Source: Alicyclobacillaceae bacterium I2511 (GTDB lineage Bacteria > Bacillota > Bacilli > Alicyclobacillales > Alicyclobacillaceae). Taken from it: a stretch of 64,000 nucleotides of DNA. How positions within the stretch are numbered: the stretch's first letter is position 1; every line of letters starts with the position of its first letter. Location of the stretch: positions 1-64,000 of the forward strand of contig QXHL01000005.1 of assembly GCA_003584005.1 (NCBI GenBank). Direction: 5' to 3'. A program made the position numbers and the translations under genes. The notes under the pieces were generated by a model, which saw only the letters and a program-made list of their open reading frames with translations, did not search any database and was not told the DNA's origin. Shown piece by piece: positions 1 through 64,000 of the stretch.

Positions 1-153
1 CATCTTAGCCGCTGGATTAGCGGTGTTAGCCTGTGGAGAGGCCGTAAGACCAGGGCGCAAGCAATCCTCGCGTCTAGGCAAGCTTCAACGAAGCAGGAAA
101 GCCAACTAGCGATAGTTGGAATCCCCCAGATTTATCCGTGGGGAGGATATCAA
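1..153 (+). mobile_element. Right end of an IS200/IS605-type element (partial), with omega-RNA-like 3' hairpin
   Basis: After the tnpB stop comes GGAATCCCCC, a hairpin with arms CCCCA (124-128) and TGGGG (139-143) around a loop containing TTTA, then GAGGATATCAA ending at about 153. A hairpin followed by GAGGATGTCAA is a common right end of IS605-family elements and is the 3' scaffold of the TnpB omega RNA. The bases after 153 would then be host DNA and the natural guide. The left end lies outside the window. The family-level assignment is good; the exact boundary is inferred. Confidence 0.65.
2..109 (+). CDS. tnpB: TnpB-type RNA-guided endonuclease, C-terminal end only
   Basis: Only the last 35 codons are in the window, ending at a TAG at 107-109. 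The reading frame begins ILAAGLAVLACGE and continues VRPGRK. Such an N-(I/L)-LA-x-G-x-A-V-x-ACG-x-x-VRP stretch is the usual tail of IS200/IS605 and IS607 family OrfB/TnpB proteins, just after the last RuvC motif. TnpB is an RNA-guided nuclease that uses an omega RNA made from the 3' end of its own gene. Whether the full gene lies upstream, or this is a decayed fragment, cannot be seen. The hairpin that follows supports the call. The function is inferred from the family. Confidence 0.75.
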   Translation: MLAAGLAVLACGEAVRPGRKQSSRLGKLQRSRKAN

Positions 154-271
154 AAATATCTCAATGTATAACTTTTTTTGTTTGGTGCGCCCGGGGTAAA
201 TTTCGTTGATGAATGTCTTCACATTGGAAACGAATAGAGTGTGTGATGAAACGTCAAGAGAAAACTATTTT

Positions 272-1383
272 TTATACTTCAGCTTTTTTTGTGGATATTC
301 CCCGTATCATAGCAAATCCTAATAAAAGTCCTGGACTGATTAAGAGAAGAAACCAACTTGCTGGCACCATATATTTATTCAATAGGTCGAGGGCTTGCAC
401 ACTGTTTTGGATAAGCATCGCTCCTATGGCAATAACAGGGGTCACGAGGTGGGTTAACCATTTGTGTGTATTCTCTGGAACATTAAATATTCTCCCAATC
501 AACAGTGATATTCCCCAAATGTGATTGCCCACAAACTCGATGGTAAATGCTGTGGAGAGTAGAATTACGAGAATTCCTGTCTGTTCAATCAGTCCACCTT
601 GAATGCGAATTAACTGCAAAACGCCTTGAAACGGGTACAAGACATGCTCTGTCGGCATCCAGCCAATATTTAAAATCACCGTGGCAAAAGCCAAAATGAT
701 GAGGACTCCGCTGAGAAAAACACTTGAGAGGGGATACCAGATTGTTCTTTTTTTTGGTGTAGATAATTGGGACTTATCATTAACGTAAAATTGAATCCAA
801 GATATAAGGGGAGCAAGTGATAGGTTCCATTCCATACACTGTTCCAATGAGTGATTGTATGGGGTATCCACCAATGCTGACTCTGAACCAATATATAAAA
901 GAAGGAAATAAAGGTTCCCAGCAAGGTCAGGGAATGAATGATGGAGGCTACTTGTGCGAGGGCAGATATCCCGAACCATGCACCACGCCAAGCGACAAGG
1001 CAAACTAATAAAACAATGACAGATCTCGGGGTGTCCGTAAAAAAGATTTTTAAAATTGATGCAAAGAAATATAGACTAAGAGAAATAAATCCAAGATAGA
1101 TAGGAACATACAGTCCTGCATACAGTTTACCCACCCACTTGCCATATAGCCGTTCCAGCATTTGTACACCGTCTAAGTTTGGAAATCGCTCATTTAGAGA
1201 TCCGTGGATCCACGCAATCAGGACGCCGAGTGTCAGAACGCCGAGAACGCTCCACTGTGCATCAAATCCTGCGTGAGCGACAGCAATTTGTGCAAAAGAC
1301 CAAAAAATCAATGGGAGGTAACTGGAGGACATAATCATGATTGTTTGAAATCCAGTAAGTATATTGTCCCGTTTCAACCGCAT
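272..1383 (-). pseudogene. GerB-type spore germination permease, frameshifted
   Basis: This is the membrane subunit of a Ger germinant receptor (amino acid/polyamine permease fold, about 10 membrane helices). Two overlapping frames together give one protein. The first runs from 1383 to about 750 (residues 1 to about 210, ending in an LPLYLGFNFTLMISPNYL segment) and the second from there to 272, ending GISTKKAEV. They meet at a run of eight A residues on the coding strand (748-755). One extra A would restore a single 370-residue reading frame, the normal size for the family. This may be a sequencing error, a real mutation, or a gene rescued by slippage. The ATG at 1383 directly abuts its GGAGGG, so a TTG two codons further in is better spaced. 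It is the last gene of gerA-gerC-gerB. Confidence 0.8.
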
Positions 1384-1390
1384 CCCTCCG

Positions 1391-2524
1391 TTACAATAAT
1401 GTGCCTATGTGATCAATATGTACTTCAACTTTAATATCCAATTTTGCATGGGCAAAGGCATTGGACCACTGATGTTGTACAAATTCCTTTTGATCTGGAT
1501 GATTGCGAACCCAATATTCTCCAAAACCATAAATATCTTCTTTGTTTGATTGAAGTTTTTGAAGAACTTTTTCAACGTTCATTTGTATATAACGAGACAT
1601 CAATTTTTCATAGCGATGTATTTCATTGTCTGTTAAGTTTTTCTGTCCTTTCGATTCATCCGTGGCCAGTTCAGAGATCACCTTAATCTTCCCATGAAGT
1701 GTGAATTGATTTTTTGGATTCATGGTGACAGAGATTCGACTTGTGCTTTTCATTTGACGAACCGAAAAATAGTGTTTCCCATCAGATATAAGGAGGGAGG
1801 CGTGATACACCTTATCGTTTAGAAAGTTAAAATAGAAAGTATCCTCTGGAGATAGTTCGAGATTGGGTTTATAACCCTTAAATGCCTCTGCACCAGCCAA
1901 AACGGTTAATTTGTTTATCACGTTGACTATTCCAACCTTAGGTTCAATTCCCAGTCCAAACGAATCTCTCCAAAAATGCCATAACCGTGTTCGAACAACA
2001 TATCCGCCGCGGGTTGGAAACTTTGATAATCCATTTTCTAAGGAGTCTGAAGGGGACATACTTGCCACTGGATTGGATAAAATCTCCTTTGCACTATGAT
2101 TTGTACAAAGTATGTATGACAATTTATTTGCCGCTGGGTCCCGCACAAGCTCCATGACTGCATCTGTAACTTGGGCTGAAGTAAGATGCGTATTGAGAAC
2201 TAGAATTCCAAAGTTTCCGAGGTAAAACATCCTTGTGTATTGTGTCTGAATTCTAAAAATTGCAGAATGAATATCCTGGGCATCAATTGAAAAATTTTTG
2301 AATTTAAGCACTTGTCCACTGGATGGATTTCCTCCTCCACCTTCTTTTTGCTCACTTGTAATATCTGGAATTTGGAACGTATAATGTACCAGCGAGGAGT
2401 TACCCTCCACCGGATCAATCCCAAGCCCGACGATGGGGGCACGTTCATTGATTTTATGGTAATCCCAACAACCCGGTAAAAACAGAAGCAACAAGCAAGC
2501 CATCATGAGTTTGAGGACGTTCAT
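1391..2524 (-). CDS. Ger(x)C family spore germination lipoprotein
   Basis: 377 residues. It begins with a lipoprotein signal peptide: a hydrophobic stretch, then LPGC with the lipidated cysteine at residue 19, followed by WDYHKINERAPIVGLGID, the hallmark start of GerAC/GerBC/GerKC proteins. The protein is expected on the outer face of the inner spore membrane, where C subunits work with the A and B subunits in sensing germinants. Its ATG overlaps the stop of the upstream gerA gene by 4 bases, so translation is probably coupled. The following gerB starts 7 bases after its stop. Full length and intact. Confidence 0.93.
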   Translation of the reverse strand: MNVLKLMMACLLLLFLPGCWDYHKINERAPIVGLGIDPVEGNSSLVHYTFQIPDITSEQKEGGGGNPSSGQVLKFKNFSIDAQDIHSAIFRIQTQYTRMFYLGNFGILVLNTHLTSAQVTDAVMELVRDPAANKLSYILCTNHSAKEILSNPVASMSPSDSLENGLSKFPTRGGYVVRTRLWHFWRDSFGLGIEPKVGIVNVINKLTVLAGAEAFKGYKPNLELSPEDTFYFNFLNDKVYHASLLISDGKHYFSVRQMKSTSRISVTMNPKNQFTLHGKIKVISELATDESKGQKNLTDNEIHRYEKLMSRYIQMNVEKVLQKLQSNKEDIYGFGEYWVRNHPDQKEFVQHQWSNAFAHAKLDIKVEVHIDHIGTLL

Positions 2525-4140
2525 GATTTTTTAACCTTAGAAAAAAGCTGATTTAATAACTTTGTTTTTAGCGGCAGAAGTTTTATTGCTCCCAATTTGT
2601 CCTGTGGATGTAAATGGCTCGTCCGTTTCGCTGCAAGGTTCTCTGGCAATAGGAGGATTCCATCAATAAAAAGATCGCGAGTATGAAACCCATTGAATGG
2701 AGTTAAATAAAACACGCCAAAAGGTTTTAGCCGAGCCGTTTCATACAGTAGCCAAATCGAGGCTAAAATGATTCCGAAAATTCCTACGATTGCAGAGGCG
2801 CCAAGCATTATCATACTCATAATCCGGAGCGAGTTTGAAAATTCGTAACTTGGTGAGACAAAGGTGCTAATGGAATTTAGAGCGATGACGATGAGTAGAA
2901 TGTTACTGACAATTCCAGCTTGCACGGCCGATTCACCGAGCACAAGACCTCCGACAACCCCGACTGTTTGAGCCATCTGCTTTGGAATTCGAAGTGTCGC
3001 TTCGCGTAAAATTTCAATGGCAATGAACATGATGAGTACTTCCATCACTGCCGGAAATGGAACGCCCTCTCTTGATTTGGCAATTTGCAGTCCCAACACT
3101 TTCGGGAGCAGTTCCGGATTGAAGTCAACGAATGCAACATAAAGAGATGGCAAATAAACCGCAATTATAAATGCAATGACGCGCAACCAGCGCATCGCAC
3201 TGGATTCCCATATCGAGTGCGTATAGTCTTCTCCCGTTTGGAAAAAATCTTGAATCGTTGCAGGAATTAACAATATAGATGGATCTCCATCAGCCATAAT
3301 TGCGACTTTTCCTTGATTCAATTCGCGAGTCACGTTGTCAATCCGCTGGGTGACGCGCGTCAACGGAAAAAAACTCCATGGATGTTCACAAATGCGTTGT
3401 TCAATTTCGGCAGTTTGGTTAATCGTATCGACATGGATTGCTTCAATCCGCGAAATCGCAATCTGGACAACTTCTTTGTCTGCCACATCGTTCATATAGA
3501 GAACGGCTATTGAACTGCGGCTGCGGTACCCTACTTCGATTTTCTTTACTTGAAAACTCCTTGTGTGAAGCGCGTTTCGAATCAAACCAATGTTGATGTC
3601 CACGTTCTCTACGAAGCTAATTTGAGACCCACGGGGTGAGGTTTCAAGACTTGGAAGTTCTGGAGATCTGTGTTCCACTAAATTCGCCCCAAGTACAATC
3701 ACTGATGGGGCACCTTGAATGACTAAAATAAGAGATCCTGAAGACAGGGCTTCAGTGACATCAAAAAGATTTATCTTGAGAGACATGGTTGCTCCGGTCA
3801 GAACCTTTCTCATCAGATACTCGGGCAGTTCTGTGACACGCGTTCTTGGAAAAGAGTGCGCGTGTAGGGTGCGAAGCGTCTCTTCAATTATCTTTGGATC
3901 ACAAACCGTAATGATAAATAACAACGCAGCAGAACATCCATTCACGTCAATGTGCCGAACGATATAGTCATCACTCGTACCCAATGACTGTGCAGTGTAG
4001 TTCAGCATTGCCTCTAAATCGCCCGTGAAATCGGGCGCTGTGGATGGGGTTGGAACATGAGGATATAAGCGATTTTGATGTCTGTGAAGTTGTCCTGCTA
4101 CTGGATTTGATTTGGAGAACAGCCGGTTCCATATTGTCAT
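2521..4140 (-). CDS. GerA family spore germination receptor subunit A
   Basis: 539 residues from the ATG at 4140, which has an AAAGGAGG ribosome site 6 to 7 bases upstream. An in-frame ATG further out (4206) has none and lies in a tandem repeat. The N-terminal half is the soluble GerA domain, with ESPRG-like and LIRNALHTRSF motifs. From about residue 315 hydrophobic segments begin (WLRVIAFIIAVYLPSLYVAF and others), giving the usual membrane domain, with a basic cytoplasmic tail. GerA subunits form the core of germinant-gated channels in the inner spore membrane. First gene of the operon, overlapping gerC by 4 bases. Which germinant it senses cannot be told from sequence. Confidence 0.95.
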   Translation of the reverse strand: MTIWNRLFSKSNPVAGQLHRHQNRLYPHVPTPSTAPDFTGDLEAMLNYTAQSLGTSDDYIVRHIDVNGCSAALLFIITVCDPKIIEETLRTLHAHSFPRTRVTELPEYLMRKVLTGATMSLKINLFDVTEALSSGSLILVIQGAPSVIVLGANLVEHRSPELPSLETSPRGSQISFVENVDINIGLIRNALHTRSFQVKKIEVGYRSRSSIAVLYMNDVADKEVVQIAISRIEAIHVDTINQTAEIEQRICEHPWSFFPLTRVTQRIDNVTRELNQGKVAIMADGDPSILLIPATIQDFFQTGEDYTHSIWESSAMRWLRVIAFIIAVYLPSLYVAFVDFNPELLPKVLGLQIAKSREGVPFPAVMEVLIMFIAIEILREATLRIPKQMAQTVGVVGGLVLGESAVQAGIVSNILLIVIALNSISTFVSPSYEFSNSLRIMSMIMLGASAIVGIFGIILASIWLLYETARLKPFGVFYLTPFNGFHTRDLFIDGILLLPENLAAKRTSHLHPQDKLGAIKLLPLKTKLLNQLFSKVKKS

Positions 4141-4159
4141 AAAATACCTCCTTTCATCG

Positions 4160-4207
4160 CTGGATAAAGGTACTTTGTGCATTCTGGATAAAGGTACTTT
4201 GTGCATT
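4160..4207. repeat. Perfect 24-bp tandem duplication in the gerA leader
   Basis: The unit CTGGATAAAGGTACTTTGTG plus CATT occurs twice back to back (4160-4183 and 4184-4207) with no mismatch. It ends about 20 bases upstream of the gerA start codon. It reads as a recent duplication inside the 5' untranslated leader of the germination operon and creates a spurious longer open frame (MHKVPLSRMHKVPLSS). Confidence 0.9.
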
Positions 4208-4324
4208 ATTGAAGATACTTATACGAGGGGGGTTACTGAGGATTGCTGTCACTACTCAGGCTATTTGATAGGGAACTTCACTTGTACAGATAAGCCAGGT
4301 GTGGTATATTACTACTTGTCTCTT

Positions 4325-4399
4325 GCGCCTATAGCTCAGAGGATAGAGCACCGGTCTCCGGAACCGGTTGCGGGGGTTCGAGTCCCTCTAGGCGCACCA
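4325..4399 (+). tRNA. tRNA-Arg (anticodon CCG)
   Basis: A complete cloverleaf of 75 bases with encoded CCA (4397-4399). Acceptor arms GCGCCTA and TAGGCGC pair fully. The D arm is GCTCAGAGGATAGAGC. The anticodon stem CCGGT/ACCGG carries the loop CTCCGGA, so the anticodon is CCG, reading CGG codons. The T loop is TTCGAGT. It is followed by its own terminator. Confidence 0.97.
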
Positions 4400-4425
4400 A
4401 TGTTTCTGTAAATTTTTGTGGAACG

Positions 4426-4454
4426 GCTCACAATGAGTGAGCGTCTTTTTTTTT
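4426..4454 (+). terminator. Intrinsic terminator after tRNA-Arg
   Basis: Arms GCTCAC (4426-4431) and GTGAGC (4437-4442) with a 5-base loop are followed by a run of nine T (4446-4454). It separates the tRNA from the trp-type leader downstream. Confidence 0.88.
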
Positions 4455-4533
4455 AGCATGCTTCATTTCTCTACATTCCCTAGGGCGAACCAGGGTCGGA
4501 CCCATTGACGAGTGACTGTTCTCCAGGGTAAGC

Positions 4534-4583
4534 TAGATATAGTTGAGCTGAGCAAGATTGAGCCGAGTTGAGTGGAGCTTGAG
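4534..4583 (+). promoter_or_regulatory. TRAP-type binding site in the trpG-trpE leader RNA
   Basis: Nine exact TAG or GAG triplets lie in 50 bases: TAG at 4534 and 4540, then GAG at 4545, 4550, 4560, 4565, 4570, 4575 and 4581, spaced by 2 or 3 bases. A gap in the phase is filled by AAG at 4554. Rows of about 11 (G/U)AG triplets with 2-3 base spacers are the established binding site of TRAP (MtrB) in Bacillus trp leaders. Bases 4547-4558 can also pair with 4612-4624 (seven pairs with one G-U, plus four), which would form an antiterminator covering the 5' arm of the terminator. TRAP bound to tryptophan would block that pairing. A promoter is not clear: TTGACG at 4505 lacks a good -10. Confidence 0.75.
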
Positions 4584-4616
4584 GGACCGGATGGTCATTT
4601 CTCATACGCCCATTTT

Positions 4617-4641
4617 GCCACAGCGACGTCTGTGGCTTTTT
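4617..4641 (+). terminator. Attenuator terminator upstream of trpG
   Basis: Arms GCCACAG (4617-4623) and CTGTGGC (4630-4636) with a 6-base loop are followed by five T (4637-4641), 48 bases before the trpG start codon. Its 5' arm overlaps the strand that can pair with the triplet-rich region upstream, as expected of an attenuator rather than an end-of-operon terminator. The reading frame that can be extended upstream through this region is not coding. Confidence 0.8.
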
Positions 4642-4689
4642 GTGTGCTCTCCTGTGGTCCAGCTCGTCGAGCTGAAGGGGTCGATTGGT

Positions 4690-5253
4690 GTGCTACTGGT
4701 GGTTGATAATTACGATTCGTTCACTTTTAATCTCGTACAGTACTGTGGCGAACTGGGAGCCGAGATTCAGGTTCGGCGGAATGACGTTTCCTTAGCGGTG
4801 CTGATGGATTTACATCCGCAGGGTCTGTTAGTGTCCCCTGGACCATGTAGCCCTACTGAAGCAGGTATTTCAGTCAGTGCTATCCAGCACTTTGCAGGAA
4901 GAATCCCGGTACTTGGGGTTTGCTTAGGGCATCAAGCATTGGGGGAGGCTTTTGGTGGGAAAGTTGTGCGGGCTCCAATATTGAAACACGGAAAGACCTC
5001 CTTAATACATCACCACGGGGATCCTTTGTTTCAGGAGGTATCCAACCCTTTTCAAGCCACGCGCTATCACTCCCTGGTGGTGGATTGGACCACCCTTCCC
5101 GATGAGTTCACCGTTATTGCTGATTGCGATGACTTGGTGATGGGATTGCGCCATCGACCGACGGGGGCCTTGGGAGTCCAGTTTCATCCTGAATCCATTC
5201 TTACACCGGAAGGCAAGCGAATTATAGGCAATTTTTTGACTTTGGTTGGATGA
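4690..5253 (+). CDS. trpG: Anthranilate / aminodeoxychorismate synthase glutamine amidotransferase
   Basis: 187 residues from the GTG at 4690, placed 9 bases after GAAGGGG. It opens LLVVDNYDSFTFNLVQY, the family signature. It has the class I amidotransferase nucleophile in GVCLGHQ and the histidine-glutamate pair in VQFHPES. It releases ammonia from glutamine for the partner TrpE (anthranilate, tryptophan pathway). In Bacilli one such subunit often also serves PabB for folate. Followed after 49 bases by trpE. The TRAP-type leader before it argues for tryptophan control. The order G before E, with no trpD next to it, is unlike the usual trp operon. Confidence 0.9.
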   Translation: MLLVVDNYDSFTFNLVQYCGELGAEIQVRRNDVSLAVLMDLHPQGLLVSPGPCSPTEAGISVSAIQHFAGRIPVLGVCLGHQALGEAFGGKVVRAPILKHGKTSLIHHHGDPLFQEVSNPFQATRYHSLVVDWTTLPDEFTVIADCDDLVMGLRHRPTGALGVQFHPESILTPEGKRIIGNFLTLVG

Positions 5254-5302
5254 AACGGGGATTGGGTGAAATCAGCGTGGTGAATGAGGAGGCTGTCAAT
5301 TC

Positions 5303-6907
5303 ATGAAAAAAACGACGTGGACGATTCAAAATGGGGTAGATCCGTTTGCCTTGTTTTTGCGTCTTGTGGAGGAGTTTGGTGAAGGTCAGGTGTTTTTGCT
5401 GGATGCCGCAGAAGATCATAGCGAGTCACACTATTGCATGAGTCTTCTGGCTGTGCTTCCCGTAGTGGAGGTGCAAGTGAAAGACCACTGGGTGTCCCTG
5501 TTTGCACCTTCAGGGATGCTTGAAAAACTTGGAGTTGCTGTTTTGAAAAACTCTGAAGAAAACTGCGCAGCAGGGAATGCTCCGGAGCCGTCGTCCAGTG
5601 TTGTGGGTCCCGTCCAGGGGCAACGGTTTGAGAATAATCCTATGGATTTCTTGGAAGGTTTGCGAACTCGCGTGCGGGAGTTATTCACAGACCCAGTGTG
5701 GGCCCCCTTTTCTGCTGGTTGGTTGGGGTACGTGGGGTACGATAGCGTTCACTATTTGGAGCGACTCCCAAAAACGACACAAGACGATCGGCAACTTCCA
5801 GACATTCGATTGCAGTGGCATGCGGCCGTGTTGCAATTGGTGGAAGGGAAGCTGAGTCTGTTTGACAGCAGTGAAGAATTGGGGTCTTTACTTGACCCAG
5901 ATGTGTGGATTGCGGTAAAAAACCAAGTGAATAAAGTCGCAGATACAGTCAAGCGGTTCATTCAGCGTCCGATGACAGCGACAGCATTGCTGGCCCGTTA
6001 TGAAGAGCAAATCCCTGCGGTTACGGGAGACGTGCGGCAGTGCATGGAGTCCTCAGATACACAGGATTTACTCACTGATGAGGTTACGCAACAGGAGTAT
6101 GAATTGGCTGTAAACAAAGCTGTATCTTACATTCATGCGGGAGACATTTTTCAAGTTGTGCTGTCAAAGCGGATTCGCGTCCGCAAAGTGTGTAACGCGT
6201 ATGAGGCTTACGAACGTTTGCGTAGGCGTAACCCGTCGCCATACATGTTTGTGGCGGACTATCCGGACATGCGCCTGTTTGGAGCTAGTCCTGAAGTTCA
6301 ATTTCGTAGTGTGAACGGAATCGCGGAAATGCGTCCGATTGCTGGCACCTCTAAGGGGAGGGGCAGGACGCTCGCTGAAGACGAGCTTTTACGGGCAGCC
6401 TTGTTACATGATGAGAAAGAACGGGCTGAACACGTCATGCTTGTGGACCTGTGTCGCAACGACCTGGGGCGTGTGTGTAAAATTGGCAGCGTCCAGGTAC
6501 AATCTTTGATGCAGGTGGAACCTTACTCTCACTTGTTCCATTTGGTTTCTGAAGTATCGGGACAGTTGAGACCGGAAGTGAGCGTTTTTGATGCACTACT
6601 GGCCACTTTTCCCGCAGGGACACTGTCAGGTGCACCGAAAATTCGGGCTATGGAAATTATTGATGAGTTAGAAACCTTACGCCGTGGACCTTACGGAGGG
6701 TTGATTGGTATGGTGGATTTTGCGGCCAATGCGAACACAGCCATTGTCATTCGTACGGTTTTAGAGTGGAAACATGAGTATTATGTGCAGGTGGGAGCGG
6801 GAATTGTTGCGGACAGTCAGCCCGTTCAAGAATGGCAAGAGTGCAATCACAAGGCGGGTGCAGTGCTGGAAGTATTGCAGGCCCTCTCGACAGTGGTTCA
6901 GGGTTAA
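5303..6907 (+). CDS. trpE: Anthranilate synthase component I
   Basis: 534 residues, preceded by GAGGAGG. The C-terminal chorismate-binding domain is complete: GDIFQVVLSKR, SPYMFVADYPD, FGASPE, RPIAGTSKGRGR, EHVMLVDLCRNDLGRV, FPAGTLSGAPKIRAMEIID and GGLIGMVDF. The alanine of PIAGT fits anthranilate synthase, since E. coli PabB has lysine there. The N-terminal domain is less typical. The tryptophan-binding LLES motif reads LLDA, and the usual RYS segment is replaced by HYC, so feedback binding of tryptophan may be weak or lost (inference). It works with TrpG just upstream. A PABA synthase is the alternative, but the leader favours tryptophan synthesis. Confidence 0.85.
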   Translation: MKKTTWTIQNGVDPFALFLRLVEEFGEGQVFLLDAAEDHSESHYCMSLLAVLPVVEVQVKDHWVSLFAPSGMLEKLGVAVLKNSEENCAAGNAPEPSSSVVGPVQGQRFENNPMDFLEGLRTRVRELFTDPVWAPFSAGWLGYVGYDSVHYLERLPKTTQDDRQLPDIRLQWHAAVLQLVEGKLSLFDSSEELGSLLDPDVWIAVKNQVNKVADTVKRFIQRPMTATALLARYEEQIPAVTGDVRQCMESSDTQDLLTDEVTQQEYELAVNKAVSYIHAGDIFQVVLSKRIRVRKVCNAYEAYERLRRRNPSPYMFVADYPDMRLFGASPEVQFRSVNGIAEMRPIAGTSKGRGRTLAEDELLRAALLHDEKERAEHVMLVDLCRNDLGRVCKIGSVQVQSLMQVEPYSHLFHLVSEVSGQLRPEVSVFDALLATFPAGTLSGAPKIRAMEIIDELETLRRGPYGGLIGMVDFAANANTAIVIRTVLEWKHEYYVQVGAGIVADSQPVQEWQECNHKAGAVLEVLQALSTVVQG

Positions 6908-7005
6908 GAGCAGGGGGAATAGAGTTTAAGCGGTTGTTGCACCGTGCTCTAACATCAAGGTAGGTTTGTCGTGTCACATAACAATTGCCTTTTTTGTGCA
7001 TCCAC

Positions 7006-8433
7006 TTACTGAATGCAGTAGACGGACAAAGAGGTGTTACCATGCCGCTCATCCTGCGGAAGGTCCACATGTTGAACCCAGGGATGGGTGGATTGAAACT
7101 GAAGATCTTCTAAATACAAGGTGGCCTCTGTTGGAGATTCTCGCAACCAAGCCAATTTTTGAATACCGCTCAACCACATAGGCCACTCGTCGCTGCACCC
7201 GGGCGGAGGTGTGGTTAATACATGGGTGCTTTTTTCGGATTCTATGGAAAGTTCGTAGAGACTCGCATGACGCATAGGCCGATGGGCTGGAGTGTGTTGG
7301 ACAGATGCGGATGTCGCATATGGAGAACTTTGGAGTGTCACGTCAGTTTGCCGTGCAATGGCCAAAGAGTGAACGTGTAACCAGGTCAATCCCCCATCGC
7401 TTCCACCGGATTGCGTAGATTGTGGACGAAAGTATGGGGACTGCGCCCATGTTAGGGATTTGTTATGGTTGAGATTGGTTCCCCCGCCTGCGGTCCAGGC
7501 TAGGGCCTGGCTGTTTGGGGACCAAGTCATCCATCCTGCCTGGGGTAATATCTCAGACAGTGATTGGATTGCCTTCATTTTGGAATCTACAACACAAATC
7601 AAGCCTGTCTGAGTGGCCCACTGGGGACCGGGAGCCAGTGACAAAGCCAACCATCGGCCGTCGTTGGACCACTGTCCTTCAACCAGTTCTTGCGGCCACA
7701 ATCGCAAAGGGCCCACCTGTAAGGGGGTGGGGAGGCTAATCCAGGGCTTTTTTGGCAAGGACTTGAAGTTGTTTTCTAAGGATAATATTTTCAGTTGCAT
7801 TTTGGGCTGTCCCTCCGGGCCGCGTTTTGTAGACCAAGTAGCGACTGTCAAGGTTTTACCGTCTTGATTCCATACGAAGCCATGCACACCAGCCAGAGGT
7901 GGACTTAGTGTCAGGGCTTGCTTATCTGTGACTTGATAGAGGCGCAGATTTTCGTTTGCACCCACCGCAATGCATGTTCCTTTTGGAGACCATGCATATT
8001 GGAGGGGGGTGTAGGTGTTGGCAAATTGGACAACAGGTAGGTCTCGGTCTGCCGAGACATCATAAACTCGTAACTCGGTTTGTACTTGTCCTTGTGGGTC
8101 TTCTCCTGTTGTCACATAAGCAATCCACCGTCCGTCTGCAGACCACTTGGGGCTTTTGACGGGGTGACTAAAAGTGAGCTGCCGTTCGTTACTGAAACTG
8201 GGGTCAACGCTCCAATGCACCCAAAGGTTTCTGTCGCGTATAAAGGCAATTTTCGTTATGGCGAATGAGGAATTGTTTTCAACTGTTGGAACTCGATGGA
8301 GGCTAGATGTGTTGTCTCTCAAATCCACAGCAGCCAATGCGTGTCCGGCTAGAAAACTCATACTCCAAACAAAGGATACCAGGATGAAACTGGTGCTACG
8401 AAGGATGACTGTTTTCTGATTTGTCGACATCAT
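7006..8433 (-). CDS. Secreted WD40/TolB-like beta-propeller protein
   Basis: 475 residues from the ATG at 8433, 10 bases after GAGGAG. The first 30 residues hold a basic end and a long hydrophobic stretch closing in AGHALAA, a probable signal peptide. The body has repeated W-S-x-D/N-G-(R/K) blades: PKWSADGRWIAYV, YAWSPKGTCIAVG, FVWNQDGKTLTVA, GQWSNDGRWLALSL and MTWSPNSQALAW. This is the pattern of TolB/PD40-type propellers. No catalytic residues are evident, so it is likely a surface or spore-envelope scaffold or binding protein. Convergent with trpE. No specific family name can be given. Confidence 0.8.
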   Translation of the reverse strand: MMSTNQKTVILRSTSFILVSFVWSMSFLAGHALAAVDLRDNTSSLHRVPTVENNSSFAITKIAFIRDRNLWVHWSVDPSFSNERQLTFSHPVKSPKWSADGRWIAYVTTGEDPQGQVQTELRVYDVSADRDLPVVQFANTYTPLQYAWSPKGTCIAVGANENLRLYQVTDKQALTLSPPLAGVHGFVWNQDGKTLTVATWSTKRGPEGQPKMQLKILSLENNFKSLPKKPWISLPTPLQVGPLRLWPQELVEGQWSNDGRWLALSLAPGPQWATQTGLICVVDSKMKAIQSLSEILPQAGWMTWSPNSQALAWTAGGGTNLNHNKSLTWAQSPYFRPQSTQSGGSDGGLTWLHVHSLAIARQTDVTLQSSPYATSASVQHTPAHRPMRHASLYELSIESEKSTHVLTTPPPGCSDEWPMWLSGIQKLAWLRESPTEATLYLEDLQFQSTHPWVQHVDLPQDERHGNTSLSVYCIQ

Positions 8434-8630
8434 TTCCCACACTCCTCTTGTTTCCCCCGAAAGCCTGGTGAATTTTAAATTGCCTCAATTTAAGTACGGT
8501 CATACACTGCAGAGGTTTCCCTGTATGTATATGCATGTATAGATCTTCATCCGAAATTACATAATAGCCAGGTATTAGAGATGTCTTTAGTTTGATTCAT
8601 TAGTTTAATTTAATGGAGGGAACAAAATTG

Positions 8631-9290
8631 ATGAACAGCACGCAGGGTATGAACCAGGGAAACATGATGATGGTGGGGGCACACGAATTCATCGGCATGA
8701 ATGAAGCGATGGCTGCCAAATCCGCAAAGATTGAGCTACTGTCCGCATTTTCTCAGCAGGCCACAGACCCCAATTTGAGGGCTATGTTTGAACAGCAGGC
8801 CCAACAGGTTTGGCAGAACTATCAGGAAGGCCTGCAACTGATGCAGTCCACCCTTTCTCAGTCAGGAGTGTCTGTTCCTACAGGAAACAATTGGAATGTG
8901 CAAGGACAGGGTGTTAATTCAGTGATTAACAACTTTGGTGGAATAAACACGGGCAATATGCAACCAAAAATCGGTTTGCGGCAACCAAGCTATCCCACGC
9001 CGAATGTTCATGCACAGAACTTGTCAGACCGAACAATGTCTGCAGTTATTTTAAACCTTCATAAGTTTCATGCGGTGGCTTGGTTGCAGTACGCCTTGGA
9101 GTGCACCCGTACTGATTTGCGAAGTTATCTGATGGAAGGTACGTTGATGTGTGACCGTATGGCGTATAACCTCTTTATGCATATGAATCAGAAGGGGGAT
9201 TATCAGGTACCAAAATTAGACGACCATGTTATGAATACAATGGTCCAGGCTTACAGTGCTGGCCAAGTCCCACAGGTTCCCATGATGTAA
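8631..9290 (+). CDS. CotF-like spore coat protein
   Basis: 219 residues from the ATG at 8631, preceded by GGAGGG at 10 bases; a TTG just before it is also possible. The N-terminal part (about residues 15-75) is a helical segment, FIGMNEAMAAKSAKIELLSAF. A Gly/Asn/Gln-rich linker with several methionines follows. The C-terminal part (from about 130) reads LSDRTMSAVILNLHKFHAVAWLQYALEC and LRSYLMEGTLMCDRMAYNLFMHMNQKG, as in the CotF family of coat proteins. Expected in the mother cell at late sporulation. The 197 bases upstream hold no sigma-K or sigma-E promoter I can call with confidence. Confidence 0.85.
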   Translation: MNSTQGMNQGNMMMVGAHEFIGMNEAMAAKSAKIELLSAFSQQATDPNLRAMFEQQAQQVWQNYQEGLQLMQSTLSQSGVSVPTGNNWNVQGQGVNSVINNFGGINTGNMQPKIGLRQPSYPTPNVHAQNLSDRTMSAVILNLHKFHAVAWLQYALECTRTDLRSYLMEGTLMCDRMAYNLFMHMNQKGDYQVPKLDDHVMNTMVQAYSAGQVPQVPMM

Positions 9291-9304
9291 TTTAGGCCAA
9301 TCAT

Positions 9305-9355
9305 ATACCCCGCTTCCTATGCCGGATGCTGATTCCGGGGTGTGAAGCGGGGTAT
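9305..9355 (+). terminator. Long inverted repeat after the coat gene, probable terminator
   Basis: Perfect 12-base arms ATACCCCGCTTC (9305-9316) and GAAGCGGGGTAT (9344-9355) enclose a 27-base loop that starts 15 bases after the stop codon. The T tract is poor (TTGTGTCTT), so termination is probable but not certain. Confidence 0.65.
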
Positions 9356-9544
9356 TTGTGTCTTCTGGGCCAAATTTAGACCTCCGCCTACCACTTTTCC
9401 CACGGTTTTCGATATTCTACATGCAATCCCCGGGGTGTAACCCTGTTGGGTGTAGTACTGCAAATATGAGTGGAGTCTGTCTCTGACTAAGACTTTATTT
9501 CTTTGGCAGACATAGACTAGAACTTTCTCCAACACTCTCCACAT
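9317..9544 (-). CDS. Possible small hypothetical protein (weak)
   Basis: A 75-codon frame fills most of the 354-base gap between two plus-strand genes. Its centre, YLQYYTQQGYTPGIACRISKTVGKVVGGG, looks like a helical protein segment. However, the ATG has no ribosome site and the 3' end runs into the loop of the coat-gene terminator. A well placed AGAGGAG and ATG about 40 bases further upstream (near 9583) open a different frame, so a broken remnant with one frameshift is possible. No family recognised. It may be chance. Confidence 0.2.
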   Translation of the reverse strand: MWRVLEKVLVYVCQRNKVLVRDRLHSYLQYYTQQGYTPGIACRISKTVGKVVGGGLNLAQKTQIPRFTPRNQHPA

Positions 9545-9644
9545 ATTCTTTGAGAAAGAATGTTTCTGAGGGTTTTCTGCATACCAAATAATTCTCCTCT
9601 TATGGGGACCCGTTGTAAAAAGTCTTAGGAGGGAGGTAGGAACG

Positions 9645-10817
9645 GTGACGATTGCCGTGAATCAGCTGTGGTTATATGCGGCTACATCGAATGACTACGC
9701 TATGGCCCTAGGTGCGGCGGGGGCCATGGGGGTGCCTTTGAATCAGGTTACAGGGAACTTTAGCAAAGCGTGGACAGTGGTCAGCACTGGCCAGGCGTGT
9801 GTGATTGCGGTGGGGGGGGCGGCACTGAACGCCCTGTATTACAATCCCTGTGGGTGGGAGAATCCATCCCATCAAGTTGGCGGACATACACCATTTTCTA
9901 TGTTGTCTCGTCCAGTGATGTCTTTACCTGGTCAAAATTTATTTGTGAATGCCGCTGGCGTGTCTGCGATAGACACATTACGTCTGGCGGTAGCTTTCAC
10001 TTATGCTGCTATTAATGGACAATTGTCAACATACCTTTTGCAATATCCTGCACCTATTGCTCCCACAGAGCGATGTGTGGGCAATTTATCGGTGACCTGC
10101 CCATGCATGTCAGGGCAGCCTGCAATCCTATCTCCTACGGGTCCCAAACAGGTAGCTGCACAATCCACACCCTATTGGGGAGTGGATTGTGCAGCTGCAG
10201 TGACGGCAACATTTTTTGATTGTATTGTGCGGCACTATGGTGTGCCACAGGTTTGGGGCAGGTATATCAATCAGGTTCCCGGGGTCTGCGACGGGTTGAC
10301 TGTCGCGGAGGGAAATTTATTGCACAGTCACGGCGTGAAGGTTTTGCCCATTTATAATGGATTTGCATCGGCTGTGGGGACACAAAGTGGCCAGCAGGCA
10401 GCTTTTGCCGCAATACAACGGGCGAGAGACCTTGGCATTCCCACAAAAACGCCCATTTTTGCAGATATCGAAGTGAATTATGCCGTGGATGGAGAATGGA
10501 TTTTGGCTTGGGTAAAAGCAATCATGGGTGCGGACTACCATGCAGGAATATATGCCAACCCCATCACGGGGCCTTTCTCAAGTGCGTACTGCCAGGCGCT
10601 CGCCCAATTCACCGAACTAGCAAGTCAATTGCTGATTTGGAGCAATGAGAGGGAGCCTGGAATTTCGTCCAGGTCCACGGTTCCAGCGTGGAATCCAGCC
10701 AAACCATCCTGTGCTTCGACGGTGGTTGCCTGGCAGTATGGAGAAAATGGAAGTCTCTGTCCACAGGGGATTGACACCGACTTGTTTTTGCCAAGTCTTT
10801 ATCAACAACTTTGGTAA
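9645..10817 (+). CDS. DUF1906 glycoside-hydrolase-like protein with unknown N-terminal domain
   Basis: 390 residues from a GTG 8 bases after AGGAGGGAGG. Residues about 175-390 match the DUF1906 (Rv2525c-like) barrel: YWGVDCAAAVT, VWGRYINQVPGVCDGLT, LLHSHGVKVLPIYNGF, AAIQRARDLGIP, IFADIEVNYAVDGEWILAW, HAGIYANP, LLIWSNE and VAWQYGE. The acidic FADIE and WQYG elements are those of GH25-like folds, suggesting cell-wall or spore-cortex glycan as target (inference). Residues 1-150 form a separate domain (LWLYAATSNDYAMALGAAGA, GQACVIAVGGAALNALYY) that I do not recognise. No signal peptide. Next to a coat gene, so a spore role is plausible. Confidence 0.75.
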   Translation: MTIAVNQLWLYAATSNDYAMALGAAGAMGVPLNQVTGNFSKAWTVVSTGQACVIAVGGAALNALYYNPCGWENPSHQVGGHTPFSMLSRPVMSLPGQNLFVNAAGVSAIDTLRLAVAFTYAAINGQLSTYLLQYPAPIAPTERCVGNLSVTCPCMSGQPAILSPTGPKQVAAQSTPYWGVDCAAAVTATFFDCIVRHYGVPQVWGRYINQVPGVCDGLTVAEGNLLHSHGVKVLPIYNGFASAVGTQSGQQAAFAAIQRARDLGIPTKTPIFADIEVNYAVDGEWILAWVKAIMGADYHAGIYANPITGPFSSAYCQALAQFTELASQLLIWSNEREPGISSRSTVPAWNPAKPSCASTVVAWQYGENGSLCPQGIDTDLFLPSLYQQLW

Positions 10818-10862
10818 AAATAATTGTTCAAAACCCGCATGGTTTGTAGTCAACCCTAAACA

Positions 10863-10891
10863 GGGTAATTCAGAAAATCACCAAATTACCC
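10863..10891. terminator. Stem-loop between convergent genes, possible terminator
   Basis: Arms GGGTAATT (10863-10870) and AATTACCC (10884-10891) enclose 13 bases, midway between the DUF1906 gene and the oppositely oriented CoA-binding gene. There is no T run on either side, so termination is only a guess. Confidence 0.35.
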
Positions 10892-10939
10892 TAAACGGGG
10901 AGAATATTTAGAAACCGTTCAACCCTGGTTAGGCCATGG

Positions 10940-11362
10940 CTATGGACGATTGTACACAAGAACGCTGTGCATCACCATGAGACAGGCGTCCATAATAATA
11001 GTTTTGTCATGACGTTTTGCCAGTTCAGCGGCTTCTTCATTGTACACGCCTTCCTGGGCCCAAATGATGGGCGCTGAGATTTGCACAGCTTGTTTCACTA
11101 CGTCGAGTAGTGCATCACTTTGTCGAAATACATCTACAATGTCTACAGGATAAGGAATATCGAGCAATGTGGGGTAAGATTTTTCGCCCAAAACTTCTGG
11201 AACCTTGGGATTCACCGGAATGACACGGTATCCACGACGTTGCATCTCGGCCGCAACCGAGTGGCTGCTGCGTTCTGGGTCTGGTGACAGGCCTACCACC
11301 GCAATGGTGTGGGCTGATCTCAATATTTTTGCCATTTCCTCTTGTGTGGGGTTTTGAAACAT
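10940..11362 (-). CDS. CoA-binding domain protein (YccU family)
   Basis: 140 residues, the normal length of this single-domain family. A Rossmann-type nucleotide fold starts at IAVVGLSPDPERSSHSVAAEMQRRGYRVIPVNPK and continues with YPTLLDIPYPVDIVDVFR and PIIWAQEGVYNEEAAELA. The family resembles the CoA-binding part of succinyl-CoA synthetase but lacks the ligase half. The ligand and biological role are not established. The ribosome site is weak (GCAGGTG). Monocistronic by position. Confidence 0.88.
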   Translation of the reverse strand: MFQNPTQEEMAKILRSAHTIAVVGLSPDPERSSHSVAAEMQRRGYRVIPVNPKVPEVLGEKSYPTLLDIPYPVDIVDVFRQSDALLDVVKQAVQISAPIIWAQEGVYNEEAAELAKRHDKTIIMDACLMVMHSVLVYNRP

Positions 11363-11477
11363 CCGCTACACCTGCTTTCTTAAGCAGTTCTGCGGAACTT
11401 TGTTTAGCCCCGCGAGAACGGTTTCTTTTATAGCATAATCTATTCGGACGGATGTGCAAAGTGACTGTTGAAAGATT

Positions 11478-11516
11478 GAAAGCCCCCTGCCCACAAGAAC
11501 GGACGGGGAGGCTTTC
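11478..11516 (-). terminator. Probable terminator of the small membrane protein gene
   Basis: Arms GAAAGCC (11478-11484) and GGCTTTC (11510-11516), with further G/C-rich pairing inside, lie 53 bases beyond the stop of the minus-strand gene at 11569. T-rich bases follow in that direction (CAATCTTTC). Confidence 0.55.
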
Positions 11517-11568
11517 GAATCAAAGTGACAACAGTGTTTTATTAGAAAGCATTCTTATTCATAGAACC

Positions 11569-11883
11569 TCAGGAACTGCTGGGACTCTCGTAGTAGGAAC
11601 TGCCCATTGTGCCTGGCATATTCATGGACCCTGGCATACCCATAGTGCCTGGCATTGTCGTCGTCCCGGGAACGGTGCCCATCATGCCTGTGCCACCCAT
11701 GGCGACATTCATCATGGGGTAGTGCAGGGTGTGTGGGTGGTAAGGGTGTGTCTTATACTTGACCGCAGTGACCATGGGTACCTCTGCACCCATAGGGTAA
11801 CCGGGAACAAGCAGGAAAAACAGTACAAAAATAATCAGAAATACTACTGCCCAGCGCGTGTAGCCTCCGAAAGCTCCTGTCAT
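11569..11883 (-). CDS. Small single-pass membrane protein with Met/Gly/Pro-rich tail
   Basis: 104 residues with a strong GGAGGAGGG site before the ATG. One membrane helix (WAVVFLIIFVLFFLLVPGYP) follows a short Gly-rich start. The rest is exposed and repetitive, rich in Met, Gly, Pro and Thr, with GTMGMPGSMNMPGTMGS near the end. The layout recalls short YjcZ-like sporulation membrane proteins, but the tail is different. No function can be assigned; the neighbourhood of coat and envelope genes suggests a sporulation role (inference). Confidence 0.75.
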   Translation of the reverse strand: MTGAFGGYTRWAVVFLIIFVLFFLLVPGYPMGAEVPMVTAVKYKTHPYHPHTLHYPMMNVAMGGTGMMGTVPGTTTMPGTMGMPGSMNMPGTMGSSYYESPSSS

Positions 11884-11988
11884 GGTTCATCCCTCCTCCT
11901 GAGATACCCCATTCAATGCCAGGACAAATGTCCGCAGGCACTGACATTCGCGGAGAAATAATGATTTGTAACAGGTGTATTGACTGGG

Positions 11989-12017
11989 ATGACAAATCCA
12001 GCGAAGTCCAGTATACT
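11989..12017 (+). promoter_or_regulatory. Sigma-A-type promoter of argCBD
   Basis: -35 ATGACA (11989-11994) and -10 TATACT (12012-12017) are separated by 17 bases. This would put the transcript start at about 12024, 40 bases before the argC start codon and next to the ARG-box-like site. Confidence 0.7.
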
Positions 12018-12029
12018 TTGGATGGTTAA

Positions 12030-12047
12030 ACCGAATTAAAATGCAAA
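12030..12047 (+). promoter_or_regulatory. ARG-box-like ArgR/AhrC site before argC
   Basis: ACCGAATTAAAATGCAAA matches 8 of the 10 fixed positions of the consensus TGAAT-4W-ATTCA. It lies just downstream of the predicted transcript start, where binding would block the argC promoter. A second, better site lies upstream of the argA-like gene. Confidence 0.5.
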
Positions 12048-12064
12048 AACGGGGATGTTTATTC

Positions 12065-13105
12065 ATGAAGGAAACCAAAGTTGCTGTGGGTGTGGTGGGT
12101 GCAACAGGGTACAGTGGTATGGAATTGGTGCGCTTGTTGTCTTCACACCCGCGAGTGAATTTAACCTACGTGGCGGGACATGGGGAATCTGTGGTTTCTC
12201 TAGCAGAGAAATTGCCACAATTCGTCTCACTGCCATCTCTGAATTTGGAGCCTTTTGATGTTGAAGTGGCAGCTAAGCGATGTGAGGTTGTTTTCGTTGC
12301 CCTTCCATCCGGCACTGCTGGAGCAGTCGCGGTTGCCCTGTGGAATAAAGGGTGTGTGGTGATTGATCTGTCAGGAGACCTCCGTCTGCCCCAAGACCAG
12401 TATGTGCAGTGGTATCACCTTCCGGCGGTCGCTGCAGAGGCACAAAAACAAGCGGTGTATGGTTTGACGGAGTGGCACCGCCGGGAAGTATCATCGGCGA
12501 ACTTGATTGCTAATCCTGGTTGCTATGCAACGGCTGCAATTTTAGCATTGCGCCCACTGTTAGATCTCGATTTGCCACTGCGACGGGGGGCCGTGGTGGT
12601 GGACGCGAAATCAGGAGTCTCTGGTGCGGGGCGTAAGCCTGTACAGGCTTTTCAATTAGCGGAATTAAGTGACAACTTTTACGCTTATAAAGTAGGCCAA
12701 CATCAGCACACCCCAGAAATCGAGGCGGAATTGTCTGGGCTCAGTCCCCTGTTACTAAATACACAATTGTTGCCCATTGCTCGAGGTATTTTTGTGTGTG
12801 CCTATGTTCCTTTTGAACAAGGGGTAGACGAAGCCGTTTTCCATTCCCTTTATGCGAGGGCTTATGAAGGAGAAAAATTTATAACAGTCTTGCCACCGGG
12901 TCAGGTCCCACAATTGAAGCATGTGCTAGGCAGCAATGCATGCCACGTGGGGCTGAACTTCGATTCACGTAGTCGTGTATTACAGGTATTCAGTGTTCTC
13001 GACAATTTGCAAAAGGGTGCTGCTGGGCAAGCCGTGCAAAACATGAATGTGCGCATGGGCTGGCTGGAGGATACAGGATTGTCTGTTCTGTCAATGTTTC
13101 CTTAA
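12065..13105 (+). CDS. argC: N-acetyl-gamma-glutamyl-phosphate reductase
   Basis: 346 residues from the ATG at 12065, 10 bases after GGGG; an ATG 8 codons earlier has no ribosome site. It reduces N-acetylglutamyl phosphate with NADPH, the third step of arginine synthesis. Seen: the nucleotide-binding VGVVGATGYSGMELVRLL, the catalytic cysteine at residue 153 in ANPGCYATA, SGVSGAGRKP, and the HQHTPEIE histidine. First gene of argC-argB-argD with a promoter and ARG-box-like site in front. The gene usually next, argJ, is absent here. Confidence 0.96.
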   Translation: MKETKVAVGVVGATGYSGMELVRLLSSHPRVNLTYVAGHGESVVSLAEKLPQFVSLPSLNLEPFDVEVAAKRCEVVFVALPSGTAGAVAVALWNKGCVVIDLSGDLRLPQDQYVQWYHLPAVAAEAQKQAVYGLTEWHRREVSSANLIANPGCYATAAILALRPLLDLDLPLRRGAVVVDAKSGVSGAGRKPVQAFQLAELSDNFYAYKVGQHQHTPEIEAELSGLSPLLLNTQLLPIARGIFVCAYVPFEQGVDEAVFHSLYARAYEGEKFITVLPPGQVPQLKHVLGSNACHVGLNFDSRSRVLQVFSVLDNLQKGAAGQAVQNMNVRMGWLEDTGLSVLSMFP

Positions 13106-13121
13106 AGAGAGGAGCCTGTTC

Positions 13122-13958
13122 ATGTCGCAACTGGTGGTGTTGAAAATTGGCGGCAGCCTAGGCAATCAAACCTTAGACGTGTTGGCAGAGGCTGTGCGGG
13201 CAATTCTTGCCCGGAAGGAATTGCCCGTGGTGGTGCATGGCGGGGGGCCTCGAATTTCTCGGGCCCTGCGGGAGAAAAATCTGGAACTACCCTTTGTCCA
13301 AGGACAACGATTGACGACTGCCGCTGCCGTCCCAGTAATTCAGCAGGTTTTGGAACAGGAAATTAACGGTGAAATTGTTTTTGGGTTAAGGAATCGAGGT
13401 GTGAGTGCACAAGGACTTTTCGGATCTGCGGGTCTTTTGCAAGCACAACCTTTGCTTGGGATGGAACGTACCGCAGGCGTAGGCCGGGTGGACTTGTCTG
13501 TGCTCAGACCTCTTTTAAATTCACCACAAGCAGTGGTGATTGCACCATTAGCCACAAATGCTGTGGGGGATGTGTATAACGTAAACGCCGATACGGCGGC
13601 GGCCGCCATTGCGGCTGCCCTGCCAGCATCTAAATTGGTCTTGCTCACAGATGTGCCCGGCATTTACGTGGATTACCCCAACGGCGACATGCTTACAGAT
13701 ACTGATTCGGACCAGTTGTGGGACTTGTTGCAGCAGGGTCGATTTGCGCAAGGTATGTATCCAAAAGTGCAGGCCGTGCTAGCATCTTTAGAAGCTGGGG
13801 TAAAAGAATGTTTCGTGGTTCACGGTGGCGACCTTGCGGCACTAACATGGGCCCTGGCAGATAATTTTCAGGGGGGACCTGCACGGGGAACCCGCATTTG
13901 TCAGCAGCAGCAGACAGCGATATTTGAAAAAATGGAGGCGGAACAGTCGCATGCATGA
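13122..13958 (+). CDS. argB: Acetylglutamate kinase
   Basis: 278 residues from the ATG at 13122, after GAGAGGAG. It phosphorylates N-acetylglutamate with ATP. Motifs: LKIGGSLG at the start (phosphate binding), VVHGGGPRIS, VNADTAAAAIA and LLTDVPGIY, with EAGVKECFVVHGG near the end. The long N-terminal helix of arginine-inhibited hexameric kinases is missing, so feedback inhibition is not predicted from sequence. It starts 16 bases after argC and overlaps argD by 8 bases. Confidence 0.95.
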   Translation: MSQLVVLKIGGSLGNQTLDVLAEAVRAILARKELPVVVHGGGPRISRALREKNLELPFVQGQRLTTAAAVPVIQQVLEQEINGEIVFGLRNRGVSAQGLFGSAGLLQAQPLLGMERTAGVGRVDLSVLRPLLNSPQAVVIAPLATNAVGDVYNVNADTAAAAIAAALPASKLVLLTDVPGIYVDYPNGDMLTDTDSDQLWDLLQQGRFAQGMYPKVQAVLASLEAGVKECFVVHGGDLAALTWALADNFQGGPARGTRICQQQQTAIFEKMEAEQSHA

Positions 13959-15126
13959 AACAAAATCGGATGTATATAACGGCCTGCCGGCGGACATGTT
14001 GCAAAGCAGTCGTTCTGTGATGGGCAACTATGGAACGCGTGGACTTTGTATGCAGCGGGGCGAAGGGGTGTATCTGTACGATGTGCAGGGTCGTCGTTAC
14101 TTGGATTTTACGGCGGGAATTGCGGTGTGCGTCTTGGGTCACGCACATCCACAGATCACTGCAACCCTAGTGGAACAGGCGGGGACCCTGATTCACTGCT
14201 CAAATTTGTATGAAAATACGCAACAAAACCGTTTGGCCACTCGTTTGGCAGAGTTGTCCGGATTGGACAAGGCCTTCTTTTGTAATTCAGGGACAGAAGC
14301 CAATGAGGCGGCCATCAAATTAGCCCGGCGGTATGCCTATCTCAAGGGTCAACAAAACAGAACCAAGATAGTTTCGTTGCCCCGGGCATTTCATGGGCGC
14401 ACGCTTGGCTCTTTGTCTATTACGCCAAAAGCTGCCTATCAGGAGGGCTATCAACCACTGTTACCCGGATGTGATTGGGCCTCTACTCTTACTGAAACTT
14501 TAGAACATATTGATAAGGATACGGCGGCTTGTTTTGTAGAAGTGGTGCAAGGTGAAGGTGGCGTACATTCGCTGGAGGTTGATTTTCTGCGGGCAATCGA
14601 AAATCGCTGTCACGAAGCGGGTGCACTGTTGGTGGTGGATGAGGTACAAACTGGCGTGGGTCGAACAGGCAGCTTTTTTGCATTCGAGCGTGTGGGATTA
14701 CACCCAGATGTGGTCACAATGGCCAAGGGGTTGGCTAACGGAGTACCGGTGGGGGCTGTACTGGCGCGCCAGGAGGTGGCTGATGCATTTACTCCAGGTA
14801 GCCATGGTTCCACTTTTGGCGGCAACCCCCTGGCCATGGCGGTGGCCAACACAGTCGTTGATATTGTGGCACAGCCCACTTTTCTTGAGCATGTTCGAGA
14901 GGTGGGAGATTATCTGTCCACAAAACTGCAATCTCTCGGCGATGAGGTAAGTGGCATCGGATTAATGCAAGGAATGACAGTCCCCGATGCCAAGTCTTTT
15001 GTCGCAAAAGCGGCAGAACATGGGGTGTTGCTCACGGCGGTGGGGAATACGCGGGTTCGTTTTGTGCCCCCTCTGATTGTACAGTCTCAACACGTGGATG
15101 AACTGGCACAAATTTTGGCCCAGTAA
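13951..15126 (+). CDS. argD: Acetylornithine aminotransferase
   Basis: 391 residues from the ATG at 13951, preceded by GGAGG and lying inside the end of argB. A class III PLP aminotransferase that makes N-acetylornithine from the semialdehyde with glutamate. Motifs: YLDFTAGIAVCVLGHAHP, FFCNSGTEANEAAIKLAR, FHGRTLGSLS, VDEVQTGVGRTG, the PLP lysine in TMAKGLANGVPVGA, and GSHGSTFGGNPLA. Last gene of the argCBD operon. Members of this family can also act in lysine synthesis. Confidence 0.95.
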   Translation: MHETKSDVYNGLPADMLQSSRSVMGNYGTRGLCMQRGEGVYLYDVQGRRYLDFTAGIAVCVLGHAHPQITATLVEQAGTLIHCSNLYENTQQNRLATRLAELSGLDKAFFCNSGTEANEAAIKLARRYAYLKGQQNRTKIVSLPRAFHGRTLGSLSITPKAAYQEGYQPLLPGCDWASTLTETLEHIDKDTAACFVEVVQGEGGVHSLEVDFLRAIENRCHEAGALLVVDEVQTGVGRTGSFFAFERVGLHPDVVTMAKGLANGVPVGAVLARQEVADAFTPGSHGSTFGGNPLAMAVANTVVDIVAQPTFLEHVREVGDYLSTKLQSLGDEVSGIGLMQGMTVPDAKSFVAKAAEHGVLLTAVGNTRVRFVPPLIVQSQHVDELAQILAQ

Positions 15127-15172
15127 TTACACCTATTAGTTAAAGTGCTTGTCCGGAAGTAATACACGGTTC

Positions 15173-16105
15173 TCAGATTAGCAAGTCTTCATCCTCTTTA
15201 GGCCACATTTGTGTCTGTTCAATGAGATATTCCTGGAATTTTCGCGGGAAAGCTGGCAAACGCCGGTCACCGCGCCAAATGAGGCCGATGTCTCGAGCCA
15301 ATGCTGGGGAGGTGTCGGCCAGTTGCAAACGGTCCAGCTGTGTCTCTAACGCCACTGTGCGGGCGGACACCAAAGAAATTCCAAAACCCGCCTGTACAAA
15401 TCCGACAATAGCCAATACACTTTTGAGTTCAAACATCACTCGCGGTTGAAAACCGCTGTCTAAGGCGGCTCGGAACAAAGCGTCCCGTAGACCGTAGTCA
15501 GGTTCCATGGTAATGAATGTCTGTTCTTGAAGTTGTGATAGAGTCACCGGGTTGGGCAGCGGGGGAGCATCAACAGGTGCAATAATTACCAGACGCTCCC
15601 GCCATAGCCGGGCCACTGACAAGGAAGGTTCACTGATGGGCAAATCCAACACTGCCAGATGTAAGTCCCCAGTTTGTACGCGCCGAATGAGTTCTCGCGT
15701 GCTCGCCTGTACGACGCCAATATCTGCACGGAGTTCATCTTTTCCTGGTTTTAGTTGTTCAGATTGGAGAAAGGTGCGCAAAATGGCAGGCACATAGTCA
15801 TGTGCGAGCGTGGGTAAAACGCCTATCCGGAGCTGTAGAGAACGGTTGCGGACGGTGTGCAGTGCTTCTTCGGCGTCCTGTACCTCATGGATAACTTTGA
15901 GGGCGTGGTGCCGCAAAAGTTTTCCAGCCTCTGTTAAAGTAACCCCACCAGGAGTACGGTGAAATAGCGTTTGCCCGGTTTCTATTTCCAGGGATTTTAT
16001 GACTTGACTGACGGCTGGCTGACTGATGCGCAAAAATTGCGCCGCGCGTGTCACGTTGCCGTGGTCTGCCACTGCCAGAAAATACTCTAAAGCGCGAATT
16101 TCCAT
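15173..16105 (-). CDS. LysR family transcriptional regulator
   Basis: 310 residues from the ATG at 16105, after GGGAGG; the frame can be extended but without a ribosome site. An N-terminal winged helix-turn-helix (residues 1-60, ALEYFLAVADHGNVTRAAQF and SQPAVSQVIKSLE) precedes a periplasmic-binding-like effector domain (about 90-295). It is read away from two small membrane proteins, with 111 bases between start codons, so it probably controls them and itself, as LysR regulators usually do (inference). The effector is unknown. Confidence 0.93.
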   Translation of the reverse strand: MEIRALEYFLAVADHGNVTRAAQFLRISQPAVSQVIKSLEIETGQTLFHRTPGGVTLTEAGKLLRHHALKVIHEVQDAEEALHTVRNRSLQLRIGVLPTLAHDYVPAILRTFLQSEQLKPGKDELRADIGVVQASTRELIRRVQTGDLHLAVLDLPISEPSLSVARLWRERLVIIAPVDAPPLPNPVTLSQLQEQTFITMEPDYGLRDALFRAALDSGFQPRVMFELKSVLAIVGFVQAGFGISLVSARTVALETQLDRLQLADTSPALARDIGLIWRGDRRLPAFPRKFQEYLIEQTQMWPKEDEDLLI

Positions 16106-16138
16106 GTCTTTTCCCTCCCCGTCCATTATAACAAATAC

Positions 16139-16154
16139 TTATGATCAATAATAA
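16139..16154. promoter_or_regulatory. Possible LysR operator between divergent genes
   Basis: TTAT (16139-16142) and ATAA (16151-16154) are inverted around 8 bases, an arrangement of the T-N11-A kind favoured by LysR proteins. It lies just upstream of a TATAAT-like -10 (minus strand, near 16131) for the regulator gene. Confidence 0.35.
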
Positions 16155-16216
16155 AGTTCTCGTCTTTGACGCCCTCGGTGTACGGGAATATCATCGTGGT
16201 TGTGGAGGCGATTGAA

Positions 16217-16561
16217 ATGGATCTTATATTGATAAAATTTATTATAGGTGGCCTCGTTATTACGGGTGTGACGGTATTGGCGAATCGTTTGGGGGGCAGA
16301 GTCGGAGGTATTCTTTCTGGGTTTCCAGCTATTTTTATGACCGCTTTAGTGATGCAGGCTTGGGGCAGTGTGGGGGCCGCGCCGGATGCTCGTCTCACCG
16401 CCATGGTGACAGCGAGTTTGGGTGCTGTTGGAGCAAACTTGGTGATGGTCTGGGTGGCACCGAAGGCGATTGTTCGACTGCGCTTTGATCGGGCTCTGTT
16501 TGCCATGGTAGGAATTTGGTTGGCCGTGTCCGGGTTCACTGCGGTGGTTTTGCAGATCTAA
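16217..16561 (+). CDS. Small membrane protein, DUF3147-like (first of a pair)
   Basis: 114 residues from the ATG at 16217, 8 bases after GGAGG. Four hydrophobic segments are visible, beginning LIKFIIGGLVITGVTVLANRLGG, then GFPAIFMTALVMQAWG, VTASLGAVGANLVMVWVAP and LFAMVGIWLAVSGFTAVVLQI. The GG-x-x-(L/V)-x-x-(V/A) opening and the FPA motif recur in its neighbour, so the two are paralogs. I relate them to DUF3147-type proteins, which have no settled function. Pairs like this often form hetero-oligomeric transporters (inference). It ends 12 bases before the second gene. Confidence 0.7.
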   Translation: MDLILIKFIIGGLVITGVTVLANRLGGRVGGILSGFPAIFMTALVMQAWGSVGAAPDARLTAMVTASLGAVGANLVMVWVAPKAIVRLRFDRALFAMVGIWLAVSGFTAVVLQI

Positions 16562-16573
16562 AATGAGGAGTGG

Positions 16574-16945
16574 ATGGCGTTGAACCTTAAACAATGGATC
16601 CCCAAACAATGGATTCCCTATATTTTACGATTTGTGATTGGCGGCAGCGCAGTGGCTGCAGTCAGTTTGGTGGCGGGACTATCTCCACAGGCATCTGGAG
16701 TACTGGCCGCGTTTCCAGCGGTGTTTCTGACGGCCATTGTGTGGGTTCGGCTATCGGCGGGGCGTCCTGGGGCCGTACACTTTGCTAAAGGTGGGATTCA
16801 AGGGGTTCTAGGGACGTTATTGACAGCCGTGACGACGCTCGCCGTACTTTGGGCACGTGGACCGTGGTATTTTGCAGTGGGAGCGGGTTTACTGGCCTAT
16901 GGACTTTACATTATGACAATTGTCGCGGTAAAGGGACGGTCCTGA
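16574..16945 (+). CDS. Small membrane protein, DUF3147-like (second of a pair)
   Basis: 123 residues. AGGAG lies only 3 bases before the ATG, so the TTG two codons later (16580) is an alternative start. Four hydrophobic segments: YILRFVIGGSAVAAVSLVAGL, VLAAFPAVFLTAIVWV, GVLGTLLTAVTTLAVLW and FAVGAGLLAYGLYIMTIVAV. It shares the FVIGG and FPA features with the preceding gene, and is probably cotranscribed and controlled by the divergent LysR regulator. Function unknown. Confidence 0.7.
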   Translation: MALNLKQWIPKQWIPYILRFVIGGSAVAAVSLVAGLSPQASGVLAAFPAVFLTAIVWVRLSAGRPGAVHFAKGGIQGVLGTLLTAVTTLAVLWARGPWYFAVGAGLLAYGLYIMTIVAVKGRS

Positions 16946-16971
16946 GTCCTTTATCGAGACAATTGTCACAC

Positions 16972-17460
16972 TTAATCTGCAATTTTTTGCTGCACTGCAA
17001 CCCCGGAACGTGTATAATATACCAGAGCAGTTTCATCACATTGATAGAATTTTTTGCAATATACGCAATCTTTCCAAACCTTGTGGGGTAACGAATCTCT
17101 TCTAACCAGAATAAAACCCAGTTTTTGAAAAAATTTTGTTTGATAAGTCAAAGACAAAACCTGATCAATGCCCATGCGTTGAGCTTCTTGGATGGTTGCC
17201 ACAACCAACTGATGGCCAATGCCTAGGCCCTGCTGGTCTGTGGACACCGCCAGTGAACGCACTTCAGATAAGTCTTTCCAAAGGACATGCAGTCCTGCTG
17301 TTCCCACCACTTTATTGTCTATGACCGCAACAGTGAAGTCCTGTAGGTGCTCATACAAAGAACGGTGGTTGCGAGGTAACATGAGACCCTGTTCTGCAAA
17401 TCCCTGAATGAGGTCGTGTATTGGATCCACATCTGTAATCAATGCTTTTCGAATTAACAT
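16972..17460 (-). CDS. argA: Short ArgA-like N-acetylglutamate synthase (GNAT)
   Basis: 162 residues, a single GNAT domain. It acetylates glutamate with acetyl-CoA, the first step of arginine synthesis, if the assignment holds. Seen: MLIRKALITDVDPIHDLI, GTAGLHVLWKDLSEVRSLAV, the acetyl-CoA loop DQQGLGIGHQLV, LTYQTKFFQKLGF, and the cysteine-bearing tail KVWKDCVYCKKFYQCDE found in short stand-alone ArgA-like enzymes. It is too short to be the classical ArgA with a kinase-like domain. An ARG-box-like site covers its -35 element, argCBD lies 1.8 kb away, and argJ is missing from that operon. Ribosome site GGGAGG. An unrelated acetyltransferase is the alternative. Confidence 0.78.
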   Translation of the reverse strand: MLIRKALITDVDPIHDLIQGFAEQGLMLPRNHRSLYEHLQDFTVAVIDNKVVGTAGLHVLWKDLSEVRSLAVSTDQQGLGIGHQLVVATIQEAQRMGIDQVLSLTYQTKFFQKLGFILVRRDSLPHKVWKDCVYCKKFYQCDETALVYYTRSGVAVQQKIAD

Positions 17461-17498
17461 GGGAATTCCTCCCTGAGGGAATCGATCGTACGTGATTA

Positions 17499-17528
17499 TT
17501 TATAACACCCTTTGTATTTATATTCAAT
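17499..17528 (-). promoter_or_regulatory. Promoter with overlapping ARG box for the argA-like gene
   Basis: On the minus strand -35 TTGAAT (17522-17527) and -10 TATAAA (17499-17504) are 17 bases apart. The stretch ATTGAATATAAATACAAA (17511-17528) matches 9 of 10 fixed positions of the ArgR/AhrC consensus TGAAT-4W-ATTCA and covers the -35, an arrangement that would repress when arginine is plentiful. The rest of the 302-base gap up to gltB has an imperfect palindrome at 17563-17579 but no convincing gltB promoter. Confidence 0.7.
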
Positions 17529-17762
17529 ATGTCGTATATTTTATCTGTGGGTAAATGTTTAAGTGTGAAATTCATACACCACCTGAACTGCTATCATCTT
17601 TACGGACCAAGAAGGTGTGTGTATGTTCATTTATATTTCTTGATAGTTCAATGTTTTCTTTGTGCTTTTGGAGATTGTGAATGTGCTGGGAAGTCTCCAC
17701 TGTCGCGGTCGTCGAAAGGCACACCTAGAAAGGAAGTGACGTAGTTGGAAGGGAACACACAG

Positions 17763-20700
17763 ATGCTAGAATTGGAGAAAGAACATGATGCCTGCGGTAT
17801 ATTTGCCAGTGTTGACAAGTCGGGAGTCCCCACCCGCAAACCTTTGACCATGGGGTTGGAAGCGTTGCAGGCGTTAAAACACAGAGCAGGCTACGTCGCC
17901 GGTGAGGGGGACGGCTGCGGACTGTTGTTGGATATTCCCCGGAAACTGTGGCAAAACGTGTGTGCTGCAGCAGGGCTTGACCCGGAATTAGCGTTACATC
18001 CGCATTTTTTTGTAGGCCACTTTTTGTGGCCAGGTAGTGAAAGTGAAGGAAAACTGGATAGAGTGCAAACGATTTTGACAGAACAGGGATGCAAGGTGCT
18101 CCTGGTTCGTCGAGATGTGGTTGACAAAGCGGCTCTCGGCCCATTAGCCAGCCGAGAATTACCAGAGTTTGTACAGGTAATAGGCTTAACTGAAGATCTT
18201 GGAGAGTCGGCTTTATTTCGAGCGTCCAGCGTGTTGGAGCGGCAATACGGCGTACACGTGATGTCTTTAAGCCACACCACTGTGGTTTACAAAGTGGTGG
18301 GGGACGGACACACATTGCAAGGATACTATAATGATTTACGCCATCCGGATTTTGCCACAACTTTCGGATTGGCCCATACTCGCTATTCAACCAATACCTC
18401 TACAACATTTTCCCGCGTGCAACCTTTTTCTGCTTTGGGTCATAACGGGGAAATTAATACCATCACAAGGTTTCTGGCTGAGGCGGGTATGATTGGAGCG
18501 AAGATTGACCCCCAATTTAGTGACTCACAAATGGTCAATGAGATGGTGGAATTCTTGGTGGCAGAGTGGCAATGGTCATTGTTTGAAACGGCGGAGTTGC
18601 TGTTTCCACCCATCATTCACGAGATTAAGCATATGTCTGCTGAGTTGGCCGATATGTATATGTTTTTCCGTGCTCTTTGGGGTCCTTTTGCCCAAGGTCC
18701 AGCGGCGGTAATGATGCGCGCTGGCGATGAGGCGGTGTTTTCGGTAGATGCTTTGGGCCTACGTCCATTGTGGATGTTGGAAACGCGGGATGCCTATTGC
18801 TTCAGTTCGGAGCAAGGGATTGTCCCTGCAGCACAGTGGATAGCGGAGCCAAAGCCGCTCGCGCCAGGAGAAAAGGTGGGCGTCAAGTTGTGTGCTCCCA
18901 AGGCTCGCGTCTATTTTTATCCAGAATTGCAACGCCAGGTACTGCAAAGAGCAGGGACTCGATACCCATTTCGAGGCGAGGGCCGAACCATTCACTTTGC
19001 GGGACCTTACCAGACTGGGGATGTGCGTCATCCATACAGGGACAATAAGTCCGCGCTGATTCGAGCGGTTGCTTTCGGATGGCGGGATGACGACATGCGT
19101 TTGTTAGAGCACGAACTACAAACGGGAACTGAACCCATTCACTCTCTTGGATATGACGGGCCAATTGCTGCGCTAGACCCGGGGTTGCGCTTAGTGTCAG
19201 ATTTTTTACAAGAAACTGTGGCAGTAGTGACCAATCCAGCAATTGATCGCGAACGTGAAATTGAACATTTTAGTACCCGCGTTTTGTTGGGGAAGCGACC
19301 TTCTTTTTCAGGTAGCTACCATGACGCCGCGAGAATTGAGGTGCAAGCTCCCCTGCTATTGGAGCAGTTGCCAGACCGATTTGGCATTGAAACTGGGGAT
19401 GTACAGGCATTGGCCCATCGGCATGGCACGCTTTGCTATGAGGATGCCTTGGCTGCATTGCACACACACCCTTATGGCACTGTGGAAATTCTCTTACACC
19501 GCGAGGTGGGAGAAACCTTGCCTAAAGTATTGGAACGGCTACGCCAAGCAGCGGTGGAGGTGGTTCAAGCAGGGGCACACGTGATTGTATTGGACGACCG
19601 CCTGACTTTTGTGCGGGGTTTGCATCTGGACCCGTTTCTTGCAGTGGCAACGGTGCATCAGGCGTTGTTGCGTGCTCCAACAAAAGCGAATAGTGCGGAG
19701 TTCTTACGTCGACGGACCAGTATTGTTTTGCGCAGTGGTAGCTTGCGCAATCTTCACGATGTGATGGTGGCCGTGGGTCTTGGAGCAGATGCTGTGAACC
19801 CTTATTTGATGTGGGAGATTGCCGTAGAACGGGGTCAAATTCCGGGGTTGGAAAATCTGTATACCGCACTGTGCAAAGGTGTGGAGAAGGTTATGTCTAC
19901 AATTGGTATCTATGAAGTTCGCGGATACGAACGGCTTTTTTCTGGCATTGGCTTGTCTGCAGAGATGGCTGATCTTCTGACAGTGTCCAACTTTTTTGGT
20001 ACCCAAACGGCGGGTTACAGCTTAGCGGACATGGAACGTGAGGCGGAAACACGGCAGCAACTTTACGCGTCGGCCGATGATAAAGAAGTGTCGAAACAAC
20101 GGGTATTTCAACTTTATTCACGGATTTGGAAGGCTGCTGGAGGGGTGGCTCTTGGGGTTGACAGCTTTGCAGCTTACGAAAGTCGTTTGGCGGCCTTTGA
20201 AAAAGACCATCCAGTCAACCTCAAACACCTGTTGGGAATTCGCGGTTTAACAGACGCAGTGACAGACGCAGTGGATGCTGTGGATACATCCATTGATGGC
20301 CACGCCTATCCCCTGGTCATCAGTTCCATGTCCTTCGGATCGCAAAGTGAAACGGCCTTTCGGGCTTACGCTGAAGCTGCGTACCGCTTGAACATTGTTG
20401 CGCTTAATGGCGAGGGGGGCGAAATTAAAGATTTGTTAGCCCGGTATCCACGCAACCGGGGTCGGCAGATTGCTTCTGGTCGGTTTGGGGTCAATGCTGA
20501 GCTATGCAATGGGGCCTATGTGCTGGAAATTAAGATTGGTCAGGGGGCCAAGCCGGGAGAAGGGGGACATCTCCCAGGGTCTAAAGTGACCGTACAGGTG
20601 GCCAATGCCCGTAATGCAAGTCCTGGGATTGACTTGATTTCTCCATCTAATAATCATGATATCTACTCAATTGAAGACTTGGCCCAGGTAATTCACGAAT

Positions 20701-22289
20701 TGAGAGCAGTAAATCCAGAAGCAAAAATTTCTGTAAAGGTCCCTGTTGTACCCAATATTGGAACCATTGCGGTGGGGATTGTCAAGGCGGGTGCGGACAT
20801 TGTGACTTTGAGCGGTTTTGATGGGGGGACTGGGGCCGCTCGGGCCCATGCTCTGCGGCGGGTAGGTTTGCCCGCTGAGATTGGCATAAAGCGAGTTCAT
20901 GATGCCCTATGTCGCGCAGGTCTACGGGACAAGGCGGAGATTTGGGCGGATGGAGGAATGAAATCAGCTATTGATGTGATGAAGGCTGTTTTACTTGGAG
21001 CGAATCGCGTGGGTTTTGGTACGATGGCCATGGTGGCTGTGGGTTGTACCGCTTGTCGGTCTTGTCATAAAGATACTTGTCACGTGGGAATTGCCACGCA
21101 AATGAGCAGTGTTGAGGAAGCCGTAGAAAAAGGTGTGCGTGGTTTTGAACCGCGGGAATTCGAAACTGCTGTAGGACAGTTGGTTCATTTTTTTAGGTCG
21201 TTGGGTGAACAACTTGCCACACTCACTCGACTTTTGGGGGCTACGCGGACGCAAGACCTGGTGGGGAGAAGCGATTTGCTGGTTCAAATGTCTGGGCATG
21301 ACCGAGTGGATCTGACAGGATTGACTCAAATAACGGCAGCCTATACCGGACTGGGCACACGGATTTCTTACCGCACTTGGAAATTGGAAGAGAGTGAGAC
21401 GGATGTCGTTGCCCAAGCCGTGGGTTCTGAAGCCGTTTCAGTTTCCTATGAGGCGGTGGTTTATACGGCGGGAGTAACACGGGGGCGGGCAGAGGGCCCG
21501 TGGGTGCGACCCGTACGACGCGTAGTGGGGACCCGGGAGAGCGGGTCTGTGGTACGTCAGGGGAAACGTAGCCATGGTCGCATTTTGACGGTGCATCCTG
21601 CGGTTGCAGGGAACGGATTTGCTGCCTATCACTCTACCAACATGTATTCTGTGGCACAGGGTGGAGCCCAAGACGGCGTCGCCAAGACGGCCTTCGGGGG
21701 AAGGATTGTCATTCTCAAGACACGGGGTGCCGATGGTGTTTGGCGGGGGGGTTCAGTGGGTAAGTGTGCTGCGTATGGAGCACAACAAGGTCTTATCATT
21801 ATTCAGGGGGATGCAGATGCCCGGGCCGGAATTCGTTTATCTGGGGCTGATTTGGTGATTGCTGGCGAGGTCCGACATACACTCCAAGATGAGGAACCCT
21901 TCATCGGGGCCCGTTCGAATCTGAAAGGATTCGCGTTTGAATATATGACCAATGGGCGCGCTTTGGTTCTCGGGGACCCCGGCCCGTGGATATGTTCTGG
22001 CATGACTGGGGGGGCGGTCTATTTACGTTACAACCCATCTGTCGGACTTACGGAACAGGCGTTGCGTCGTCGAATTGCCAAAGGAGCTAAGGTTACCTTA
22101 ACGCACTTAGACACACAAGGTGTGGCAGATGTATTGGAGTTACTGCAGAATTATCACAAGGAATTGCGGCGCAGTGGGCAGGATGGTGCGGCCAGGGAGG
22201 TACTAGAATTGATGGCCAAACCCGCGGAAAATTTCCGTGTGATTCGGCCCGGCAAAGATTTGACAGATCAAAGTATTGCGACAGAGTAA
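17763..22289 (+). CDS. gltB: Glutamate synthase large subunit
   Basis: 1508 residues from the ATG at 17763 (after GGAAGGG); a TTG 6 codons earlier is possible. It makes two glutamates from glutamine and 2-oxoglutarate. The nucleophile Cys11 in HDACGIF follows a 10-residue propeptide that should be cleaved. Domains in order: class II amidotransferase (about 11-400), central domain (430-700), FMN/2-oxoglutarate barrel (about 800-1170, with GEGGE, GQGAKPGEGG, SGFDGGTG and WADGG), and the glxG beta-helix (about 1230-1440). The 3Fe-4S cysteines appear as C-x5-C-x4-C in GCTACRSCHKDTCHVG, with one extra cysteine. The small subunit gltD is not in the window. Full length. Confidence 0.97.
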   Translation: MLELEKEHDACGIFASVDKSGVPTRKPLTMGLEALQALKHRAGYVAGEGDGCGLLLDIPRKLWQNVCAAAGLDPELALHPHFFVGHFLWPGSESEGKLDRVQTILTEQGCKVLLVRRDVVDKAALGPLASRELPEFVQVIGLTEDLGESALFRASSVLERQYGVHVMSLSHTTVVYKVVGDGHTLQGYYNDLRHPDFATTFGLAHTRYSTNTSTTFSRVQPFSALGHNGEINTITRFLAEAGMIGAKIDPQFSDSQMVNEMVEFLVAEWQWSLFETAELLFPPIIHEIKHMSAELADMYMFFRALWGPFAQGPAAVMMRAGDEAVFSVDALGLRPLWMLETRDAYCFSSEQGIVPAAQWIAEPKPLAPGEKVGVKLCAPKARVYFYPELQRQVLQRAGTRYPFRGEGRTIHFAGPYQTGDVRHPYRDNKSALIRAVAFGWRDDDMRLLEHELQTGTEPIHSLGYDGPIAALDPGLRLVSDFLQETVAVVTNPAIDREREIEHFSTRVLLGKRPSFSGSYHDAARIEVQAPLLLEQLPDRFGIETGDVQALAHRHGTLCYEDALAALHTHPYGTVEILLHREVGETLPKVLERLRQAAVEVVQAGAHVIVLDDRLTFVRGLHLDPFLAVATVHQALLRAPTKANSAEFLRRRTSIVLRSGSLRNLHDVMVAVGLGADAVNPYLMWEIAVERGQIPGLENLYTALCKGVEKVMSTIGIYEVRGYERLFSGIGLSAEMADLLTVSNFFGTQTAGYSLADMEREAETRQQLYASADDKEVSKQRVFQLYSRIWKAAGGVALGVDSFAAYESRLAAFEKDHPVNLKHLLGIRGLTDAVTDAVDAVDTSIDGHAYPLVISSMSFGSQSETAFRAYAEAAYRLNIVALNGEGGEIKDLLARYPRNRGRQIASGRFGVNAELCNGAYVLEIKIGQGAKPGEGGHLPGSKVTVQVANARNASPGIDLISPSNNHDIYSIEDLAQVIHELRAVNPEAKISVKVPVVPNIGTIAVGIVKAGADIVTLSGFDGGTGAARAHALRRVGLPAEIGIKRVHDALCRAGLRDKAEIWADGGMKSAIDVMKAVLLGANRVGFGTMAMVAVGCTACRSCHKDTCHVGIATQMSSVEEAVEKGVRGFEPREFETAVGQLVHFFRSLGEQLATLTRLLGATRTQDLVGRSDLLVQMSGHDRVDLTGLTQITAAYTGLGTRISYRTWKLEESETDVVAQAVGSEAVSVSYEAVVYTAGVTRGRAEGPWVRPVRRVVGTRESGSVVRQGKRSHGRILTVHPAVAGNGFAAYHSTNMYSVAQGGAQDGVAKTAFGGRIVILKTRGADGVWRGGSVGKCAAYGAQQGLIIIQGDADARAGIRLSGADLVIAGEVRHTLQDEEPFIGARSNLKGFAFEYMTNGRALVLGDPGPWICSGMTGGAVYLRYNPSVGLTEQALRRRIAKGAKVTLTHLDTQGVADVLELLQNYHKELRRSGQDGAAREVLELMAKPAENFRVIRPGKDLTDQSIATE

Positions 22290-22358
22290 ACTCGTTCAAC
22301 TAAAGATAAATCCTAAGCAAAGAATGCAGTAAGTATAATTTTATCAAATCTATTTGGA

Positions 22359-22381
22359 CAGGAGATGTAGTCAGTCTCCTG
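22359..22381 (+). terminator. Probable gltB terminator
   Basis: Arms CAGGAGA (22359-22365) and TCTCCTG (22375-22381) with a 9-base loop are followed by TTCTTATTTGTT. It lies 69 bases after the gltB stop. A second, imperfect hairpin (ACCAGACG with CGTCTCTGGT, 22405-22424) follows. Confidence 0.6.
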
Positions 22382-22482
22382 TTCTTATTTGTTGTCCCAT
22401 TCCCACCAGACGAACGTCTCTGGTGAACTGGTAAGATGTCTGAAGTGAAGGGAACAAGTAAGAATAAATTTTCTCCCCGATG

Positions 22483-22510
22483 TTGATAAACATACGAATT
22501 AGTGTATAAT
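22483..22510 (+). promoter_or_regulatory. Promoter of argF-argG-argH
   Basis: -35 TTGATA (22483-22488) and perfect -10 TATAAT (22505-22510) with 16 bases between, about 70 bases before the argF start. A weak ARG-box-like sequence (7 of 10 fixed positions, around 22460-22474) lies just upstream. Confidence 0.7.
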
Positions 22511-22580
22511 AATCCAGAGAGAGAAGAACGGCGGTGATTGTGAAGCTGATTCTTCGGGGGCCTGAAAGGGAGGCAGAGCA

Positions 22581-23648
22581 GTGAGCGTACAAAATATGTT
22601 CAGTGTGGTTGGCCGTGGTAGCGGAAAGGTTGTATCTTTGGGAGATGGATACCTATCGGTGCGTTTACAAACCGCATTGATGAATGCCCACCAGCTGTTG
22701 CGGGGGCGAGATCTGCTCGATTTCTCCGATTATACGACTGAAGAGTTGCAGGCCTTACTGAGGCTCGCTGCAGTTTTAAAAGAAGCGCAAAAAGTAGGGT
22801 TTGCCCATACGCTTTTAGCGGGGAAAACTCTTGGCATGATATTTGATAAATCCTCAACTAGAACTAGAATTTCTTTCGAGGTGGGGATGCTGCAACTGGG
22901 CGGGCATGCCCTGTTTTTACCGGGAAACGCTTTACAAACGGGTAGGGGTGAACCCATTGCAGATACAGCTCAAGTCATGTCTCGCTATTTGGATGGGGTG
23001 ATGATTCGCACATTTGGACACGAAATTGTTCAAGAGTTTGCCCGTTATGCCAGTATGCCGGTTATCAATGGTCTGACGGATGAGCATCATCCATGCCAAG
23101 TATTGGCGGATGCCTTGACAATTCAAGAGCACAAGGGTCAACTTGAGGGCATCACGGTAGCCTACCTTGGGGATGGAAATAACATGGCACACTCGTGGTT
23201 ACAGCTGGCACCAAAATTGGGGATGAATATACGTATTGCCACTCCTACTGGCTTTCAGCCCCTGTCTGGTGTTATTGAAGAGGCGAAAGGCTATGCTGTA
23301 GCGAATGGCACCCAGGTGTTGGTGACCACAGATCCAATGCGGGCCATCGAGGGTGCAGATGTGGTGTATACGGATGTCTGGGCCAGCATGGGTGAAGAAA
23401 GCCACGCAGAGCAGAAAAAACAACATTTTGAACGGTATCAGGTAAATACCAAACTGTGTCAAGAGGCACACCCTGATTATATCTTCATGCACTGTTTGCC
23501 AGCACATCGGGGTGAGGAAGTTGCAGCAGAAATTATTGATGGGACACACTCTGTGGTATTCGATGAAGCTGAAAACCGCTTGCATGCGCAAAAGGCTGTT
23601 TTGGCTGCGGTCATGGCGGATGCGGGCGCATTTGGGGAGGAACTGTAA
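22581..23648 (+). CDS. argF: Ornithine carbamoyltransferase
   Basis: 355 residues from the GTG at 22581, 7 bases after AAAGGGAGG, the only good ribosome site. This gives about 35 extra residues before the usual start of the family ([19 protein letters not shown]). Converts ornithine and carbamoyl phosphate to citrulline. Motifs: carbamoyl-phosphate binding [33 protein letters not shown], and the ornithine/catalytic [10 protein letters not shown]. First gene of the argFGH operon, with argG starting 2 bases after its stop. Confidence 0.96.
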
Positions 23649-23650
23649 TA

Positions 23651-24907
23651 ATGACAAAGAAACTAGTACTAGCATATTCTGGAGGATTAGATACTTCAGT
23701 GGCCATTGCTTGGTTAAAAGAAAAACACGGTTATGACGTGGTGGCCATGTGTGTAGATGTTGGAGAAGGCCAAGACTTAGATTTCGTACAAAAAAAAGCC
23801 ATTTCTGTGGGCGCAGTGAAATCGTATCGCGTGGATGCAGTCCAACGATTTGCCTATGAATTTATTCTGCCTGCACTTAAAGCCAACGCTTTGTATGAGG
23901 GTAAATATCCATTGGCTTCTGCCTTGTCTCGGCCCCTGATTTCGCAACTTCTGGTGGAAGTCGCACACCAAGAGTCTGCGCTTTCTGTGGCACACGGCTG
24001 TACCGGTAAAGGAAATGACCAAGTGAGATTTGATGTATCTGTACGTGCCTTGAATCCACAAATTGAGGTAGTAGCGCCCGTACGTTCTTGGGGGTGGACG
24101 CGAGATGAAGAAATTGCTTATGCAAAGGAAAAGAACATTCCGATTCCCATCACGCTGGATAGCCCATACAGTATTGATGCTAATTTGTGGGGACGAGCCA
24201 TTGAGGCAGGGGTATTAGAGGATCCATGGGTGGAAGCACCAGAGGATGCTTACTTGTGGACGAAGAGTCCCGAGGCGGCCCCTGATGAACCGGAGTATGT
24301 GGAGATTGCTTTTGACAATGGGGTGCCAGTGGCTCTTAACGGGCAAGTAATGCAGTTGCACGAGTTGATTGCCAACCTCAATCATAAAGCGGGGGCCCAC
24401 GGAGTGGGGCGGATTGATCATGTGGAAAATCGCTTGGTGGGTATTAAATCTCGAGAATTGTATGAATCTCCTGCGGGGATGGTGTTGGTGCAAGCCCACA
24501 AGGAGTTGGAAGCTTTAACCCTCACCCGTGAAGTGGCCCAGTATAAGGCAGGAATTGAGTTGGAATACAGTAAGTTGATTTATAACGGTTTGTGGTTTTC
24601 TCCGCTCAAATCCGCCCTTGATGCTTTTATTGAGGATACTCAGAAAAATGTCACAGGAGAAGTGCGAGTAAAGTTGTACAAAGGAAGTTTCCAGGCAGTG
24701 GGCCGCAAATCTCCCAACTCACTGTATCGACATGATTTGGCTACTTATTCTAAGGGAGACAGTTTCCATCACGAAGACGCAGTGGGATTCATCTCTTTGT
24801 GGGGACTTCCTACCACTGTATATGCCGATGTGCACACCGGTATTCATGACCATACGTCCCAGCATGTTGCGGGTATGACAGTGTTGGTTCAGGAACCTGT
24901 CGTATGA
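23651..24907 (+). CDS. argG: Argininosuccinate synthase
   Basis: 418 residues. It joins citrulline and aspartate using ATP. The N-terminal PP-loop reads [16 protein letters not shown]. Other family motifs follow: [42 protein letters not shown] and HNH-type HVENRLVG. Preceded by GGGGAGG. It lies between argF (2-base gap) and argH (4-base ATGA overlap), so the three are cotranscribed. Confidence 0.97.
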
Positions 24908-26283
24908 AGCTGTGGGGAGGACGCTTTACCGAAGACACAAACGTGTTGGTAGAAAACTATACTGCTTCCATTGAATTTGATGTTCGACTTGCCGAAATGG
25001 ATATTCAAGGAAGCTTAGCCCATGCTCGAATGTTGGGTCAGTGTGGGATTATCACAGAACAGGAAAGTGAACAAATTGTTAACGGTCTGTCAGCCTTGCT
25101 ATCAGACTATCGAGCTGGGAAATTAGAATTCCGCGTCGATGATGAAGACATTCACATGAACGTGGAACGCCTTCTGCATGAACGAATTGGCGCGGTGTCG
25201 GGGAAATTGCATACCGGACGTAGCCGCAATGATCAAGTGGCCTTGGATATGCACTTGTATGCACGGGAAGCGGTTGTTCAGGCCATCGCTGGTCTGCGAA
25301 AATTGCAAGGGGCATTGGTGCAGCAGGCGGAAAGCAATCTGGATGTCATTATTCCTGGATATACTCACTTGCAGAGGGCACAACCCGTGTTACTAAGCCA
25401 TCACTTGCTAGCTTATTTTTGGATGCTGGAACGAGATGTTGGGAGATTGCAAGATGCCGGGAAAAGGGCGGACATGATGCCGCTGGGTGCTGGGGCATTG
25501 GCAGGGACTAGCTTCCCAATTTCGCGACAGGCGGTTCAAGAAGAACTGGATTTTTCCCAACTCTACGAGAATTCTATGGATGCGGTATCTGATCGAGACT
25601 ACTTGATTGAAATTTTGGCGGCGGCCAGTATTCTGATGATGCACCTATCCCGCTTTTCCGAGGAACTGGTACTGTGGAGCAGTGAGGAGTTTGGCTGGAT
25701 AGAGTTGGCGGACGCATATTGTACCGGATCGAGCATGATGCCACAGAAGAAAAACCCGGACGTACCGGAACTTGTCCGCGGCAAAACTGGCCGGGTGTAT
25801 GGGCACCTTATCGCTTTACTGACGGTGCTCAAGGGATTGCCTTTAGCGTATAACAAGGATTTGCAAGAAGACAAGGAGGGCGTGTTTGATACTTTTGATA
25901 CGCTTCTACCTGCACTCGAACTGTTTACTGGACTGGTGAATACCCTGCAGGTGCGCGCAAACCGTGTGGCCTCTGCCTTTACACATGATTTTTCAAATGC
26001 GACGGATTTAGCAGATTATCTGGCTGTAAAAGGAGTCCCCTTTCGGGAGGCCCATGAGTTGGTTGGGAAACTGGTGTTGCGGGCCATTGCACAGGGCTCC
26101 AACCTTGCTGGATTAGAGTTTTCTATTTATCAAGAAGCTTCTGCAGCCTTTGCAAAAGACATTTATGACGTTCTCGGTATTTCTCAAGTGGTGGCTGCAC
26201 GCGGAGTAAGGGGGGGCACTGCTCCAGAAGCAGTAAAACAGCAACTGAATTTAGCGAAAGATCGTTTACTTATGGTACAGTGA
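24904..26283 (+). CDS. argH: Argininosuccinate lyase
   Basis: 459 residues. It splits argininosuccinate into arginine and fumarate, the last step. It begins [10 protein letters not shown] and holds [38 protein letters not shown] and the fumarase-superfamily signature [12 protein letters not shown] with the catalytic loop serine. The start codon overlaps the argG stop. Normal length. The last gene of argFGH, with lysC 87 bases further on. Confidence 0.97.
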
Positions 26284-26370
26284 AAATTGTCCGATGGTTG
26301 GCCAGAGGACAGTCTGGTGGCTGTGGGTAGCATACTGCTGGACTTTTTGGTAACAAAGGAGTGGAGACGG

Positions 26371-27630
26371 GTGCGGATTGTCCAGAAGTATGGTGGAACC
26401 TCTGTGGGGAGCATTGAGCGAATTGAAGCGGTTGCAGACAGGGTAGCAAAAACCTGCTCTGCGGGCCATCAGTGTGTGGTTGTGGTTTCTGCGATGGGAC
26501 ATGCGACCGATGAATTGGTACAGCTAGCCCGGGGTATTGACCCTGTACCGGAACCGCGTGAAATGGATGCCTTGTTGTCTACGGGCGAACAGGTTTCTGC
26601 GGCCTTGTTGGCAATGGCTCTGCATAAGCGAGGCTGGCCGGGTAGGTCTTTTACCGGTTGGCAAGCAGGGATTGTCACGGAACAGGTGCATGGGTCCGCC
26701 CGTATTGAAGATGTTAAAACAGAGGCTTTGCGCAAGTCCTTGGATGCTGGAGAAATTCCAGTGGTCACGGGATTTCAAGGTATTTCAGGAGAAACGGTGA
26801 CCACTTTGGGACGCGGTGGCTCTGATACGACCGCAGTGGCTGTGGCGGCAGCGTTGCATGCAGACTTGTGTGAGATCTACACGGACGTGGACGGGGTGTA
26901 TACAACGGACCCACGGGTGGTGGCAAATGCCCGCAAGTTAGAACAAATTTCTTATGATGAGATGCTGGAAATGGCCAATCTGGGGGCACAGGTGTTACAT
27001 CCACGCGCAGTGGAGAATGCGAAGCAGTTTGGGGTCAACTTGGTTGTGCGTTCTAGCTTTTCTAACGAGGAGGGTACCTTGGTGGCGGAGTCCGCCGGTT
27101 ATGAACAGCATGAAGTCGTCACAGGGATTGCTTTTGAACGGGAGGTGGCTAGAATTGCTGTGCTTGGCATACCTCGTGCACAACATGGACTGGCCACGGT
27201 GTTCGGTTACCTGGCACAACGGGGTGTGAACGTGGATGTGATTGTGCAGAGTCTCGTGCAGGCGGAGACAGTCGATGTGTCTTTCACTGTAAAAGAAGAC
27301 GACACACAGCGCACCCTACGGGTGCTTGAGGAGTTGCGTGGTCAACTGTCCTATCGAGAAATTGTCGCAGAACAAGGACTGGCAAAGGTCTCTATTGTGG
27401 GTGCAGGGATGATTAGCAATCCTGGGGTTGCAGCTCGCATGTTTTCCGTGCTTGCGGATGGGGAAATTTCCATCAAAATGGTGTCCACTTCTGAGATAAA
27501 GGTGTCGTGCATCGTCGAATCGCAGGAGTTAGATAGGGCTGTACAACAATTACATGGAGCCTTTCTGACAGAAAACCTTGGGGAGAGTTTTACGCAGACA
27601 ACGTCATCTGTGGCAAAACACGCTTACTGA
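26371..27630 (+). CDS. lysC: Aspartate kinase
   Basis: 419 residues from the GTG at 26371, 9 bases after AAAGGAG; the open frame extends upstream without a ribosome site. It phosphorylates aspartate, the entry to lysine, threonine, methionine and diaminopimelate. Motifs: QKYGGTSVGS at the start, STGEQVSAALLA, GRGGSDTTAVAVAAAL and EIYTDVDGVYTTDPR, then two ACT domains in the last 150 residues (VNVDVIVQS, VGAGMISNPGVAARMF and ISIKMVSTSE), so lysine or threonine feedback is likely. No lysine riboswitch fits in the short gap upstream. Confidence 0.95.
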   Translation: MRIVQKYGGTSVGSIERIEAVADRVAKTCSAGHQCVVVVSAMGHATDELVQLARGIDPVPEPREMDALLSTGEQVSAALLAMALHKRGWPGRSFTGWQAGIVTEQVHGSARIEDVKTEALRKSLDAGEIPVVTGFQGISGETVTTLGRGGSDTTAVAVAAALHADLCEIYTDVDGVYTTDPRVVANARKLEQISYDEMLEMANLGAQVLHPRAVENAKQFGVNLVVRSSFSNEEGTLVAESAGYEQHEVVTGIAFEREVARIAVLGIPRAQHGLATVFGYLAQRGVNVDVIVQSLVQAETVDVSFTVKEDDTQRTLRVLEELRGQLSYREIVAEQGLAKVSIVGAGMISNPGVAARMFSVLADGEISIKMVSTSEIKVSCIVESQELDRAVQQLHGAFLTENLGESFTQTTSSVAKHAY

Positions 27631-27642
27631 AGTTTCAACCCC

Positions 27643-27672
27643 TTGAATCTAAGGGTTCATTCATGTTAATAT
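27643..27672 (+). promoter_or_regulatory. Probable promoter of the tRNA pair
   Basis: -35 TTGAAT (27643-27648) and -10 TAATAT (27667-27672) are separated by 18 bases, 36 bases before the first tRNA. A small bulged hairpin (AACCCCTT with AAGGGTT) overlaps it and may end lysC transcription. Confidence 0.5.
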
Positions 27673-27708
27673 AGGCAATGCCGCTTGTTGTTCTCCTGCG
27701 GAACTTAT

Positions 27709-27802
27709 GGAGAGATGTCCGAGTTGGTCGAAGGAGCACGATTGGAAATCGTGTAGGTGGTTTAAACCCGCCTCGAGGGTTCGAATCCCTCTCTCTCCGC
27801 CA
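27709..27802 (+). tRNA. tRNA-Ser (anticodon GGA)
   Basis: 94 bases, a class II tRNA with a long variable arm (TAGGTGGTTTAAACCCGCCTC). Acceptor arms GGAGAGA and TCTCTCC pair fully, the anticodon loop is TTGGAAA, and CCA is encoded. It reads UCC and UCU. Confidence 0.96.
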
Positions 27803-27807
27803 AGTGT

Positions 27808-27884
27808 GGCGGCGTAGCTCAGCTGGTCAGAGCACACGGTTCATACCCGTGCTGTCGGTGGTTCGAATCCACTCGCCGCTACCA
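27808..27884 (+). tRNA. tRNA-Met, elongator (anticodon CAT)
   Basis: 77 bases with encoded CCA. Acceptor arms GGCGGCG and CGCCGCT, anticodon stem CACGG/CCGTG with loop TTCATAC. The anticodon stem lacks the three G-C pairs of an initiator, and position 1 is G rather than unpaired C, so it is the elongator. The body differs from the usual tRNA-Ile2 with the same anticodon. It lies 5 bases after tRNA-Ser. Confidence 0.93.
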
Positions 27885-27886
27885 AA

Positions 27887-27928
27887 GAAAAGAAATACCC
27901 CGATCTATTGATCGGGGTATTTCTTTTC
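27887..27928 (+). terminator. Strong bidirectional terminator
   Basis: A perfect 19-base inverted repeat, GAAAAGAAATACCCCGATC (27887-27905) with its complement at 27910-27928, around a TATT loop. The T-rich end TTTCTTTTC serves the tRNA transcript, and its A-rich mirror serves the minus-strand gene at 27966. Confidence 0.92.
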
Positions 27929-27965
27929 AGCACACCCTATGTGGGTACATAGCCGGGGTGCCTGT

Positions 27966-28337
27966 TCACTTATCTTCGTCCTCGTCCTCGTCCTCGTCCT
28001 CGTCTTCATCTTCATCTTCGTCGTCTAATTCATCCATATACTTGTTGTAGGCATCCACGACTTTTTGCCACTCTTCGTCGCCTTCAATGTCGGCGAGAAC
28101 CATGTCTTCTCCTTCCTCGCCTTCAATACGGAAAATGACTCCCTCTTCTAAATCGTCGTCGACCGGTAGTAAAATTGCATAGTCTTGTTTTTCTACCGTG
28201 AGTACATCGCCGAGGATAAAGCGGTGTTCGTCGCCATCCTCGTCCTCCAGTACGATGACCTCATCTTCCTCTTCTTGGTCATGGTCGTGGCTATGGTCAT
28301 GGTTGTGACCGTCATGGTCATGAGAATGCTCTGTCAC
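27966..28337 (-). CDS. DUF1292 (YrzB-like) protein with His-rich head and acidic tail
   Basis: 123 residues. The core (about 30-95) is a DUF1292 domain: VIVLEDEDGDEHRFILGDVLTVEKQDYAILLPV and FRIEGEEGEDMVLADIEGDEEW. The first 20 residues are almost only His, Asp, Asn, Ser and Gly (HSHDHDGHNHDHSHDHDQ), which suggests divalent metal binding (inference). The last 20 are a Glu-Asp alternation encoded by a near-perfect 6-base repeat. Bacillus YrzB lacks such a long head and tail. Function unknown in all members. Confidence 0.88.
   Translation of the reverse strand: MTEHSHDHDGHNHDHSHDHDQEEEDEVIVLEDEDGDEHRFILGDVLTVEKQDYAILLPVDDDLEEGVIFRIEGEEGEDMVLADIEGDEEWQKVVDAYNKYMDELDDEDEDEDEDEDEDEDEDK
27970..28022. 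repeat. Hexanucleotide microsatellite coding an acidic tail
   Basis: Units of CCTCGT, drifting to CTTCAT and CTTCGT, repeat about nine times in frame and encode alternating Asp and Glu at the C terminus of the DUF1292 protein. Slippage would change tail length by whole codons without a frameshift. Confidence 0.85.
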
Positions 28338-28460
28338 TGGAAAACTCCTTTCTCAAAGCAGGGCGAAATAACTGGACAAATATAGCATGAGCACACGGAG
28401 GTGTCAATTCTGTAACGCAGTGTACAAGCAGTGTACAATAGCATGCAAAGTGATGGCAGG

Positions 28461-28826
28461 TTACTCATTCAATCCATTATTGATGTCCTTAAACACTGCT
28501 TCGGCCAAATGTGTACTGACTTGTTGTAAGAGGTCATTGACTGCCATTTGAGCGTTTTGAAACTGAACCACTGCGGATATATTCCCCAACTGCTCCAAAA
28601 GAGATTCGCTTTGTTCCAATAAATGAACATAATGTTTCGGTGGCACACGGCGTACCTGAAAGTCGGTAATTTGTTCCTGTGTTTCTCGCAATTCCTGAAT
28701 CAGACGGGCGGCCTCTGGATGTGCCTTCATTTCTAATTCCGCAGCCTGAAAGGATACGACCTCTGCGGATTTGGCAATCAAGTCAGCCAATTCCGCAGTT
28801 TCTGCCCACAATTCATTAGGGTCCAT
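28461..28826 (-). CDS. YlbF family protein (RicF-like)
   Basis: 121 residues from the ATG at 28826, 11 bases after AAAGGA; two ATG codons further out are possible starts. It is all helical: ELWAETAELADLIAKSAEVVSFQAAELEMKAHPEAARLIQELRETQEQITDFQ is the YlbF/YmcA (Com_YlbF) domain. In Bacillus subtilis YlbF, YmcA and YaaT form a complex carrying Fe-S clusters that affects RNA processing and entry to sporulation and competence. Its placement in that complex here is inference. Confidence 0.82.
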   Translation of the reverse strand: MDPNELWAETAELADLIAKSAEVVSFQAAELEMKAHPEAARLIQELRETQEQITDFQVRRVPPKHYVHLLEQSESLLEQLGNISAVVQFQNAQMAVNDLLQQVSTHLAEAVFKDINNGLNE

Positions 28827-28904
28827 CCACTTCAGCATCCTTTCATTAATGTGCAAAAAGCGGAACGACACTTACAAAGTGGACATCGTTCCAATCGCTC
28901 ACTT

Positions 28905-29111
28905 TTAATGACCCTTGCGGTGGTGTAACTCGTTGTACTGACGATAAGGAACCGTTGGAGCGGTTTCAATTTGTTCGCCAATGACCGCCAATCCAATCGC
29001 TACCACTGCCAGGGTGGCTAACCATAGGTAGGAGTGTGACACAAGTCCTACAGCGATCAATGCGAAAGTAAGAGTGAACAGCCCATAGCGCACCTTCAAG
29101 GTTTTGTTCAT
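28905..29111 (-). CDS. Small hypothetical membrane protein
   Basis: 68 residues from the ATG at 29111, which follows AAAGGAGAGGG; the frame extends far upstream but without a start signal. Two hydrophobic segments (YGLFTLTFALIAVGLVSHSYL and LATLAVVAIGLAVIG) make a helical hairpin, followed by a polar tail ending HHRKGH. No family recognised. Confidence 0.7.
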   Translation of the reverse strand: MNKTLKVRYGLFTLTFALIAVGLVSHSYLWLATLAVVAIGLAVIGEQIETAPTVPYRQYNELHHRKGH

Positions 29112-29338
29112 GGTTTCCCTCTCCTTTACTGTGAGCGCATGCATCATGTTCTTGTGGTTATTATAAAGGAAGCAGCGTGGGGAAGGAAAGTAGAAAGTGT
29201 GTCCCTTATGGAATAGCCATTTAAAAGTGTTGCGGTTACAGGGGGGTGTCATGTGGGTCAGCGATTGCCTGGGGAGATTCCTTGACCTGCCATTCTCGTA
29301 TGGATACTCTGTAGGTATCAAAGAGGGGAGGCTAAAAA

Positions 29339-29815
29339 ATGGTTCAGGACAACCCCAAATTTTTTTTTCCAAAGGCCGAACAATATGCCTTTTTATTCGA
29401 AAATACTCACTTGGTTTTACTGTCTTTTCCGCGCGATGATACCAAGTTTCTTTTTTTGCTCAACGACCAGGGGGATGGAGGATTGGAACTTGACTATCCG
29501 GGGGAAGTCTTTACTACACAAGTACTGGATAGAATATTGAACATATTCAAAATTCAAGTAAATGAGGAAGCAGAGGATTCGGAAACAAGCCAGCAATACA
29601 TTTTAGGGAGTTACTTCACAGTGGCCGAACAGCCCTACGGCGCCTATTATCAAAAAGACATTCTACAGCCTGAAGTCTTACTATTTCGTTTTGAGGGAGA
29701 TCCGCCCACACAAAAGCTCATCGCCTTGGAAGGAGAAGAGTTTGAAAAAATTTCTAGTGTGTTTTTAGAACAACATGAAGACTTACTGGAGATTGGGGGT
29801 ATGACGGGTCGCTGA
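29339..29815 (+). CDS. Hypothetical protein with C-terminal DUF1292-like domain
   Basis: 158 residues, preceded by GGGGAGG. The second half aligns by eye with the DUF1292 gene 1.4 kb away: YILGSYFTVAEQPYGAYY against FILGDVLTVEKQDYAILL, FRFEGD against FRIEGE, and ALEGEEFEKISSVF against DIEGDEEWQKVVDAY. The first 80 residues (FPKAEQYAFLFENTHLVLLSF and others) are a separate, unrecognised domain. It is probably an ancient paralog. Function unknown. Confidence 0.7.
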   Translation: MVQDNPKFFFPKAEQYAFLFENTHLVLLSFPRDDTKFLFLLNDQGDGGLELDYPGEVFTTQVLDRILNIFKIQVNEEAEDSETSQQYILGSYFTVAEQPYGAYYQKDILQPEVLLFRFEGDPPTQKLIALEGEEFEKISSVFLEQHEDLLEIGGMTGR

Positions 29816-29831
29816 ATCATGCCAAAGCCAA

Positions 29832-29864
29832 GGAGTTGTGAGGGCTATTGGCCCTCACAACTCC
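29832..29864. terminator. Stem-loop between convergent genes
   Basis: Perfect 14-base arms GGAGTTGTGAGGGC (29832-29845) and GCCCTCACAACTCC (29851-29864) with a 5-base loop lie between the stops of two convergent genes. Little T on either side, but stem stability and position favour a shared terminator. Confidence 0.7.
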
Positions 29865-29871
29865 AGACAGA

Positions 29872-30141
29872 TTATAAATTGGCAATAAGAAACTGAGAAA
29901 ACTCATCTGCCTCAGCCTCACTGTGAATTTGAAAAGCATCCATCAGCAAAGGAATGTCGATCGCATCATTGTCATCCATAATGGCGGTGCGGCCGTTTTG
30001 TATGACATAAACTAAGTGTTTTCCGTAAAAATGGTCGGTAGTGGTGATGACCACATCATAACGAGCGTGATTGCCTGCAAATCCCACAAAGCGACTCGTT
30101 GTGTGTTCGGTATCATCATACAATAGCAGAGCTTCATCCAT
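29872..30141 (-). CDS. DUF3055 family protein
   Basis: 89 residues from the ATG at 30141, after CCGGAGG; an ATG ten codons earlier has no ribosome site. The pattern LYDDTEHTTSRFVGFAG, YDVVITTTDHFYGKHLVYVIQNGRTAIM and AFQIHSEAEADEFSQFL matches what I know of DUF3055, a small cytosolic family of Bacilli with no defined role. It follows the IDEAL-domain gene by 30 bases in the same direction and is probably cotranscribed. Confidence 0.7.
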   Translation of the reverse strand: MDEALLLYDDTEHTTSRFVGFAGNHARYDVVITTTDHFYGKHLVYVIQNGRTAIMDDNDAIDIPLLMDAFQIHSEAEADEFSQFLIANL

Positions 30142-30171
30142 GTTTGTATTCCTCCGGTCTTGTAAATCCAT

Positions 30172-30648
30172 TTAAAATAAGCGCCTTCCCTTCATGGATG
30201 GCCATGTCTCATACATCAATTTTTTCAGTTCAGCAGAGGCTTGCAAAAAGGCGTTTTTATCATGTTGATCTAGGGCTCTGTCGATGGTGTCTAAGAGCAT
30301 CTGTCGCTTTGCGTGCCGTTGTTGTATCTCTTCCAAAACCTGAACGACTTCAGTGGGAACAGGCAAGTCAGGTAAATTGATGAACAGGTACAATAAGTCT
30401 TGCCGTGTAAAGAATTCCCTTAATCCCTTCAATATATCTGCCGGTTGACTGATTTTTTGCATGGACCCGTTGTTAGGGATGCGCGCGATCATCCCATGGC
30501 GACCCATAATTAGCAGGGGTACATTTTCTAGCACAATATGTGTAATCTCAACTTGATGATGACGCACGGCTAGAAAATCGAGCACAGACCCTGCTCCAAC
30601 GGGTAAGATTTTTGTTTTCAGTAATAATAAGTCTTCCTTTGCGACCAT
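30172..30648 (-). CDS. IDEAL-domain protein
   Basis: 158 residues with GGAGGG before the ATG. The C terminus (about 115-150: LLDTIDRALDQHDKNAFLQASAELKKL) fits the short IDEAL motif found at the end of several Bacilli proteins. The N-terminal region (ILPVGAGSVLDFLAVRHHQVEITHIVLENVPLLI) resembles no family I can name. First of a two-gene unit with the DUF3055 gene. Role unknown. Confidence 0.65.
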   Translation of the reverse strand: MVAKEDLLLLKTKILPVGAGSVLDFLAVRHHQVEITHIVLENVPLLIMGRHGMIARIPNNGSMQKISQPADILKGLREFFTRQDLLYLFINLPDLPVPTEVVQVLEEIQQRHAKRQMLLDTIDRALDQHDKNAFLQASAELKKLMYETWPSMKGRRLF

Positions 30649-30700
30649 GGTAGATCCCTCCTTACTTGAAGACCCCTGTCCAAGGGCGAAGTAGATTTTC

Positions 30701-30730
30701 GTTATAGTTATATTCTACGTAAATTTTCAA
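30701..30730 (-). promoter_or_regulatory. Probable promoter of the IDEAL-domain operon
   Basis: On the minus strand -35 TTGAAA (30725-30730) and -10 TATAAC (30701-30706) are 18 bases apart, about 50 bases before the start codon. The remaining intergenic DNA to 30934 holds a 16-base palindrome, CTTCTATCCATAGAAG (30806-30821), of unknown role. Confidence 0.5.
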
Positions 30731-30934
30731 AATTTCGAGCCTGTCTTTTACACTTTATGAAGCGGTGAATTGGTACAGATTGCTTACGACTATTTTATCA
30801 AAATTCTTCTATCCATAGAAGGGGGATCTCTGGATCCGATTGGATTGGCGTAGAATTTGTTCAGGAAGCAAATACAAGGATTACCCGACAGGTTGCTTCG
30901 AACTTGGCGCATACTAAGCTCGGAGGGGTGTGCC

Positions 30935-31114
30935 ATGGAGGATTGGGTGTATTTTGCTGGATTGTACCCGTCAAAATTTGAGGCTTATTGTGCGGTAATG
31001 TGGATTGAAGCAGACGAAAGGATACGAAGTGCGATTCCGCGCAATGAGGTGCAGGTGTATCAAAGTCGAACAGGCAAATATGGCGTACGTTTTAGAAAAG
31101 CCGGGGAACTGTAG
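30935..31114 (+). CDS. Small hypothetical protein
   Basis: 59 residues from the ATG at 30935, 6 bases after GGAGGGG. The sequence MEDWVYFAGLYPSKFEAYCAVMWIEADERI followed by a basic YQSRTGKYGVRFRK end looks like a compact cytosolic protein. No family recognised. A clear ribosome site and a terminator right after the stop support it being real. Confidence 0.65.
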   Translation: MEDWVYFAGLYPSKFEAYCAVMWIEADERIRSAIPRNEVQVYQSRTGKYGVRFRKAGEL

Positions 31115-31126
31115 GATGTCAAGGCT

Positions 31127-31153
31127 GGTGGGGGGTGCTTCTCACCCCCCACC
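31127..31153 (+). terminator. Terminator-like hairpin after the small gene
   Basis: Perfect 11-base arms GGTGGGGGGTG (31127-31137) and CACCCCCCACC (31143-31153) with a 5-base loop. It starts 13 bases after the stop codon and also faces the convergent DUF2892 gene. Confidence 0.75.
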
Positions 31154-31197
31154 ACTAAAAGCTAGTTAATTATAAAAATTTTAGTAATTCCAGGATT

Positions 31198-31590
31198 TTA
31201 ATGATAGGCGGTGTTGACGTCGTCCGCTATACTAGCGTTTTGTGATGTTGCCGACTTCTCATCTTTTAAAAAAGACGAGGTATCGGTTTTGTTTGTGTCA
31301 GGGGACACCAGTTCATGATTGCGATTTTCATGGATAGAAGTGGACAGCGTATTCATCAGATAGGTTAACGGGCACCACCCTGTAACCCCTTCGGCTACCT
31401 TGCTGGCCCCGAAAGATAAAAGAACAGTTTTTCCTATTAGACGTCTGCGTTGTTGTAGCCCAACGGCGAGTAATACAATACCAGAAGTCAAGCGAATGTA
31501 TCGATCCACCCTATTGATGTTGGGCTGAGGACCCGGATGTTGTGTAAACTGGGTCTGTGACTGCGAGTGTGAGTGTGAATCCGAGTTCAC
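31198..31590 (-). CDS. DUF2892 membrane protein
   Basis: 130 residues from a GTG 7 bases after AAAGGAGG. The middle (about 27-80) is a DUF2892 unit: NRVDRYIRLTSGIVLLAVGL, a basic turn, then VLLSFGASKVAEGVTGWCPLTYLM, forming two short membrane helices with the GWCP(L/F)Y motif. The N terminus is a Ser/His/Gln-rich stretch and the C terminus a polar tail of 40 residues, both longer than usual. The family is sometimes fused to rhodaneses; its role is unknown. Confidence 0.8.
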   Translation of the reverse strand: MNSDSHSHSQSQTQFTQHPGPQPNINRVDRYIRLTSGIVLLAVGLQQRRRLIGKTVLLSFGASKVAEGVTGWCPLTYLMNTLSTSIHENRNHELVSPDTNKTDTSSFLKDEKSATSQNASIADDVNTAYH

Positions 31591-31673
31591 TGGGATTCCT
31601 CCTTTGATGTTTGGGTGTTCTAATTCAGTATTTACAGTAGGTCCTCTTGCTATGTGAAAAACAACGTCGATGT

Positions 31674-31702
31674 TTGACTTTGACTATAGTTGACTTTATA
31701 GT
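31674..31702 (+). promoter_or_regulatory. clpP promoter with CtsR operator in its spacer
   Basis: -35 TTGACT (31674-31679), 17 bases, -10 TATAGT (31697-31702). TTTGACT-ATA-GTTGACT (31679-31695) is, on the other strand, AGTCAAC-TAT-AGTCAAA, a near-perfect CtsR direct repeat (RGTCAAA-N3-RGTCAAA) filling the spacer. CtsR binding would block RNA polymerase until heat or protein stress. The transcript would have a leader of about 100 bases. Confidence 0.85.
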
Positions 31703-31808
31703 AAAATTGGTGTTTGTATTGGCGAATATAAGGTAATGTATACTGCGGAAGGGTGTTTCATCCACACCTGTCTGATTGAAAACGTACTTTTAAAGGAGAT
31801 GAAGTGTT

Positions 31809-32396
31809 GTGAGTCTGGTTCCAATTGTTATTGAACAAACAAGTCGAGGCGAGCGTAGCTATGACATTTACTCCCGTTTGCTAAAGGACCGTATCATTTT
31901 TCTCGGCACGGAGATTGATGATGATGTGTCGAACGCTGTGGTAGCCCAATTGTTGTTTTTGGCGGCCGATGACCCGGAAAAGGATATTCAAATGTACATT
32001 AACAGTCCTGGTGGTTCTGTATCGGCGGGACTGGCTATATATGACACCATGCAACATGTGAAACCGGATGTTTCTACCATTTGTGTCGGCTTGGCGGCGA
32101 GCATGGGGGCGGTGTTGTTGACTGCAGGGGCAAAAGGGAAACGTTTTGCCTTACCTAATGCGGAAATCATGATTCACCAACCCCTTGGGGGAGCTCGTGG
32201 GCAAGCATCAGATATTCAAATTCACGCGGAGCATATTCTGCAAACGAGGCAACGTTTGAACGATATTTTGAGCGAACGTTCCGGACAACCCATAGAGAAA
32301 ATTCAAGAAGACACGGACAGGGACTTCTTCATGTCCGCAGACGATGCGAATGCTTATGGAATTATCGACGGGGTTATACGTCGAACAGAGGGTTAA
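31809..32396 (+). CDS. clpP: ATP-dependent Clp protease proteolytic subunit
   Basis: 195 residues from a GTG behind AAAGGAGATG. The serine protease ring subunit that works with ClpX or ClpC. Catalytic triad Ser98 (GLAASMGAV), His123 ([10 protein letters not shown]) and Asp172 (TDRDFF), at the standard positions. There is a very short propeptide. Full length. It lies behind a CtsR-controlled promoter and 6 bases before the methyltransferase gene. Confidence 0.98.
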
Positions 32397-32402
32397 CTTT
32401 GG

Positions 32403-33479
32403 ATGGTGGGGAGACAGACGGGGATTTCACCGGAGTTAACTGTGTTGCTAGGTCATGATGGGGTTAGTTTTGGCCGTTACATGGAATGGGCGTTGTACAG
32501 TGAACAGGGTTATTACCAAAAACGAGTTTCTTTAGGTAAACAGGGAGACTTTTTTACAGCGGCACAATTCTCCTTGTTTGGTGCCACACTGGCACACTAT
32601 GCGTGGGATGCCTGGTTGTCCTTTGGGGAACCGCAAAATTTCCAAGTGGTGGAACTTGGACCGGGCCAAGGGGAACTAGCGGCAAGTTTGCTTGCACGGT
32701 TACGGCAGCTTTTACCACAGACTGTAAACCTTTCTTATGTATTGGTGGAACCATCTTTACGTTTGCGCCAACTTCAGGGGCAGAGATTGCAGGGTGAAAA
32801 AGATGGGGTACGAATATCCTGGCAGTCCCCTGATGCGAGTCTGGATACGGTTGTGCTCGCAAATGAGGTGTTAGACGCACTGCCTGTTGAAAGGGTACGT
32901 AAAACTGCAGGGGGATGGCAATGGGCTTGGGTGACGTGGAACAGGTCACAATTAAGCCTGCAATGGCGGCCAGCCCCTGCAAAATTGTCTGTCGCTGCCA
33001 CTCATTGGTTACCCATCCCTGTGGATACAGAAGCTGAGTGGTGTTGGGGGTATGAAAAATTATTTCGGAGTTCTGTGTGTTACGGTCGTCGCATCCACTC
33101 TCTTTGGATGGACTACGGCATTACTCGCGAGGAGTTGGCTTCGGGATTAAGGCCGCAAGGAACGGTGCGCGGATTCTCTCATCATCAATTGGTAGACCCG
33201 CTGTCTACACCTGGGGAGGCAGACATTACTGCAGATGTCTTTTGGGATGGGGCTGCGGATGCGGCAAGGCAGGTAGGCTACACCACGAGGAGCTTAGTAC
33301 TGCAGGGGACATTTTTACGCAATGCCGGCTTATTAGGGGTTGCCTTGGCAGAAAGTATTAAAAAATCAGGCTTACAAGTAACGGGACTTTCACATGAACT
33401 GGCTGGCCAGGTACGCCAATTGGTTCTGCCGGGGGGGATGGGAGAACGATTCAAAGTACTCGAATGTTGGCGAGATTAG
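32403..33479 (+). CDS. MidA/NDUFAF7-family SAM-dependent methyltransferase
   Basis: 358 residues from 32403; this ATG lacks a ribosome site and the GTG 12 codons later (after CCGGAG) may be the true start. Motifs: ISF/VSFGRYMEWALYSEQGYY, GDFFTAAQFSLFGATLA, the SAM loop VVELGPGQGELA, and VVLANEVLDALPVERV. In mitochondria the family methylates an arginine of complex I; bacterial substrates are not known. It may be cotranscribed with clpP. Confidence 0.85.
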   Translation: MVGRQTGISPELTVLLGHDGVSFGRYMEWALYSEQGYYQKRVSLGKQGDFFTAAQFSLFGATLAHYAWDAWLSFGEPQNFQVVELGPGQGELAASLLARLRQLLPQTVNLSYVLVEPSLRLRQLQGQRLQGEKDGVRISWQSPDASLDTVVLANEVLDALPVERVRKTAGGWQWAWVTWNRSQLSLQWRPAPAKLSVAATHWLPIPVDTEAEWCWGYEKLFRSSVCYGRRIHSLWMDYGITREELASGLRPQGTVRGFSHHQLVDPLSTPGEADITADVFWDGAADAARQVGYTTRSLVLQGTFLRNAGLLGVALAESIKKSGLQVTGLSHELAGQVRQLVLPGGMGERFKVLECWRD

Positions 33480-33527
33480 TTTAATAACTTGTTTTTGAGG
33501 CTGTGAATTTTCTGTTATGGAGATATT

Positions 33528-33571
33528 GTTCCATACTGATTGAGGAAAATGAGCGAATTAGTATGGAACAT
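33528..33571. promoter_or_regulatory. Inverted repeat upstream of gapB
   Basis: Perfect 11-base arms TGTTCCATACT (33528-33538) and AGTATGGAACA (33561-33571) around 22 bases. It is followed by TTGCC rather than T, so it looks more like an operator or mRNA structure than a terminator. GapB genes in Bacillus are repressed by CcpN during glycolysis; whether this is such a site is open. Confidence 0.45.
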
Positions 33572-33667
33572 TGCCTCCCGTTTGTGTAATATATGATTGA
33601 CGGCAGGAAGAGCACGAGATTTGCTGCTTGCCTGCAAGTCCGTTTACACAATGAGGGGGCAATCATC

Positions 33668-34720
33668 ATGACGATTCGTGTTGCCATAAACGGATTTGGC
33701 CGGATTGGCCGGATGGTGTATCGGCGTGCGGCTGGTATTCCAGACATTAAAGTGGTGGCAGTGAATGGAACGGCTGACAAGGAGACACTGTTGCATTTAC
33801 TCCGCTATGACTCTTTGCACGGAACTTGGAAAACGGCTTTACAGTCTGAACCGGAAGGCTGGCGGATGGGGGAAACCCTGACCCGCACTTTTGCCACACG
33901 GGATCCGTCTGTGCTACCATGGAGGGACTTGGATATTGACGTGGTTGTGGAGGCCACGGGTAAGTTCAGAACGCGTGACACAGCAGGCGTTCATTTGGCA
34001 CAAGGTGCAAAACGTGTGTTGATTACAGCACCCGCAAAAACTCCTGCAGATGTGGATATCACCTTGGTAAAAGGGGTGAACGACAGGGAATTTAACCCTG
34101 CTTTACATCGCATTATCTCTGGAGCGTCTTGTACTACAAACGCTTTGGCCCCGGTTGTAAAATTGTTGCACGAAAAGTTTGGGTTGGCACACGGACTGAT
34201 GACAACCGTCCATTCCTATACCAATGACCAGCAGATTTTAGATAACCCTCACGCAGACTGGCGTCGAGCACGTGCCTGTGGACAATCAATCATTCCCACA
34301 ACAACGGGCGCCGCGCGCGCCGTTGGACTGGTTCTACCAGAATTGGCTGGGAAACTAAACGGGGTGTCTTTAAGAGTACCGACGCCGAATGTTTCTTTGG
34401 TGGACTTGGTGGCGACTTTAGAACGGCAGACCAGTGTTGCAGAGGTGAATGAAGCCTTAGCAGAAGCAGCAGTGATGTCTATGGCGGGCATTCTCGGATA
34501 CACGGACGAACCCTTGGTCTCCATGGATTTCAACGGTGAAGAGCGGTCTGCAGTGGTCGACGGCACTTCCACCATGATGGTTGGTGATAGGACGGTCAAG
34601 GTATTGGCGTGGTATGATAATGAGTGGGGTTACTCCTGCCGGATTGTGGACTTGGTCCGATTGATGGGCAGTACCCCCCTATACGCTGAGGACGAGCAGA
34701 CCGCATTGGCTCGCTTTTAG
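33668..34720 (+). CDS. gapB: Glyceraldehyde-3-phosphate dehydrogenase, GapB type
   Basis: 350 residues from the ATG at 33668, 9 bases after GAGGGGG. NAD(P) fold INGFGRIGRMVYR, catalytic cysteine in ISGASCTTNALAP, and the LVPxP-type RVPTPNVSLVDL, ending WYDNEWGYSCRIVDLV. The residue after the second beta strand is glycine (AVNGTADKE), not the aspartate of strictly NAD-dependent enzymes, as in NADP-preferring gluconeogenic GapB. No glycolytic neighbours (pgk, tpi) follow, which also fits GapB. The role in gluconeogenesis is inference. Confidence 0.88.
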   Translation: MTIRVAINGFGRIGRMVYRRAAGIPDIKVVAVNGTADKETLLHLLRYDSLHGTWKTALQSEPEGWRMGETLTRTFATRDPSVLPWRDLDIDVVVEATGKFRTRDTAGVHLAQGAKRVLITAPAKTPADVDITLVKGVNDREFNPALHRIISGASCTTNALAPVVKLLHEKFGLAHGLMTTVHSYTNDQQILDNPHADWRRARACGQSIIPTTTGAARAVGLVLPELAGKLNGVSLRVPTPNVSLVDLVATLERQTSVAEVNEALAEAAVMSMAGILGYTDEPLVSMDFNGEERSAVVDGTSTMMVGDRTVKVLAWYDNEWGYSCRIVDLVRLMGSTPLYAEDEQTALARF

Positions 34721-34768
34721 GGTACCGCGCCGCCGCAGCGGTTCGGGTCTTTGAAGAGGAGAGTCACA

Positions 34769-35911
34769 TTGGAGATTTATTTGGATAATGCAGCCACCAC
34801 GCCACTACTCCCAGAGGTTGAAGCGGTGATGATGGCTGCCTTTCAGCAGTTTGGGAATCCGTCTTCCCTTCATCGCAAAGGGGTACAGGCCGAGGATGTA
34901 GTAAGGCGCGCAAGGCAACAGGTATTGCATGCATTAGGAGTGAATCAGGGGAAATTGGTTTTTACAGGGAGTGGTACGGAAGCTAACAACCTAGCGATTA
35001 TTGGTGTGATCCGCAGGTATGCGAATCGCGGTCGGCACATTGTGACCACGTCTATTGAGCACTCATCCGTTCTTGAGGTATATCGATATCTGGAACGCCG
35101 CGGCTGGGATGTCACATTTGTAAATCCAGACGCTACCGGGCAGGTGCAGGTGCAGGATATTCTGTCCGCCCTGAGACCGGACACCCTCTTGGTGAGCATG
35201 ATGCATGTCAACAACGAAACTGGGGCCCTATTGCCAGTACAGCAGGTGGGTGTGGCCTTAAAAACTCAATCAAAAACTTTGTTTCATGTGGATGGTATTC
35301 AATCTTTTGGAAAGGTTCCTGACTGTCTTGTCCATGCACAAGCAGACTTATATACCGTGTCTGCACACAAACTGGGTGGGCCCAAGGGTGTTGGAGCTTT
35401 ATATTTGAGACAAGCTTTGAATATCGACCCCCTGTTGTGGGGGGGAGGCCAGGAGTTTGGTTTACGGTCAGGCACAGAGAACGTCGCCGGGATTGCTGGG
35501 TTTGGTATAGCTGCAGCACAGGCAGCGCAGGATCTGCCTGACAGTTGGAATCATGTCCGCAATTTGTATGGCATCCTGTGTGATGGTTTGAAAGAATTAG
35601 GTGCTCACGTGATTTCCCCTTTTCCGTTTTCCCCTTATATTGTAAATGCCTCGTTTCCTGGCATCCGGGCCGAAGTTTTCTTGCACGCTTTGGAGGCTCA
35701 AGGTGTTTATGTTTCCACCGGATCTGCCTGTTCGACACACAAGGGACGGGTGCAAACCAGCCATGTTTTGCAAGCCATGGGGATATCACTAGGCGAAGCA
35801 ACTGGAGCTGTTCGTTTTTCGCTGGCTCGCTGGCAAACTCCTGAGGATATCCAAACTGCTTTACAGAGGGTGGCAGAACAGGTCCAGTGGGTACATCAGG
35901 TGGGAGGTTGA
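34769..35911 (+). CDS. nifZ: Cysteine desulfurase (NifZ/IscS-like)
   Basis: 380 residues from a TTG at 34769 after GAGGAGAG. A class V PLP enzyme that takes sulfur from cysteine to form a persulfide. Motifs: IYLDNAATTPLLPEV, FTGSGTEANNLAI, the PLP lysine in VSAHKLGGPKGVG, and the persulfide cysteine in STGSACSTHKG. It lies 3 bases upstream of thiI, the arrangement of Bacillus nifZ-thiI, where the pair transfers sulfur to uridine 8 of tRNA. A general Fe-S role is less likely here. Confidence 0.93.
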   Translation: MEIYLDNAATTPLLPEVEAVMMAAFQQFGNPSSLHRKGVQAEDVVRRARQQVLHALGVNQGKLVFTGSGTEANNLAIIGVIRRYANRGRHIVTTSIEHSSVLEVYRYLERRGWDVTFVNPDATGQVQVQDILSALRPDTLLVSMMHVNNETGALLPVQQVGVALKTQSKTLFHVDGIQSFGKVPDCLVHAQADLYTVSAHKLGGPKGVGALYLRQALNIDPLLWGGGQEFGLRSGTENVAGIAGFGIAAAQAAQDLPDSWNHVRNLYGILCDGLKELGAHVISPFPFSPYIVNASFPGIRAEVFLHALEAQGVYVSTGSACSTHKGRVQTSHVLQAMGISLGEATGAVRFSLARWQTPEDIQTALQRVAEQVQWVHQVGG

Positions 35912-35914
35912 AAA

Positions 35915-37126
35915 ATGATTGAACATGTTTTAGCTCGTTACGGAGAAATTAGTTTGAAAGGCAAGAACCGCAGCGAGTTTGAACGAATTTTACTTCATAA
36001 TATGCGGGCTGTGTTGGGATCTTGGCCCCAGGTTAAGCTGGAGCGCAGCGGCGGGCGCGTGATGGTGACGCTTCATGGAGCCCCATGGCGTGCCGTGGCC
36101 GAGCGATTGGCCCGAGTTTTTGGAGTGGTCTCCTTAAGCCCAATTGAGGTGGCCCCACTGTCTTTGCAAGGTATAACAGCGGCAGCGGCAGAGGTTCTTT
36201 TACGTGAGCAGGGGAAAAGCCTTACTACTGAAGGTTTGCAAACTTTGCCGCTACTGTCTTTTAAAATTGAGGTGAGGCGGCCTAACAAAAACTTTCCCAT
36301 GACTTCACCAGAAATAGCGGCTACTATTGGAGGGTCCCTGCTGGAATCCGTGCCTGGGCTACAGGTGAACGTCCATACTCCACAGGTGATTGTGTACGTG
36401 GAAGTGAGACATCGCGAGGCTTTTGTCTATGGTGAGAAAGTGCGAGCGGTGGGCGGATTGCCTGTGGGTAGCGCCGGAACGGTGGGGCTACTGTTGTCCG
36501 GTGGGATTGACAGTCCTGTGGCTGGCTGGATGAGTTTGAAGCGTGGGGTGACCCTGGAATGCATTCACTTCCAAAGTTACCCTTTTACCAGTGAACGAGC
36601 GCTGCAGAAAGTGGAATCACTTTCACAGTTGCTTGCAAACTGGGGAGGGCGGGTCCGCCTACACACGGTGTACTTTACTGAAGTTCAAATTGATATTCAC
36701 AAATATTGTCCAGACGCTTTGGAAATTACTGTAATGCGCCGCATGATGCTACGAATTGCACAAGAAATTGCACGACGAAGTAATTGGTTAGCCCTCGTTA
36801 CTGGCGACAGTTTGGGGCAAGTGGCAAGTCAAACTTTGGAGAGCCTCTATGCCATCAATGCTGTGACGAGTTTACCTGTTTTACGTCCCTTGATTGCTGA
36901 GGACAAAGTGGACATTATGGCTAAAGCCCGGATGATTGGCAGTTATGAGACATCTATCTTACCTTATGAAGACTGCTGTACTGTTTTTACACCTAAAAAT
37001 CCTCGTACCCGCCCAACCCTGGCTGAAACGGAACGAGCCGAGTCCGAATTGGATATCTCTCGCTTGGTGGCAGAAGCGGTGGAGCGCACGACAGTAAAAA
37101 CATTTTTAGCACACCCCGAAGATTGA
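35915..37126 (+). CDS. thiI: tRNA 4-thiouridine synthetase
   Basis: 403 residues. An N-terminal ferredoxin-like and THUMP domain (1-165) is followed by the PP-loop LLSGGIDSPVAGWMSLKRG near residue 190, CIHFQSYPFTSERA, and LVTGDSLGQVASQTLESL. The conserved cysteine lies in YEDCCTVFTPKNP. The C-terminal rhodanese domain of the E. coli enzyme is absent, as in Bacillus. It adenylates uridine 8 of tRNA for sulfur delivered by the desulfurase upstream. Confidence 0.96.
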   Translation: MIEHVLARYGEISLKGKNRSEFERILLHNMRAVLGSWPQVKLERSGGRVMVTLHGAPWRAVAERLARVFGVVSLSPIEVAPLSLQGITAAAAEVLLREQGKSLTTEGLQTLPLLSFKIEVRRPNKNFPMTSPEIAATIGGSLLESVPGLQVNVHTPQVIVYVEVRHREAFVYGEKVRAVGGLPVGSAGTVGLLLSGGIDSPVAGWMSLKRGVTLECIHFQSYPFTSERALQKVESLSQLLANWGGRVRLHTVYFTEVQIDIHKYCPDALEITVMRRMMLRIAQEIARRSNWLALVTGDSLGQVASQTLESLYAINAVTSLPVLRPLIAEDKVDIMAKARMIGSYETSILPYEDCCTVFTPKNPRTRPTLAETERAESELDISRLVAEAVERTTVKTFLAHPED

Positions 37127-37169
37127 AGATGTACTGGTTTGCACAGGCTATGCTCAGGGAGTGATGTCC

Positions 37170-37421
37170 ATGGGGGGATTGCGTAGACTCTCCAGAATAA
37201 TTAGCTGGGTGTTTATCTTGTACTCTGTGTGGCAAGGATTTAAACGACGCCGTTGGGTGGGCGCTGGTTGGTTGCTGTGGAGTCTTGTAACCCGTCGCAA
37301 GCTACGGGATTCGCAACGTGCAGCAACGTTGACTTTTGTAAATGGGGGGAATCCCGCAGTCTATCGGCGGCGAGGTTGGCGGAAGGTATACTCAGGGGCC
37401 ACTCACAGTCGTCCTAGTTAG
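37170..37421 (+). CDS. Small hypothetical basic membrane protein
   Basis: 83 residues from the ATG at 37170, 9 bases after AGGGA; a GTG and an ATG a few codons upstream are other options. One or two short hydrophobic segments (IISWVFILYSVWQGF and WVGAGWLLWSLV) are separated by KRRR, then a strongly basic tail. It follows thiI by 43 bases and may share its transcript. No family recognised. Confidence 0.55.
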   Translation: MGGLRRLSRIISWVFILYSVWQGFKRRRWVGAGWLLWSLVTRRKLRDSQRAATLTFVNGGNPAVYRRRGWRKVYSGATHSRPS

Positions 37422-37483
37422 CAGGTTTGGGTTCACTTCGGGTGTCCCGTAAGGGAATCACAATGGAAACACCACAGTCGCAG

Positions 37484-37508
37484 CAGGGCTTGGCGAAGCC
37501 AAGCCCTG
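37484..37508 (+). terminator. Hairpin before rsfA, probable terminator of nifZ-thiI
   Basis: Perfect 11-base arms CAGGGCTTGGC (37484-37494) and GCCAAGCCCTG (37498-37508) with a GAA loop. It is followed by TTATGTTATGGG, a poor T tract. Confidence 0.65.
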
Positions 37509-37614
37509 TTATGTTATGGGTTTAAAACCTTTCTTTTATGGGAATGACTATGATAGGTTTCTAAACAACAACGAGTCGATAACCCATGTGTGACGACTGG
37601 CAGGAGGCTTTTGC

Positions 37615-38256
37615 ATGCGACAAACCTTACGGACGATGCGTCAGGATGCTTGGACTACGGATGATGACGCGGCTCTTGCAGAAATTGTTTTAAAACACAT
37701 TCGCGATGGTAGTACACAACTTGCTGGTTTCAACGAATCCAGTATTCAGTTGGGAAGAACAGCGGCAGCCTGTGGCTTTCGGTGGAACGCCTGCGTTCGC
37801 AAACAGTATCGCGGTCAAATCGAATTGGCTAAAGAAGACCGTAAAGAACGCAAATCCCAGCGAATCCAAGCACAGATGGAGGGTGGAGACTACGACCATC
37901 CTACGGCAACTCTAATGAGTTGGGCGCAGGTGCTGCGGTTTTTGCGACAGGAGAAAAATACAGCACAACAGTGGGCTTCCCGCTGGCGGTCTGCAGAGCG
38001 TGAACGCAATGATTGGCGGTCCAAATTCCAAGAACTTGAGGTCAGCTACCGCAAGGTGCAGGATGAACATCGGCAGTTATTACAGGACTTTCAGCTTGTG
38101 TCCCACGACTATCAATCTCTGATGGATATTGTCGAGCGGGCGCGCAAGGCAGCATTTCTCGATGGGGAAGACTTAAGCCAAGGATTTATGTATCGGATTG
38201 ACGAATATGGAAATTTGGAACGTCTTCAAGATTCGGACATGAAGCAGGCTGAATGA
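37615..38256 (+). CDS. rsfA: RsfA family prespore transcription factor
   Basis: 213 residues with AGGAGG upstream. The N terminus is a Myb/SANT-like DNA-binding domain: RQDAWTTDDDAALAEIVLKHIRDG, then LGRTAAACGFRWNACVRKQY. The C-terminal half (about 110-185) is a coiled coil. Bacillus RsfA adjusts sigma-F regulon genes in the forespore. In Bacillus subtilis this gene (ylbO) sits a few genes before bshC and mraZ, as here, which supports the assignment. Confidence 0.9.
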   Translation: MRQTLRTMRQDAWTTDDDAALAEIVLKHIRDGSTQLAGFNESSIQLGRTAAACGFRWNACVRKQYRGQIELAKEDRKERKSQRIQAQMEGGDYDHPTATLMSWAQVLRFLRQEKNTAQQWASRWRSAERERNDWRSKFQELEVSYRKVQDEHRQLLQDFQLVSHDYQSLMDIVERARKAAFLDGEDLSQGFMYRIDEYGNLERLQDSDMKQAE

Positions 38257-38305
38257 TGGGCCTGACTTACGATAGCCATGACAGCGTTGGCCACACTACT
38301 TATGG

Positions 38306-38336
38306 GCTGCATCCGCCTCAATCAAGCGGATGCAGC
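38306..38336 (+). terminator. Terminator-like hairpin after rsfA
   Basis: Perfect 11-base arms GCTGCATCCGC (38306-38316) and GCGGATGCAGC (38326-38336) with a 9-base loop, starting 49 bases after the rsfA stop and followed by ATCTTCTCT. Confidence 0.7.
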
Positions 38337-38481
38337 ATCTTCTCTGAAACTACAATTCTACATAATTTTTTTAATCGATTCTTTAAAAATTCATCAATTA
38401 TGCGCGGGTTTCGTATGGTTCGCGTGCTGCCATGCCAAAATAGGTTGCAGAACTTTGCGGACTATGACGGGATTCCGAAGG

Positions 38482-39759
38482 ATGAGTAGCGTGCAATTTT
38501 ATGGCAACCTGGGACGACGAACTTTTACTGTGGCGAGTTTGATACTATTAATCCCCTTCTTGTTGACAGGGTGCTATGACAGACAGGAACTGGAGCAACA
38601 AGCTTTCGTTACGGCCCTAGGCATTGACAAAGCAACTCCAGAGTTGTATGACTTCAGTTTCACCATTGCTTTGCCACAGAATTCTTCTGGTTTAGGTGGA
38701 GGGCAAACTGGAGATCAACCCTTAGCTGCAAAAGGCATTCTGACTTACCGGGCGCACGGCTTGAGTGAAGCCCTGTTGTTGGCCAATTCCAGCATTGAAC
38801 GATCGCTTAGCCTCACACACTTAGATTTGGTGGTTTTTGGGGAGACACTGACTCAGACTGGCATTTCCCAAATGCTGCGCGTTATCGCACGCAACCGGGA
38901 ATTTCGTGGCACAGTTTTAGCCATTACTGCTAAGGGAGGCAGTCGAGCGCTGATGGCGGCTAACCAACCCTTTTTGGACAAATCATCGGCGCGAATGATT
39001 GACAGTATTGCACATGTGGGGGAGCAAACTGGGATAATTCCAGTCACCTATCTGCAGGACTTGTTGCGCGACGCTCAGACCAGTCATGTGGGGAGTGTGG
39101 TGCCGCTGTTTGCCGTTAATGCGGATGTCAAGCAAAATCCACAGGGGGGTGGGGCGCCAAAGAAAGACAAGGTATTCTACAAAAGTGGCCGTGTGAACAG
39201 GACTGGTGGCAATCCGGTGGAGTGGGTGGGAGGGGTTGTTCTAAAGGACAGTAAGGCCACGTGCGAATTGAGCGGTAAGGAAGTGCGCAATTTGATGCTA
39301 ATGCGGGGACGTCTGAAAATGGCTCAGTGGGAAACTGCAGATCCTGTTTCACCGGGAGAATATTTGGGACTCACATTACACCGGGAACGCCAACCCCGCT
39401 ATACAGTGCGTTTATCCAACCCGTTGCAAATCTCTGTCGAAGTGCCATTGGAGGCTGACCTGACACAAGTCAGCGGGGACACGAATTACAGTTTGCCACA
39501 GTACCGCCTTCGACTTGAAAATGTGTTGAGTCAACAGCTATCACGAGAAATGGAGGAATTGCTCACAAAGGTGCTGAATCGTCAACAAGCGGATGTAATT
39601 CCTATTTCGGCCACAGTGCGACGGAGATTTTGGACAGATGGGGATTTTACATCTTATCCTTGGGAAGAGCGGTTAACCAACGCGCACATTCAGGTTCATG
39701 TGAGCTTAGCCATACGTCGCTATGGGTTGGAGTTGGCGTCTGCACACACGCGCATTTAA
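38482..39759 (+). CDS. Ger(x)C family spore germination lipoprotein, orphan
   Basis: 425 residues from the ATG at 38482; a GTG at 38491 is better spaced from AAGGA. The frame stays open upstream, through the rsfA terminator, and is not coding there. Signal peptide with lipobox LLTGC, then YDRQELEQQAFVTALGIDKA, the GerAC-type start. The central region FGETLTQTGISQMLRVIARNREFRGTV and the long C-terminal domain are typical. There is no A or B subunit next to it, unlike the operon at 272-4140, so it either pairs with other receptors or acts alone. Its stop overlaps that of the convergent gene. Confidence 0.88.
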   Translation: MSSVQFYGNLGRRTFTVASLILLIPFLLTGCYDRQELEQQAFVTALGIDKATPELYDFSFTIALPQNSSGLGGGQTGDQPLAAKGILTYRAHGLSEALLLANSSIERSLSLTHLDLVVFGETLTQTGISQMLRVIARNREFRGTVLAITAKGGSRALMAANQPFLDKSSARMIDSIAHVGEQTGIIPVTYLQDLLRDAQTSHVGSVVPLFAVNADVKQNPQGGGAPKKDKVFYKSGRVNRTGGNPVEWVGGVVLKDSKATCELSGKEVRNLMLMRGRLKMAQWETADPVSPGEYLGLTLHRERQPRYTVRLSNPLQISVEVPLEADLTQVSGDTNYSLPQYRLRLENVLSQQLSREMEELLTKVLNRQQADVIPISATVRRRFWTDGDFTSYPWEERLTNAHIQVHVSLAIRRYGLELASAHTRI

Positions 39760-40262
39760 TTCATAGGGCTCAAAAAGTGCCCCTCGTAGGGATGATGTGG
39801 GGGGGGGAATTGCTTGGATAAAGGGGGAGAAATAGATTGCGAAAAGGCAGTTTCACTATGAACGGGTTTGTTAACAGGTGGACTGCTTTGTTCAGGGTTT
39901 TCACCTGCGTCTGTAATAGTAGAGAGGGTGGTGTTCATCATCCACTGCATTAGAATTGGAAACAGCGGGTGTTCCACCAAGCGGCCAAAAGCGGTTATGT
40001 CCAATTTGGATTGTTCCGGAAAAGAGTGGGTCAATGCGGACGAGATGGACAAAAGTATTCGCAGATAAGCCTCTGGCTGAATGCCCAGCAAAGTTGCTTC
40101 TTTGCAAATTTTTCGGCCGAGTTGTGGACTTATGCTCAAGGATGTCCGGATACCCGAAGTGCCTCGACGCGGCTTCTTGACCGGGTGTCGTGAATACCTG
40201 AGTTTGCCATTAGGGCGTGGGGAACGACTAGAATTATTCTTTGGATGCACCTGCAAAGACAT
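39756..40262 (-). CDS. Hypothetical protein
   Basis: 168 residues from the ATG at 40262, 7 bases after AAGGAGGG. Low-complexity basic start (KNNSSRSPRPNGKLRYSRHPVKKPRRGTSG), a helical middle (LGRKICKEATLLGIQPEAYLRILLSI and ITAFGRLVEHPLFPILMQWMMNTTLS), and a Pro/Ser-rich end. No family recognised. It converges with the Ger(x)C gene and the two stop codons share bases, with no terminator between. Confidence 0.55.
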   Translation of the reverse strand: MSLQVHPKNNSSRSPRPNGKLRYSRHPVKKPRRGTSGIRTSLSISPQLGRKICKEATLLGIQPEAYLRILLSISSALTHSFPEQSKLDITAFGRLVEHPLFPILMQWMMNTTLSTITDAGENPEQSSPPVNKPVHSETAFSQSISPPLSKQFPPPHHPYEGHFLSPMN

Positions 40263-40462
40263 CTGATGGCCCTCCTTGAGAAAAGTACTTTTGCGGACAC
40301 AGCCATGTCCAGCAGATATTCGGTGGTTGTGGCACAGCCAATTCAAAGCGATGATTTGTCGCAGTTCTCTGTGCTATGGAATGCACAGGATTGCCAAGAT
40401 GGCAGGGCGACTATCTCGGCAGGTGCTGGCTCAGATTGCTTGTAGTTTGAGTGCTTGTAACT

Positions 40463-41218
40463 TTAGAGATGCCAACCTCCGCTTACCTGCAAGACTTGGC
40501 CTGTGAGGTAAGAAGACTGGGGGGAGGCAAAAAAGGCAACAGCCTGTGCGACATCTGCCGGGGTGCCGACTCGCTCAGCTGGGATCTCCATTTTCAAGGA
40601 AGCGAGGTCTGGTTCACTTAAAGCGTCTAACATGGCGGTGGCAATGGCTCCGGGGGCCACAGCATTGACGGTGATGCCCGTGTGTCCCAGTTCCTGTGCT
40701 AAGGATTTAGTGAATGCAATAAGTCCACCCTTGGCGGCTGCGTATGCGGACTCTCCAGCAGCACCAGTGACACCCCACAGTGAGGCTACGTTGATAATAC
40801 GACCCGAGCGGCCGCGCAATAAATAGGGAAGGGCCTGTTGTGTGCACAAAAAGGCGGAGGTTAAATTGACCCGCAACACTTTTTCCCATTCTTCAAGGGA
40901 AGTATCAAGACACAACTGATAACACGAGACTCCGGCATTATTCACCAAAATTTCTGGTAATCCTAACTGTGTGGCAGCTACCCACAATGCCTGCACTTCT
41001 TGTGGTGAAGTGACATCGGCGGCCACAGAGATAGCGCGACCTCCCGATTCTTGAATGACGCAAACTGTCTCCTCAGCCTCCACCTTACTGTGCTGGTAGT
41101 TGACAACCACTGAGCAGCCTTGGTGGGACAATGCGAAGCAGATGGCGCGGCCGATGCCCCGCGCTGCTCCTGTGACCACGGCAACTTTTCCCTGCAAGGG
41201 CCGAGGATTGGCTGACAT
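40463..41218 (-). CDS. SDR oxidoreductase, FabG-like
   Basis: 251 residues if started at the ATG at 41218, which gives normal family length; in-frame ATG codons at 41299, 41263 and 41245 are alternatives and none has a good ribosome site. Classical short-chain dehydrogenase: GAARGIGRA cofactor loop, ADVT, NNAGVS, catalytic Ser in INVASLWG and Tyr-x3-Lys in YAAAKGG, and VAPGAIATAM. It resembles 3-oxoacyl-ACP reductases, but the gene stands apart from fatty-acid synthesis genes and faces away from an acyl-CoA carboxylase operon. The substrate is unknown. Confidence 0.85.
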   Translation of the reverse strand: MSANPRPLQGKVAVVTGAARGIGRAICFALSHQGCSVVVNYQHSKVEAEETVCVIQESGGRAISVAADVTSPQEVQALWVAATQLGLPEILVNNAGVSCYQLCLDTSLEEWEKVLRVNLTSAFLCTQQALPYLLRGRSGRIINVASLWGVTGAAGESAYAAAKGGLIAFTKSLAQELGHTGITVNAVAPGAIATAMLDALSEPDLASLKMEIPAERVGTPADVAQAVAFFASPQSSYLTGQVLQVSGGWHL

Positions 41219-41387
41219 AAACAAACTAGTTGAAGTCAATGGCATTTCACTGGGTTTATTCATGGCCCGATAGTAGTCTTTTTGGACCTGCTTGTCCATT
41301 CATTTTGATGGGATTCTTTTGCATGATGTGTCAAGAACTGATACCCTTAGAATGTGTGCAGGGATTCGGAAGGGACTGGTATGGGCT

Positions 41388-42737
41388 ATGGTTCGCAAGC
41401 TTCTGATTGCCAATCGCGGGGAAATTGCGCGGCGTATTGAACGTACCTGTAGAAAAATGGGAATTGCTACGGTAGCGGTATATTCTGAGGCAGACGCTGG
41501 GGCACCACACGTGCGCGAGGCGGATGAAGCGGTTTTCATTGGGCCCTCACCCGTAGCGCAAAGCTACCTGAAAATGGATGTTGTTGTGCAGGCAGCTTTG
41601 CAGACGGGTGCGGATGGAGTGCATCCAGGATATGGGTTACTCAGCGAAAACGCGAATTTTGCTGAACTTTGCACACAGGCAGGGTTGACCTTTGTGGGTC
41701 CACGGGCGGCTGCAATGGCTGCCATGGGGAGTAAAGTGGAGGCTCGTCAGTTGATGGCTCAGGCGGGTGTCCCTGTGATTCCTGGTAGCCTGGGGGCAGT
41801 GTCGGACGTGCTTGAGGCTGCAGCGGTGGCCAAATCTTTAACCTATCCTGTCCTTCTGAAAGCCTCCTACGGGGGTGGGGGCATTGGCATGCAGGTCATG
41901 CACAATGAGGACGAACTTACGAAAGCGTTTGCGAGCAATCAGAACCGCGCCCAAGCCTATTTTGGAAACGGCGAAATGTTAATTGAAAAACAACTCGCTA
42001 CACCCCGTCATATTGAGGTACAAGTGCTGTTTGATGGATATGGGGAGGGTGTCTATCTGTGGGAGCGCGAGTGCTCCATTCAACGCCGACATCAAAAAAT
42101 TATCGAAGAAGCTCCTTCCCCTTTTGTGGATGAGACATTGCGACAATTGATGGGGGAAACGGCCTTACGTGCAGCGCGGGCGGTAGGGTACAGCAATGCG
42201 GGAACGGTTGAGTTCTTGGTGGATGAAAATCAGGAATTTTATTTTCTGGAAATGAATACTCGTTTGCAGGTGGAACACCCTGTCACAGAATTGATTACTG
42301 GCTTAGACTTGGTGGAGTGGCAGTTGCGACTCGCAGATGGGGAGCACTTGCCCTGGCGGCAAGCGGATGTGCACTTGCAAGGGCACGCTTTGGAATGCCG
42401 AATCTATGCGGAAGATCCGGAGCGTATGTTGCCATCTCCGGGCACCATTACGGGTTTGGTGCTGCCGGAGGGCCCGGGAATTCGCAATGACGTGGGGGTT
42501 GAGGTTGGTTTTAAAGTGACCCCTTTTTATGACCCAATGATTGGGAAATTAATTGTCCACGGGCACACGCGTGCTGAATCTTTGAAGAAGATGCAGCACG
42601 CGCTGGCTGGATATGAGATATCTGGCATTCGTAGCAACCTGTCATTGCTTCAGTCCATCGTTGCCTCGGAGGCATTCGCCACAGGCAACCTCAGCACAGA
42701 CTTCTTAGATCGCTGGATCTTTAACCGGAAAGGGTGA
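41388..42737 (+). CDS. Biotin carboxylase subunit of an acyl-CoA carboxylase
   Basis: 449 residues from the ATG at 41388 (AAGGGA about 13 bases before). ATP-grasp enzyme that carboxylates biotin: LLIANRGEIARRI, VHPGYGLLSENA, the ATP lid ASYGGGGIGMQVM, ERECSIQRRHQKIIEEAP, and the catalytic EMNTRLQVEHPVTE. The length is that of an AccC-type single subunit, not of a fused mccA. The biotin carrier is encoded separately right after it. With the hydratase and carboxyltransferase downstream it recalls Bacillus yngH of the yng operon rather than the housekeeping acetyl-CoA carboxylase. Confidence 0.9.
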   Translation: MVRKLLIANRGEIARRIERTCRKMGIATVAVYSEADAGAPHVREADEAVFIGPSPVAQSYLKMDVVVQAALQTGADGVHPGYGLLSENANFAELCTQAGLTFVGPRAAAMAAMGSKVEARQLMAQAGVPVIPGSLGAVSDVLEAAAVAKSLTYPVLLKASYGGGGIGMQVMHNEDELTKAFASNQNRAQAYFGNGEMLIEKQLATPRHIEVQVLFDGYGEGVYLWERECSIQRRHQKIIEEAPSPFVDETLRQLMGETALRAARAVGYSNAGTVEFLVDENQEFYFLEMNTRLQVEHPVTELITGLDLVEWQLRLADGEHLPWRQADVHLQGHALECRIYAEDPERMLPSPGTITGLVLPEGPGIRNDVGVEVGFKVTPFYDPMIGKLIVHGHTRAESLKKMQHALAGYEISGIRSNLSLLQSIVASEAFATGNLSTDFLDRWIFNRKG

Positions 42738-42738
42738 A

Positions 42739-42960
42739 ATGTCAGTGGCCACAATTACAGCAACAATGGCAGGTACGGTATTGAGTCTTACGGTTGTCGA
42801 GGGGGCACAAATTGCTGCCGGACAAGATGTGGCGGTTTTAGAATCGATGAAAATGGAGATCCCAATTCTGTCTGACTTTGGTGGAAGAGTAAAAAGGGTA
42901 TGGGTGACCGAGGGGCAGTTTGTCAATGAGGGGGACCCACTACTGGACGTAGAGGAGTAG
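42739..42960 (+). CDS. Small biotin carrier (biotinyl/lipoyl domain) protein
   Basis: 73 residues, one biotinyl domain and nothing else. Biotin attaches to Lys38 in ESMKME. Flanking pattern MAGTVLSLTVVEGAQIAAGQ and VWVTEGQFVNEGDPLL. It lies 1 base after the carboxylase gene and is like YngHB of Bacillus. It shuttles the carboxyl group between the two catalytic subunits encoded on each side. Confidence 0.92.
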   Translation: MSVATITATMAGTVLSLTVVEGAQIAAGQDVAVLESMKMEIPILSDFGGRVKRVWVTEGQFVNEGDPLLDVEE

Positions 42961-42966
42961 GAAAAA

Positions 42967-43749
42967 ATGAACGATTCGGTGTTAGCGTATCAGGTAACCG
43001 CTGGTCTTGCTTACTTGACTTTGAACCGCCCCCATCAGGCGAACGCTTTGTCTCTGTCACTTCTGCGTTCTTTGCAGCAGGCTTTAGAGGATTTAAAATA
43101 CCGTGATGAGGTGCGTGTCGTCCTCTTGACAGGTGCTGGGGAACGGGCCTTCTGCGCGGGAGCGGATCTGAAAGAGCGGCGGGGGATGGATGACAGTCAA
43201 GTGCGCCAGGCGGTGGATTTAATTCGCACGGTAGTTGAGAGTGTGGCTAGATTGCCAATGCCTGTGATTGCAGCCATCAATGGGGTGGCTTTTGGTGGAG
43301 GAACTGAGCTGGCCTTGGCGGCAGACTTACGAATTATTTCAGCCACGGCTGAATTAGGGTTGACTGAAACAAGCCTAGCCATCATACCGGGTGCGGGGGG
43401 GACGCAACGATTACCCCGGCTTATTGGCCCGGCAAGAGCCAAGGAACTAATTTACACGGCGCGTCGAATCGATGCACCCACCGCGCTTCAGTTGGGAATT
43501 GTTAATCGCGTGGTGGAATCAGCACAAGTTTTGCCAACGGCCGTGTTATTGGCGGAGGAAATCAGTAAAAATGGTCCAATTGCGGTTCGGCAGGCAAAGT
43601 TTGCCGTGGATACTGGGTTGAGCATGGATCTCGCGTCTGGACTTTCCGTAGAGCGGGCTGCATATGAACGGGTGATTCCTACAGCGGATCGTCAAGAGGC
43701 GTTGGAGGCTTTTGCGGCGAAACGGGTTCCCCATTTTCAGGGGCATTAA
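42967..43749 (+). CDS. Enoyl-CoA hydratase/isomerase family protein
   Basis: 260 residues, typical crotonase length. CoA-binding FCAGADLKER, oxyanion hole AINGVAFGGGTELALAADLRI, and catalytic glutamate positions in ELGLTETSLAIIPGAGGTQRLPRLIG, both present, which fits a hydratase. The match to YngF/methylglutaconyl-CoA hydratase in a leucine- or branched-acyl degradation operon is by context. It starts 6 bases after the biotin carrier gene. Confidence 0.9.
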   Translation: MNDSVLAYQVTAGLAYLTLNRPHQANALSLSLLRSLQQALEDLKYRDEVRVVLLTGAGERAFCAGADLKERRGMDDSQVRQAVDLIRTVVESVARLPMPVIAAINGVAFGGGTELALAADLRIISATAELGLTETSLAIIPGAGGTQRLPRLIGPARAKELIYTARRIDAPTALQLGIVNRVVESAQVLPTAVLLAEEISKNGPIAVRQAKFAVDTGLSMDLASGLSVERAAYERVIPTADRQEALEAFAAKRVPHFQGH

Positions 43750-43853
43750 CCGTAGCACAGCCATAATCTTGTTCTCACAGGCACTGTTTGTTTATTGGGT
43801 TTCAAGGGATAGGTTGTGTGGATTAAACGTGGATTTTGCAGGGAGTGTGCGGT

Positions 43854-45380
43854 ATGGAAGAGGGAACTCGCCAACAAAGGGCGGAAAACATTATGGCAGG
43901 GGGAGCGGGGAAGTACCACGCTCAGAATGAAAAAAATGGTAAGTTGTTTGTCCGGGAGCGGTTGGCGTTGCTCTTAGATGAGGACCTGGAAGTTGAGGAT
44001 GGATTGTTTGCAAATTGCACGGTGGAGGGGTTGCCGGCAGACGGTGTTGTCACGGGCGTAGGTCATATCCAGGGGCGGCCAGTGGCCATCATGGCAAACG
44101 ACAGTACGGTCAAAGCAGGCAGTTGGGGAACCCGTACCGTAGAGAAAATTTTACGTATTCAAGAAGTGGCAGAAAAGATGCAAATTCCTATGTTGTATCT
44201 TGTAGATTCTGCAGGAGCTCGGATTACAGACCAGGTACAAATGTTTCCGGGACGGCGGGGTGCAGGCCGCATTTTTTACAACGAGGTTCGATTATCTGGA
44301 CAAATCCCACAAATTTGCTTGTTATTTGGCCCCTCTGCTGCAGGTGGAGCGTACATTCCAGCGTTTTGTGACATTGTTATTATGGTAGACAAAAATGCTA
44401 GCATGTACTTAGGTTCCCCACGCATGGCTGAAATGGTCATTGGTGAAAAGGTAACCTTGGAGGAAATGGGAGGGGCTCGCATGCACTGCACGGTGAGCGG
44501 GTGTGGAGACTTGTTGGCACCCGATGAACCAGCAGCCATTGCCATGGCCAAGCAATACCTGAGCTATTTCCCCAGTCATTGGGAGCAGTTGCCACCGGAA
44601 TTTACGGCAAAGGAACCAAGCGTTTCGGAAAGGCGCATTTCTGAAATTGTACCAGCAAATCAAAATGCGCCTTTTAATATGTTGGACCTTATTCACAAAA
44701 TAGTGGATGAGGATACATGGTTTGAGATTAAGCCCTTATTTGCACCAGAAATAATCGTTGGATTGGCTCGCATGGCAGGACGTGCTGTAGGGATTGTGGC
44801 TAACCAACCAAGGGTCAAGGGGGGAGTCTTATTTGTCGATTCAGCAGACAAGGCGGCACGTTTTATCACACTGTGTGACGCCTTTTCAATACCTCTAATC
44901 TTTTTAGCAGATGTACCCGGTTTTATGATTGGGACGAAGGTGGAGCGGGCAGGTATCATTCGTCATGGGGCGAAATTTATTGCCGCTATGTCAGAAGCTA
45001 CAGTTCCAAAAATCAGTGTGATTGTCCGCAAAGCGTATGGAGCTGGCTTGTATGCCATGGCTGGACCTGCCTTTGCACCCGATTGCTGCTTGGCATTCCC
45101 CGGGGCGCAAATTGCTGTGATGGGACCGGAGGCTGCAGTCAACGCAGTGTACGGAGGAAAGATTGCGGAAATGCCACAAGTAGAACGCGCGGCATTTATT
45201 CAAGAAAAGCGTGAGGAGTACCAACAGGACATTGATGTTTATCGACTGGCGTCAGAGTTGATTGTGGATGATATCATTGATCCGGATTCCTTACGACCGG
45301 AGTTGTTGCAAAGGTTACTTCAGTATAAGAGTAAAAAAATGGACTTTGCACGTAGAAGGCACGCCGTGTATCCCGTGTAA
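43854..45380 (+). CDS. Acyl-CoA carboxylase carboxyltransferase subunit
   Basis: 508 residues from the ATG at 43854, 8 bases after AGGGAG. Both crotonase-like halves of a propionyl/methylcrotonyl-CoA carboxylase beta subunit are present: KLFVRERLALLLD, VDSAGARITDQVQMFPGRRGAGRIFYNEVRLSGQIPQI, FGPSAAGGAYIPAF, then FLADVPGFMIGTKVERAGIIRHGAK and KAYGAGLYAMAGPAF. The QVQMFPGRRGAGRIFYN pattern is nearer to methylcrotonyl-CoA carboxylase than to propionyl-CoA carboxylase. Last gene of the carboxylase operon. Confidence 0.9.
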   Translation: MEEGTRQQRAENIMAGGAGKYHAQNEKNGKLFVRERLALLLDEDLEVEDGLFANCTVEGLPADGVVTGVGHIQGRPVAIMANDSTVKAGSWGTRTVEKILRIQEVAEKMQIPMLYLVDSAGARITDQVQMFPGRRGAGRIFYNEVRLSGQIPQICLLFGPSAAGGAYIPAFCDIVIMVDKNASMYLGSPRMAEMVIGEKVTLEEMGGARMHCTVSGCGDLLAPDEPAAIAMAKQYLSYFPSHWEQLPPEFTAKEPSVSERRISEIVPANQNAPFNMLDLIHKIVDEDTWFEIKPLFAPEIIVGLARMAGRAVGIVANQPRVKGGVLFVDSADKAARFITLCDAFSIPLIFLADVPGFMIGTKVERAGIIRHGAKFIAAMSEATVPKISVIVRKAYGAGLYAMAGPAFAPDCCLAFPGAQIAVMGPEAAVNAVYGGKIAEMPQVERAAFIQEKREEYQQDIDVYRLASELIVDDIIDPDSLRPELLQRLLQYKSKKMDFARRRHAVYPV

Positions 45381-45450
45381 TGGTACTGCAAAACACATTC
45401 GTTGCACGGGGTGGGGTGTGCGTGACCGGATAAAAGCGAGGGTATTGTGA

Positions 45451-47082
45451 ATGAAGTGGAGTTTGCAGGCTGAGAACAGTGGCAATCCGTTGACGGATTG
45501 GCACGAAATGGATTTTGCTCGGGTATCTAGCTTATATGACCATCAAAACCCTCGTGAAATTTCTACTTACAAAAAGCGGGCTCACGAACTGGACGGGCTG
45601 ATGTCGCCTATCGTCCGCACCCGGGTGTGCCAAGCACTGTCTGTCCATATGCGTCGACTTGGGGCTCCCGCGGCATCGATGGGACTACTGAATAAACTGC
45701 GTGACCCTCGAACGGTTGCTGTGGTGACTGGGCAACAGGCGGGCCTGTTTACAGGTCCCTTGTTTGCCCTGTACAAGGCCATGTCGGCTATGGGGTTGGC
45801 TCGTCGATTAGAACAAGAATTACAGCGACCTGTGGTGCCCGTTTTTTGGGTGGCCTCAGAAGACCACGATTGGGCTGAGGTCAACCATGCCTATGTGCTG
45901 AGCACAGAGGATGAGGTTCGTCGCATTGTGTTACCAGTGGAAGCGCAGCCCCATCAGATGATTTATCACACTGTCTTAGAGTCTAGCGCTGTAGAGCAGG
46001 TTTTGCGGCAAGTTTATGAGATTCTCCCAGAAGCATCGGGGAAACAAGATACCTTGCAAACGCTGCGGGATGCTTTTGTATCTGGGATGTCGATGGCAGA
46101 CTGGTTTGCAAAAATTCTCCTTAGCATCCTCGGAGAACAGGGAATTATTTTGTTTGATCCCTGTCTGCCAGAGCTACGGGAGCTGACTTTGCCGGTATGG
46201 GAGCAAGTTTTACTGCGCCGTTCGGAGATACAGGTGCAGTTAGATGAAGCCTATGGACAGGTGCAAAGTGTGGGTATTCACCCTGAAGTGGTGCGGGACA
46301 GACAGCATTCAACCCTGTTTTACGTGCAAGAGGGCCGGCGCTATGTGTTGGAATACAAGGATGAAGCAAGCTTGCAGGCGAGGGTGCTGGGAACGCAGCT
46401 AACGACGGCCGAGTGGGTGAAATTAGCGGAGCGTCGACCCCAGTCCTTCAGCGCAAACGTGCTGTTGCGGCCTCTGGTGCAAGACTACTTGTTGCCCACG
46501 GTGGCCTATGTGGGAGGTCCCTCGGAAGTCGCCTATTACCCCCTTTCCGCCGGGGTTTTTCATGCGCTGGAGCGTAGATTGCCGCCAGTGGTGTTACGGG
46601 ATCGCGTGGTGGTTATTCCTCCTTCGGTGCGCAGACATATGGAAAAGTGGGGTGTGGAAGGCAACCTTTCGGCCGTACATGAGGCTTTGCACAAGACTTT
46701 GCAAAACTCAGGGGGCCAAGAGTTGGACCAACGGTTTTCAGAGTATATGATGAACCTGTCGTCGCAGTGGCGTCATTGGGCCGAGCAGTTTGAAAGTTTG
46801 GGTCCCCAAATCCATGACCTAGCAGAGGCACAAATTTCCCGTGAGTTAGCAGGGATTCGCAGGCTCCGGCAAAAAACTTATCACATTTTAGAAACCAATA
46901 ATGTAACTCAAGTACGACAGTTACGGCACATTGAGCACTGGCTGTGGATGGATGGACACGCCCAAGAACGGCGTTTGTCGCCGCTAAACCTGTGGACCCG
47001 GTTTGGTATGGAGTGGCTGCAGCAGCTTCCATTTTGGGGGGATATGCAATCCCCCCTGGGCGTGTATCAGGTGGACTTGTAG
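45451..47082 (+). CDS. bshC: Bacillithiol synthase (cysteine ligase)
   Basis: 543 residues, full length. It adds cysteine to glucosaminyl malate, the final step of bacillithiol. Seen: VAVVTGQQAGLFTGPLFALYKA near residue 95, VPVFWVASEDHDWAEVNHA, LVQDYLLPTVAYVGGPSEVAYY and a long C-terminal helical region. Position directly before mraZ matches Bacillus yllA. It ends in its own terminator, so it is transcribed separately from the division cluster. Confidence 0.95.
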   Translation: MKWSLQAENSGNPLTDWHEMDFARVSSLYDHQNPREISTYKKRAHELDGLMSPIVRTRVCQALSVHMRRLGAPAASMGLLNKLRDPRTVAVVTGQQAGLFTGPLFALYKAMSAMGLARRLEQELQRPVVPVFWVASEDHDWAEVNHAYVLSTEDEVRRIVLPVEAQPHQMIYHTVLESSAVEQVLRQVYEILPEASGKQDTLQTLRDAFVSGMSMADWFAKILLSILGEQGIILFDPCLPELRELTLPVWEQVLLRRSEIQVQLDEAYGQVQSVGIHPEVVRDRQHSTLFYVQEGRRYVLEYKDEASLQARVLGTQLTTAEWVKLAERRPQSFSANVLLRPLVQDYLLPTVAYVGGPSEVAYYPLSAGVFHALERRLPPVVLRDRVVVIPPSVRRHMEKWGVEGNLSAVHEALHKTLQNSGGQELDQRFSEYMMNLSSQWRHWAEQFESLGPQIHDLAEAQISRELAGIRRLRQKTYHILETNNVTQVRQLRHIEHWLWMDGHAQERRLSPLNLWTRFGMEWLQQLPFWGDMQSPLGVYQVDL

Positions 47083-47124
47083 GGGCTGAATTGAGCCCCT
47101 TATTAAGGACAATTTGTAAAAGAC

Positions 47125-47153
47125 AAGAGGTCTGTGCGAGACCTCTTTTTTTT
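47125..47153 (+). terminator. bshC terminator
   Basis: Perfect 9-base arms AAGAGGTCT (47125-47133) and AGACCTCTT (47139-47147) with a GTGCG loop run into eight T (47146-47153). Confidence 0.95.
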
Positions 47154-47233
47154 GCCATAAATTCAGGATAGAAAGCAGAAAAATTTCATTTTAATGCAGG
47201 AATCTCTGCGCAGGGGAGAGAACTCATAAATAA

Positions 47234-47268
47234 GTGGGGAATAGTGGAGCAAAGTGGAATGACTTGGA
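47234..47268 (+). promoter_or_regulatory. MraZ operator: four direct repeats at 10-bp period
   Basis: GTGGGG (47234), GTGGAG (47244), GTGGAA (47254) and TTGGAG (47264) recur exactly every 10 bases upstream of mraZ. MraZ is known to bind short direct repeats of this kind (TGGG-type in E. coli, GTGG-type in Bacillus) with one helical turn between them, and to repress its own operon. The promoter itself is not clear to me. Confidence 0.75.
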
Positions 47269-47292
47269 GTACAGGCGGTGGGGCATTTGTTC

Positions 47293-47718
47293 ATGGGTGA
47301 GTTTCAACACACCCTAGACGAAAAGGGTCGAATGATTATGCCGGTTAAATTTCGTGATGGACTTGGCGGCTCATTCATTATGACTCGGGGCTTAGACCAC
47401 TGCGTGTTTGTATATTCAAGGGGAGAGTGGGACAGTCTAGCGGCCAAGTTAAAAGCCCTGCCCATGACTCGAGCCGATGCACGATCGTTTGTAAGATTTT
47501 TCTTTTCCGGTGCGGCAGAGTGCGAATTAGATAAGCAAGGCCGTGTGCTTGTACCGACAACCCTGCGAGAGTATGGGCAACTTCAACGCGATGTCATTGT
47601 TCTAGGCGTCTCAAATCGAATCGAAATTTGGGATGAAAAAGAGTGGCAGCAATATGCCTCGGGGGCCGCGAATTCATTTGCGGCAATCGCGGAAAAATTG
47701 GTGGACCTTGAGTTTTAA
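47293..47718 (+). CDS. mraZ: Transcriptional regulator MraZ
   Basis: 141 residues from the ATG at 47293, 9 bases after GGTGGGG; a TTG two codons earlier is also possible and would give the common MFMGE start. Two AbrB-like SpoVT-MraZ domains: MGEFQHTLDEKGRMIMPVKFRD, then GAAECELDKQGRVLVPTTLREYG. It heads the division/cell-wall operon and probably represses it by binding the repeats just upstream. Confidence 0.95.
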   Translation: MGEFQHTLDEKGRMIMPVKFRDGLGGSFIMTRGLDHCVFVYSRGEWDSLAAKLKALPMTRADARSFVRFFFSGAAECELDKQGRVLVPTTLREYGQLQRDVIVLGVSNRIEIWDEKEWQQYASGAANSFAAIAEKLVDLEF

Positions 47719-47746
47719 GGCATCCCGCAAAGGCAGGCGTAAATGG

Positions 47747-48700
47747 TTGCAGGAATTTGCTCACGAGACTGTACTCTTTACGGAAACCCTTATGATGTTG
47801 CAAGCCCGGCCAGGGGGAAGATATGTGGATTGCACCTTAGGAGGGGGGGGCCATACGGCGGGTTTATTACATAAATCCGGGCCGGATGGGACTGTTTTGG
47901 CCATAGACCAGGACCCAATGGCCTTGGCGTTTGTGCGTGAGCAACTGGTGGAGTTTCCAGAACGCTTGGTGCTGGTGCAGGGAAACTTTCGCAACGTCCG
48001 CGAGATTGCTCAAGCTCACGGTTTTGCGGGTGTGGATGGCGTGGTATTTGACTTGGGAGTTTCTTCACCGCAGTTTGACCTGGCCCAGCGGGGATTTAGC
48101 TACCGACTTGCCGGCCCGTTGGACATGCGAATGGATCCGCAGCAATCTCTCACGGCGGCTGACCTTATTAATACAGCGACTGAACAAGAACTAATACGAA
48201 TTTTTTTTGAATACGGTGAAGAACGTTTTGCAAGGGCCATTGCCAGAGTTATTGTGCGGACTCGGACTGTGCATCCCATCCAGGGGACGGTTGAACTGGC
48301 CGACTTAGTGAAATCAGCAATTCCGGCTGCGGCTCGGCGTAGCGGACCCCATCCCGCAAGGCGAATTTTCCAGGCCCTGCGTATCGCAGTGAATGATGAA
48401 CTAGGGTCCCTCAAGGCGGGACTAGCGGGTGCTTTTGAATTGCTTCGACCCGGTGGACGCTTAGCGGTTATTAGCTTTCAATCTTTGGAAGACCGGATTG
48501 TCAAGCAAGCGATGGCCCAGTGGGCTAGAGGATGCGTTTGCCCGCCGGAGTTCCCCATCTGCGTGTGTGGGAAAAAGCCCTTAGGTGTGGGGGTGACGCA
48601 CAGACCTGTGCAGCCAAGCAGCGTTGAATTGGAACACAATTCGCGTTCTCGTTCGGCCAAACTACGGGTGATTGAACGTTTGGAAGAATCGTTAGTCTAG
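47747..48700 (+). CDS. rsmH: 16S rRNA (cytosine-1402-N4)-methyltransferase
   Basis: 317 residues from the TTG at 47747, 9 bases after AAAGGCAGG; this start gives the normal length. SAM loop YVDCTLGGGGHTAGLL, VFDLGVSSPQFD, FSYRLAGPLDMRMDP, HPARRIFQALRIAVNDEL, and RLAVISFQSLEDRIVKQ near the end. It modifies C1402 of 16S rRNA. It follows mraZ by 28 bases. Confidence 0.95.
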   Translation: MQEFAHETVLFTETLMMLQARPGGRYVDCTLGGGGHTAGLLHKSGPDGTVLAIDQDPMALAFVREQLVEFPERLVLVQGNFRNVREIAQAHGFAGVDGVVFDLGVSSPQFDLAQRGFSYRLAGPLDMRMDPQQSLTAADLINTATEQELIRIFFEYGEERFARAIARVIVRTRTVHPIQGTVELADLVKSAIPAAARRSGPHPARRIFQALRIAVNDELGSLKAGLAGAFELLRPGGRLAVISFQSLEDRIVKQAMAQWARGCVCPPEFPICVCGKKPLGVGVTHRPVQPSSVELEHNSRSRSAKLRVIERLEESLV

Positions 48701-48763
48701 AGGAATCGTTACTCTAATTGAAGTTATCATGATTATAAATTTTACTTTGGAGGTGGTTGTTGT

Positions 48764-49141
48764 ATGTTGGCCATCAACAACGCGCAAGTGAATCATAACG
48801 AACTTTCTCAGCCCCAGTTGCCAGAACATAATCCAGTTCGCAAACATGTGTCGAGTCACTACTGGTCATGGCCCAACCGTTTGTCGATGGCTGGCTGTAT
48901 TATGGGTAGTGCTGCGGTCCTGTGGTTTCTGGCCATGCAAAACGCCCGCATCGACGCAACAAATTATCAAATTGATCGTTTACAGTCGCAAGTTCGACAT
49001 CAGGTAGCAGAAAATGCATCGTTGTCTACGACGGTGGACGAGTTAAAGCAACCATCGCGTATCCTGGCCATTGCACTAGGGAAACTTCATATGAAGTACA
49101 CCACGCCCGTGCAAGTCCCCATTTCCTCTCAACAACCTTAG
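48764..49141 (+). CDS. ftsL: Cell division protein FtsL
   Basis: 125 residues behind TTTGGAGG. A cytoplasmic start of about 40 residues, one membrane helix (MAGCIMGSAAVLWFLAMQ), then a short extracellular leucine-zipper-like coil (IDATNYQIDRLQSQVRHQVAENASLSTTVDEL) and LGKLHMKYT. Sequence identity in this family is low, and the assignment rests on topology and position between rsmH and pbpB. It joins DivIC and DivIB in the divisome. Confidence 0.88.
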   Translation: MLAINNAQVNHNELSQPQLPEHNPVRKHVSSHYWSWPNRLSMAGCIMGSAAVLWFLAMQNARIDATNYQIDRLQSQVRHQVAENASLSTTVDELKQPSRILAIALGKLHMKYTTPVQVPISSQQP

Positions 49142-49207
49142 GGAAAACTGGACGCAAAAAAGATATTTTACGAATGGGATATTTTTTACACGAGGGAGTG
49201 ATACTGT

Positions 49208-51349
49208 GTGAGATTGAATCGGCTGCGGCAAAGCAGACATCGTGGCCGGATAATCTTGCTCCAAGGTGTCGTGGTGCTGGTTTTGTTAGGCGTAATTGTT
49301 CGCATCCGTTACATACAGAGTGTTTTTGGTCCCATGTTAGAATCTGATGCCGCTAAAGTTCAGCAGGTAACACAGAACGTTCTTGCACCACGGGGCGAAA
49401 TTTTAGATCGCAATGGTCACCCTTTGGCCTATGATGTACCGGCCTACATGTTTGATATAAGAACTGGATCCTTTTCTAATATTGTTTCACTGTCTGGGCA
49501 TCTAGCCCCTATTTTACAGTCCTCAGAGAGTCAGGTACTGGCCGTGTTGCGGCGCAGCAATCACTGGGTACAGTGGCCGATGCCCATATTAGCGACTCAA
49601 AAGGATAAAATTGTTCAGTTAGCGGGGACCACCCATGCACAGGATATTACCTTCACGCCTACAGAAGAGCGTATTTATCCAGATGGCAACTTGGCTTCCA
49701 ACACGATTGGATATGTGGACCATGGGAGTGTCGGACAAGCTGGACTGGAGGAACAATACAACACTCAGTTGGCCGGACACAATGGTAAAATCACTTACAC
49801 GCAGGATGTGTGGGGATTTCCTATCCAGGATACTTTGCATACCTTGGTGGCCGCACAGCCTGGATTGAATGTACAGACAACCTTAGACCGAACAATTCAA
49901 GGCTTTGTAGAGAACCAGATGAATCAATTGGCGCAAAAGTATCAACCCGTCCATGCGGCTATCATCGTAACCAATCCACAGACCGGGGCCGTGCTGGGAA
50001 TGTCCAGCTATCCCAATTTCAATCCCAATCAGTATTGGCTGGCTTCGGAGACTGCGTTATCCACAAATTGGGCTGTGAATGCACGTTTTGAACCGGGATC
50101 GACTTTTAAAGTTTTAACCTTAGCGGCGGCACTTGCGTCGCAAAAAATTTCTCTCAGCCAAACCTTTGATTCGAGCAAATTTCAAATTGATGGGCAGACC
50201 ATTTTAAACTGGAACTATGTGGGTTGGGGCCAAATCAGTTTCCGACGGGCGATGGAGTATTCCAGTAATGTGGGTTTTGCAATTATGGCAGAAAAATTGG
50301 GCTGGCCGACTTTGCTCCATTACATGAATATTTTTGGATTCTTGCAACCCACGGGGATTGGCTTACCGGGTGAGGCCAATTCTCTTATTTTCCCGCCTAG
50401 TTTACAGGGACCTGTACAGTTGGCGACTTCTGGGTTTGGCCAAGGGATTGCTGTGACCCCGTTGCAACAAATGCAAGCTACTGCGGCGATTGCTAATGGA
50501 GGCAAACTGATTCAACCGCGAATTGTGCGGGCCTTGATTAACCCGACAACGGGGAAGGTTGTAGAATCATTTCCACCAAAAATCATCAATCCACAGGTTG
50601 TGCCCCCGGAAGTGGCGAGTGAGGTCAGCAATACTATGGCCCTCGATGTAAGTAAGGGGATTGATACGGCAGGAGCTGTACCTGGTTATACAGTCGCAGG
50701 AAAGACAGGCACAGCACAAGTGGTAAATCCACAAACTGGACAGTATTATGCGCACCGCTATATTGTCTCCTTTATTGGCTATGCACCCGTTCAAAACCCG
50801 CAATTTGAGGTGTACGTTACAGTGTATTGGCCTAAAACAGCTGCTGGACAGCAGTGGGGCAGTACGGTGTCGGCTCCTGCGGCCAGCAATATCCTGCGGG
50901 AATGTTTGGAGTATGCTCACATCCCTCCCGACCAAACCTCTGTTTCTTCAACACAGTCTACGTCACGGCCTGCAGGGGTGAAGTACGTGGATACACCTAG
51001 TTTGCGGGGACTGTCTGTGGCTCAGGTCAAGGGAAGCCTAAAACAGTTGGGATTGACGGGGGTCGACATTGCACAAGCTCAAGGAACGGTTCAGCGCCAG
51101 TGGCCATCGCCGGGAGTGCAAGTGCCCGTAGGTTCCAAAATGTTTTTTTGGGCCCCTGGTGGTTCAGGAAAATCACTTTTAATGCCCAACTTGACGGGTG
51201 TCGCCATGCGTGATGTGGCTAATATGTTGGCCACCTTGGGGCTGCAGTTTTCAGGCAGTGGTGAGGGTTATGCCACTAGCCAATCCATTCCAGCCGGACA
51301 ACAAGTTCGTCCTGGAATGCTGGTAAAGGTACAATTCAAAGCACCTTAG
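49208..51349 (+). CDS. pbpB: Penicillin-binding protein 2B-type transpeptidase with PASTA domains
   Basis: 713 residues from a GTG 7 bases after GAGGGAGTG. An N-terminal membrane anchor (LLQGVVVLVLLGVIVRI) is followed by the dimerisation domain with APRGEILDRNG, then the transpeptidase: active Ser298 in PGSTFK, SSN in EYSSNVGF, and KTGT in AGKTGTAQVV. Two PASTA domains follow (about 595-713). Septal peptidoglycan cross-linking (FtsI role). Located between ftsL and spoVD as in Bacillus. Confidence 0.95.
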   Translation: MRLNRLRQSRHRGRIILLQGVVVLVLLGVIVRIRYIQSVFGPMLESDAAKVQQVTQNVLAPRGEILDRNGHPLAYDVPAYMFDIRTGSFSNIVSLSGHLAPILQSSESQVLAVLRRSNHWVQWPMPILATQKDKIVQLAGTTHAQDITFTPTEERIYPDGNLASNTIGYVDHGSVGQAGLEEQYNTQLAGHNGKITYTQDVWGFPIQDTLHTLVAAQPGLNVQTTLDRTIQGFVENQMNQLAQKYQPVHAAIIVTNPQTGAVLGMSSYPNFNPNQYWLASETALSTNWAVNARFEPGSTFKVLTLAAALASQKISLSQTFDSSKFQIDGQTILNWNYVGWGQISFRRAMEYSSNVGFAIMAEKLGWPTLLHYMNIFGFLQPTGIGLPGEANSLIFPPSLQGPVQLATSGFGQGIAVTPLQQMQATAAIANGGKLIQPRIVRALINPTTGKVVESFPPKIINPQVVPPEVASEVSNTMALDVSKGIDTAGAVPGYTVAGKTGTAQVVNPQTGQYYAHRYIVSFIGYAPVQNPQFEVYVTVYWPKTAAGQQWGSTVSAPAASNILRECLEYAHIPPDQTSVSSTQSTSRPAGVKYVDTPSLRGLSVAQVKGSLKQLGLTGVDIAQAQGTVQRQWPSPGVQVPVGSKMFFWAPGGSGKSLLMPNLTGVAMRDVANMLATLGLQFSGSGEGYATSQSIPAGQQVRPGMLVKVQFKAP

Positions 51350-51429
51350 TTATATCACTAACTAGGTCGGTCTACACCAGAGATTGTCCGCATAGAGATT
51401 AGCGAGACAAGGGTGTGGAGGCGAGGTGT

Positions 51430-53400
51430 GTGCAGGTAACATCGCGAGTCATCCGGCGTCGCATCATGACTCTGTTTTTGTTGCTGCTGGCCGCCGTAGG
51501 CGGGTTAATTGGCCGCTTAGCCTATATTCAGGTGGGGCAAACGCAGTGGTTGAGTGGACGGGCCCACAATTTATGGAGCAGGAGCATCCCAGTACAAGGG
51601 GTGCGTGGAACGATTTCTGATGACCACGGCCTGCCCCTGGTGTACACTGCGACGGCACCTTCTGTTTTATCTGTGCCGGCGCAAGTGACGAATAAGTCCA
51701 GCACGGCAACGAAATTGTCAAATGTGCTGCACATGTCGGCAGAAAAAATTTTGCAGACCTTACAACAACATAAAGCTATGGTGTGGATTTCACCGGGTGG
51801 AAGGCGCATCACGGACACCCAGGCGGAGGCGGTGCGGGCTTTACATCTGCCGGGTATCTATATTACCGAGGAGGGAAAACGAACTTATCCAGAGGGGTCT
51901 CTGGCGTCCCAGGTCTTGGGCATCACAGGGGCAGACAATCAAGGCATTACAGGCATTGAAAAACAGTACAATTCTGTTCTCTCTGGCCAACCTGGGTATA
52001 TTGAGTTTTATGCCAATGCCAAGGGCCAGCGCATGCCGGGAACGGGGGAGCAGTATATACCACCTGTCAATGGAGACAACATTCAATTAACAATCAACAC
52101 ACAAATACAGCAGTTTGTGGAACGGGAAATTGAACAATCCGTGGCGGAGTATCACCCTAACAGCGTGACTGCAATTGTTGCGAATCCAAAAACAGGGGCC
52201 ATTTTAGCGATGGCTAATTATCCTACCTTCAATCCGGCCCACTGGCGGGACTATCCGCCTAACACATACAATCAAAATCTCGCTATATGGCAAACCTTTG
52301 AGCCTGGATCTACTTTTAAGGTGGTCACTTTATCAGCTGCTTTGCAGGAGAACAAGGTGAACTTAGCCGATAAGTTTTTTGACCCGGGTTACTATGAGGT
52401 GGCGGGACACAGAATTCGTTGTTGGAAGGCAGGGGGGCATGGATCTGAATCATTTCTAAACGTAGTAGAAAACTCTTGTAACCCTGGATTTGTTGCTTTA
52501 GGTGAAAGACTGGGGAAACAAACTCTTTTTGGATATATTAAAAAATTTGGTTTTGGTACTAAGACAGGCGTTGATTTACCAGGGGAAGGAAACGGAATTT
52601 TATTCAAGCTAAGTCAAGTGGGGCCTTTGGAACTGGCAACCACCTCCTTTGGTCAGGGTGTTTCGGTAACACCCATCCAACAGGTAATGGCCATGTCGGC
52701 CATTGCAAACGGTGGGTTGCTGATGAAGCCCTATCTTATGGATAAGGAAACAAATCCAGTGACTGGACAGGTGGTGCGACAAACCCAGCCCACTGTGGTG
52801 CGAAGAGTGATTTCTACGCAAACTTCGGCCTTGGTGCGACAGACGCTGGAGAGTGTTGTGGCCAATGGCAGTGGCCGCTCAGCTTACGTGGATGGGTATC
52901 GTGTGGCGGGGAAAACGGGGACCGCACAGGTGGCGGAAAATGGGCACTATACCAGTGGACACTATATTGTATCCTTCATGGGAATGGCTCCTGCCAGTGA
53001 TCCACGTCTGGTGGCCTATCTTGCCATCGACTATCCTCGCCCGCAAAATGGTGTGGTGTTTGGCGGTGTGATTGTGGCGCCTATTGTGGGCCGTATTCTC
53101 GGCGACAGTCTGCAGTATTTGCAGGTTCCAAAAAGTACCCAAGGGCTTTCAAAAAAATTCCGGTACGGTGATATTCCCTTGTACACCATGCCGAGTTTTG
53201 TGGGATTGACTGTGGGCGATGCGCAGCGGACGGCGATTGAGAGCAGCGCTCAAATTCATACGGAGGTGGTGGGGCAAGGCAAGTACGTCATCGCCCAAGC
53301 ACCTGCGCCTGGGACTAAAGTTGCTTATGGGCAAACCATCCGGCTGTATTTGGGTGGACAGATGCCGCAGCGCCCAGCGGTGCCTCCGCCCGTGCATTAA
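51430..53400 (+). CDS. spoVD: Sporulation-specific penicillin-binding protein SpoVD-like
   Basis: 656 residues from the GTG at 51430, 8 bases after GGAGG. Membrane anchor IMTLFLLLLAAVGGLIGRLAYI, dimerisation domain, transpeptidase with Ser294 in PGSTFKVVTL, SCN in VENSCNPGFV, and KTGT in AGKTGTAQVA, then a single PASTA domain (about 580-645). A second FtsI paralog with SxN as SCN and one PASTA is how Bacillus SpoVD looks; SpoVD acts in spore cortex synthesis. Transcription from its own mother-cell promoter is likely but I could not identify one. Confidence 0.9.
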   Translation: MQVTSRVIRRRIMTLFLLLLAAVGGLIGRLAYIQVGQTQWLSGRAHNLWSRSIPVQGVRGTISDDHGLPLVYTATAPSVLSVPAQVTNKSSTATKLSNVLHMSAEKILQTLQQHKAMVWISPGGRRITDTQAEAVRALHLPGIYITEEGKRTYPEGSLASQVLGITGADNQGITGIEKQYNSVLSGQPGYIEFYANAKGQRMPGTGEQYIPPVNGDNIQLTINTQIQQFVEREIEQSVAEYHPNSVTAIVANPKTGAILAMANYPTFNPAHWRDYPPNTYNQNLAIWQTFEPGSTFKVVTLSAALQENKVNLADKFFDPGYYEVAGHRIRCWKAGGHGSESFLNVVENSCNPGFVALGERLGKQTLFGYIKKFGFGTKTGVDLPGEGNGILFKLSQVGPLELATTSFGQGVSVTPIQQVMAMSAIANGGLLMKPYLMDKETNPVTGQVVRQTQPTVVRRVISTQTSALVRQTLESVVANGSGRSAYVDGYRVAGKTGTAQVAENGHYTSGHYIVSFMGMAPASDPRLVAYLAIDYPRPQNGVVFGGVIVAPIVGRILGDSLQYLQVPKSTQGLSKKFRYGDIPLYTMPSFVGLTVGDAQRTAIESSAQIHTEVVGQGKYVIAQAPAPGTKVAYGQTIRLYLGGQMPQRPAVPPPVH

Positions 53401-53525
53401 ATTGACTTTAGCATGAAAAACCAATAGATTGACTGTGTGTTTGCCTGTGTCGAGATGTGCAGGTACATCGGTTTGGTTGGACTGTATAGAGAAAAAATTG
53501 TTGGACCCGGTGGGGGGAAGTCATT

Positions 53526-55022
53526 GTGCGGTTAACGGTACTCAGGCGGGCGCTATTGAAAGTTAAAACAAGTGGTTTTGTAGATGTTGAAATTACAAAA
53601 ATTACGAGTGATTCCCGAAGGGCTTGTCCGGGTGCATTGTTTACGGCGATTCGCGGCTATACGGTGGATGGACACGACTTTGTGGACGCGGCTGTTGCCG
53701 CGGGTGCTGTGGCTGTAATGGTGGAGCGGCCGATAGTGGGATTGACGGTGCCGCAGTTGGTTGTACCAGACTGTCGTTTAGCGTCTGCAATTTTGGCGGA
53801 TGTGTTTTACGGACATCCTTCAAACCAGTTACGCATGATTGGGGTCACGGGTACCAATGGTAAAACTACAGTGACACATCTAATTGAACGGGTTTTGACC
53901 AATGCAGGCCACCATGTGGGGCTGTACGGAACCATTGGGAAACGTATTGGGGATGTGACTGAGGAGGTTTTAAACACCACTCCCGAAGCGGTGGACTTGC
54001 AAGGGATTATTCACGAAATGGTAGAACAAGGGTGTACTTATGGTGTCATGGAGGTTTCCTCACACGCTTTGGAACTACGTCGGGTGGCAGGAACTCGCTA
54101 CCATATTGCTGTATTCACAAATTTCACCCAAGATCATCTGGATTTCCACAAAACGATGGATGCCTATTTGGCTGCGAAAGGAAAATTGTTCAGCAGGCTT
54201 GGCAACACCTATGGGGACAATCGGGGGTCCATGTGTTACGCAGTTTTAAATCGGGATGACCCGGCCTACCCGTATCTTCAGGAACAGAGCGTGATGGAGT
54301 GTATCACCTATGGGGTCCATGCGGACAGTGATTTTCGCGCTTCAAATATTTTGGTGCAGGCGGAGGGGACTCGTTTTACTGTGGCCACCCCTGCTGGATT
54401 GTGGCCGATACAGCTGGCATTGACGGGACGCTTCAATGTTTACAATGCCTTAGCTGCCCTTGCAGTAGGATGGTTAGAGGAAATTCCCATGCCACAGGTG
54501 ATTGCCGCATTGCAACAAGTCGCAGGCATTCCAGGCCGCTTGGAGCGAGTGAATGCGGGGCAGCCATTCACAATTCTGGTGGATTATTCTCATACCCCTG
54601 ATAGCCTTGACAACGCCTTGCATACGGTGCGCGAGTTCAGCCGTAATCGTGTAGTTTGCGTCGTTGGGTGCGGTGGGGATCGGGACAAAGGGAAACGCCC
54701 TCAGATGGCAAAAATTGCTTGCGAGCTGTGTGACACTGTGATTTTGACAAGTGACAACCCGCGTACCGAAGCGCCGGAAAGCATTCTGGATGACATGGAA
54801 GCAGGTGTACAGGGGCGTTATGAGAACTATCGGCGACTGACGGATCGACAACAGGCGATTGAGTGGGCCATCCAGCATGCCGCTCCGGACGATGTGTTGT
54901 TGATAGCGGGAAAAGGGCACGAATCTTATCAAATCATTGGTCGTGAGAAACACTATTTTGATGACCGAGAAGTGGCCAAGACGGCTGTGTTCCGTTTCTA
55001 CGGTACAGCAGGGGGAGAGTAA
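53526..55022 (+). CDS. murE: UDP-MurNAc-L-Ala-D-Glu:meso-diaminopimelate ligase
   Basis: 498 residues from a GTG behind GGGGGGAAG. Mur ligase with ATP loop GVTGTNGKTTVTHLI, NFTQDHLDFHKTM, DYSHTPDSLDNAL and GCGGDRDKGKRP. The DNPR motif (LTSDNPRTEAPE) selects meso-diaminopimelate rather than lysine, so the wall is the A1-gamma type. There is a 125-base gap after spoVD. The murF gene that often follows is not here, as in Bacillus subtilis. Confidence 0.96.
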   Translation: MRLTVLRRALLKVKTSGFVDVEITKITSDSRRACPGALFTAIRGYTVDGHDFVDAAVAAGAVAVMVERPIVGLTVPQLVVPDCRLASAILADVFYGHPSNQLRMIGVTGTNGKTTVTHLIERVLTNAGHHVGLYGTIGKRIGDVTEEVLNTTPEAVDLQGIIHEMVEQGCTYGVMEVSSHALELRRVAGTRYHIAVFTNFTQDHLDFHKTMDAYLAAKGKLFSRLGNTYGDNRGSMCYAVLNRDDPAYPYLQEQSVMECITYGVHADSDFRASNILVQAEGTRFTVATPAGLWPIQLALTGRFNVYNALAALAVGWLEEIPMPQVIAALQQVAGIPGRLERVNAGQPFTILVDYSHTPDSLDNALHTVREFSRNRVVCVVGCGGDRDKGKRPQMAKIACELCDTVILTSDNPRTEAPESILDDMEAGVQGRYENYRRLTDRQQAIEWAIQHAAPDDVLLIAGKGHESYQIIGREKHYFDDREVAKTAVFRFYGTAGGE

Positions 55023-55024
55023 CG

Positions 55025-56002
55025 ATGGACGTACAAGCCCTTGCCCTGACGGCGGCAGCGGCATTTGTAATTTCAGTTTTACTAGGACCTGTTGTGATTC
55101 CAAGTTTGCGCAAGTTGAAAATGGGGCAGCGAATTAGAGAAGAAGGACCGGCGCATCATCAGAGTAAGTCAGGCACCCCCACAATGGGAGGCATCATGAT
55201 TGTGTTGGCCGTCCTGTTAGCGACACTGCGCTTTGCCATTTCCAGCCCGGAAATGGTCATTTTGTTAATGGCCACCCTAGGGTTTGGAATCATTGGTTTT
55301 ACCGATGATTTTATTAAGGTGGTAAAACGGAGAAACTTAGGGTTAACGGCTCGTCAGAAATTACTCTTGCAAGCCGTGGTCACCGTGGTCCTATTTTTTT
55401 TGCTGCGTTGGCGGTGGGCCCAAGAAAATCAACCTTTTGTGGTGAATGTGCCTTTTACTCCTTGGAGCCTGAACATAGGAATATTGTATATTTTGTTTTT
55501 GCTATTGGTGCTGATTGCCAGCACCAATGCGGTGAATTTAACAGACGGATTGGACGGATTGGCTTCCGGAACGGCTGCTGTCGTGTTTGCGGCATATGGG
55601 ATTTATGCTTATTGGCACACAGCTTATGATGTTTCCTTGTTTTGTGCAGCGATGGTAGGGGCGCTGCTGGGCTTTTTGGTGTTTAATCGGCATCCTGCAA
55701 AGGTATTTATGGGGGACACAGGTTCATTAGCCATTGGGGGGGCTCTCGCTCTAGTAGCGGTGTTAACCCATAGTGAATTGGGACTCATTTTGTTTGGAAT
55801 GGTTTTCGTTATCGAGGCGCTGTCGGTCATTATTCAGGTGTTTTCATTTCAAGTTTTTGGCCGCCGGGTTTTCCGTATGAGCCCGTTACATCACCATTTT
55901 GAGATGTCCGGGTGGTCCGAGTGGGAAGTTGTGTTGGCTTTTTGGTTGTTTGCTTTCTTAACTTCCTTTGGAACACTGTTTCTGTTCTCTCCCCATATTT
56001 GA
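55025..56002 (+). CDS. mraY: Phospho-MurNAc-pentapeptide transferase
   Basis: 325 residues, an integral membrane enzyme with about ten helices. Transfers phospho-MurNAc-pentapeptide to undecaprenyl phosphate, giving lipid I. Motifs: GTPTMGGIMIV, FTDDFIKVVKRRNLGLTARQK, NLTDGLDGLASG, FMGDTGSLAIGGAL and SPLHHHFEMSG. It starts 2 bases after the murE stop. Confidence 0.97.
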   Translation: MDVQALALTAAAAFVISVLLGPVVIPSLRKLKMGQRIREEGPAHHQSKSGTPTMGGIMIVLAVLLATLRFAISSPEMVILLMATLGFGIIGFTDDFIKVVKRRNLGLTARQKLLLQAVVTVVLFFLLRWRWAQENQPFVVNVPFTPWSLNIGILYILFLLLVLIASTNAVNLTDGLDGLASGTAAVVFAAYGIYAYWHTAYDVSLFCAAMVGALLGFLVFNRHPAKVFMGDTGSLAIGGALALVAVLTHSELGLILFGMVFVIEALSVIIQVFSFQVFGRRVFRMSPLHHHFEMSGWSEWEVVLAFWLFAFLTSFGTLFLFSPHI

Positions 56003-56057
56003 AAAATGGGTGTGGTGAAACAGGCAAAAATCGTAGAGAATATGGAGGATGAGGGCA

Positions 56058-57416
56058 ATGGAGCCCGTTTGTAAAGGGCACGTTTTGGTGGTAGGTATGG
56101 CGAAAAGCGGGGTGGGTGTGGCAAAACTGTTACTTTCCAGGGGGTACCAGGTGGTTGTCAATGACCGCCGTTCACGAAGCGAAATGGAGGCGTCGGTTGC
56201 CCGCTTGGAAGCACTGGGGGCAACTGTCGTATGTGGGAACCATGACCTTTCGTTGCTCAAACCAAACCTGGACTTTATTGTGAAAAACCCTGGTATTCCA
56301 TACAACATTCCGCTGATTCAAGCGGCTTTGGAGCGACAACTACCTGTGTACAGCGAGGTGGAAGTGGCGGCTTGGTTTATTACCACACCAATTGTGGCGG
56401 TAACTGGTAGCAACGGAAAAACTACCACCACCACTCTCATTGGAGAGATGTTATTTCACTCTGGGCAACAGCCATTGGTAGCGGGCAATATTGGCACTGC
56501 CGTGTCAGAGGTTGTGGGCCACGCGCAGGCAGGTGTGCCGTTGGTTCTAGAGGTATCCAGTTTTCAATTGCAAGGCACAGCGAGTTTTCATCCCCACGTA
56601 GCGGTACTATTGAATTTTTATCCGGCCCATTTGGATTATCACGGTTCTTTTGAGAATTACACAGCTGCTAAATGGAAAATCACAGAGAATCAAACAAGCG
56701 AAGATGTGGTGGTACTCAATTACGACCAACCTTTGCTGCGTCAACGGGCTGAGCAATTGCGGGCACGGGTGGTTTGGTTTAGCCGACTGCAGTTAGTTTC
56801 CAATGGATCTGCTGTCGAGGATGGCTGGATTGTGTTGCGCTTGGATGGCAAAAGTTTGCCTGTCCTCCGTGTCCAGGATGTGGCCTTACCTGGCGAACAC
56901 AACCTAGAAAATGCCTTGGCTGCAGTGACGGCGGCCTGGGTTATGGGGGGTACAGTTGCAGGTATTGCAACAGTGCTCCAAACGTTTGCCGGAATTGAGC
57001 ACCGTTTGGAATATGTAGGGAAACAGGAGGGGATTGTTTTTTACAATGATTCTAAGGCCACCAATCCCACATCTGCGCGACAGGCTTTGAATTCCTTTCC
57101 GGGTCCGATTGTCTGGATTGCCGGGGGACTAGACCGTGGAGATGATTTCACAATTCTTGAAGGACTTTTGGCACAAAGGGTTAAGGCGGCAGTATTGCTG
57201 GGCCAATCTGCGCAGTTACTGGCTGAAGTGTGTCAGCGGGCCGGGGTCCCTGTGGTGAATTTGGTGACCAGTTTGGCAGAAGCGGTTGCACTCGCCCGTG
57301 ATTTAGCGAATTCGGGGGATGTGGTATTGCTTTCCCCTGGTTGCGCAAGTTGGGACATGTTTACTTCCTTTGAAGAGCGAGGACGCATGTTTAAAAATTT
57401 GGTGCATACATTGTAG
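56058..57416 (+). CDS. murD: UDP-MurNAc-L-alanine:D-glutamate ligase
   Basis: 452 residues from the ATG at 56058, 9 bases after GGAGG. N-terminal UDP-binding fold VVGMAKSGVGVAKLLL, ATP loop VTGSNGKTTTTTLIGE, NFYPAHLDYHGSFENY, LPGEHNLENALAA, NDSKATNPTSARQAL and LLSPGCASWDMFTSFEERG. Adds D-glutamate in the cytoplasmic stage of wall synthesis. Confidence 0.96.
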   Translation: MEPVCKGHVLVVGMAKSGVGVAKLLLSRGYQVVVNDRRSRSEMEASVARLEALGATVVCGNHDLSLLKPNLDFIVKNPGIPYNIPLIQAALERQLPVYSEVEVAAWFITTPIVAVTGSNGKTTTTTLIGEMLFHSGQQPLVAGNIGTAVSEVVGHAQAGVPLVLEVSSFQLQGTASFHPHVAVLLNFYPAHLDYHGSFENYTAAKWKITENQTSEDVVVLNYDQPLLRQRAEQLRARVVWFSRLQLVSNGSAVEDGWIVLRLDGKSLPVLRVQDVALPGEHNLENALAAVTAAWVMGGTVAGIATVLQTFAGIEHRLEYVGKQEGIVFYNDSKATNPTSARQALNSFPGPIVWIAGGLDRGDDFTILEGLLAQRVKAAVLLGQSAQLLAEVCQRAGVPVVNLVTSLAEAVALARDLANSGDVVLLSPGCASWDMFTSFEERGRMFKNLVHTL

Positions 57417-57487
57417 CGGTTGTCCCATGACAAGGGAAACCTTTGCGAGACCGACTTTGCGGCTCGCAGTCACGGGAGGGATTGCAC

Positions 57488-58597
57488 ATGAGTCACTCCA
57501 ACGATAGGCTGGATTGGCTACTCGTTGGCATCACTTTAATTCTTTTAATGATTGGGTTGCTGATGGTTCACAGTGCCAGTTCAGTGATTTCCGCACAACG
57601 CTTTGGAGATGCCTATTTTTACGCTAAACGTCAACTGTTGTGGGCCCTGTTAGGGCTGGTTGCCATGACTTGGACAGCAAGGGTGGATTATCACCAATGG
57701 CGGCGTTTTGCGCCGCAATTAATTTTGCTAAGCTTTGTATTTCTCGCAGTGGTTTTGATCCCAGGGGTTGGGCAAAATAGAGGGGGCTCACAGGCTTGGC
57801 TGGGGATTGGGTCGTTTGGCATTCAACCCTCAGAATTTGCGAAGTTAGCTTTGATCTTGTTTTTAGCTCACGATTTAGAGCACAATAAACATAAATTGCA
57901 GTCTTTCTGGCGCGGCTTTGTTCCGCCCTTGACAATGGCCCTGGTGGCTGTGGGGCTCATTATGTTAGAACCTGATTTAGGGCAAAGTGTGGTCATTGTT
58001 GGAACTACTGTGATTTTGCTGTTTGCTGCTGGGGCTAAATTGAGTCATTTGGGTGTGTTGGCTGGGGTAGGTGGCTTAGGATTTGTTGGGCTGGTGGCCA
58101 TGGCTCCATATCGGATGATGCGTATTGTCGCCTTCCTAGATCCATGGAAAGACCCGTTAGGAAAAGGATATCAAATTATCCAATCCCTATATGCACTAGG
58201 ATCAGGTGGCTTGTTGGGGTTGGGAATCGGCAATAGCCATCAAAAATACTTTTATTTACCTGAGCCGCAAACAGACTTTGTATTTTCCATTCTTGGAGAA
58301 GAATTAGGATTTTTAGGTGCGGCCACTGTATTGGCGCTATTTGCCAGCATGGTGTGGCGTGGCTATCGTACGGCTTTGTATGCTCCCGATGCATACGGAG
58401 CTTTGCTTGCTGCGGGAATCACTGGAATGATAGCGGTTCAGGTACTGATTAATGTTGGGGTGGTCACAGGGTCTATTCCGGCTACGGGGATTACATTGCC
58501 GTTCATTAGTTTTGGAGGTTCTTCTTTAACGTTGATGTTGACGGCCATGGGGATATTGTTGAATATTTCTACAAAATCAACATTCCCTGTTAAATAG
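57488..58597 (+). CDS. ftsW: SEDS glycosyltransferase FtsW/SpoVE
   Basis: 369 residues from the ATG at 57488, behind GGGAGGG. About ten membrane helices. Seen: LLMVHSAS, FYAKRQLLWALLG, NRGGSQAWLGIGSFGIQPSEFAKLALI, LEPDLGQSVVI, GKGYQIIQSLYALGSGGLLGLGIGNS, EPQTDFVFSILGEELGFLGA and TGITLPFISFGGSSL. These proteins polymerise glycan strands. In Bacillus the gene at this place, between murD and murG, is spoVE, used in sporulation; which role applies here cannot be decided. Confidence 0.93.
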   Translation: MSHSNDRLDWLLVGITLILLMIGLLMVHSASSVISAQRFGDAYFYAKRQLLWALLGLVAMTWTARVDYHQWRRFAPQLILLSFVFLAVVLIPGVGQNRGGSQAWLGIGSFGIQPSEFAKLALILFLAHDLEHNKHKLQSFWRGFVPPLTMALVAVGLIMLEPDLGQSVVIVGTTVILLFAAGAKLSHLGVLAGVGGLGFVGLVAMAPYRMMRIVAFLDPWKDPLGKGYQIIQSLYALGSGGLLGLGIGNSHQKYFYLPEPQTDFVFSILGEELGFLGAATVLALFASMVWRGYRTALYAPDAYGALLAAGITGMIAVQVLINVGVVTGSIPATGITLPFISFGGSSLTLMLTAMGILLNISTKSTFPVK

Positions 58598-58634
58598 GAA
58601 ACTTTACTGTCAAATCGGTGGGGTGTGAATAAAA

Positions 58635-59750
58635 TTGCGGGTGTTGTTGACTGGAGGCGGAACTGGGGGACACGTTTACCCCGGGTTGACGTTGTGGCGT
58701 TATATTTTACAGATGCACCCGGAGGCAGAGGTGCTATACATAGGTTCGAATAAAGGCCTGGAGCGGGAGATTGTGGCCCACGCAGGCCTGCCTTTTGTAA
58801 CAGTGCCAGCGACTGGTTTGAAGCGGCAGATCAGTTTGGATGCATTTCGAACTTTGTGGACAGTCTGGCGTGGGTACCGCGCTGCGCGACGGCTAATTAA
58901 TAACTTTCGACCCGACGTGGCCGTAGGGACAGGGGGGTATGTAGCGCTACCAGTCATTTGGGCGGCGTCCAGGATGGGAATTCCCACAGTGGTGTGGGAG
59001 GCGAATGCACGGCCTGGATTAACGAATCAGTTGTTAAGCTACCGCGCCAAAGCTGTGGCTGTTTCTTTCATTGATACGCAAAGTTTATTTTCACACGCTC
59101 GAAAGGTGACTTTTACCGGCCATCCGAGGGGCAGTGAGGTGCGGGGAGTAAATCCTGATGCGGTGGAGCAGGTGCGCAAGGATTATGGGATTCCCCAAGG
59201 AAGCCGCTTGGTGGTGATATTTGCCGGGAGTAGAGGTGCGGCAACTATCAATCAGGTGGTGAAACAAATGTGGACGGAACTGGCAAGGCGAACAAATTGG
59301 TATGTGGTGCATGCAACGGGTGAAGATCACTTTCAACAGATTCAGGCTGAATCCAAGGACTGTCCCAAAAATGTGCGACTGACACCCTTTATTCACAATA
59401 TGCCTGCTTTGATGAGTTTAGCGGATGTACTTGTCACGCGGGCGGGGGGGGCAACATTGGCTGAAATATGTTCCTTTGCTTTACCTTCCATTTTGATTCC
59501 ATCCCCCTATGTGACGGCCAATCATCAAGAGGAAAATGCACGCAGGTTGGTGGAACGGGGTGCGGCTAAATTAATCTTGGAAGCAGACTTGTCTGCCCCA
59601 AGGCTACTGCGTGAATTACAATTAATTTTGGAAACTAGTCAGGGATCTGTATTGGCGGATAATGCCCGCAGGCTGGCTGTTCCAGATGCAGTCCACACAT
59701 TATATCAATTGGTGATGGAGATTTGTGACTGTGAAACGGGCACACAATAA
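58635..59750 (+). CDS. murG: UDP-GlcNAc:undecaprenyl-PP-MurNAc-pentapeptide transferase
   Basis: 371 residues from a TTG about 10 bases after GGTGGGGTG. It makes lipid II from lipid I. Motifs: LLTGGGTGGHVYPGL, AVGTGGYVALPV, FAGSRGAATINQVVK, and TRAGGATLAEICSFALPSILIPSPYVTANHQEENARRL. Full length. Confidence 0.96.
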   Translation: MRVLLTGGGTGGHVYPGLTLWRYILQMHPEAEVLYIGSNKGLEREIVAHAGLPFVTVPATGLKRQISLDAFRTLWTVWRGYRAARRLINNFRPDVAVGTGGYVALPVIWAASRMGIPTVVWEANARPGLTNQLLSYRAKAVAVSFIDTQSLFSHARKVTFTGHPRGSEVRGVNPDAVEQVRKDYGIPQGSRLVVIFAGSRGAATINQVVKQMWTELARRTNWYVVHATGEDHFQQIQAESKDCPKNVRLTPFIHNMPALMSLADVLVTRAGGATLAEICSFALPSILIPSPYVTANHQEENARRLVERGAAKLILEADLSAPRLLRELQLILETSQGSVLADNARRLAVPDAVHTLYQLVMEICDCETGTQ

Positions 59751-59830
59751 TGGGTTGGACCATATGATGCCATGCGGACCTGGGCGTGGGCGCGTCGCTC
59801 GCCGCGAATGGATGACCTTGGAGGGATGGT

Positions 59831-60760
59831 ATGGACACGCAAATCACGCTTGCTGTGCTTGCTGAGTATGGGGTGCAGGGAGTACAAGCAAATGAACCTA
59901 TGGCACGCCACACGACGTGGCGGATTGGCGGTCCGTCCGACCTGTTTTTCCGTCCGACGAGTGTAATTGAATTGCAAAATGTTTTACGGGCCGCAATGCG
60001 CTTAGAAATACCAGTAATTGTAATGGGCCGGGGATCAAATCTGCTGGTTTTGGATGGAGGCATACGTGGCCTAGTTATTCAACTGCACGACACATTCGCC
60101 CAATGGACCTTAACAGAGGGATGCTTAATTACACAGTCCGGGCGTAGCTTGGTTTCCGTTGCCAACATTGCGATTCGTGAAGGGATGGCAGGTCTGGAAT
60201 TTGCAACAGGCATCCCGGGTTCTGTTGGGGGTGCCGTAATGATGAATGCGGGGGCACATGGGGGTGAAGTCAAAGATGTCCTACTGTGGGCGGATGTGCT
60301 TGAATTTGACGGAACATTGCACAGGATGACCCCAGAGGAGTTGCAATTTGATTACCGTTCCAGCGTTCTTAAGGACCATCCCGCTGTTGTCGCATCTGTG
60401 GCCTTCGCTTTACACCCGGGGAATTCGCAGGAAATGACGGCGAGAGTCAGACAGTGGGCACAGCGACGTTCGGCCACACAGCCTTTGTCCCAACCCAACT
60501 GTGGCTCCGTTTTTCGCAATCCGCCAGGAGCCCATGCGGCAGCCTTGATTGAACAAGCAGGGCTTAAAGGCTTGATTTACGGGGGTGCCCAAATCAGTGA
60601 AAAACACAGCAACTTTATTGTAAATCTTGGAACAGCCACGGCTAAAGACGTGTTATGGCTGATGCGTTACGCCCAGAAAACCGTTCATGACCGGTTTGAC
60701 ATCCAATTAGAGACGGAAGTTAGAATTATTGGTGAATCCGAATTGGCGTTGGGGAGGTGA
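59831..60760 (+). CDS. murB: UDP-N-acetylenolpyruvoylglucosamine reductase
   Basis: 309 residues with TTGGAGGG before the ATG. FAD enzyme: ARHTTWRIGGPSDLFF, GRGSNLLVLDGGIRGLVI, EFATGIPGSVGGAVMMNAGAHGGEV, YRSSVL, the proton-donor serine in NCGSVFRNP, and the C-terminal glutamate region FDIQLETEVRIIGE. Completes UDP-MurNAc after MurA, whose gene overlaps the murB end. Confidence 0.96.
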   Translation: MDTQITLAVLAEYGVQGVQANEPMARHTTWRIGGPSDLFFRPTSVIELQNVLRAAMRLEIPVIVMGRGSNLLVLDGGIRGLVIQLHDTFAQWTLTEGCLITQSGRSLVSVANIAIREGMAGLEFATGIPGSVGGAVMMNAGAHGGEVKDVLLWADVLEFDGTLHRMTPEELQFDYRSSVLKDHPAVVASVAFALHPGNSQEMTARVRQWAQRRSATQPLSQPNCGSVFRNPPGAHAAALIEQAGLKGLIYGGAQISEKHSNFIVNLGTATAKDVLWLMRYAQKTVHDRFDIQLETEVRIIGESELALGR

Positions 60761-60765
60761 CGTTA

Positions 60766-62034
60766 GTGGACGCCTTCGAGATTCGTGGAGGTTGGCCGCT
60801 GCAGGGAGAAATGCGGATGTACGGCGCTAAGAATGCCGCTTTGCCAATTCTTGCTGCCAGTGTCATGGCTGAACAAGAGTGCTTGATTCAGGGTGTTCCA
60901 GATTTGGAAGATGTGCGGGTGATGATTGAGATACTTGTTGCACTTGGGGCACGAGTGATGCGAGAAGGGGATGCAGTCACAGTTTTTCCGCAGACCATTC
61001 GCAGTACCAATGTCCCCACATATTTGATGCGTCGCATGCGTTCTTCAATATTTTTAATGGGCCCCTTGTTGGCTCGCTTCGGGGAGGTACAGCTTTCGCG
61101 TCCGGGCGGATGTGTAATTGGGCAACGGCCAATTGACTACCATCTGCGCGGGATACGTGCACTTGGGGCACGTATTGAGGAACGTAACGGGTATGTGCGA
61201 GCAACGGCCAATAGACTGTTTGGTACCCGTGTGACATTAGATTTTCCCAGTGTGGGAGCTACAGAAAATTTGATGATGGCGGCGGTATTGGCAGATGGAG
61301 AAACGGTGATTGACAATGCTGCGCGAGAGCCTGAAATTGTAGATTTGGCTGACTTTTTAAGGGGTTGTGGGGCACATATTCGCGGCGCTGGGGAGGGTAC
61401 GCTTGTGGTTCAAGGTGTTCATCACCTGCATGGGACCACACACCAGGTCATCCCAGACCGCATTGTGGCGGGGACAATGTTGATTGCAGCAGCAGCAACT
61501 GGGGGGTCCCTAACGCTTACCGGGGTCCGTCCGGAACATCTCGGTTCGCTATTGGGAAAGTTGCAAGAAGTGGGTATCCCTGTTGCCCGAGAGCGTGATA
61601 TAATTCGGATTGAAGGGTTGCGTCCGTTTCGCGGGGTAAACCTACGAACAGAGCCTTATCCAGGATTTCCGACGGACCTTCAGGCGCCCTTTATGACGCT
61701 ACAGACTTTAGCACAGGGCACAAGTATCATACATGAAAATGTGTTTGAGGCTCGATATAAACACGTCGACGAGTTGCGTCGGATGGGTGCTGACATCACG
61801 GTAGATATGCGGACGGCTATCATCCGTGGGGTTGCGGGCTTGTCTTCCGCTGTAGTGGAGGCCACAGATCTGCGCGGAGGTGCCGCGCTCGTGGTTGCGG
61901 CGCTGGCGGCGGTAGGGGATTCAAGAGTAGAAGGGCTGCAACATATTGACCGGGGATACCAGGAGTTGGACGTTTACCTGCGCGATTTGGGTGCCGATGT
62001 TCGCCGCGTGGTGCTGTCTCCTGATGCTGTCTAA
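60766..62034 (+). CDS. murA: UDP-GlcNAc 1-carboxyvinyltransferase
   Basis: 422 residues from the GTG at 60766, 8 bases after GGGGAGG; a GTG three codons earlier overlaps the murB stop. It transfers enolpyruvate to UDP-GlcNAc. Motifs: MYGAKNAALPILAAS, catalytic Cys116 in RPGGCVIGQRPIDYH (fosfomycin target), GATENLMMAAVLADG, YPGFPTDLQAPFMTL and ENVFEARYKHVDELRRMGA. Bacillus subtilis has no murA at this place; several thermophilic and acidophilic Bacilli do. Confidence 0.96.
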   Translation: MDAFEIRGGWPLQGEMRMYGAKNAALPILAASVMAEQECLIQGVPDLEDVRVMIEILVALGARVMREGDAVTVFPQTIRSTNVPTYLMRRMRSSIFLMGPLLARFGEVQLSRPGGCVIGQRPIDYHLRGIRALGARIEERNGYVRATANRLFGTRVTLDFPSVGATENLMMAAVLADGETVIDNAAREPEIVDLADFLRGCGAHIRGAGEGTLVVQGVHHLHGTTHQVIPDRIVAGTMLIAAAATGGSLTLTGVRPEHLGSLLGKLQEVGIPVARERDIIRIEGLRPFRGVNLRTEPYPGFPTDLQAPFMTLQTLAQGTSIIHENVFEARYKHVDELRRMGADITVDMRTAIIRGVAGLSSAVVEATDLRGGAALVVAALAAVGDSRVEGLQHIDRGYQELDVYLRDLGADVRRVVLSPDAV

Positions 62035-62075
62035 TATGGGGTGAAAAGGCCGATTGTGAATGGATGAACTGGAGG

Positions 62076-62110
62076 ACGGAAGGCGGCCGTTGCCGTCTTC
62101 CGTAGTTTTT
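62076..62110 (+). terminator. Intrinsic terminator or attenuator between murA and divIB
   Basis: Arms ACGGAAGGCGGC (62076-62087) and GCCGTCTTCCGT (62092-62103), with one mismatch and a 4-base loop, then AG and five T (62106-62110). It begins 42 bases after the murA stop and would split the cluster or thin out transcription into divIB. Confidence 0.7.
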
Positions 62111-62122
62111 CGGTTAAGCTAA

Positions 62123-62902
62123 GTGTGGACTGGGGGAGTAAAGATAGAGGGTGAAACGAGGACAAGGAGCCGTTCTTGGGGAACCAGCATTGTCATTGCT
62201 TTCTTTCTATTTGTGGCAGCGGTAGCTTTTTTAGAATCTCCAATCACGCGAGTGCGTTCGGTAAAGGTTACAGGGAATCATTCCATTCCTGCACAGACAC
62301 TTATTTTGGCAAGTGGGTTAAAGACCGGCATGAGTTTATGGCAGGTGAAAAACTCCCGGGTGGCGAAAAATATTGAAACAGCCCAGCCCTTGGTTCAATC
62401 GGTGACAGTAAAAACAGATGTATTAGCAGGAAGTGTCACTTTGAATGTGATGGAAAAAGCGGTGGTGGCCATCTATGCGGACGGTGGGCACTACTATAAT
62501 TTGTTGAGCGATGGGCAAATCTATGGCGAAATTCGGACGACAGACGGATTTGATAAGCCCATCGTTAGCTTGCAGGCACAAACTGCCGTGCGCACAGGGC
62601 AGGTTCCCAATTTTCTGTTGCCTGGCCTATGTCAGCAACTGCAAATTGTGCCGGACAATCTGCTGTCTCGCATATCTCAAATCTCGGTAAACTCGTATGA
62701 CACAGCAACTGTGTATTTGAATGACCAGTTTGTGGTACGCTGCCCAGCGGACAAGCTGGGGTCCTTGTTACCACAGGGATTAGATGCAATTTCCTATTTC
62801 TTAAAACAGGGTTACCAACCTGGCAGCGTGGATATGGGCAGTGGTCCACCTTATCGCTACACTCCGTTTTCTGCGCAAAATCTGTCAGGGGGTGCGCCAT
62901 GA
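62123..62902 (+). CDS. divIB: Cell division protein DivIB/FtsQ
   Basis: 259 residues from a GTG at 62123 with a poor ribosome site; GGGGGAG lies inside the first codons, so a start slightly downstream is possible. A short basic cytoplasmic end, one membrane helix (TSIVIAFFLFVAAVAFLE), then a POTRA domain (ITRVRSVKVTGNHSIPAQTLILASGLKTGMSLWQV) and the beta domain. Assigned by topology, POTRA pattern and position after murA. Part of the DivIB-FtsL-DivIC complex. Confidence 0.9.
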   Translation: MWTGGVKIEGETRTRSRSWGTSIVIAFFLFVAAVAFLESPITRVRSVKVTGNHSIPAQTLILASGLKTGMSLWQVKNSRVAKNIETAQPLVQSVTVKTDVLAGSVTLNVMEKAVVAIYADGGHYYNLLSDGQIYGEIRTTDGFDKPIVSLQAQTAVRTGQVPNFLLPGLCQQLQIVPDNLLSRISQISVNSYDTATVYLNDQFVVRCPADKLGSLLPQGLDAISYFLKQGYQPGSVDMGSGPPYRYTPFSAQNLSGGAP

Positions 62903-63627
62903 CGAGCACGAAAACGAAATTGATGGGGTCATTGACAGTGGTGGCCATGGTGCTCGGTTTTATGGTGAGTCTGCAGTACAAGCAACAACTTTCCAGTCAT
63001 TTAAGCGGTACAGCACTCAGTTCGGTGGATCAACAAGAACAAACTAAATTGGAAAATCAGTTTAGTGCATTGAAACAGGCAAATGGAAATGCACAAGCTG
63101 ATCTAGCTAAAATCACCACCGAATTGTCGGATTACGAACAACGAACGGCGGGAAATAACGCTTCTTTACAGCACCTGCAACAAGCCCTTCAGGATGAACG
63201 AATTCTTGCTGGGATGACTCCTGTTGAGGGTCCTGGTGTGACTGTCACATTAATGGATGGGATAGCAACAGGGCCCAATGTTGAAAAATATCTCACACAT
63301 GACTGGGATGTGCGTAGTGTCATCAACGAATTGTTTACGGCTGGAGCTGAGGCTATCTCCATCAACGGCTATCGGGTGGTAGCCACATCGGGAATTTATT
63401 GTACGGGACCTGTGGTTAAAATTAACGACCATAGGATTGGTGCCCCTTTTACGATTGCAGCCATCGGGGACCCGCAAACGTTAAACTCTGCCTTGCAAAC
63501 CCAGGGAGGTATTTTGGATGCACTGCGTTCCCGTGGCATTTCTGTATCACAGCCGCAGATTCAGCAAGTTGTCCATATGCCAGCTTACATCGGTCCCCTA
63601 ATGGCAGCGAGCATTACTGGCAGTTGA
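62899..63627 (+). CDS. DUF881 family protein (YlxW/YlxX-like)
   Basis: 242 residues; the ATG overlaps the divIB stop by 4 bases. An N-terminal membrane helix (LMGSLTVVAMVLGFMVSLQY) and a coiled coil (about 45-95) precede the DUF881 domain: MTPVEGPGVTVTLMDG, LTHDWDVRSVINELFTAGAEAISINGYRV, GPVVKINDHRIGAPFTIAAIGD. Located after divIB as in Bacillus, where ylxW and ylxX have no settled function in division. Confidence 0.9.
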   Translation: MTSTKTKLMGSLTVVAMVLGFMVSLQYKQQLSSHLSGTALSSVDQQEQTKLENQFSALKQANGNAQADLAKITTELSDYEQRTAGNNASLQHLQQALQDERILAGMTPVEGPGVTVTLMDGIATGPNVEKYLTHDWDVRSVINELFTAGAEAISINGYRVVATSGIYCTGPVVKINDHRIGAPFTIAAIGDPQTLNSALQTQGGILDALRSRGISVSQPQIQQVVHMPAYIGPLMAASITGS

Positions 63628-63663
63628 TGGAACAGGCGCCTATAAAGAAGGGAAGAGACCGTA

Positions 63664-64000
63664 TTGAACCGCAAGTCTGTCCTGTGGGGTCTGACGGGGG
63701 TCATGGGAATTCTGGGCTTTATGTTTTCTGTACAGGTGTCTTCACGCTTGAGAACACAATTCACACCGCTGTCGACTTATCTGGATTTGCGAACCCAGGT
63801 GCAGGAACAACTGCAGGAAAATCAGTTGTTGATGAATGAGGTTTCTAAAGACCGGGCACAGTTGGCGATGTACCAGGCGGCCAAGGGACATGGCGGACAG
63901 CTGATGGCCGCTTTACAACAAGATGCACGCACCGTGGCGACGCAAGCGGGATTGACCCCTGTGACGGGCGTGGGGCTAAGCATCACAATACAGTACAACC
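63664..64000 (+). CDS. Second DUF881 family protein, cut by the window end
   Basis: 112 codons are visible from a TTG at 63664, behind GAAGGGAAGAG. A membrane helix (LWGLTGVMGILGFMFSVQV), then a coiled coil (YLDLRTQVQEQLQENQLLMNEV) and AGLTPVTGVGLSITIQ, the start of the DUF881 domain. It is a tandem paralog of the preceding gene, as ylxX is of ylxW. The C-terminal half is outside the window. Confidence 0.85.
   Translation, partial: MNRKSVLWGLTGVMGILGFMFSVQVSSRLRTQFTPLSTYLDLRTQVQEQLQENQLLMNEVSKDRAQLAMYQAAKGHGGQLMAALQQDARTVATQAGLTPVTGVGLSITIQYN

Follow-up and report, generated by a model that had tools for sequence, protein, structure and literature searches.

The window analysed here is a 64,000-nt stretch of the Alicyclobacillaceae bacterium I2511 genome, which carries trpG and trpE on the forward strand. 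The trpG gene (4690 to 5253, GTG start, 187 aa) encodes the glutaminase of anthranilate synthase and matches PF00117 and TIGR00566 above cut-off. The trpE gene (5303 to 6907, 534 aa) encodes anthranilate synthase component I and matches PF00425 and PF04715; its best NCBIfam match is trpE_most, below the curated cut-off. The leader described below would control both of these tryptophan biosynthesis genes. A Shine-Dalgarno sequence (AAGGGG, 4675 to 4680) precedes trpG and is abutted on its 5' side by a small hairpin of putative function, CAGCTC-GTC-GAGCTG (4660 to 4674). The hairpin motif is also found in six related leaders (L007, L008, L012, L014, L019 and L020). The GAGCTG of its right half also occurs in the triplet array described below, so that CAGCTC could pair with either copy. 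The genome contains only two chorismate-binding enzymes, TrpE and one encoded beside a MenE-like gene (contigs C188 and C155), the second being a probable isochorismate synthase, MenF. No pabB was visible in this survey of the genome's chorismate-binding enzymes. TrpG may therefore serve tryptophan only, and the genome may lack the usual route of 4-aminobenzoate synthesis.

Upstream of the leader, a tRNA-Arg(CCG) gene (4325 to 4399) and its own terminator form a separate unit (4325 to 4454, forward strand). The initial annotation regarded it as unusual that the leader directly follows this terminator. The neighbour looks incidental because several relatives have another tRNA, or none, at that place.

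A dense array of triplets lies between the tRNA unit and trpG. TAG occurs at 4534 and 4540, and GAG at 4545, 4550, 4560, 4565, 4570, 4575 and 4581. The gap in the GAG series is filled by AAG at 4554. The spacers are 2 to 3 nt except for a single nucleotide before the AAG. These are the seven GAG, two TAG and interposed AAG of the initial annotation, and their coordinates were verified in the DNA. The array was scored as a chain of (G/T)AG at 2 to 3 nt spacing with one missing slot permitted. It scores 8.1. The highest scores among 3000 dinucleotide shuffles of 4400 to 4689 and among 3000 shuffles of the array alone were 5.2 and 7.0, respectively, and elsewhere in the window no 400-nt tile scored above 3 on either strand.

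The triplets begin where the putative promoter ends. A -35 box (TTGACG, 4505 to 4510) is followed, after an 18-nt spacer, by a -10 box (TAAGCT, 4529 to 4534) that overlaps the first TAG. The arrangement TTGAC[GAT]-N17/18-TAA[GT]CT, or a close variant, immediately precedes the array in nearly every leader of the same family, and most of these leaders have AG[AT]TGAG 6 to 7 nt 3' of the -10 box. Transcription of trpGE probably starts near 4541, the A of AGTTGAG, which is 7 nt after the -10 box. In a same-genus relative (L007) the first TAG is gone and the -10 box is retained. The two TAGs reported earlier are thus present in the DNA but probably belong to the promoter or to the initiation region. 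One falls partly within the conserved -10 box and the other across the predicted start, so only seven GAG and the AAG are probably in the RNA, compared with nine (G/U)AG triplets in the DNA. The usable TRAP site (4545 to 4583, forward strand) is probably these seven GAG and one AAG. Stable TRAP binding is achieved with at least 7 repeats (PMC4027176), a number that the seven GAG reach. The AAG interruption is seen again in the arrays of many relatives and is explained by its position in the antiterminator helix described below. About 4 nt separate the predicted start from the first GAG, which would leave no room for a 5' stem-loop of the B. subtilis type before the triplets. That absence hinges on the predicted start, and the stem-loop is treated here as a B. 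subtilis feature and not as one that defines the mechanism. As judged by eye, leaders of the sister family have a more distant upstream promoter, separated from the array by a stretch that can form a hairpin.

An intrinsic terminator (4617 to 4641, forward strand) follows the array and precedes the first trp gene. It consists of a 7-bp hairpin, GCCACAG-N6-CTGTGGC (4617 to 4636), and TTTTT (4637 to 4641), ends 48 nt before the trpG GTG, as first described, and is conserved. An alternative pairing joins the array to the terminator. Its 5' strand, GCTGAGCAAGAT (4547 to 4558), lies within the array, and its 3' strand, ATTTTGCCACAGC (4612 to 4624), overlaps the 5' arm of the terminator. All 11 pairs of this duplex are standard and are interrupted by a 1x2 internal loop. 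The three parts of an attenuator (array, terminator and alternative pairing) were consequently all found where the initial annotation had placed them.

Covariation supports the antiterminator. The structure was taken from the window sequence and applied to an eight-leader alignment that was not fitted to it. In this alignment 91% of cells are paired compared with 83% in shuffles, none of 500 shuffles reaches the score, and three pairs show compensatory changes on both sides, although related rows inflate such counts. Versions of the antiterminator slid along the same alignment pair at most 47% of cells. Across 12 genera, with anchors chosen by eye, same-species duplexes differ from swapped ones at P = 0.025. 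When the RNA is made to end at the terminator loop, the predicted fold has the GCAAG part of the pairing in this leader and in L007, L008 and L019.

Folding of the complete leader gave a different picture. The comparison of folds with and without the array blocked, which had been suggested as a check, revealed no equilibrium switch in the leader's own sequence, since the probability of the terminator is about 1 both ways. Within the same family the terminator probability is 0.81 with the array free and 0.83 for shuffled arrays, which is no difference. The antiterminator energy of the single sequence is no better than that of shuffled arrays, and free duplex energies between the array and the terminator arm did not separate real pairs from swapped or shuffled ones. 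Because equilibrium folding showed no same-family switch, truncated transcripts and covariation were used instead. Since the leader's own terminator wins at equilibrium, antitermination would have to be kinetic and occur during transcription. In the sister family the probability of the terminator is 0.15 with the array free, 0.81 with the array blocked and 0.73 with shuffled arrays, so that there the folding model alone displays a clear switch. A long stem around the array, obtained by folding 4480 to 4650, was rejected because the left side of this stem falls within the promoter and the fold has z = -0.1.

A TrpG search of 41 genomes yielded 30 best loci, the I2511 locus included, which belong to the Alicyclobacillaceae and the sister family. 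The trpE gene is 3' of trpG and a triplet array is upstream of trpG in all 30, most of which also have a terminator. The number of triplets ranges from few to many, and every relative assessed has an array. L022 and L025 have their arrays placed over the trpG Shine-Dalgarno sequence, and a search for a terminator found none in these two. The leaders of trpD are similarly marked, with an array score of at least 4 in 29/29 loci with enough upstream sequence. Some of the trpD arrays cover the trpD Shine-Dalgarno sequence (L073, L075, L077 and L079) rather than lying upstream of a terminator, which suggests that relatives have switched between transcription and translation control of trpD. The 23 trpB copies inside operons (L101 to L123), where the upstream sequence is coding, served as an internal negative control and score at most 2.2. 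The array of an Alicyclobacillus MAG (L125) is identical to that of G013. A wider contig scan gave matches mostly in distant phyla, with one near record, an Alicyclobacillus that corresponds to G013. As read from these sequence comparisons, the switch is real and conserved across a whole bacterial order.

The initial annotation made its reading depend on an mtrB gene, and the genome has one (E 1.3e-35). The product scores above the cut-off of the curated MtrB model NF009724, and the closest solved structures are all MtrB. It retains EKLDK and KIRG at the positions of the TRAP RNA contacts Glu36/Lys37 and Lys56/Arg58 (PMC4027176). An mtrB gene was found in 36/41 genomes, and the five without a match include incomplete assemblies. 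The gene order in I2511, with neighbours assigned by sequence, is spoIVA-mtrB-hepS, as in B. subtilis. No homologue of rtpA (anti-TRAP), the second gene named by the initial annotation, was detected in the I2511 genome, whose assembly is 98.4% complete in 232 contigs. One clear anti-TRAP homologue was found among the 41 genomes (G010, 65 aa, L241:1501-1698), and the 3.2-kb locus around it has no T-box family match.

Other genes of I2511 appear to be marked for TRAP. The pattern KAG(N2KAG)3 has four matches in the 3.48 Mb genome: the trpGE leader, the trpD leader, a second trpB and an amino-acid permease. The reversed pattern has six matches in the whole genome, so the number of matches is no evidence. 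What counts is that each of the four lies at a trp gene or an amino-acid-transport gene. A genome scan for five triplets with one mismatch added one match, on contig C160. The trpD unit is arranged as aroB, leader, trpD-trpC-trpF-trpB-trpA and then further aromatic genes, and it shares its contig with mtrB. Gene names in this unit beyond trpD and trpB were read from ORFs and are not based on profiles. The operon of trpG and trpE in that order is therefore as first described, but it is not the whole pathway, because another contig carries trpDCFBA, likewise marked for TRAP. As annotated from sequence, the genes for tryptophan are split between two main units, trpGE and trpDCFBA.

The second trpB stands alone (L244:2413-3615; G000:C66:36412-37611), is 59% identical to the operon trpB and has its match in the Shine-Dalgarno region. 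Copies with 80-92% identity to it occur in genomes scattered through both families, and it looks to have spread horizontally along with its TRAP site. Arrays at such copies are clear in L095 and L096 and partial in L097 and L098. The last, the stand-alone trpB of G031 (G031:C9:84393-85583), has one reported in-frame TGA. In the permease the match lies in the start region, and close relatives have GAG-rich start regions as well (L207, L208, L209, L210 and L212). This is suggestive only of TRAP sites, because Shine-Dalgarno sequences resemble the triplets.

From the parts of the leader, their conservation and covariation, and the presence of TRAP, we infer with high confidence that this is a TRAP-controlled transcription attenuator that responds to tryptophan. 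RNA polymerase would start at approximately 4541, making the TRAP site the first stretch transcribed. When tryptophan is low, 4547 to 4558 would pair with 4612 to 4624, engaging the terminator's left arm and allowing trpGE to be transcribed. When tryptophan is ample, TRAP would wrap the seven GAG and the AAG and remove the antiterminator strand. The hairpin at 4617 to 4641 would then form, and transcription would stop before trpG.

An unlikely alternative is that TRAP binds the leader and acts mainly on translation or directly on the polymerase, the terminator switch being secondary. TRAP might favour the hairpin by the trpG Shine-Dalgarno sequence or push the polymerase forward, as proposed for B. 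subtilis, where TRAP can terminate transcription without the attenuator hairpin (PMC3913778). Several relatives have the CAGCTC/GAGCTG hairpin directly beside the Shine-Dalgarno sequence, and L022 and L025, in which no terminator was found, carry their arrays on that sequence. However, blocking the array barely shifts Shine-Dalgarno accessibility in L006 (0.46 and 0.46) and has inconsistent effects elsewhere, and the conserved terminator and covarying antiterminator argue for attenuation. Much less probable is that the leader is a relict with a TRAP site too short or weak for binding and a constitutive terminator. In its favour, only seven GAG would be available if the RNA starts near 4541, and the equilibrium model gives a stable terminator even with TRAP absent. 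Against it, many genera retain the array, its spacing and the covariation. The least credible reading is control by another sensor, such as a T-box or a leader peptide rich in Trp, in which case the GAG repeats would be incidental. Such systems share the arrangement of leader, terminator and biosynthetic gene seen here. Against it, neither the T-box nor any other leader family is matched above threshold in the window, and the leader of approximately 150 nt begins with the array. The one reading frame noted across this leader extends trpG upstream and lacks a run of Trp codons, and the genome has mtrB.

TRAP-mediated attenuation is a known mechanism, and the layout found here looks like a variant of the B. 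subtilis case. TRAP attenuation is known in detail mainly from B. subtilis, a species in which it is complicated by a 5' stem-loop, by weak terminators and by anti-TRAP. The B. subtilis trp leader has 11 repeats, a 5' stem-loop, an antiterminator at +60 to +111 and a terminator at +108 to +133 whose hairpin is weak and poor in GC and whose U-tract is interrupted (PMC4027176, PMC3913778). The I2511 leader resembles that of trpEDCFBA in its (G/U)AG array, in the overlap of antiterminator and terminator, in the hairpin near the Shine-Dalgarno sequence and in the neighbourhood of mtrB. It differs in having seven GAG and an AAG at the extreme 5' end with too little space before them for a 5' stem-loop, a terminator hairpin that is rich in GC and followed by TTTTT, an antiterminator strand formed by the first part of the array, and control of trpGE instead of trpE to trpA. 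In B. subtilis TRAP also controls the translation of trpG, trpP and ycbK, which provide TrpG and tryptophan transport. The GAG arrays at the Shine-Dalgarno and start regions of the second trpB and the permease are comparable to these, whereas the trpG array of I2511 lies upstream of a terminator and not on the ribosome-binding site. Among the relatives, only L022 and L025 have a trpG arrangement like that of B. subtilis. Of the anti-TRAP control circuit, I2511 has TRAP and its targets, and no rtpA was detected in the genome. The literature searched, which left most subscription journals outside its scope, held no description of TRAP control in Alicyclobacillaceae. We lean slightly towards an Alicyclobacillaceae-type leader that lacks a 5' stem-loop, has its transcription start at the TRAP site itself, uses the AAG as part of the antiterminator strand, ends in a true intrinsic terminator and serves a regulon of trpGE, trpDCFBA, the second trpB and the permease, mostly without anti-TRAP. 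The order offers dozens of natural leaders in which this protein is paired with a strong terminator and with a shorter site, interrupted and placed at the 5' end, so that it becomes testable which parts of the attenuator are truly needed. It also presents a TRAP circuit in which trpE is joined to trpG outside the main trp operon, and each half has its own TRAP site.
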